This document shows positions 1 through 23,589 of a stretch of 23,589 bases of DNA, in pieces. The notes under the pieces were generated by a model, which saw only the letters and a program-made list of their open reading frames with translations, made no database searches and had not been told where the DNA came from. Position 1 is the first letter of the stretch. The number at the start of each line of letters is the position of its first letter. Source of the stretch: Candidatus Desantisbacteria bacterium CG1_02_38_46 (GTDB lineage: Bacteria; Desantisbacteria; UBA1551; UBA1559); assembly GCA_001871015.1 (NCBI GenBank), contig MNUO01000002.1:1-23589 (forward strand), read 5' to 3'. Both the position numbers and the translations under genes were made by a program.

Positions 1-12
1 TTGGCTAATCAT
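1..12 (-). CDS. 5' end of an unidentified gene running off the left edge
   Basis: Only four codons are visible (M-I-S-Q), so no product can be named. The start is supported by a near-ideal Shine-Dalgarno AGGAGG (complement of 19-24) six bases before the ATG at 12-10, and by a consensus promoter further upstream at 50-78. The promoter plus the inverted repeat covering the leader suggest a regulated, well expressed gene. Confidence 0.55.
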
Positions 13-19
13 GCCTAAC

Positions 20-48
20 CTCCTGTATTTCATTCGTTCCTACAGGAG
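20..48. repeat. 8-bp inverted repeat over the start of transcription (operator-like)
   Basis: CTCCTGTA at 20-27 and TACAGGAG at 41-48 are perfect inverted copies 13 bases apart. One arm contains most of the Shine-Dalgarno of the left-edge gene; the other overlaps the predicted transcription start. Because transcription probably starts inside the outer arm, a DNA operator for a dimeric repressor is more likely than an RNA hairpin. That is inference. Confidence 0.45.
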
Positions 49-49
49 T

Positions 50-78
50 ATTATAACGATAATAGGCGGATTAGTCAA
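50..78 (-). promoter_or_regulatory. Sigma-70-type promoter for the left-edge gene
   Basis: On the minus strand TTGACT (complement of 73-78) and TATAAT (complement of 50-55) are separated by exactly 17 bases. Transcription would begin near 43, inside the inverted repeat at 20-48, leaving a leader of about 30 bases before the ATG at 12. Confidence 0.75.
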
Positions 79-198
79 GAGGGCTTACCCACACTTTTCC
101 CTGAAGAACCAAATTAAAGAACTGTCTACTAAAAAGTATTATTTTTGAACCTGCAAGAAATTTTTAGAAATTTTCTACTCTAGAAAAATTTTACCTGA

Positions 199-765
199 TT
201 ATTTGCTCAGATGTCTGGAGTTGCGCAATACTTCTATGTCGGCAATGACCGCCACCGGAGGCCTGGCCGCAAGAGTCTTTTTTGTGTTCTTATGAGAAAG
301 AGCGGCAATCGGCGAGGTATAGCCATTCATTGACGGTGCTGTAGGATAGGAGATATAAGGAATCTTTACTTTGTCGCATGCATATTTTACAAGGTCATTG
401 ATTGTCCCCGAACCAACAGCAACTGCAAAGTCAAATTTCCCCTTTATTTCTCTTGCAAGTCTATCAGCGAGCTCCTGCTGGGCATGCAAATTCTTACCAC
501 GAGGCGTAATGAATACTTCAACACTCACTTTAAGTCCCTTTTCAGCCAGGTATTCGGAAAGTAACTCTCCTGCAACAGCAAAGGTATTTTTGTCCCCCAC
601 AATAAGGACCTTACGCCCTAACGCGGAATCCGCTGCGAACTTCAGCAGGCACTCCTGCGCATTCGTCCCAACATAGATTTCTCTTGTCGGAATAAAGTGC
701 ACCCTGCCGCACTTGCAATGAATTTTCTTCCCCAGAAATTTTTTCAAATCTGACGAAAACCCCAT
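199..765 (-). pseudogene. Glycerol-1-phosphate dehydrogenase (AraM/EgsA-like), C-terminally truncated
   Basis: The 188 residues match the NAD-binding half of the iron-containing-alcohol-dehydrogenase-like G1P dehydrogenase family, which reduces dihydroxyacetone phosphate to glycerol 1-phosphate. Visible signatures are the GSGTINDLVKYA nucleotide-binding loop and the downstream YPTAPSMNGYTSP segment. The family runs to roughly 350-400 residues; here the frame stops right after a VIADIEVLRNS motif, before the helical domain that supplies the metal ligands, and no continuation was found in 1-198. It is therefore probably inactive. GTG at 768 and ATG at 765 overlap the stop of the winged-helix gene upstream (TGATG), so translation would be coupled; the ATG is chosen. 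The truncation could also be an assembly or recombination junction. Confidence 0.75.
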
Positions 766-989
766 CACTCTTTATTGTTTATCACAGTATAATATTTCTG
801 ATTTCTTGCCCTCGGAGCAGGATTTGTGCGTCCCAAATTTCCTTCTTCCACCATCTTTTTAAGATAGTTATTGACGAGGTATATCTTGTTTATCCCTAAT
901 TCAAAAGATAATTCCTTAGCAGAGCGAGAGGCCCTACACAACTCAATAATTTGTTCTTTTATTTCTTTATAGGTTCTATCCGAAGTCAT
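765..989 (-). CDS. Small winged-helix DNA-binding protein
   Basis: A 74-residue basic protein. Its centre (KEQIIELCRASRSAKELSFE, then LGINKIYLVNNYLKKMVEEG) has the helix-turn-helix layout of a winged helix, followed by a wing-like NLGRTNPAPRARNQKYYTV strand. No effector domain is present. Several in-frame starts lie upstream (1016, 1007, 1001). The ATG at 989 is preferred because it overlaps the preceding CxxCxxCC gene by only 14 bases and begins just before the recognisable domain. It is translationally coupled to the truncated dehydrogenase downstream. Role as a local regulator is inferred from size and fold only. Confidence 0.6.
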   Translation of the reverse strand: MTSDRTYKEIKEQIIELCRASRSAKELSFELGINKIYLVNNYLKKMVEEGNLGRTNPAPRARNQKYYTVINNKE

Positions 990-1521
990 CAAAATCTTCA
1001 TTAACATCAAAATCATTAAAATCCTGATGAGATAAAAGTCTATCTTTCAAATACTCATAGACATTAAATACAATGGGGCAAACAGAGTAATTATCAATAA
1101 CTTTAGTTAATCTGGAAGTAAAATCTTTTTTGTGTAAATAAGGATATTCTCTACATTCCTGTGGTTTCCATTTCTCTACTGTACATATTTTATCTTTTAA
1201 AAACGGACAAGGTTCTTCCTTAATTTTTAGTTTTCCTAAATCTTTATCTCTAATTAGATACTGCTTTTCAAATCGTCCCGGAGAAATTTTTAAATGTTTT
1301 GATAATTTCTCTATATCTTTTTTATCAAAAGTAGGAGAAAGAGTTTTGCAACAATTTCCACATTTTTTACAATCTATTTCTTTGGATATTTTCTGATATA
1401 ACTTATGAACAAGAGAATCAATTTCTTTTGAATCACGACCCTTTAAGAAATTTCGAAATCTCCAATTCTCTTCATCCTTTTCCTTTGCTAATTTTTTAAT
1501 TTTCTCAAGGTCTATTTCCAT
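976..1521 (-). CDS. YkgJ-family CxxCxxCC cysteine-cluster protein
   Basis: A 181-residue protein with the zinc/iron-chelating CxxCxxCC domain. Visible ligands are C51, C54, C57 and C58 (CKKCGNCC), then C105 (EEPCPFL), C113 (KICTVE) and C123 (QECREYPY), the usual spacing for this family. The biochemical role of the family is poorly defined; a metal cluster protein in the cytoplasm is the safe statement. The N-terminal 45 residues are charged and helical, and the last 15 residues are an acidic tail (F-N-D-F-D pattern) encoded by a short DNA repeat. The start at 1521 has a strong AAAGGAGG site upstream. Base composition is AT-rich like the neighbouring metallopeptidase. It is third from the end of a four-gene minus-strand cluster. 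Confidence 0.85.
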   Translation of the reverse strand: MEIDLEKIKKLAKEKDEENWRFRNFLKGRDSKEIDSLVHKLYQKISKEIDCKKCGNCCKTLSPTFDKKDIEKLSKHLKISPGRFEKQYLIRDKDLGKLKIKEEPCPFLKDKICTVEKWKPQECREYPYLHKKDFTSRLTKVIDNYSVCPIVFNVYEYLKDRLLSHQDFNDFDVNEDFDDFG

Positions 1522-1575
1522 TTATTCCTCCTTTGGTTTATCTGATGCCTTTTTTCTAATCCTCCCTCTTTGAAT

Positions 1576-2094
1576 CTAATTTTCCACATCCTTCTCGCTC
1601 TCATTGGATTCAAATCCTTTTGCTATCAAGTAACCACGCGCTCTTTCAGATAACGGGTATCTATTAACGATGTTCCAGAAAGATTCACTGTGATTAGGTT
1701 CAACAAGATGCGCTAATTCATGAACTATTACATAATTTCTTACCCAGTCAGGCATTTTTTTCAGCCGATAGGAAATTCTGATAGTTTTTGTCCTATGATT
1801 ACAACTGCCGAATATCCTATCCTGGTTGGGACTGTATTCTATTGAACTAATTTCTAATCTCCCGGAAAAATATTGGTTGTTCAGTCTATTTGTTTCCTCT
1901 TTTAATATTTCCGGAGTTTTATTTAATTCCTGGACAAGTTTACGTTTTTCAAATCTTTTTTTAAACCTATCAATTATTTTCTGTAATTGTTCTTGTGGCA
2001 TACCAGCAGGTGCATTGACATACATTATGTCGCCAATCATTCTTGCATTTATTGTTTTTATTCGTCTTGGACTAAAATTTATTTTTATTTCCAT
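1576..2094 (-). CDS. YgjP/SprT-like zinc metallopeptidase (DUF45 family)
   Basis: About 172 residues. The HExxH zinc site VHELAHLVEPNHSESFW (near residues 124-140) carries both histidines, the catalytic glutamate and the third ligand in NHSE; this arrangement, together with the preceding RISYRLKKMPDWV segment, is typical of the M48-like YgjP/DUF45 group. Members are cytoplasmic and of uncertain substrate. TTG (2100), GTG (2097) and ATG (2094) are consecutive in-frame starts; the ATG is chosen, with an AGGGA ribosome site nine bases upstream. It is the first gene of the short minus-strand cluster. I did not find a convincing promoter in 2095-2200. Confidence 0.85.
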   Translation of the reverse strand: MEIKINFSPRRIKTINARMIGDIMYVNAPAGMPQEQLQKIIDRFKKRFEKRKLVQELNKTPEILKEETNRLNNQYFSGRLEISSIEYSPNQDRIFGSCNHRTKTIRISYRLKKMPDWVRNYVIVHELAHLVEPNHSESFWNIVNRYPLSERARGYLIAKGFESNESEKDVEN

Positions 2095-2176
2095 CACCAA
2101 GAGTCCCTTACGGTATTAAAGTATTTCTTTGTCATATTATCACTGCCCACCAAAGACAAATTTTTAACATCTTATG

Positions 2177-2197
2177 GAAAATAGTGTCTGTCACTAT
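2177..2197 (-). terminator. Hairpin just after larA, weak terminator
   Basis: ATAGTG (2181-2186) and CACTAT (2192-2197) are perfect inverted copies around a 5-base loop, and the minus-strand transcript continues into TTTCC. It starts three bases after the larA stop codon. The stem is short and the U tract brief, so termination efficiency is uncertain. Confidence 0.4.
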
Positions 2198-2200
2198 CTT

Positions 2201-3490
2201 TCACACAACTGGAACCGTTGTTGCACCATCCAAGAGAAAAGATATTGTTGCTTTTTTCCCTTTAATAGCAATGGCATCGTCAATTGCCTGCTGAATATTA
2301 TGATATGGCTTTATGAACATTTTCTTTACTTTCTCATCCGGCAATCCTGTTGCTGCCCAGAATTCACTCCGCGATGCAAGTTCAGCAATCCGCTTTGCCT
2401 TATGAGCACCTAATTTATAGGGCTCTGTATTGACTTTGTGAATCACCTCTTGCGGTGTCCTGCAGGAAAACAGAATCTCAGAATAATGTCCCTCTCCAAG
2501 CCCTCTCTTGCATGCTGAGACAAGGATGAGAATGCCGCTGTCCTTCAAAATACGTTTCCCGTTTTCAATTGCCTGCTGAGACTGATAAAAATTGATGTCC
2601 CAGGGCGATTTAGCAACTGTAACAACAATATCCGCCTTATTCTCTGCTTTCGCTGCAAATACCTCGTTTACTTTTTCCAGTGCTAACAAGTGCGAATCGA
2701 TGATATTGCCAGATTCTGCAGCATAAATCTTTCTATTATGACTCAGGACAACCTGTATTGAGAAAATTTCTTTGTCAAACAGTTCCAGCCCTTCTATAAT
2801 ATCTTCATCCACAGGGTTTCCCTCAAGTTTCAATGAGGTTGCATCAGGACTGAGCGCAAAGCGATGGTTTGCCTCAATGGTTTTATACGAAGCTATACCG
2901 GGTATAATTGCTTTTCTTCCACCAGTATAACCTGCAAAATAGTGTGGTTCCACTGAACCAATGATTAAGATTTTGTCCGACTCAATTGCAAGGCGATTGA
3001 TATAAACTTCAGTTTTTCTGGATGTAATACCAATGTAAACCATATCTTCATCCCTTTTTGCATTGTGGATGAAGAGCGCTTGAGAAAACCTGGAAAAATA
3101 TTTTCCAAAAATCAACTTAAGGTCGCCGCGAGTTGGTGCTCGATGTGCCCCTGTTGCAACAAGGAACTTAAACTTGTCTCCTGATATATATCCGCTCAAG
3201 AATTCCAATATCTTAGCAGTAGGACAGGGTTTTGTGGCATCGTTTAATATAACAAGTACATTTTCTGCATCAAACAGAAACCGTTCCAGCGGCGGCTTGT
3301 GCAGCCGAAAGTAGGCACTCTGCCGAAAGTAGGCACTCTGGAAGTGGAAGTGCGGAACCGATAATGCTTTACGCAGCACCTCAGTTTCATCACTAACTTT
3401 TACCCTCTTGGGGGAGAGGACATCGAGGACATTCCCCTGTTTTATATTTACTTCAATTGTTGAATTATTATAATCCAATTTTATTTTCAT
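2201..3490 (-). CDS. larA: LarA-like nickel-pincer racemase/epimerase family protein
   Basis: A 429-residue member of the lactate racemase (DUF2088/LarA) family, whose members racemise or epimerise 2-hydroxy acids using a nickel-pincer nucleotide covalently held by a lysine. Visible elements: the NDATKPCPT segment (83-91), where family members usually read DxTR, so the arginine is replaced by lysine; ATGAHR with H116; EPHYFAGYTGGRK with H183 and the cofactor-binding K193; and NH209. Substrate cannot be read from sequence; close relatives act on lactate, malate or sugar acids. No larB/larC/larE cofactor genes lie in the window. Residues 51-62 contain a duplicated six-residue unit. It is the last gene of the DUF1844-acyP-vanZ-barrel-yacP-larA operon, 12 bases after yacP, with no clear ribosome site of its own. 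Confidence 0.85.
   Translation of the reverse strand: MKIKLDYNNSTIEVNIKQGNVLDVLSPKRVKVSDETEVLRKALSVPHFHFQSAYFRQSAYFRLHKPPLERFLFDAENVLVILNDATKPCPTAKILEFLSGYISGDKFKFLVATGAHRAPTRGDLKLIFGKYFSRFSQALFIHNAKRDEDMVYIGITSRKTEVYINRLAIESDKILIIGSVEPHYFAGYTGGRKAIIPGIASYKTIEANHRFALSPDATSLKLEGNPVDEDIIEGLELFDKEIFSIQVVLSHNRKIYAAESGNIIDSHLLALEKVNEVFAAKAENKADIVVTVAKSPWDINFYQSQQAIENGKRILKDSGILILVSACKRGLGEGHYSEILFSCRTPQEVIHKVNTEPYKLGAHKAKRIAELASRSEFWAATGLPDEKVKKMFIKPYHNIQQAIDDAIAIKGKKATISFLLDGATTVPVV
3304..3339. repeat. In-frame 18-bp tandem duplication inside larA
   Basis: The unit GCCGAAAGTAGGCACTCT occurs twice back to back, giving QSAYFR-QSAYFR in the protein near residues 51-62. The six-codon length keeps the frame. 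The unit is more GC-rich than the surroundings and lies in a loop between the N-terminal strands and the NDATKP segment. Confidence 0.85.
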
Positions 3491-3502
3491 GTCAAAACAA
3501 AA

Positions 3503-4048
3503 TTAGATTCTGCCCTTTCCCTGATAATATTTTTTCAGTTCCTCAGTGATTTTCTCCTGGTGAGCAGGACTGATAATTTTTTCAATCGGGTACCCACGAA
3601 GTTGGTGCGGGTGGGGATGTAATCGGGTTTTCTTTTTATGTTGTGGAAATAGTTTTTTTGCAAATTCATTTGTGCGCCAGATTGTAGCTCCAAATATTCT
3701 TGCACACTCCCGAATTTCCCGGTCATCGCTAATGACAACAACCTGTCCAGAATCTTTCCCTCTAATACGCAGGTTGTGTGCTTTTTTTATCTCTTCTATA
3801 ATAAAGCTGTCAGCGCTCTTCTCCTTACCAAAAATCACTTTAGTATTTGGCGGCGGCTGAAATTTATAATCTATTCCTGCGCCGTCAAAAAAAATGGTGG
3901 CAAAGTTTTTACTATTTTTGCCACACAGAACTTTAGCGGTTTGTGCAACAAGTTCACGCTGAGCCCTTAAAAAATTTCCATCTGCAAGTTTTAGAAATTC
4001 CGGGGTACTCTTGAGTATATTGTTTCCGTCTAAAAGATAGTGTATCAT
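3503..4048 (-). CDS. YacP-like NYN-domain ribonuclease
   Basis: A 181-residue protein with the NYN/PIN-like fold of the YacP (Rae1) family, which in Bacillus cleaves mRNA on the ribosome. The acidic metal-binding residues are visible in LLDGNNIL (D7), KSADSFIIEE and VVISDDREIRECA, and the GATIWRTNEFAKKL end of the domain is present. The C-terminal tail HPHPHQLRGYPIEKII is atypical, coded by a GC-rich imperfect palindrome at 3588-3612, and may be a repeat insertion. The start overlaps the stop of the secreted barrel-like gene by four bases (ATGA), so it is translationally coupled. Confidence 0.8.
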   Translation of the reverse strand: MIHYLLDGNNILKSTPEFLKLADGNFLRAQRELVAQTAKVLCGKNSKNFATIFFDGAGIDYKFQPPPNTKVIFGKEKSADSFIIEEIKKAHNLRIRGKDSGQVVVISDDREIRECARIFGATIWRTNEFAKKLFPQHKKKTRLHPHPHQLRGYPIEKIISPAHQEKITEELKKYYQGKGRI

Positions 4049-4755
4049 TTTGTCGTAAATGGAAAAGTTATGCTGACATCTACTGAAAGACCACTTAAAT
4101 CAAAAGGAGCAGAAGAACCCGGGCCAGGCGGACAGGGTAAACTACCGGCTTCGGAATTCCAGCCCACAACTGGTAGATAATTATATGAAGCATTTAATGC
4201 CAGGATGAAACCTACACCAGTCTCCTCAAAGAAATGGTAACCTGCTCTTGCCTGTGGCTTTAGTAAAAGTGAAGCCATCCAGAATTTTCCGCTGTTTGCT
4301 CCAAGAAGCGTAAGTGTAGTCCCGCCAAAACCAAGTCCTGCTCCAGCATTAACAAAAAAACCCCCAAATTTTAAAACCTCGTACTCAAAGAGGAATTCAC
4401 CCATTGTTATGGACATTTCCGCCTTGTTTGTACCATCCACCGATGAAATTTCCCGCTTGAGAAAATTCGGTATAAGTGCCGCAAAACCAGATAGTGTGGT
4501 CATAAATCTTATTCCCCAATATGTTTTATTGTCAATCTGATTCTTCTGTGCATACCCAAAAATCAGGGGCATATCCCCGAAAGCAGAAAATCCATAGCTT
4601 CCAATGTAATCATTGATGGGCTTCATATTTATGAAGTTAGCCCCAACGCTAAACTCATTATGTTTAATCTTGAATTCTTCCATTCCACCAAACTGTGCAA
4701 ATACAATGCCCGGCAATAACATTATGCCCACCATCACCATCATTTTTTTAAACAT
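4045..4755 (-). CDS. Secreted beta-barrel-like outer-membrane protein
   Basis: A 236-residue protein with a clear signal peptide: MFKKMM, a hydrophobic stretch, and a VFA-Q cleavage site near residue 21. The mature part alternates hydrophobic and polar residues, is rich in glycine and aromatic residues, and ends in a strand finishing SITFPFTTK, which fits a small outer-membrane barrel of about eight to ten strands. No catalytic motif was recognised, so the function is unknown. A glycine-proline loop near residue 211 (CPPGPGSSAP) could be extracellular. Start chosen at 4755 with a strong GGAGGT site upstream. It overlaps vanZ by eight bases and yacP by four. Confidence 0.65.
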   Translation of the reverse strand: MFKKMMVMVGIMLLPGIVFAQFGGMEEFKIKHNEFSVGANFINMKPINDYIGSYGFSAFGDMPLIFGYAQKNQIDNKTYWGIRFMTTLSGFAALIPNFLKREISSVDGTNKAEMSITMGEFLFEYEVLKFGGFFVNAGAGLGFGGTTLTLLGANSGKFWMASLLLKPQARAGYHFFEETGVGFILALNASYNYLPVVGWNSEAGSLPCPPGPGSSAPFDLSGLSVDVSITFPFTTK

Positions 4756-5149
4756 AACTACCTCCTTTTTTGAAAATAACCCAGATTAACAAAGAGAATC
4801 CAAGTCCCATAATATCAGAGAACAAATCGTATCGGTCAAACCCCCTGCCTGGTATCCATTTCTGATGAAATTCGTCCACAAAAGCAAAGATTATACCGAC
4901 CAGTAGCATCAGGAATATTTTTTCAACTAACGGATTTGTTGAAGGCGCAATCACAGTTTTTGCGGAGATAACCTTTCCGGCCCGCCAGATAAAAATTATT
5001 CCCCAGATAAAAAATTCGATAAAATGACAAATTTTATCTTCGTATCCCAGCCCGATTTTGGGTCCCTTCAGATATGGAATTGAGGAAAAAGTAAAAATCA
5101 CTCCACTCCATATAATTACAGGCCACCAGAACTTCCAGAAAATTTCCAT
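4748..5149 (-). CDS. VanZ-like membrane protein
   Basis: About 133 residues with four hydrophobic segments. The VanZ-family signature is present: a DKICHFIEFF segment in the second membrane helix region and, later, FAFVDEFHQKWIPGRGFDRY followed by D-L-F-S-D-I-M-G. In glycopeptide clusters VanZ confers low-level teicoplanin resistance; stand-alone homologues like this have no established role. A TTG at 5170 would add seven residues, but ATG at 5149 sits right before the first membrane helix and is preferred. Neither start has a good ribosome site. A 6-bp hairpin lies between this gene and acyP. Confidence 0.8.
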   Translation of the reverse strand: MEIFWKFWWPVIIWSGVIFTFSSIPYLKGPKIGLGYEDKICHFIEFFIWGIIFIWRAGKVISAKTVIAPSTNPLVEKIFLMLLVGIIFAFVDEFHQKWIPGRGFDRYDLFSDIMGLGFSLLIWVIFKKGGSYV

Positions 5150-5170
5150 AAAATATTCTTGTTCGTTCAA

Positions 5171-5189
5171 CAGGTTAAATGAAAACCTG
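5171..5189. other. Short hairpin between acyP and vanZ
   Basis: CAGGTT (5171-5176) and AACCTG (5184-5189) are perfect inverted copies with a 7-base loop, in the 51-base gap upstream of the vanZ ATG. There is no U tract, so it is not a terminator; it may be an mRNA processing or translation-tuning hairpin. Confidence 0.4.
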
Positions 5190-5200
5190 CTGCTACCTCT

Positions 5201-5479
5201 TCAATAACCATGCCTGATATTGAAATCTTCGAATTCGCCTTTGAAGACTTCTTCAGATATTTCAACGTTCCGCACATATGCACCGGGTGGTCCCTTATGA
5301 CAGTATTTCACAAATTCCTCAATGGCGTCATCCTCGCCCTCTGCAACTGATTCCACTTTTCCATCCGGAAGATTCCTCACCCAGCCCTTCACACCCAATT
5401 TTTGCGCCTCGTCACAAGTTTCAGCCCGGAAGCAAACTCCCTGAACCATTCCGGAAATGTATAAATGTACCCTTCGCAT
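5201..5479 (-). CDS. acyP: Acylphosphatase
   Basis: A 92-residue enzyme of the usual acylphosphatase length, hydrolysing carboxyl-phosphate bonds in the cytoplasm. The phosphate-binding loop GMVQGVCFR (10-18) supplies the catalytic R18, and GWVRNLPDGKVE (32-43) supplies the catalytic N36, both intact. The C-terminal FEDFNIRHGY is the expected final strand. It follows DUF1844 by eight bases, with AAGGGT as ribosome site within the gap, so the two are co-transcribed. Confidence 0.93.
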   Translation of the reverse strand: MRRVHLYISGMVQGVCFRAETCDEAQKLGVKGWVRNLPDGKVESVAEGEDDAIEEFVKYCHKGPPGAYVRNVEISEEVFKGEFEDFNIRHGY

Positions 5480-5487
5480 AAAAACCC

Positions 5488-5817
5488 TTACTTGTTTTCC
5501 TCTTTTTTCTCCTGTTCCTTCGGCTCAGCACTCGGCTCTTTACTCACTTCATCGCTGTAATTGAGATACAGGTTGCTCAGGGTTGTGAGCAACATTTTCT
5601 CCTCGGTCTTCGTGAGATTTCCTCTGGTTTTGTCCTTAAGCATATCCAGCATGTCAATGCTTGCCTTTGCCTGCACAATGTTCTTCTCAGTCTTGCCGGT
5701 CATTGGATTTGAAATTTTTCCAAGTTGCATCATTGCTGCCTGTGATATTGAATATACCAGACTCATAAACTGATAATTTGGAATATCATCCTTCTCTTGT
5801 TCCTGCTCGTCAGCCAT
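5488..5817 (-). CDS. DUF1844 protein
   Basis: A 109-residue acidic protein. The conserved core (QFMSLVYSISQAAMMQLGKI, then the alternation AKASIDMLDMLKDKTRGNLT and a C-terminal helix LLTTLSNLYLNYSDEV) is the DUF1844 domain; no biochemical role is known. The tail is a run of K/E-rich residues. ATG at 5817 is chosen over 5838 because a perfect GAGGAGG sits five bases upstream of it. It is the first gene of the six-gene minus-strand operon and is served by the promoter at 5850-5878. Confidence 0.85.
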   Translation of the reverse strand: MADEQEQEKDDIPNYQFMSLVYSISQAAMMQLGKISNPMTGKTEKNIVQAKASIDMLDMLKDKTRGNLTKTEEKMLLTTLSNLYLNYSDEVSKEPSAEPKEQEKKEENK

Positions 5818-5849
5818 AGCTACCTCCTCAAATTGCAATTACACCGATA

Positions 5850-5878
5850 ATTATACCATATCCCTGGCTTACTTTAAA
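5850..5878 (-). promoter_or_regulatory. Extended -10 promoter of the DUF1844-larA operon
   Basis: TGGTATAAT on the minus strand (TATAAT is the complement of 5850-5855) is an extended -10 element. A weak -35 TTTAAA (complement of 5873-5878) lies 17 bases upstream, overlapping the last codons of the preceding URO-D gene. The leader is about 26 bases and contains the GAGGAGG ribosome site. Confidence 0.6.
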
Positions 5879-6930
5879 CTCCCTGTTTCCTGGTAGAATG
5901 CAAGGATATTCTCAACCGGGACATCGACCTGGAAATTGTGTGTGGGGGCGAGAATATATCCGCCGTCTTTACCCAGCACTTCAATTCTCTCGCTGACTTC
6001 ACGATGAACATCTTTTGTTGTTCCTCTGGGCATTGTTTGCTGGACATCCACTGCGCCGTGGAAACAAAGCTGTCTGCCGAATTTCTGCTTGAGTTCTGCA
6101 GGCACCATTCCCTTGGCCTGAACTTGAATCGGATTTAAAATATCAATACCAATTTCAATCAAATCAGGAATGACTTCTCGTATTGAACCACAGGAATGAA
6201 ACATTGCCTTGATATTATAGTCGTGACACAGCCGGGTATATTTTTTCAAATAAGGAAATACAAATTTCTGCAACATCTGCGAGGAAATGAGCAGCCCGTT
6301 CTGCGTACCCAGATCATCGCCAATCAGAAGAATATCCACCTTACCTTCTGATATTTCAAAAATACGCCTGTTTATCTCCAGATAAAACTCGCTTATTCTG
6401 TCAAACATTACCTGCACGAAATCAGGATTTAGCGCAAGGTCGGTCATCATTTTTTCCATTCCCCTCAGGTAAATTCCCTCATGCAGAACAGTGGTACGAT
6501 TTGTGCGCTCATCACAGACAACGATGGCATAATCACGATATTTATTACAAAGGATATTTATTTCGGAGTAATCAAACCAACCAGGATTTGGCCAGTTGAA
6601 TTTTTCAAGATCGGCAATGGACCCTGCATCGCCAAGTGGCGAATGGGAAACTTCCTCATAGATCGCGTCACCTGTCTTGATTCTCTTGCGTCTTACCTGC
6701 CAGATATCCTCAGTACTTCCATCTGAAAAAGTGCGCAGTTGTGGACCAGTGTATCGAGGGAAAATATAGCGCAAATCAACGCCGAGTTTCTCAAGCAATT
6801 TATCTCGGCCCTGAATCCCGAAATGGGCAAGAAGTTTCCTGTCAACATCTTTTGTTGCCCAGTAATCCACCGGCACCCGGTCAGGTTTACGATGAGCAAT
6901 TGTTACCAATACTCTTTCCTTGTGGTTCAT
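5869..6930 (-). CDS. Uroporphyrinogen-decarboxylase-family protein (methyltransferase-like)
   Basis: A 353-residue TIM-barrel protein opening with MNHKERVLVTIAHRKPDRVP, the usual start of the cobamide-methyltransferase-like branch of the URO-D superfamily. FHSCGS near residue 246 gives the H-x-C zinc motif of corrinoid-dependent methyltransferases, and CFHGAVDVQQTMPRGT and YILAPTHNFQVDVP are the expected C-terminal motifs. True heme URO-D is unlikely given these features; the substrate is unknown. No corrinoid protein gene is nearby. The gene is monocistronic-looking, driven by the promoter at 6943-6971 with an unusually short leader, and its 3' end contains the promoter of the next operon. 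Confidence 0.85.
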   Translation of the reverse strand: MNHKERVLVTIAHRKPDRVPVDYWATKDVDRKLLAHFGIQGRDKLLEKLGVDLRYIFPRYTGPQLRTFSDGSTEDIWQVRRKRIKTGDAIYEEVSHSPLGDAGSIADLEKFNWPNPGWFDYSEINILCNKYRDYAIVVCDERTNRTTVLHEGIYLRGMEKMMTDLALNPDFVQVMFDRISEFYLEINRRIFEISEGKVDILLIGDDLGTQNGLLISSQMLQKFVFPYLKKYTRLCHDYNIKAMFHSCGSIREVIPDLIEIGIDILNPIQVQAKGMVPAELKQKFGRQLCFHGAVDVQQTMPRGTTKDVHREVSERIEVLGKDGGYILAPTHNFQVDVPVENILAFYQETGSLK

Positions 6931-6942
6931 ATTTATTTGTTT

Positions 6943-6971
6943 ATTCTACCACATTTTATAAAAAATTGCAA
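6943..6971 (-). promoter_or_regulatory. Promoter of the URO-D-family gene
   Basis: TTGCAA (6966-6971) and TAGAAT (complement of 6943-6948) are 17 bases apart on the minus strand. Transcription would start around 6936, only about six bases before the ATG at 6930, and no Shine-Dalgarno is present, so the message is probably nearly leaderless. Confidence 0.6.
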
Positions 6972-6972
6972 C

Positions 6973-6996
6973 AAAAAAAACTCCTTTCTGAAGAGT
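6973..6996 (-). terminator. Intrinsic terminator of the DUF763-fragment unit
   Basis: On the minus strand a six-pair stem with one G-U pair (complement of 6980-6996, sequence ACTCTTCAGAAAGGAGT) is followed at once by seven T residues (complement of 6973-6979). It points away from the remnant at 7017-7145 and stops just before the URO-D promoter. Confidence 0.6.
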
Positions 6997-7016
6997 ATTT
7001 TTATTTTACAAAAGGA

Positions 7017-7145
7017 GCCAGTAAATTTATCAAGAGCTATGCGCAGGATTTCTATTGAGCGGTCATAGATTTTTCTGTCAACTGGATACGGGTGTCCGTC
7101 CTTTCCACCATGTGCAAAAGAATATCGTTCAGAAGAAAAAGCAAT
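7017..7145 (-). pseudogene. Fragment of a DUF763 gene
   Basis: About 40 codons translate to a segment containing RYSFAHGGKDGHPYPVDRK and then IYDRSIEILRIALDKF. I recognise this as the C-terminal part of DUF763 proteins, from memory of the family. Nothing before or after it in the frame looks like the rest of that protein, and no ordinary start codon is available within the predicted transcript. It lies between a minus-strand promoter and a terminator, so the fragment is likely transcribed but not translated. Confidence 0.55.
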
Positions 7146-7177
7146 TCTAACCAGTAGGGGGCAAATGCACCAATACA

Positions 7178-7206
7178 AGTATATCACATTTCTCAATTTT
7201 TATCAA
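7178..7206 (-). promoter_or_regulatory. Divergent minus-strand promoter reading into the DUF763 fragment
   Basis: TTGATA (complement of 7201-7206) and TATACT (complement of 7178-7183) are 17 bases apart. Together with the terminator at 6973-6996 this defines a transcript of roughly 200 bases. Confidence 0.5.
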
Positions 7207-7238
7207 TTTTTTTGACAAAGAAAGACTTATGTGATATA
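7180..7238. promoter_or_regulatory. Inverted 10-bp repeat shared by the two divergent promoters
   Basis: TATATCACAT (7180-7189) and ATGTGATATA (7229-7238) are perfect inverted copies. Each overlaps the -10 region of one of the divergent promoters, so a single regulator could control both. The TGTGA core recalls half-sites of CRP/FNR-type regulators, but the orientation and spacing differ from a classical CRP site. Confidence 0.45.
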
Positions 7239-7240
7239 AT
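7212..7240 (+). promoter_or_regulatory. Consensus sigma-70 promoter of the glycosidase gene
   Basis: TTGACA at 7212-7217 and TATAAT at 7235-7240 with a 17-base spacer match the full consensus. Transcription would start near 7247, about 14 bases before the ATG at 7261. The AAGGAG at 7242-7247 is therefore probably at or before the transcription start and may not serve as a ribosome site. Confidence 0.8.
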
Positions 7241-7260
7241 TAAGGAGAAGAAAATATAAA

Positions 7261-8718
7261 ATGGCTAAATTTATTGATTCAGATGTTAATTGGTTTGACC
7301 ACATTCACTCTCGCATAAAGAGCGTTTTCCTCGACCAACTGACCTACCAGGGGTGTTTCGCCGAAGTACATTGCCCTGACGAAAGTTCTCCCACCAAGTA
7401 TCACGCTGGAATCTGGGGGTGGAACACCTGGTGCGGAATTCACGATATGATTCCTCTCGCAGAACCAGAAGTCTGTCAGATAATGCAAAATACCTTTGAA
7501 CTTGGCCTTCGCCATGTTGAGCCAGAGACAGGACTGCTCCCACACACAATTATAATTGGACCACAAGGAACAATTGGCTCAGTGATTGAATATCGAACAT
7601 ATAGCGGCGCGCATGGGGAAGGGTATAACCTTGACAATATAATTTGCTGGGCTAAGATGATGTTAGAATTTGTGCTTTACACAAGAAACCTGCAATGGTT
7701 TACAACAGAAAAACTTGCAATTGTTGAGGGTTCGATAAACTATATCCTTGATAATCTTCGCAAGAGTTATAATCCGCATCTGATTGCAGCAGGCATTGAA
7801 GGCGATTGGACAGAGAACACGAATTGGGAGGCAGATAATGCAAATGTCAATGTGAATATGCACCACTGCCTGCAACTTCTGGCCGGAGTGGAAAGTCTCT
7901 TTGGTTCTGTCGAGAAGGTAGAGAAATACCTCCAGATAGCAGATGATATCTCACTTGCCTACAACCTGCTTTCCTCGAGAGGTGGATTCTGGGATGAAAA
8001 AAGGGGCCATTATATCCATGGCAACGATGGAAAAGGGGAACGCATCTATGGAGATGATTATTTTGAAACAACGGCGAATATATTTGCTATTCTGTGGGGC
8101 ACAGCAGACCAGGAGAAAACCTCCTCAATCTGGAAATTCATTGACAGTCACCCGGAGATTGAACTACCCTATCCAGTGCTCACAAATCTCTATCCCAGGT
8201 CCTCTCCTCGCCGCCCTGACTACGGACACAGTGTCAGCAATGGAGATACCTGGTTCACTCTTGGTGCACATGCGGCTGTTGCAAGATTTTGTTCGGGTTA
8301 TATAGATAGAGCAACCCGGATGTTCAAGGCAATTATAGACTATGAACTGAAAGAGGGCACAATCCATAATAACATTTATCCGGATGGCTCTGTAAATGCG
8401 GACTGGTCACCTGAAATGGCAAATTATGGCAGCCTTTTCACAATTTTAACAGAGGGATTATTAGGTCTGCGACCAACATCAGAAGGTCTATTGATTCATC
8501 CCTATCCATTAGGAGGCATGAGTTATTTAAAGATGCTAAAACCGCTTTATTATGCAGGCAAACCGTTTTATCTTAATGTTAAGTTCGGTGGGCAAAAACT
8601 CATAAGAGTAAGAGTGAAGGCTGTAAGTCGTCCTGCTCATGACATTCAGGAGAATGCATTTGTCCTGCGTCCATATTTTCCTTCTGGTGCTACTGTTGTG
8701 ATGGAATACGGCGCCTGA
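7261..8718 (+). CDS. Six-hairpin (alpha/alpha)6 glycosidase-like protein
   Basis: A 485-residue protein without signal peptide, so cytoplasmic. The pattern of long helices and the motifs GIWGWNTWCGIHDM (near 50-63), PETGLLPH, GIEGDWTENTNWEADN (near 180-195) and SNGDTWFTLGAHA fit six-hairpin glycosidases of the GH63/GH15/GH37 type; acidic residues in GDWTE and NWEAD are candidate catalytic residues. The last 80 residues look like the usual small beta domain. Family and substrate cannot be fixed from sequence. The TGA stop is followed, in the same frame, by the 3' end of an SDR gene, so the 3' boundary is a recombination scar. The gene is near the GntR/FCD regulator and sugar-acid gene remnants. 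Confidence 0.6.
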   Translation: MAKFIDSDVNWFDHIHSRIKSVFLDQLTYQGCFAEVHCPDESSPTKYHAGIWGWNTWCGIHDMIPLAEPEVCQIMQNTFELGLRHVEPETGLLPHTIIIGPQGTIGSVIEYRTYSGAHGEGYNLDNIICWAKMMLEFVLYTRNLQWFTTEKLAIVEGSINYILDNLRKSYNPHLIAAGIEGDWTENTNWEADNANVNVNMHHCLQLLAGVESLFGSVEKVEKYLQIADDISLAYNLLSSRGGFWDEKRGHYIHGNDGKGERIYGDDYFETTANIFAILWGTADQEKTSSIWKFIDSHPEIELPYPVLTNLYPRSSPRRPDYGHSVSNGDTWFTLGAHAAVARFCSGYIDRATRMFKAIIDYELKEGTIHNNIYPDGSVNADWSPEMANYGSLFTILTEGLLGLRPTSEGLLIHPYPLGGMSYLKMLKPLYYAGKPFYLNVKFGGQKLIRVRVKAVSRPAHDIQENAFVLRPYFPSGATVVMEYGA

Positions 8719-8874
8719 GTAAAGAAAATCATTGCCCATACACCGATGGGAAAATTTGGAGAGCCGGAAGACCTTATCGGTGCCTGCATCTGGCTTTCAT
8801 CTGACGCCTCCAAATTTGTTACCGGAGCAGTCATTCCAATAGACGGTGGTTTTAATGCTTATTCCGGAGTTTAA
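8719..8874 (+). pseudogene. 3' end of a D-mannonate oxidoreductase-like SDR gene (copy 1)
   Basis: Fifty-one codons and a stop encode the C-terminus of a short-chain dehydrogenase: IIAHTPMGKFGEPEDLIGAC, WLSSDASKFVTGAVIPIDGG and the end FNAYSGV. The GEPEDLIG, SDASxFVTG and IDGGF motifs and the AYSGV end match the UxuB/YjmF-type D-mannonate oxidoreductases. The N-terminal Rossmann part with the GxxxGxG and YxxxK motifs is missing, and no start codon is supplied. It abuts the glycosidase stop codon with no gap. A paralogous fragment lies at 10259-10339. Confidence 0.8.
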
Positions 8875-8883
8875 TGCGAAAAC

Positions 8884-8911
8884 TTGACAAATTTTAAAAA
8901 ATATATATAAT
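8884..8911 (+). promoter_or_regulatory. Promoter of the AAA ATPase gene
   Basis: TTGACA (8884-8889) and TATAAT (8906-8911) are separated by 16 bases of AT-rich sequence. Predicted start near 8918, giving a leader of about 68 bases that contains the hairpin at 8936-8973. Confidence 0.7.
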
Positions 8912-8935
8912 ATATTGATGCAGGTTAAGTGTGCA

Positions 8936-8973
8936 TTCAATTGCACAAAAAATGTGTTTTTTGTGCAATTGAA
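8936..8973. repeat. Perfect 17-bp hairpin in the leader of the ATPase gene
   Basis: TTCAATTGCACAAAAAA (8936-8952) and its exact reverse complement (8957-8973) enclose a four-base TGTG loop. It lies between the promoter and the GAGG ribosome site (8977-8980), three bases from the latter. No U tract follows, so it is not a standard terminator; RNA-level control of translation or a DNA operator are possible. Confidence 0.85.
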
Positions 8974-8985
8974 AAAGAGGAAAAA

Positions 8986-10269
8986 GTGGAAAAACAAATC
9001 ATAAAACAAATATTGTTGGAACAGAAAGAAGAAATTAATAGAAGTTTTAAAGAAAAATTAATTGAACGAGAAATTGAAGAAAAAGTAAAAAAATCACTTA
9101 AAGATAATTTAATTAAGGTAATTGCCGGAGTAAGAAGATGTGGAAAATCTGTTCTGGCTCATCGGATTCTAAAAGATAAAAATTATGGATATATAAATTT
9201 TGACGATGAAAGGTTAATTGGGGTAAAATCAAAAGATTTAAACGATTTTTTAGAAGTATTAAAAGAAATAAATCCAGACTTTAACTATTTACTTCTGGAT
9301 GAAATTCAAAATGTCCCTGGTTGGGAACTATTTGCCAATCGGCTAAAAAGAATGGGATATATTCTTATAATTACCGGCAGCAATTCAAAACTTTTAAGTA
9401 GGGAATTATCAACTCATCTAACAGGAAGACACTTTGTCATCGAACTTTATCCTTTTTCTTTTCAAGAATTTTTAAAATATAAATTTTTTCAATATACCGA
9501 GGATGATTTTTATCTGACAGAAAAAAGGGCGCAAATAAAAAGATTGTTTAGTGATTATTTAAAATCTGGTGGCTTTCCTGAACTTTTTAAAGTTGAATTT
9601 CAAAATCAATATTTAAGGAATCTCTACGATAAAATAATAACCAGAGATATAGTTTCAAGATATAAAATTAAATATTTTAGAAACCTTAAAGAAATTTCTC
9701 TTTATTTACTTTCTCATTTTGGTTCAAAAATTACCTATCATAAATTAAAAAACATTTTTGAAATAAACAGCGTCCATACAATAAAGAATTATATCAGTTA
9801 CCTCGAAGAAGCATATTTAATATTTCAGCTCTATCCATTTTCTTTTAAATTGAAAAGTCAATTTAAAGGGACAAAGAAAGTTTACGCAATTGACCAAGGA
9901 TTGATCCAATCAGTTTCTTCTCAATCTTCTCCAAATTCTGGAAGAATAATGGAAAACCTTGTTTTTATCCAGTTAAAAAGAAATAATAAAGAAGTTTATT
10001 TTTACAGTAATTCTTCTGATAACGAAGTAGATTTTATTATTAAAGAAAATTTGAAAATTAAACAACTTATTCAAGTTTGTTTTAATTTTGATGACATTGA
10101 AACAAAAGAAAGAGAAATTAAGTCTCTATTAAAAGCAAGTAAAGAATTAAAATGTAATAACCTCTTAATAATTACTTACGACGATGAAAGGGAAGAAAAG
10201 ATAAAAGGGAAAAAAATTAAATTAATCCCCCTCTGGAAGTGGTTACTGCTAAAACCAACTCACCTCTGA
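8986..10269 (+). CDS. AAA_14 ATPase with DUF4143 C-terminal domain
   Basis: About 427 residues. The N-terminal AAA-like domain carries Walker A GVRRCGKS (residues 48-55), Walker B YLLLDEIQN (about 101-109), a TGSNS sensor-like motif (about 130-134) and a TGR arginine. The C-terminal DUF4143 part ends with a PD-(D/E)xK-like pattern: E in GRIMENLVF, D in NEVDFII and Q in LIQVCF. Such proteins are numerous in archaea and candidate phyla and their job is not established. GTG at 8986 is chosen for its GAGG site five bases upstream; reading from 8929 would run through the hairpin. The gene is clearly more AT- and lysine-rich than the glycosidase before it, suggesting transfer. Its last codons and stop lie in the SDR remnant. 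Confidence 0.85.
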   Translation: MEKQIIKQILLEQKEEINRSFKEKLIEREIEEKVKKSLKDNLIKVIAGVRRCGKSVLAHRILKDKNYGYINFDDERLIGVKSKDLNDFLEVLKEINPDFNYLLLDEIQNVPGWELFANRLKRMGYILIITGSNSKLLSRELSTHLTGRHFVIELYPFSFQEFLKYKFFQYTEDDFYLTEKRAQIKRLFSDYLKSGGFPELFKVEFQNQYLRNLYDKIITRDIVSRYKIKYFRNLKEISLYLLSHFGSKITYHKLKNIFEINSVHTIKNYISYLEEAYLIFQLYPFSFKLKSQFKGTKKVYAIDQGLIQSVSSQSSPNSGRIMENLVFIQLKRNNKEVYFYSNSSDNEVDFIIKENLKIKQLIQVCFNFDDIETKEREIKSLLKASKELKCNNLLIITYDDEREEKIKGKKIKLIPLWKWLLLKPTHL

Positions 10270-10339
10270 TACATCAATATTTGCCACCGGAGCAATCATT
10301 CCCATAGACGGCGGTTTTAACGCTTATTCCGGCGTTTAA
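10259..10339 (+). pseudogene. 3' end of a D-mannonate oxidoreductase-like SDR gene (copy 2)
   Basis: Twenty-six codons plus stop encode LTSDTSIFATGAIIPIDGGF then NAYSGV, a second SDR C-terminus. In the 18 shared final codons it differs from copy 1 almost only at third codon positions (one V to I change), so the two derive from paralogous functional genes rather than from a recent duplication. The upstream part was replaced by the ATPase gene, whose TGA stop uses bases of this remnant. It ends convergently, overlapping the FG-GAP gene stop by three bases. Confidence 0.8.
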
Positions 10340-11076
10340 ACCCCATAATATACAGAAACCTTAGTTACACGAGGACTATTTCCGCCATTGTAAGCACCGA
10401 GGGCAAGTCGATATTGCACCCACTCCCCCTTGCATAATTTCTCTATTCTGTCTCCATTTTCAAACCAGGTTCCTGGTCCGTTTTTCCCAAACCATTTACT
10501 TTGTGCAAGAGATTCTTTTGTTGGTGCACAACGCAATTGAGCTTTAACCCAGGTTTTTGGGGGAGTATTTGCTTCCCATTTAATACCTTGCGGATAACAT
10601 CCTTTGAGCAGTTTAAAAGGACTGGAAATGTAATGTTCTTCCCAGCCACGGTCCATAATATTTCCTGGCTCAACAGTAATCATTCCGTGTGGACCATCGG
10701 TTGGTAGCAATGTTACACGTTCTTCAGAAAATCCTTTTGGTCCATTCCACCAAACAGTAGAATTTCCGGGATGTAAACCATGAGTCTTATGATTGGCTAC
10801 TGCTAAATCAATCCAACCGTCTTCATTAAAATCTGCAGCAATACAAGCAGAAGCAGAATGGGTAAATAGTCTTGCTCTATTTTCTTGTGAATATATGCCA
10901 CCAGGACTACCCCAGTAAATATATGAGTGAAGGTCTCGTGTCCTTCCTCCATGATATGAACAGACAAAAATATCCAGAATTCCATCCTTGTTGAAATCAG
11001 CAATTGCCATTGCATTAGCAGCGTTAGCTGGAAGCATTGCTTTGCGGGACTCTTTAAATCCTTCCGGACCACCCCT
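10336..11076 (-). pseudogene. FG-GAP/VCBS repeat protein, 5'-truncated
   Basis: The C-terminal part of an extracytoplasmic beta-propeller protein. Two FG-GAP/VCBS calcium-binding repeats are visible (AIADFNKDGILDIFV and CIAADFNEDGWIDLAVANHK), each followed by YWG/WWNGP blade ends, then a C-terminal beta domain (GTWFENGDRI, EWVQYRLALGAYNGGNSPRV) of the kind that ends such proteins. No signal peptide is present: the frame is open only back to about 11094, and homologous-looking sequence (GGPEGFKESRKA) precedes the first ATG at 11037, so the 5' end is missing. Complete relatives are several hundred residues longer. Its stop overlaps the SDR remnant. Confidence 0.7.
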
Positions 11077-11110
11077 GGATATTATTTTTCTCTTTCATTG
11101 TAATTTTCTT

Positions 11111-11749
11111 TTATAATTTAAGACGTTTTGCTGCATTGCGAATGTGTCTACGAACAGTTCTTTCTGCCAGAGCAGGGGAACGACTCTCTAAAGAATTTAT
11201 AATTTCATTATGCTCTTTCATCGCTTCCTTCACTTCTGATTCTGCAGGAAAATCTCGAGAAACAATACGAAAAGTTTTAATCTGTAAAGCAAACCTTCCC
11301 ATAATTTGTTTTAAAAGAGGATTGTCTGTCTGAGAAATAATAGCCTGGTGGAGTTGCAAATCTTTTTCTGCATATTTAACACGGTCTTTTTTAGTAGCAT
11401 AATTTCCCATTTCTTTAATAATTTTTTTTAATTCTTTCAATTTTGATGGAGTAATTTTTCCACTGGCTAAGCGTGCAGCGAGTCCTTCTAAAACTTCTCT
11501 TACTTCATAAATTTTTAACATTTCTTCTTCAGATATTTTTTTTATATAACAACCACGGCGGGAGATGTTTTCTATAAATCCTTCTTTTTCCAGACGACGC
11601 AATGCCTCTCTTAAAGGGGTCCGGCTAACATTGAGTTGACGGGAAACTTTCTCTTCTATAATTTTTTCCCCTGGTTTAAATCTTAAATTAAGAATTCTAT
11701 TTAACAGTTCCTGATATGCTCTTTCATTCAAAGTCTTACGTTTAGCCAT
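11111..11749 (-). CDS. GntR-family transcriptional regulator, FCD (FadR-like) subfamily
   Basis: A 212-residue repressor. The N-terminal winged helix is clear (AYQELLNRILNLRFKPGEKI, then SRQLNVSRTPLREALRRLEK and the wing GFIENISRRGCYIKKIS). The all-helical FCD effector domain follows from about residue 75, with metal/ligand residues in KDLQLHQAII, KEHNEIINSL and TVRRHIRNAA. Members of this branch (ExuR, UxuR, KdgR, LldR-like) often sense sugar acids or carboxylates. That fits the D-mannonate oxidoreductase remnants nearby, but the effector is not known. ATG at 11749 has AAGGAG ten bases upstream. The leader carries the cruciform repeat at 11771-11820, and the promoter overlaps a palindrome typical of GntR/FCD operators, suggesting autoregulation. 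Confidence 0.9.
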   Translation of the reverse strand: MAKRKTLNERAYQELLNRILNLRFKPGEKIIEEKVSRQLNVSRTPLREALRRLEKEGFIENISRRGCYIKKISEEEMLKIYEVREVLEGLAARLASGKITPSKLKELKKIIKEMGNYATKKDRVKYAEKDLQLHQAIISQTDNPLLKQIMGRFALQIKTFRIVSRDFPAESEVKEAMKEHNEIINSLESRSPALAERTVRRHIRNAAKRLKL

Positions 11750-11770
11750 TTTCTTTATTCTCCTTAATAT

Positions 11771-11820
11771 TGTAACTCAGGGCTTTAGCCCTGATATCAA
11801 GCCTGAAGGTTTGAGTTACA
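11771..11820. repeat. Nested inverted repeat (three-stem cruciform) in the GntR leader
   Basis: An outer perfect 9-bp pair TGTAACTCA (11771-11779) / TGAGTTACA (11812-11820) encloses two hairpins: GGGCTTTAGCCC (11780-11791) and CAAGCCTGAAGGTTTG (11798-11813, one G-T pair). Its compact clover-leaf symmetry looks like a dispersed palindromic element rather than a terminator, since no T run follows on either strand. Confidence 0.75.
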
Positions 11821-11854
11821 CACCTGACATCTTAACTATTACCTTTATCTATAT

Positions 11855-11882
11855 ATTGTATACAAAATTTTAAAAAAGTCAA
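11855..11882 (-). promoter_or_regulatory. Promoter of the GntR gene with overlapping TTGTATACAA operator
   Basis: TTGACT (complement of 11877-11882) and TACAAT (complement of 11855-11860) are 16 bases apart. The perfect 10-bp palindrome TTGTATACAA (11856-11865) overlaps the -10 and fits the T-N-G-T-N(x)-A-C-N-A operator pattern of GntR/FCD regulators, so repression by its own product is likely. Confidence 0.65.
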
Positions 11883-11921
11883 GTTTTTTCCAATTTTTTT
11901 TCTTTTTCAAGTTTTTTTCAT

Positions 11922-12686
11922 TTATTTTCTAATCCCGATAAGCACTCCGTATCTGCCGGTTTTGCCTTCTTTGCGGGCAGAATAGAAGAGTTCGCTGTGA
12001 CAGGAACTGCACAGGCGGGCGTTTTCTACATTTTCTTCTTTGATGCCTGATTCAATTATCTGCAAGCGATTAATCTCCCAGAGATTCAAAAAGAATTTAT
12101 TGTCGCGCCGTTCAATGCAGGACAAATCAAATTTTTCAACCACATCTTCTTTCACTTCATAGCAGCAGGGACCAATTGAAGGAGAAATACCGCACAGGAT
12201 ATCTTCTGGTTTAGATTTAAAAACTTCTCGCATTTTCCCAATCACATTCTGACTTATCTTTGCAAGTGTTGAGCGCCAGCCAGCATGCGCAATCCCAACT
12301 ACATTCTTTTTCGGGTCAAAGAAAACAATTCCGGGACAGTCTGCAACAAGCACCATAAGAAAAATTTCTGGAGCATCAGTAACCATCCCATCAGTATTAC
12401 TTATCGCACTCTCATAGTCTTCGCTTCCCTTGCCCCAATCACCTTTTTGGACAACTGTTACATTTCCCCCATGCACCTGCTTTGCACAAACAAGACAGTC
12501 CAAAGCTATCTCAAGTTGATTACACAAAATTTCTCTGTTTAACAGAACCTTACCAGCATCATCGTCAGTATGAAAACCAAGATTCAAAGTTGCGTATGGC
12601 TCTGCACTCATCCCGCCCATCCGGGTTGAAACTGCCTGGGTGAGGCTTTTGAATTGTTCAAGAATTGTAAATTTCATATAAATCAT
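11922..12686 (-). CDS. pgeF: Peptidoglycan editing factor / purine nucleoside phosphorylase-like (PgeF, YfiH)
   Basis: A 254-residue cytoplasmic copper/zinc enzyme of the laccase-like DUF152 family. In E. coli PgeF prevents misincorporation of L-Ser in peptidoglycan precursors, and related enzymes act on purine nucleosides. The metal ligands are in the right places: AKQVHGGNV (histidine), LVADCPGIVFFDP (cysteine) and GIAHAGWRSTL (histidine). The ISPSIGPCCYEV and CSSCHSELFYSARKEGKTGR motifs complete the family pattern. ATG at 12686 is used, with AAGGGA just upstream; an internal ATG at 12677 is possible. It has its own promoter and is transcribed away from the ABC operon. Confidence 0.9.
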   Translation of the reverse strand: MIYMKFTILEQFKSLTQAVSTRMGGMSAEPYATLNLGFHTDDDAGKVLLNREILCNQLEIALDCLVCAKQVHGGNVTVVQKGDWGKGSEDYESAISNTDGMVTDAPEIFLMVLVADCPGIVFFDPKKNVVGIAHAGWRSTLAKISQNVIGKMREVFKSKPEDILCGISPSIGPCCYEVKEDVVEKFDLSCIERRDNKFFLNLWEINRLQIIESGIKEENVENARLCSSCHSELFYSARKEGKTGRYGVLIGIRK

Positions 12687-12715
12687 TTTGTCCCTTCAAT
12701 CTCCTTTTGTGAAGT

Positions 12716-12744
12716 ATTTTATCACAAATCAATCAAAAATGCAA
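12716..12744 (-). promoter_or_regulatory. Promoter of pgeF
   Basis: TTGCAT (complement of 12739-12744) and TAAAAT (complement of 12716-12721) are 17 bases apart; the leader is about 24 bases and contains AAGGAG and AAGGGA. Confidence 0.6.
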
Positions 12745-12763
12745 GAAAAAAACCAGAAAAGGC

Positions 12764-12791
12764 TTGACAATGTTTGAAAAATAGATATAAT
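12764..12791 (+). promoter_or_regulatory. Promoter of the ABC transporter operon, apparently leaderless
   Basis: TTGACA (12764-12769) and TATAAT (12786-12791) have a 16-base spacer. The ATG lies at 12799, seven bases after the -10, where transcription itself should start, and there is no room for a ribosome site. Confidence 0.75.
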
Positions 12792-12798
12792 TGTATTT

Positions 12799-13539
12799 AT
12801 GGAAAGCATTTTGAAGATTACAAACCTCACAGTTTCTTATGCTGCAGGCTTTGGAAGGAAAAAATTAGCAGTTGATAACCTGAATCTTGAGGTGGCGAAA
12901 GGTGAAATATTTGGTCTGCTTGGTCCTAATGGAGCAGGTAAGACCACGGTGATAAAAGCAATAATTGGCTTGCTTTATCCTCAAGGGGGAGAAATTTCCC
13001 TGTTTGGAAGCACGCCGCCGACTGTTGTGGATAGAGGCAAGATTGGCTATCTTCCAGAAGTCTCTACTTATTACTGGTTCCTCACACCAGAAGAACTTCT
13101 GAAAATGTACGGAAAAATCTGCAGAATGGATAAATCAGAACTTCTTCAAAGAATTGACTATGTCTTAAATCTCGTGGACCTTACCAATGAAAAAAAACAA
13201 CTAATACGAACATTCTCAAAGGGAATGCAGCAAAGGCTTGGGCTTGCTCAGGCACTGTTGCACAATCCTGAGTTTCTTGTTCTCGATGAACCATTTTCAG
13301 GGCTTGACCCCATTGGAAGAGTAAAAGTGAGGAAAGTCCTGAAGGAATTAAAGAAAGAAAACAAAACAATTCTTCTATCATCTCATGAGTTATCTGAGGC
13401 AGAATTAATCTGTGACCATATTTGTGTTATGAATAATGGTAAAATACTTAAGACTGGTGCAATGGAGGAACTGATAGGAGAAAAGGGCCAGGAAAGCCTG
13501 GAAAGATACTTTTTAAGTGTAATCGGCGGTGGAGCATGA
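12799..13539 (+). CDS. ABC transporter ATP-binding protein (ABC-2 exporter type)
   Basis: A 246-residue nucleotide-binding subunit that would power the permease encoded next. Walker A GPNGAGKT (42-49), a Q-loop-region YLPEVSTYYWFLT in place of the common LPE.P.LY variant, signature FSKGMQQRLG (139-148), Walker B FLVLDEP (159-165), D-loop SGLD and H-loop H196 are all present. The SKGMQQR form is typical of ABC-2 exporters with a separate multi-spanning permease. The stop overlaps the permease start by four bases (ATGA). Substrate is unknown. The start at 12799 is the first ATG after a consensus -10 and is likely translated from a leaderless message. Confidence 0.92.
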   Translation: MESILKITNLTVSYAAGFGRKKLAVDNLNLEVAKGEIFGLLGPNGAGKTTVIKAIIGLLYPQGGEISLFGSTPPTVVDRGKIGYLPEVSTYYWFLTPEELLKMYGKICRMDKSELLQRIDYVLNLVDLTNEKKQLIRTFSKGMQQRLGLAQALLHNPEFLVLDEPFSGLDPIGRVKVRKVLKELKKENKTILLSSHELSEAELICDHICVMNNGKILKTGAMEELIGEKGQESLERYFLSVIGGGA

Positions 13540-14261
13540 AAAAAATATTTGTAATTGCGATGGGCGTGGTCAAGGAATTGTTCAGGCGCAAGGATTTTTA
13601 CTTTATCCTTCTACTTATATTTGCAATCATTCTTTATGCAGGTTCTTTTTCTTTTGGCGGAGAAAGGGGGTTTTACAGGTATTTCAAAGAAATTGTTCTC
13701 TCGATGATTTATATTTTCTCAGTGGTTATTGCAGTAAGTTTCGCAAGCCGTCAAATTCCAATGGAAATAGAATCAAAAAGTATTTATTCTTTACTTTCAC
13801 ACCCAATTGGAAGAGGTGAGTTTATAGTCGGTAAATTCGCAGGAGTGGGAATAATTTCAATTTTGAGTTTTACCTCTTTCTACATTGTGTTCATAATCTC
13901 GTTGCTGGTCAGAAAAGATTATTCAACACCATGGCTGCTTTTGTTAGAAGGATACTATTTGCAAATATTGTTACTGTTTTTTATTTCTTCATTTGCAATA
14001 TTATTATCCCTTTTCTTAACCCCGGCGCCGAACATCGTTGTATCTTTATTATTCTATTTTGGCAGCAACTGGTTTGGAGTCTCCATCCCAGGCTATATCT
14101 ATTTTCCTCATCTTGAATTATTTGACTTAAAGGAAAGAGTCATCCATGCCCAGAGCATCGTGCCAGGATGGGTAATTCTTTTCCTTACAATTTACGCAAT
14201 CTGCTGGACAATCTTCTTTCTTTATCTCTCCTGGTTGGTCTTTAGACGAAGGAACCTGTAA
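13536..14261 (+). CDS. ABC-2-type transporter permease
   Basis: A 241-residue membrane protein with six hydrophobic segments (about 21-38, 52-72, 99-122, 135-158, 165-182 and 211-234). The ELFRRKDFYFILLL opening and the motif PMEIESKSIYSLLSHPIGRG between helices 2 and 3 are typical of ABC-2/NatB-like permeases paired with a separate ATPase. It forms the membrane half of the exporter with the preceding gene. The stop codon overlaps the next start (TAATG), making a coupled three-gene operon. Confidence 0.85.
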   Translation: MKKIFVIAMGVVKELFRRKDFYFILLLIFAIILYAGSFSFGGERGFYRYFKEIVLSMIYIFSVVIAVSFASRQIPMEIESKSIYSLLSHPIGRGEFIVGKFAGVGIISILSFTSFYIVFIISLLVRKDYSTPWLLLLEGYYLQILLLFFISSFAILLSLFLTPAPNIVVSLLFYFGSNWFGVSIPGYIYFPHLELFDLKERVIHAQSIVPGWVILFLTIYAICWTIFFLYLSWLVFRRRNL

Positions 14262-15094
14262 TGATGAAAATTGTTTCTGTGTTCTATGTTGTGATTTTAT
14301 TACTTATTCCTGCATTGCTCAATATTCCTTTGAAAAATTATTTTCATCCGCAGGAAGAATACGCGCAACAAGATTTAATTTACAGAATGTTTGGAAGTTT
14401 AAGGGGGTTGTTGGCAGACTGGGCATTCATAAAAGGAGAGGAATATTATCATAGTGGGTTACCAATAAGGGGCCTGCGCACAGCTGGGTGCCTGCAAATA
14501 GAAATGAGTAAATCCAGAGAAGGGCATCCAGAAGAACGCGAGCATGAGCATGAAACTGAAGAGCAGGTTAAATCAGACTTCTATTCCAACTTATATTCTC
14601 AGATTAAAATAACACAGCATACTCATTTATCTTATGCAGAAGAGAAAGAGGTTTTGCCCTGGTTTTATTTGCAGGCACGGTTCAATCCTCATGACATTCA
14701 GGGCTATGTACTTGGAGGATACTGGCTGAGAAGACTTGGTAAACCTGAGGAGGCATTGAGATTTTTAAAAGAAGGCGAGGCGTGCAACCCTGCATCTGCT
14801 CAGATTCTAACAGAGATTGGCGCTCTGTACTATAAGCAGAAAGGTTATAACCAGGCAATTGAGTATTTTGAGAGGGCAAGACAATTATGGTTAACTGGAA
14901 AACCACCAAATCTTGTAACCAACGATTACGCCAGCTCTGACCGCATTTATACCTTTCATTTATTAGGATACCTCTACGAAAAAACAGGAAAACCACTGCT
15001 GGCAGCACAGGTCTACACTGAACTCTATTCTTTTGAGCCGATGCGTACTTTCTTGCTTGATAAAATTAAAAAATTGGGGACTGGTTCCAATTAA
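14261..15094 (+). CDS. Membrane-anchored TPR protein of the ABC operon
   Basis: A 277-residue protein with an N-terminal membrane anchor (about 4-24) and no obvious cleavage site, so the rest is probably periplasmic. A histidine/glutamate-rich linker (EEREHEHETEEQ, near 88-100) follows. Then come about three TPR-like helix pairs: GGYWLRRLGKPEEALRFLKE, TEIGALYYKQKGYNQAIEYF, and HLLGYLYEKTGKPLLAAQVY. TPRs mediate protein contacts; its place as third gene suggests it assists or docks to the exporter, which is inference. The segment LRGLLADWAFIKGEEYYHSG between anchor and linker is the best conserved-looking part. It ends convergently with the split URO-D gene. Confidence 0.7.
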   Translation: MMKIVSVFYVVILLLIPALLNIPLKNYFHPQEEYAQQDLIYRMFGSLRGLLADWAFIKGEEYYHSGLPIRGLRTAGCLQIEMSKSREGHPEEREHEHETEEQVKSDFYSNLYSQIKITQHTHLSYAEEKEVLPWFYLQARFNPHDIQGYVLGGYWLRRLGKPEEALRFLKEGEACNPASAQILTEIGALYYKQKGYNQAIEYFERARQLWLTGKPPNLVTNDYASSDRIYTFHLLGYLYEKTGKPLLAAQVYTELYSFEPMRTFLLDKIKKLGTGSN

Positions 15095-15130
15095 TTGATA
15101 GAAAGTTAAAAATAGAACCCGTCCACAATT

Positions 15131-15955
15131 TTATTTACCACAATTAAAAATTTCTCGCTTCAATTTCAAATAGAACTTATAACTTTCAAGCGTTACATCT
15201 GCAGGAGTCCTGTGGTCAATATGAGGAATAAAACCACCCTGGTCCACAATTGGCTTAAGCCGCAATAATTCTTTTTCAATTGCAACGGGCCCCTTGAGAA
15301 GAGCCATCTTGTCAATACCGCCCATCATTAAAACTTTATTTGCGAACATTTCTCTTATCTTTACAGGGTCTGAACCTGCCCTAACCTCAACTGGAAACAT
15401 ACAGTTAATTCCACCTTCCAGAAACTCAGGGATAAGCGGAATTATATTTCCATCGCAATCAGTCCAGATTACATCAATGCCATATTTATGCAGTAAATCC
15501 GTGATTCTTTTATACCGCGGGGTAACAATTTCATGAAACATCCTCGGGCTAATCAAAGGTCCGCTGTTATAACAAATATCCTCCCATCCGCTTGCAAAAT
15601 CAAACTGGATATCTTTCAGCGCCTTTTCTATAACCTTAAGAGATAAATTACAAAGGGTCTCCACCATTTCCTCGACAAGCGAACGGTTATCATAGACCAT
15701 ATATGCAAGATTTTCAAAACCAATCCAGTCCCTGACTTTCCCAATCATACTTCCAAAATAGATGCCCAGCGGATAGTCCCTTTTTCCATATTGTTTTACC
15801 AGTTTATCCCAATTTTCCGGATAGCGTCCCGGTGTATCAGGATTTAATCGCTTAAGGAATTCAAGCCAATCCTGCCTTGTTTTTATTGGAAACTCCAGAT
15901 AATGTGGAATTGTTTTATAGGGGTATCTGCTTGACTTAACTAAAAATTTATCCAT
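15131..15955 (-). pseudogene. URO-D-family protein, C-terminal part after MITE insertion
   Basis: 274 codons cover most of the TIM barrel of a URO-D-superfamily protein. Recognisable parts are DFASGWEDICYNSGPLISPR, IDVIWTDCDGNIIPLIPEFL, INCMFPVEVRAGSDP, MMGGIDKMALLKGP and the end GGFIPHIDHRTPADV. The zinc-binding H-x-C of methyltransferase members is absent; the position reads W-T-D-C-D-G-N, as in a non-methyltransferase branch. The frame now begins in the inserted element: ATG at 15955 with AGGAG four bases upstream, adding about 15 foreign residues (MDKFLVKSSRYPY) before the native KTIPHYLEF. Removing the insertion restores one 367-residue gene from 16333 to 15131. Whether the two pieces assemble is unknown. 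Confidence 0.85.
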
Positions 15956-16007
15956 AATACTCCTAACCACAAAAATAGGAAGTAAGTTAAGTCAAGCAGA
16001 TACCCCT
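15919..16007. mobile_element. 89-bp MITE-like element with perfect terminal inverted repeats
   Basis: Terminal inverted repeats of at least 23 bp (15919-15941 and 15985-16007; starting AGGGGTATCTGCTTGACTTA) are identical. They extend to 25 bp if flanking bases are counted. The flanks carry a direct repeat ATTGTTTTATA (15909-15919 and 16008-16018), i.e. a target duplication of 8-11 bp depending on where the ends are drawn. An internal hairpin (15958-15965 with 15976-15984, one bulge) completes a single long foldback. No coding capacity for a transposase, so it would move in trans. Its precise removal (99 bp net) rebuilds the URO-D gene. Confidence 0.9.
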
Positions 16008-16333
16008 ATTGTTTTATAACCCTTCTTCTGAACTTTTGCCTTTACTTTTTCTCCATCCAGGTAAATAATATGCTCTTCAGTTTCCTCAAGGATCCTGTAT
16101 TCAAATGCTGGAAACAACCCTGTATTCACAGGAACATTTACCCAATTTTCTATACCGAAATATTCATATGCCTTTGTTTCGTCATCAATCTCTTTGGGTA
16201 GACCCTGTTCATGCCAGTTCGGTAAAGTCTCAGCCCAGTACCCAAATTCAAAGTTCGGGATTTTGCTTACCTTTTGAAAGTGCATGCAACCCCTGAATCG
16301 CTCCCTCAGGGTCATCCCATCCTCATTACTCAT
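15992..16333 (-). pseudogene. URO-D-family protein, N-terminal part before MITE insertion
   Basis: 113 codons beginning MSNEDGMTLRERFRGCMHFQ, the usual N-terminus of non-heme URO-D-family proteins, and continuing through FEFGYWAETLPNW and YEYFGIENWVNVPV to AKVQKKGYKTI. After that it runs into the inserted element as G-V-S-A and a TGA stop. ATG at 16333 has GGAG five bases upstream; TTG at 16336 is the other option. It sits 49 bases after the MFS gene on the same strand and was probably co-transcribed with it; a URO-D-family enzyme beside an importer suggests a joint catabolic role, which is inference. Confidence 0.85.
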
Positions 16334-16382
16334 CAAATCTCCATAAAATTACACAAACTTGAAACAACATCTAAATTTAGGA

Positions 16383-17621
16383 TTATCTCTGCGGTTCCGG
16401 GATTTTCCAAAGCAATACCAATCCAATTACTGCAAAACCTAAAAGAGCAAGCACAGCCAACCGATACCTCATAACCCCCAGCGGTTCTCCAAGCCAGGTA
16501 ATAAGACCCCATGTAAGTGGGCCAATAATTGAAGCTGATTTGCTGGTCACTCCAAATAATCCAAATATTTCACCTCGTTTTTCAATTGGTGCAAGTTTAG
16601 TCACAAGCGCCCGGGTTGCTACCCAGGTTGAACCAATGCTCACACCTGAAAGTGGTCCCACAATCCAGAAAACATTTTTATGCAATATTGCTGCAGCAAA
16701 TAAAAATGCGATGCACCACATTACCATTACTATCGCCCAGGCTTTCTTTGCGCCGATTTTATCTGTCACATATCCAAAGGCAAATGAACCAAAAATTGCA
16801 AATGTTGCTGAAAGAATTAAAAAGAACCTGATGTCCCCATCTGCCATCATCACTGCCTTTTTTGCGTAAATTGAAATAAAGGGAATCGTGGTGTTGACCG
16901 CATCAAGGCAGATAAAATTTGCAATTAAAAATGTAAAAAGTCCGGGATATTTGTGACGATTTACAAAAGTGTCCTTTATCCTTCTCAATGCATCTTTAAT
17001 CCCCGCACATGAAAAATCCCCCTGCGCTTGTCTGCGATAAGCAGACGCAGGGAGATTAAATTGTTTATCCTTAACAAATAAAAAACAGGGCAGGGAAAAA
17101 AGCAGGAAAAAAATAGCAGTTGGTATAAACGCTGCCTGCCTTCCACCAACATCAACAAATGGCTTTACAAGTATCAGCCCGACAATTGTTCCCACATACC
17201 CCAAACTTATACCAAACCCTGAGACTCTTCCAATTTCTTTTGGGCTTGCAATTTCAGGAAGAAGAGAATTATAGAAGACAATCCCAACCTGATAACCAAA
17301 GTTGGCGATAACAAAAAACAAGAGCCCGACGAGTAAATTAGAGGTCAAACCCATAAATGCAGTGAATGCAATTGATAGGAGCGTAAAAGAAATTAAAAAT
17401 GACATACGCTTTCCCAGCCCATCTGAAACAGCTCCCATTATCGGTTCAGAAATCGCTGCAAGAATCATTGAGCCGGCAATTGCAATGCTGTAATAAATAT
17501 CTCTGCCACCCTTGTCAACTGTAACCCATAATGCAAAATACAAGGTGATAATGTTTATTGTGAAAATCGTATTTGCTAAATCATACATTCCCCAGGAAAG
17601 TATTACAAGTTTCTTTCTCAA
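16383..17621 (-). CDS. MFS transporter of the UMF1/Atg22-like group
   Basis: A 412-residue inner-membrane carrier with twelve predicted helices. The opening WGMYDLANTIFTINIITLYF resembles the W-x-x-Y-D-x-A-N motif of UMF1-type MFS proteins. MFS motif A-like segments are seen after helix 2 (GAVSDGLGKRMSFL) and after helix 8 (FGYVTDKIGAKKAW). The cytoplasmic loop between helices 6 and 7 contains NLPASAYRRQAQGDFSCAG, coded by a palindromic repeat (17020-17052) and probably an insertion. The start is a TTG at 17621 overlapping the stop of the upstream gene (TTGA) with AAAAGGG as ribosome site. Substrate unknown; neighbours suggest a sugar or sugar acid. Confidence 0.85.
   Translation of the reverse strand: MRKKLVILSWGMYDLANTIFTINIITLYFALWVTVDKGGRDIYYSIAIAGSMILAAISEPIMGAVSDGLGKRMSFLISFTLLSIAFTAFMGLTSNLLVGLLFFVIANFGYQVGIVFYNSLLPEIASPKEIGRVSGFGISLGYVGTIVGLILVKPFVDVGGRQAAFIPTAIFFLLFSLPCFLFVKDKQFNLPASAYRRQAQGDFSCAGIKDALRRIKDTFVNRHKYPGLFTFLIANFICLDAVNTTIPFISIYAKKAVMMADGDIRFFLILSATFAIFGSFAFGYVTDKIGAKKAWAIVMVMWCIAFLFAAAILHKNVFWIVGPLSGVSIGSTWVATRALVTKLAPIEKRGEIFGLFGVTSKSASIIGPLTWGLITWLGEPLGVMRYRLAVLALLGFAVIGLVLLWKIPEPQR
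17020..17052. repeat. Palindromic repeat inside the MFS gene
   Basis: Two nested stems: CCCTGC (17020-17025) with GCAGGG (17047-17052) and GTCTGC (17030-17035) with GCAGAC (17041-17046), around a GATAA loop, with four unpaired bases on one side. It encodes the loop segment SAYRRQAQG without breaking the frame. Confidence 0.75.
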
Positions 17622-18346
17622 TGCCCTTTTAATCTAACAGCTGCATCGCCCTCAAAATAGAGATAGTGCCCGCGGGAAACAAAAATAAAATCTCTTTCTC
17701 CTTTTGGAACTTCTAATCTGTCAAAATATATCTCAATCCATTCTAGTGGATAGGTCTGCACATAAATCCTGTCTTCTTTTGATAGGTCATCCGTGACAAC
17801 GCCCAGGAAACTGTGAACCGCCTTCTTCACATCGAGCATAGCGACCTTCAACTCCTGTGGCTTGCTAATGTCCAGCCCTGCAAAGTCAATAAGATGATAT
17901 TTATCAGTGCGACACTGGGTAATAAACAGGCGCACCTCTAAATTATTTTCGTTATTCAGGAATGGGTTAAGATTGAATACTGCTATATCCCATTCATTGC
18001 GCGGATTCATGTGGTAGCGGGTTTGCCAGGTTCCATCTTTATCTTTTGTTTGAATTTGTACCCCAACTTTCCCTGGTATAGGCTTCCATCTTTCTTCTAT
18101 TCTTTCAAACCCCTTCATTCTGATTACAAGCCTTGCATTTTTTATCTTTTCTTCTCTAGAAAACTTTAAAGTTAAAGAAGATTGATGAAAAGCCCTGAAA
18201 GACTTAGAATCTTTTTTCTTTAAAAGAGAAGTTACATCCTTCCCCTTTTCATCTACTGCCAAAACAGGTCCTTTTGGATTTTTATAACTTAAGACATTTC
18301 CATTTTCATCACAAGAAATCTTTGTCCCCTGTTTGATTAAGGTCAA
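17618..18346 (-). pseudogene. C-terminal part of an unrecognised secreted-type protein
   Basis: 242 codons opening directly after an in-frame TAA, with only a TTG available as start and no ribosome site, so the 5' end is probably missing or frame-shifted. The product is rich in beta strands (ARLVIRMKGFERIEERWKPI, KVGVQIQTKDKDGTWQTRYH, LEVRLFITQCRTDKYHLIDF). It ends with PKGERDFIFVSRGHYLYFEG, a closing pattern like that of the C-termini of FG-GAP/CRTAC-type extracellular proteins. No domain was named with certainty. It overlaps the preceding fragment by 38 bases in another frame and is followed by the coupled MFS start, so its end is still part of that operon. Confidence 0.5.
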
Positions 18347-19031
18347 TTATTCTGTGGACGCCCGCGCCCAGTGCAAGTTTGTCCAGAAGGTTTAATTTGG
18401 TTCTAAGGCTCAACCTGTCAGAGCCCATCATGTAATCGGCAAGAAGATTGAGGGGGTCATAATATCCTTCCAGATAATTCCTGTAACCGCCCTCGACTGT
18501 ACCCCAGGAAGTCCTGTACCCGAACAGAGCATTGTAAACAAAGTTGTTCCACTGAAAAGTCTGATTCATAGTATAAGAAGGAAAGAGCGTCACATTATAT
18601 ATCCATGCGGGACCGTAATCGCCTTTCAGGTTAAGATAAATTTCTTCTCTGTTCCAGTTAACGCCCCCGGTATTTGCCCCTGTTGTACTTCTTATGTGCC
18701 CTTTCGCATCTATTGACAGGCCACCGGTTATCCCCGTTACATAAAGAGCGGGTGGAAGTTCGTCTTCGCTATACGGGACTACTTTTTCTACTTTTCCCCT
18801 TCTTGCCTCAACTAAAGTGTTATCTCTATCGCTTGTTTTTTTATCTGAAGTGGTGGCTAAAAGTTCATATTTATAAAATCCTTCTTCTACTATTTTGCCT
18901 TTGCCGTCTTTTCCGTCCCAGGTAAATTTATACTGTCCTTCTTTGAGAGTGCCGAGCTTTTTCTCCAGAAGCATAATATTTTTCATATCAAAAATTCTTA
19001 CCGTTACTATAACCTCTGTATCTTTTAGCAT
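18309..19031 (-). pseudogene. FlgD-Ig-like / outer-membrane barrel protein, internal fragment
   Basis: 240 codons. Residues 1-65 are an FlgD-type immunoglobulin-like domain (EVIVTVRIFD, GQYKFTWDGKDGKGKIVEEG, FYKYELLA). The remainder reads like strands of a large outer-membrane barrel with many aromatic residues (VNWNREEIYLNLKGDYGPAW, SYTMNQTFQWNNFVYNALFG, GGYRNYLEGYYDPLNLLADY). The in-frame sequence S-I-L-T-F-D before the first ATG extends the domain upstream to about 19049, where a stop occurs. So the gene lacks its signal peptide and 5' end, and at the 3' end it breaks off as GDKDFL before the barrel is complete. It is probably not functional. Confidence 0.55.
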
Positions 19032-19039
19032 ATCGAATG

Positions 19040-19171
19040 TTAAAATGCTCTTTCCTCACAGAATTGAACAGTGCTCAATCTTTCTCTTGAGGACATTGAA
19101 AGATAATACTCCTGTTCAAATTTTTCTTTTTCCTGGAATGAATTCGTTTTGTTTATCCAAATTTTTTTCAC
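19040..19171 (-). pseudogene. Short N-terminal fragment of a small uncharacterised protein
   Basis: 43 codons from a GTG at 19171 with GGGGAT eight bases upstream: KKIWINKTNSFQEKEKFEQE then YYLSMSSRERLSTVQFCEER. The FEQEYYLSMSSRERL segment resembles small helical proteins with a YYLSLTPEERLE-type motif, often found beside MNT nucleotidyltransferase-like genes in putative toxin-antitoxin pairs; this link is from memory and tentative. The reading stops where such proteins would continue, at the junction with the FlgD-Ig fragment. Confidence 0.4.
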
Positions 19172-19229
19172 CTGTTATCCCCTAAACTTTTTGACAATTC
19201 ACCCCACACATCTATAACGCAGAACATTT

Positions 19230-19250
19230 GGTTCAGAACCTCTTCGAGAG
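19230..19250 (-). terminator. Hairpins after the isomerase gene, possible terminator
   Basis: The palindrome GGTTCAGAACC (19230-19240) and the small hairpin CTCTTCGAGAG (19240-19250) lie within 25 bases after the stop of the isomerase-like gene. No T run follows, so any termination would be weak or factor-dependent. Confidence 0.3.
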
Positions 19251-19254
19251 CCTC

Positions 19255-20040
19255 TTACAAAATATTGCGCAGGAAATCCTTTGCTTTTGCAATGTCTGCT
19301 GCTGGATTGTCGCCAACTTCTCTTTCAATTGTTAAAAATCCGTCAAAGCCGATGTTGCGTAGTTCTGCAATATATTCTTTCCAGGGTACGCCACCTTCTC
19401 CAAGCGGAACTTCTTTATAGCCATCTGGCAATTTTATTCCGTCTTTTGCATGAGTATGAACAATATAATCTTTAAGTATAGAAACTCCCTTGACCGGATC
19501 ATCACCAGCAACCATTACTAAATTAGCCGGGTCATAATTAACTTTTAATCCATTGGTCCCTGCTTCTTTAAGAAACTTTGCCAGCAATTCAGCGCTCTCA
19601 GGGCCAGTCTCAGCAGCGAGGCAACTTCCAACATCCTCAGCATATTTGCCAACATCCCTGAGCACCCTGAGCATCAACTGGTACACCCTGTCTGAACTAT
19701 CCTGTGGAACAACCCCTATGTGCGTGGTGACAATCGGGGTGCGCAGGTCAAAACTCAGGTCTAAAATTTTCCTGGTTAGTTCCACCCTTTTCTCTAAATC
19801 TGTCTCGTCTCCAAAACCATGTCCTAGATCCCCACAAAGAGCGGAAATTTCCAGCCCAAGAGAACCAATAAAATGAATAAGGTTCTCTCTTGCTGTGCCA
19901 CTCAGTTTTGCCGGGTCTAAATCCCCTGCGGTCAGCAACTGCACACCATCCAAACCAATATCTGCTGCCTTCCTCAGCGCTTCTTTTGTCGAAAGCTTGA
20001 GGTTTGGTAACATCACTCCAATTTTCATTTTGACCCCCAT
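19255..20040 (-). CDS. Sugar phosphate isomerase/epimerase-like TIM barrel
   Basis: A 261-residue cytoplasmic protein of the xylose-isomerase-like TIM-barrel (AP_endonuc_2) superfamily. Strand motifs are in order: [62 protein letters not shown] and GFLTIERE. They supply the usual metal-site residues (glutamate in AAETGPE, aspartate in NYDP, histidine in HTHAKD, glutamate in TIERE). Exact reaction is unknown; relatives isomerise or epimerise sugars or inositol derivatives. ATG at 20040 has AAGGAAGG about eight bases upstream; ATG at 20028, just before the domain, has GGGGG and is also possible. It starts three bases after the khpB stop, so it is the last gene of the yidC block. Confidence 0.85.
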
Positions 20041-20043
20041 TTT

Positions 20044-20760
20044 TTAACCTTCCTTGCGCATTTTAATTACAACACGCCTTTCCTCGCCCTCGCCAACACT
20101 CTCAGTGATTATGCCTGGCTCTTCTTTTAAAGCAAGGTGCACAATTCGCCTTTCGTATGCACTCATCGGCTCCAGACTAACACTTCTGCCGGTTTGTCGA
20201 ACCTCATCAGCTACTTTCTTTGCCAGTGTAACCAGGGACTCTTCTCGTCTCTCCCTGTACCTTTCCACATCCAGTAAAACTTTGACTCTTTTAGATACAT
20301 TTTTATTTGCTGCAATGTTTGTCAGATATTGTAATGCCTCCAGGTTCTTTCCCTTCTTGCCTATCAAGAGTGCGCTATCAGAAGTGATAATATCAATAAT
20401 CTGTGATTCGTCTTCTGTAATTGATGCTTGAAATTTTGCTTCAAGCCCCAGACTCTTAAACACCTCTTGTAAAAAGATTACGGCAGGAGACTTCTCTTCA
20501 GGAATCGGCTCCTTTGGCCCATCCTTGGTGGACACCTCTGGAGTCTGCACCGGGCGATGTTCCTGTGAGGTGCGAACCTGTTTCTCTTCCTCCTCAATGG
20601 TGGTAACCCGCACAATAGCCAATTTAGACCCTAAACCAAAAACACCCTTTTTCCCTTCTGCAATTACCTCTATCTTAACTTTTTCGCGGGGCACCCCCAA
20701 TTTCTTGAGTGCTATTTCAACTGCCTCGTCAACACTATTTCCTTTTTGCTCAACTATCAT
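20044..20760 (-). CDS. khpB: KhpB/Jag RNA-binding protein
   Basis: A 238-residue RNA-binding protein usually encoded next to yidC. Three domains in order: the Jag-N domain (1-50: SVDEAVEIALKKLGVPREKV, EGKKGVFGLGSKLAIVRV), a KH domain with the GKKGKN loop (about 90-165, LLIGKKGKNLEALQYLTNIA), and an R3H domain (about 175-238, with the RRIVH motif in AYERRIVHLALKEEPGIITE). A charged linker separates the first two. It probably binds small RNAs/mRNAs as in Gram-positive relatives, where KhpA/KhpB affect cell elongation. Here a 729-residue HEAT-repeat gene lies between it and yidC. Confidence 0.93.
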   Translation of the reverse strand: MIVEQKGNSVDEAVEIALKKLGVPREKVKIEVIAEGKKGVFGLGSKLAIVRVTTIEEEEKQVRTSQEHRPVQTPEVSTKDGPKEPIPEEKSPAVIFLQEVFKSLGLEAKFQASITEDESQIIDIITSDSALLIGKKGKNLEALQYLTNIAANKNVSKRVKVLLDVERYRERREESLVTLAKKVADEVRQTGRSVSLEPMSAYERRIVHLALKEEPGIITESVGEGEERRVVIKMRKEG

Positions 20761-20766
20761 TTTTTG

Positions 20767-22956
20767 TCACTCCTTCCACTGCCCAAGGGTTTCCTTTGCT
20801 ATCCTCTGAACTACTACACTTTTATCCTTTACCATTTTTGCAAATGCCTGTTTGACTTTATTGGTAGGAAATTTCTTAAGGGCAAGCGCTGCAGCAGCTC
20901 GTGCCTGCTCACTTCTTTTACTGAATACTCCTGGAACGAGTACTTTAATCAGGGGAGGAATTACCCTTTCGTCCCCAATCTCAGCAAGTGCAGAACAGGA
21001 CTCTTTTACAACCCCTTCATTTCTTGACTTTAAAAGCTTCATTAATCCTTCTGTTGCTGCGCTGGCTTTCCTATCTCTAAGCAGTATAATTATTTCCTGG
21101 CAAACCAATGGGTCTGGGTCATGAAGTCCCAATAAAAGCACTTTCTCCGCTTCCGGGGTCCCCATTTTATAAAGAAGGCGGGCGACTTCGGCCCTGACCC
21201 TGGGGTTTTGATGTCTCAGAATTGTCTGGATGTGCCCCATCATTTCCTCTGCGCCAACTTCATCTAAAATCCCAACAAGTCTGCGAAGTGCCTCTGTTGA
21301 AGAATTTGTTTGCAGTTCCTTTATTATTTCTCTTCTTGCCTCTTCCCCAACTCTCCTGAGGATGGAGGCTAAAATCTTTCTGGTGCGAAAATCTTCTGTT
21401 TCCTCTATCAGTTTAACCAGCATCTCCACTGCCTCCTTTCCTACTTCAGCAATAACTGATGCTGCTCTGGATTGACGGAGTTCGTCTCCTGATTTAAGGT
21501 CAGAGAGCAGGATTGGCATTATCTCTGCTGCCGTCTCTTTGCTACACTTCTCCATAATTTCCCGTTTTTCAACAGGTAGATCGCCCTCTGGCAAAGAAAA
21601 CTTTCTAAACAGGGTTATTATCTGGGCAGAGCGTTCAGGTTTACCCTTCATAAGGCATTGCACAACTCTTTTTTTCAACGCCTCAGTAAGCTCGAGAAAA
21701 ACTTCTATTTCCCCTTCCTTTTTTAGAGCACTAAGAAGTAGTGGCTCAACTCCTTCCATTAAATATTCCTTTCCCCTGAAGAAAAGTACATCCACAACCT
21801 CGGCAATTAACTTCACTGCCAGAGCTCGCATCTCAGGAAAATCTGCCCTCAGGTTTTCTGCAATCTTAAAAAGCAGCGCCTTTATTGTCTCGTCCTGGTT
21901 GGAGAAACACAGTTCCTGGATTAACCTGGGTATTCTCTTTCTGGCACCTGTGTCCAGCAGAGCTATACTATTTCTTTTTAACAACCCCTCAAGAAATTCT
22001 TCTTCCCTTTCAACTTCCTCTGTAATCCAGGGAGGGGGTTTAGCCAGAACGCCTGCCTGAATTAGTTTGTCAAAAATTTCCCGTGGAGCAGCCCTTGCCA
22101 CAGGCGCAGAAATCACCTCATCAAGAAATTGTCTTAATCTGTTGATTTCTCTATCCCTTTCTTCTCCCTCGGGCATAGTATCCATTATGTGTATATACCA
22201 GTCTGCGATTCTGGTAAATATCTCTTCAATTTTTGGTGTGGTGAGTACCCTCAAGATGTTCTCCTTGATTCCTAAGACCTTTACCTTTGAGGATGCTGTC
22301 CTCTCCAGGACCTGCCTTATTACCTCTGGGCCAAGCATGGCCACTTTCTCCGCAAGGCTGCGAACAGCTCCCTCCCTTGTAATTTTGTCCGGGATTGATG
22401 AAATCACCTCAGCATTTTCCTCAAGAACCTTGGTCACTGCCTCAGCCTTGTCCCCAGCCTGGGCAATAAGGTCGGGGGACTTGTACAGAATTTCCTCCCC
22501 CTTCATAACTGCGACATAAACAACTTCGTTAATTATAATATTGAAAACTTTTTTTTCGCCCAGGAATCCAACTAATCCTCCCTTTTCCTGGAGCTCCTGT
22601 TTCCTCTTGCTTAAACCTTCTATAAAAACACTCACCTCTTCAAAAGTAACCCCACGCTGGAACTCGATGCTCTTAATACCCTGCTCTGCTAACCTGAACG
22701 CAAAGTCCACGCTAATGGTCTGACCAACTCCCTTTATTCCTATCTCTTTCCCATCTATCAGGAGGTTGCCCCGCGCCTCACTCAAGATAAAAGATTCGTG
22801 TTCATTGAGATGGCCTGTTAGTACATCTAAAACCTTGTTAATACTCTCCTTTATAATTTCGCTTCCACGCGGATAGATCCTGGTATTGGCAACAGCCAAA
22901 TGAAGTGATTTGATTAGATTTACAGTGAACTCCTGCCCATCCTCTGTCTCATCCAT
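20767..22956 (-). CDS. Large HEAT-repeat protein between yidC and khpB
   Basis: A 729-residue acidic, helical protein without signal peptide or membrane segment. Residues 1-110 form a distinct N-terminal region (FTVNLIKSLHLAVANTRIYP, FILSEARGNLLIDGKEIGIK, LAEQGIKSIEFQRGV) that recurs in my memory at the start of HEAT proteins from candidate phyla. Residues about 480-729 are HEAT repeats of roughly 30 residues, e.g. LLSDLKSGDELRQSRAASVI, TILRHQNPRVRAEVARLLYK, LLGLHDPDPLVCQEIIILLR and LKSRNEGVVKESCSALAEIG. HEAT stacks are binding scaffolds; partners are unknown. ATG at 22956 has GGGGA six bases upstream. The gene is six bases before khpB and nine after yidC, so the three are surely co-transcribed. 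Confidence 0.75.
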   Translation of the reverse strand: MDETEDGQEFTVNLIKSLHLAVANTRIYPRGSEIIKESINKVLDVLTGHLNEHESFILSEARGNLLIDGKEIGIKGVGQTISVDFAFRLAEQGIKSIEFQRGVTFEEVSVFIEGLSKRKQELQEKGGLVGFLGEKKVFNIIINEVVYVAVMKGEEILYKSPDLIAQAGDKAEAVTKVLEENAEVISSIPDKITREGAVRSLAEKVAMLGPEVIRQVLERTASSKVKVLGIKENILRVLTTPKIEEIFTRIADWYIHIMDTMPEGEERDREINRLRQFLDEVISAPVARAAPREIFDKLIQAGVLAKPPPWITEEVEREEEFLEGLLKRNSIALLDTGARKRIPRLIQELCFSNQDETIKALLFKIAENLRADFPEMRALAVKLIAEVVDVLFFRGKEYLMEGVEPLLLSALKKEGEIEVFLELTEALKKRVVQCLMKGKPERSAQIITLFRKFSLPEGDLPVEKREIMEKCSKETAAEIMPILLSDLKSGDELRQSRAASVIAEVGKEAVEMLVKLIEETEDFRTRKILASILRRVGEEARREIIKELQTNSSTEALRRLVGILDEVGAEEMMGHIQTILRHQNPRVRAEVARLLYKMGTPEAEKVLLLGLHDPDPLVCQEIIILLRDRKASAATEGLMKLLKSRNEGVVKESCSALAEIGDERVIPPLIKVLVPGVFSKRSEQARAAAALALKKFPTNKVKQAFAKMVKDKSVVVQRIAKETLGQWKE

Positions 22957-22965
22957 TTTCTTCCC

Positions 22966-23589
22966 CTAAGAGATTTTAGCAATTAGTTTTTGTTCTCCAA
23001 TAGATAAAATATTAGTAATAAGCCAGTATAGCACAAGCCCTGCAGGAAAATTCAGGAATATAACTGTTAAGAATATAGTCATAAAGTATGTCATCATTGG
23101 CTTCTGCTGCTGGTCTGTTGCGGTCATCTTTTGCTGGATGAAAGTTGTAACACCCATAAGAATTGGCAAAACATAATATGGGTCCTTGGAAGATAAATCC
23201 CTTATCCAGAATATAAACGGAGAATGTCTCAGTTCAATCGCATCTCTTAACACAGTAAAAAGTGCAAAGAAAATTGGCAGCTGGAAAATCATCGGGAGGC
23301 ATCCTCCCATAGGATTAATCTTCATTCGCTTATAAAGTTCCATTGTTTCCCTGTTGAGCGCTTGTGGGTCGTGCTTGAATCTCTGGCGCAGCATAGCTAT
23401 CTGGGGCTGGATTTTCTGCATTTTCTTCATTGATTTCAAACTCACCCGCGTTAAAGGAAACAGGACTATTTTAATCAGCCCTGATAGCAATATTATTGCC
23501 ACACCATAGTTGCGGGTTATATAATAAAACCATTTCAGGAGAGAGAATATTATCTTTCCAATAGAGCCATAATTTATCAATGCATAAAG
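22966..23589 (-). CDS. yidC: YidC/Oxa1 membrane insertase, 5'-partial
   Basis: The C-terminal 207 codons of YidC; the frame is open to the window edge, so the N-terminal helix and any large periplasmic domain lie outside. Visible: the first core helix YGVAIILLSGLIKIVLFPLT, the cytoplasmic coiled hairpin MKKMQKIQPQIAMLRQRFKH, NPMGGCLPMIFQLPIFFALF, and the last helices ending AGLVLYWLITNILSIGEQKL. The conserved positive charge of the hydrophilic groove is a lysine (LIKIVLF), where E. coli has R366. The C-terminus is short, without the long basic tail of some homologues. It inserts membrane proteins alone or with SecYEG. Confidence 0.95.
   Translation of the reverse strand, partial: LYALINYGSIGKIIFSLLKWFYYITRNYGVAIILLSGLIKIVLFPLTRVSLKSMKKMQKIQPQIAMLRQRFKHDPQALNRETMELYKRMKINPMGGCLPMIFQLPIFFALFTVLRDAIELRHSPFIFWIRDLSSKDPYYVLPILMGVTTFIQQKMTATDQQQKPMMTYFMTIFLTVIFLNFPAGLVLYWLITNILSIGEQKLIAKIS

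Follow-up and report, generated by a model that had tools for sequence, protein, structure and literature searches.

We report a small MITE-like element with terminal inverted repeats whose insertion, accompanied by a target-site duplication, has broken a URO-D-family gene in Candidatus Desantisbacteria bacterium CG1_02_38_46; this insertion is well supported in the window analysed here, the 23,589-nucleotide stretch of contig MNUO01000002.1. Taken as a whole, it is very probable that a trans-mobilised MITE-like element, likely an internal-deletion derivative, split the gene. The repeats, the duplication, the in-frame disruption and the empty sites in relatives are all directly observed. Points against this account are that the host assembly shows neither another copy nor a transposon end that matches, unlike what is found for usual MITEs, and that no transposase with such ends was found. 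The finding is a clear and probably recent case of a mobile element inserting in a bacterial phylum for which few genomes are available, and it leads us to predict a so far unseen transposase with AGGGGTATCTGCTTGACTTAACT ends; otherwise the event, real but ordinary in kind, amounts to the probable local inactivation of one gene whose family has several paralogues.

The element and the interrupted gene

The 89-bp element (15919-16007) was read directly from the sequence. Its inverted repeat comprises 25 nt at 100% complementarity (arms 15917-15941 and 15985-16009, spacing 43 nt), of which 23 bp form the perfect terminal inverted repeats inside the element; the sequence-only reading, which had described an element of 89 bp with perfect terminal repeats of at least 23 bp, is borne out by the direct read and by the repeat search. 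Two sites in the window match a 22-nt arm with up to three mismatches, both of them this element's own, against 0.00 expected from shuffles. The 110-nt stretch that includes the element has a folding z of -9.75, and none of the shuffles was equally stable. Rfam returned for the element only sub-threshold matches to hairpin families, and a promoter and terminator scan found nothing above shuffles.

The element is flanked by the direct repeat ATTGTTTTATA (15909-15919 and 16008-16018). This repeat shares bases with the inverted repeat, so that a symmetric reading yields a 10-bp duplication around an 89-bp element, in which 15909-16017 reads ATTGTTTTAT, then AGGGGTATCTGCTTGACTTAACT ... AGTTAAGTCAAGCAGATACCCCT, then ATTGTTTTAT again. 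The flanking duplication claimed in the sequence-only reading is exact, and its length of 11 bp gives way to 10 bp on account of that overlap. Alternative parses (8 bp with an element of 91 bp, or 6 bp with one of 93 bp) are equally exact, and every parse adds 99 bp, or 33 codons. The exact ends of the element, the length of its duplication and its mobility are all judged from a single copy.

Table 1. Features of the element and of the interrupted gene (positions in the window).
Feature	Position	Strand	Basis
89-bp MITE-like element, AGGGG...CCCCT, carrying no gene	15919..16007	.	direct read, repeat search, flank joining
Left terminal inverted repeat, 23 bp in the element (25 nt if the two bases beside it, 15917 onwards, are counted)	15919..15941	+	
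Right terminal inverted repeat, complementary to the left one without mismatch (25 nt if extended to 16009)	15985..16007	-	
Target-site duplication, copy 1, ATTGTTTTAT	15909..15918	+	
Target-site duplication, copy 2, ATTGTTTTAT	16008..16017	+	
TGA stop within the inverted repeat; the element's only in-frame stop, terminating the upstream fragment	15992..15994	-	
AGGAG (15964-15960), TATT, ATG (15955-15953): start codon preceded by a ribosome-binding-like site; its frame is that of the downstream fragment	15953..15964	-	
URO-D-family gene, upstream fragment: 114 codons beginning at TTG, last 4 residues element-derived	15992..16336	-	
Downstream fragment of the URO-D-family gene, carrying the Pfam URO-D match	15131..15908	-	

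The interrupted URO-D-family gene lies on the minus strand at 15131-16336. Joining its flanks gives a single frame with 368 codons ahead of the stop (367 if counted from Met, the length that had been claimed), reading KGYKTIPHYLEF across the junction, and the rest of the frame carries no further damage. The downstream fragment matches Pfam URO-D with an E value of 2e-9 and shows a weak similarity to MtaA/CmuA that is well under the curated cut-off. Relatives are encoded at 45 loci in named genomes, the best being from a Candidatus Omnitrophota MAG (62% identity). The site is empty in 20 of the 20 intact relatives aligned across the insertion point, the outcome of a check that the sequence-only reading had proposed, and their alignment reveals a conserved motif, (T/S)-I-(P/A)-H, adjoining the site. 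In the AlphaFold model of the closest, 62%-identical relative (pLDDT 92), the insertion point falls between strands 92-96 and 105-108. The invariant N-terminal residues R6, E23 and G38 (relative's numbering throughout) are parted from the remainder of the protein, and the first hundred residues are thereby separated from the part that carries the likewise invariant D253, D255 and H335, which lie past the site.

The insertion is probably recent, since the arms are identical and the frame shows no other damage; the exact duplication, the restored frame and the empty sites in relatives also favour the recent insertion that had been claimed. At least six additional URO-D-family matches occur elsewhere in the host genome, so the loss of one member could be tolerated.

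Several other loci in the window deserve mention in their own right. A second URO-D-family gene (5869-6930, minus strand, 353 residues, Pfam E 2e-20) is intact. A Glycerol-1-phosphate-dehydrogenase-like frame of 189 residues, identified by eye (199-768, minus strand), stops short, with no continuation in any of the three minus-strand frames of 1-330; this is possibly a second broken gene. Two overlapping minus-strand frames (18309-19031 and 17618-18346, together 17618-19031) may be one frameshifted gene.

Search for further copies and for a mobilising transposase

The host assembly (1.73 Mb in 133 contigs, 88% complete) contains one copy of the element, and its 22-nt end, with up to three mismatches allowed, occurs there only at the element locus. 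A search of 144 other genomes for this end gave one lone three-mismatch match (G047), with no second match in that genome, and a related element turned up neither in those 144 genomes nor in one other genome of the same phylum, in 52 genomes from two other phyla, or in plasmid or phage collections. The exact end patterns had no match in viral or GTDB contigs. Three further candidates are ascribed to chance: the nearest end-like match in the host (13/13 at C45:3868-3880) sits inside a UvrD-helicase-like coding sequence with no inverted partner, two 18-nt matches in viral contigs are ordinary phage sequence lacking a second arm, and a 30-nt stretch of G159 that matches at 90% does not have the ends of the element. 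A different repeat occurs in host contig C45, where three tandem copies of the short palindromic unit ATATCAGGACTAAAGTCCTGAGTTAC lie between two large genes (L010 3728-3806).

MITEs are usually multicopy. The further copies expected in this genome and related bins were found neither in the 88%-complete host assembly nor in the other genomes searched, and membership in a MITE family with relatives is, given a single copy in such an assembly, unproven rather than refuted.

Four transposase loci were found in the host: DDE_Tnp_1 genes at C67, C33 and C105 and an IS256-like fragment at C128. All four were rejected as the partner, their surroundings having no GGGGTATC-like ends, and transposases of the ISL3 and IS1595 types were not found in the host. 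The autonomous partner that the sequence-only reading had placed elsewhere in the genome is likewise unproven, not refuted, by four loci without matching ends. Insertion sequences often fall near contig ends in such assemblies, and since three of the four transposase loci lie near contig ends, the parent element may simply be unassembled; either the 12% that the assembly lacks or a loss would account for there being no partner. At one of these loci, C33 (L136), the 580-residue DDE_Tnp_1 transposase lies between two 19-nt perfect inverted copies of CCGATGTTTGTCATGAAAC (1147-1165 and 3108-3126), one of which falls within the terminal part of an Mrp-like ATPase gene.

Stop codon, possible internal start and alternative explanations

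The upstream fragment ends after 114 codons at the TGA (15994-15992) that the element brings in. Genes in the window use TGA as a stop in 10 of 27 cases, which argues that this TGA is a real stop; reading it as Trp opens the frame through the element, but such recoding is unlikely in a genome that uses TGA as a stop. The ATG of the AGGAG-TATT-ATG segment is located 36 nt past the TGA, and its frame is open to the end of the downstream half. A start with a ribosome-binding-like site arises on the minus strand in 1.4% of interior shuffles, and one that is also in frame and open in 0.2%. On that strand the order is the 23-bp repeat, about 20 nt, and AGGAG-TATT-ATG-GAT-AAA; insertion sequences usually show this arrangement of repeat, leader, ribosome-binding site and start at their left end. 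The likeliest source of AGGAG-TATT-ATG would be the leader and start codon of a parent transposase, and the same segment could allow a restart of the downstream fragment.

Such a restart raises the question of whether the insertion is tolerated, with the upstream fragment stopping at the TGA, ribosomes restarting at the element's ATG and the resulting two-part protein still working. The ATG in frame with the downstream half, matched by only 0.2% of interior shuffles, and the otherwise intact state of both gene halves speak for it; nevertheless we consider it improbable, because the segment may simply be what is left of the start of the parent transposase, ribosomes would be impeded by the hairpin, and R6, E23 and G38 would be severed from the remainder. 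The stronger proposal that the built-in stop and ribosome-binding site with start, lying in the host frame, turn a single enzyme into a protein of two translationally coupled parts rather than merely abolishing it is quite improbable. Insertion of exactly 33 codons, in which a single stop breaks the frame, recalls a Rickettsia-type palindromic element (RPE) whose 33 residues would be translated as part of the protein. That stop is TGA, the normal stop of the window genes, so the standard code permits no read-through, and the element is single copy in the assembly; this explanation is extremely improbable. An artefact of assembly or binning, or a structured RNA or regulatory hairpin in place of a mobile element, might be suspected from the draft state of the assembly and the Rfam matches to hairpin families. 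The Rfam scores are all far below the gathering cut-offs, however, and a 10-bp duplication that is exact and falls at a conserved position in a coding sequence, together with empty sites in 20 relatives, is the signature of transposition, so we regard an origin of this kind as highly improbable.

Proposed mechanism and comparison with known systems

We propose that the element is non-autonomous and most likely arose from an insertion sequence by internal deletion, in which one end with the leader and start codon of the transposase gene would have been joined to the other end. A transposase acting in trans would make a staggered cut about 10 bp wide in the URO-D-family gene, and insertion of the element would duplicate ATTGTTTTAT. 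The 99 bp and the TGA stop so added split the gene into two fragments; the full-length protein would no longer be made and its function would presumably be lost.

Like the Rickettsia palindromic elements, which keep the host frame open (PMC10969869), the element is palindromic, lies within a coding gene and adds a whole number of codons; it differs from them in bringing in an in-frame TGA that closes the frame and in not being multicopy. With the IS4 family, whose duplications are about 10 bp (range 7-13 bp; PMC2266710), it shares a duplication of about one helix turn, 10 bp or, in the alternative parse, 8 bp, both within that range. The IS4 subgroups have the terminal bases CAT, CA, -AATR, CT, CW and YT-AA (PMC2266710, Table 1), whereas the ends of the element, AGGGG or TAGGGG, match no subgroup consensus in that table. 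Small elements with terminal inverted repeats and target duplications that inactivate bacterial genes are well known (PMC10969869), and MITEAba12 makes 9-bp target duplications (PMC6382973). Our element resembles these gene-inactivating MITEs in its size class of about 90-115 bp, its terminal inverted repeats, its lack of a gene, its AT-rich target duplication of 9-10 bp and the insertional inactivation. It differs in being single copy with no co-resident parent insertion sequence found in the 88%-complete assembly, and its ends, AGGGGTATCTGC, do not resemble those of the ISAba12 group, GGCTTTGTTGCA. Judged from its sequence, the element appears to belong by its ends to no IS4 subgroup and to behave like a MITE, being short and free of a transposase, with terminal inverted repeats, a target duplication and empty sites in relatives.
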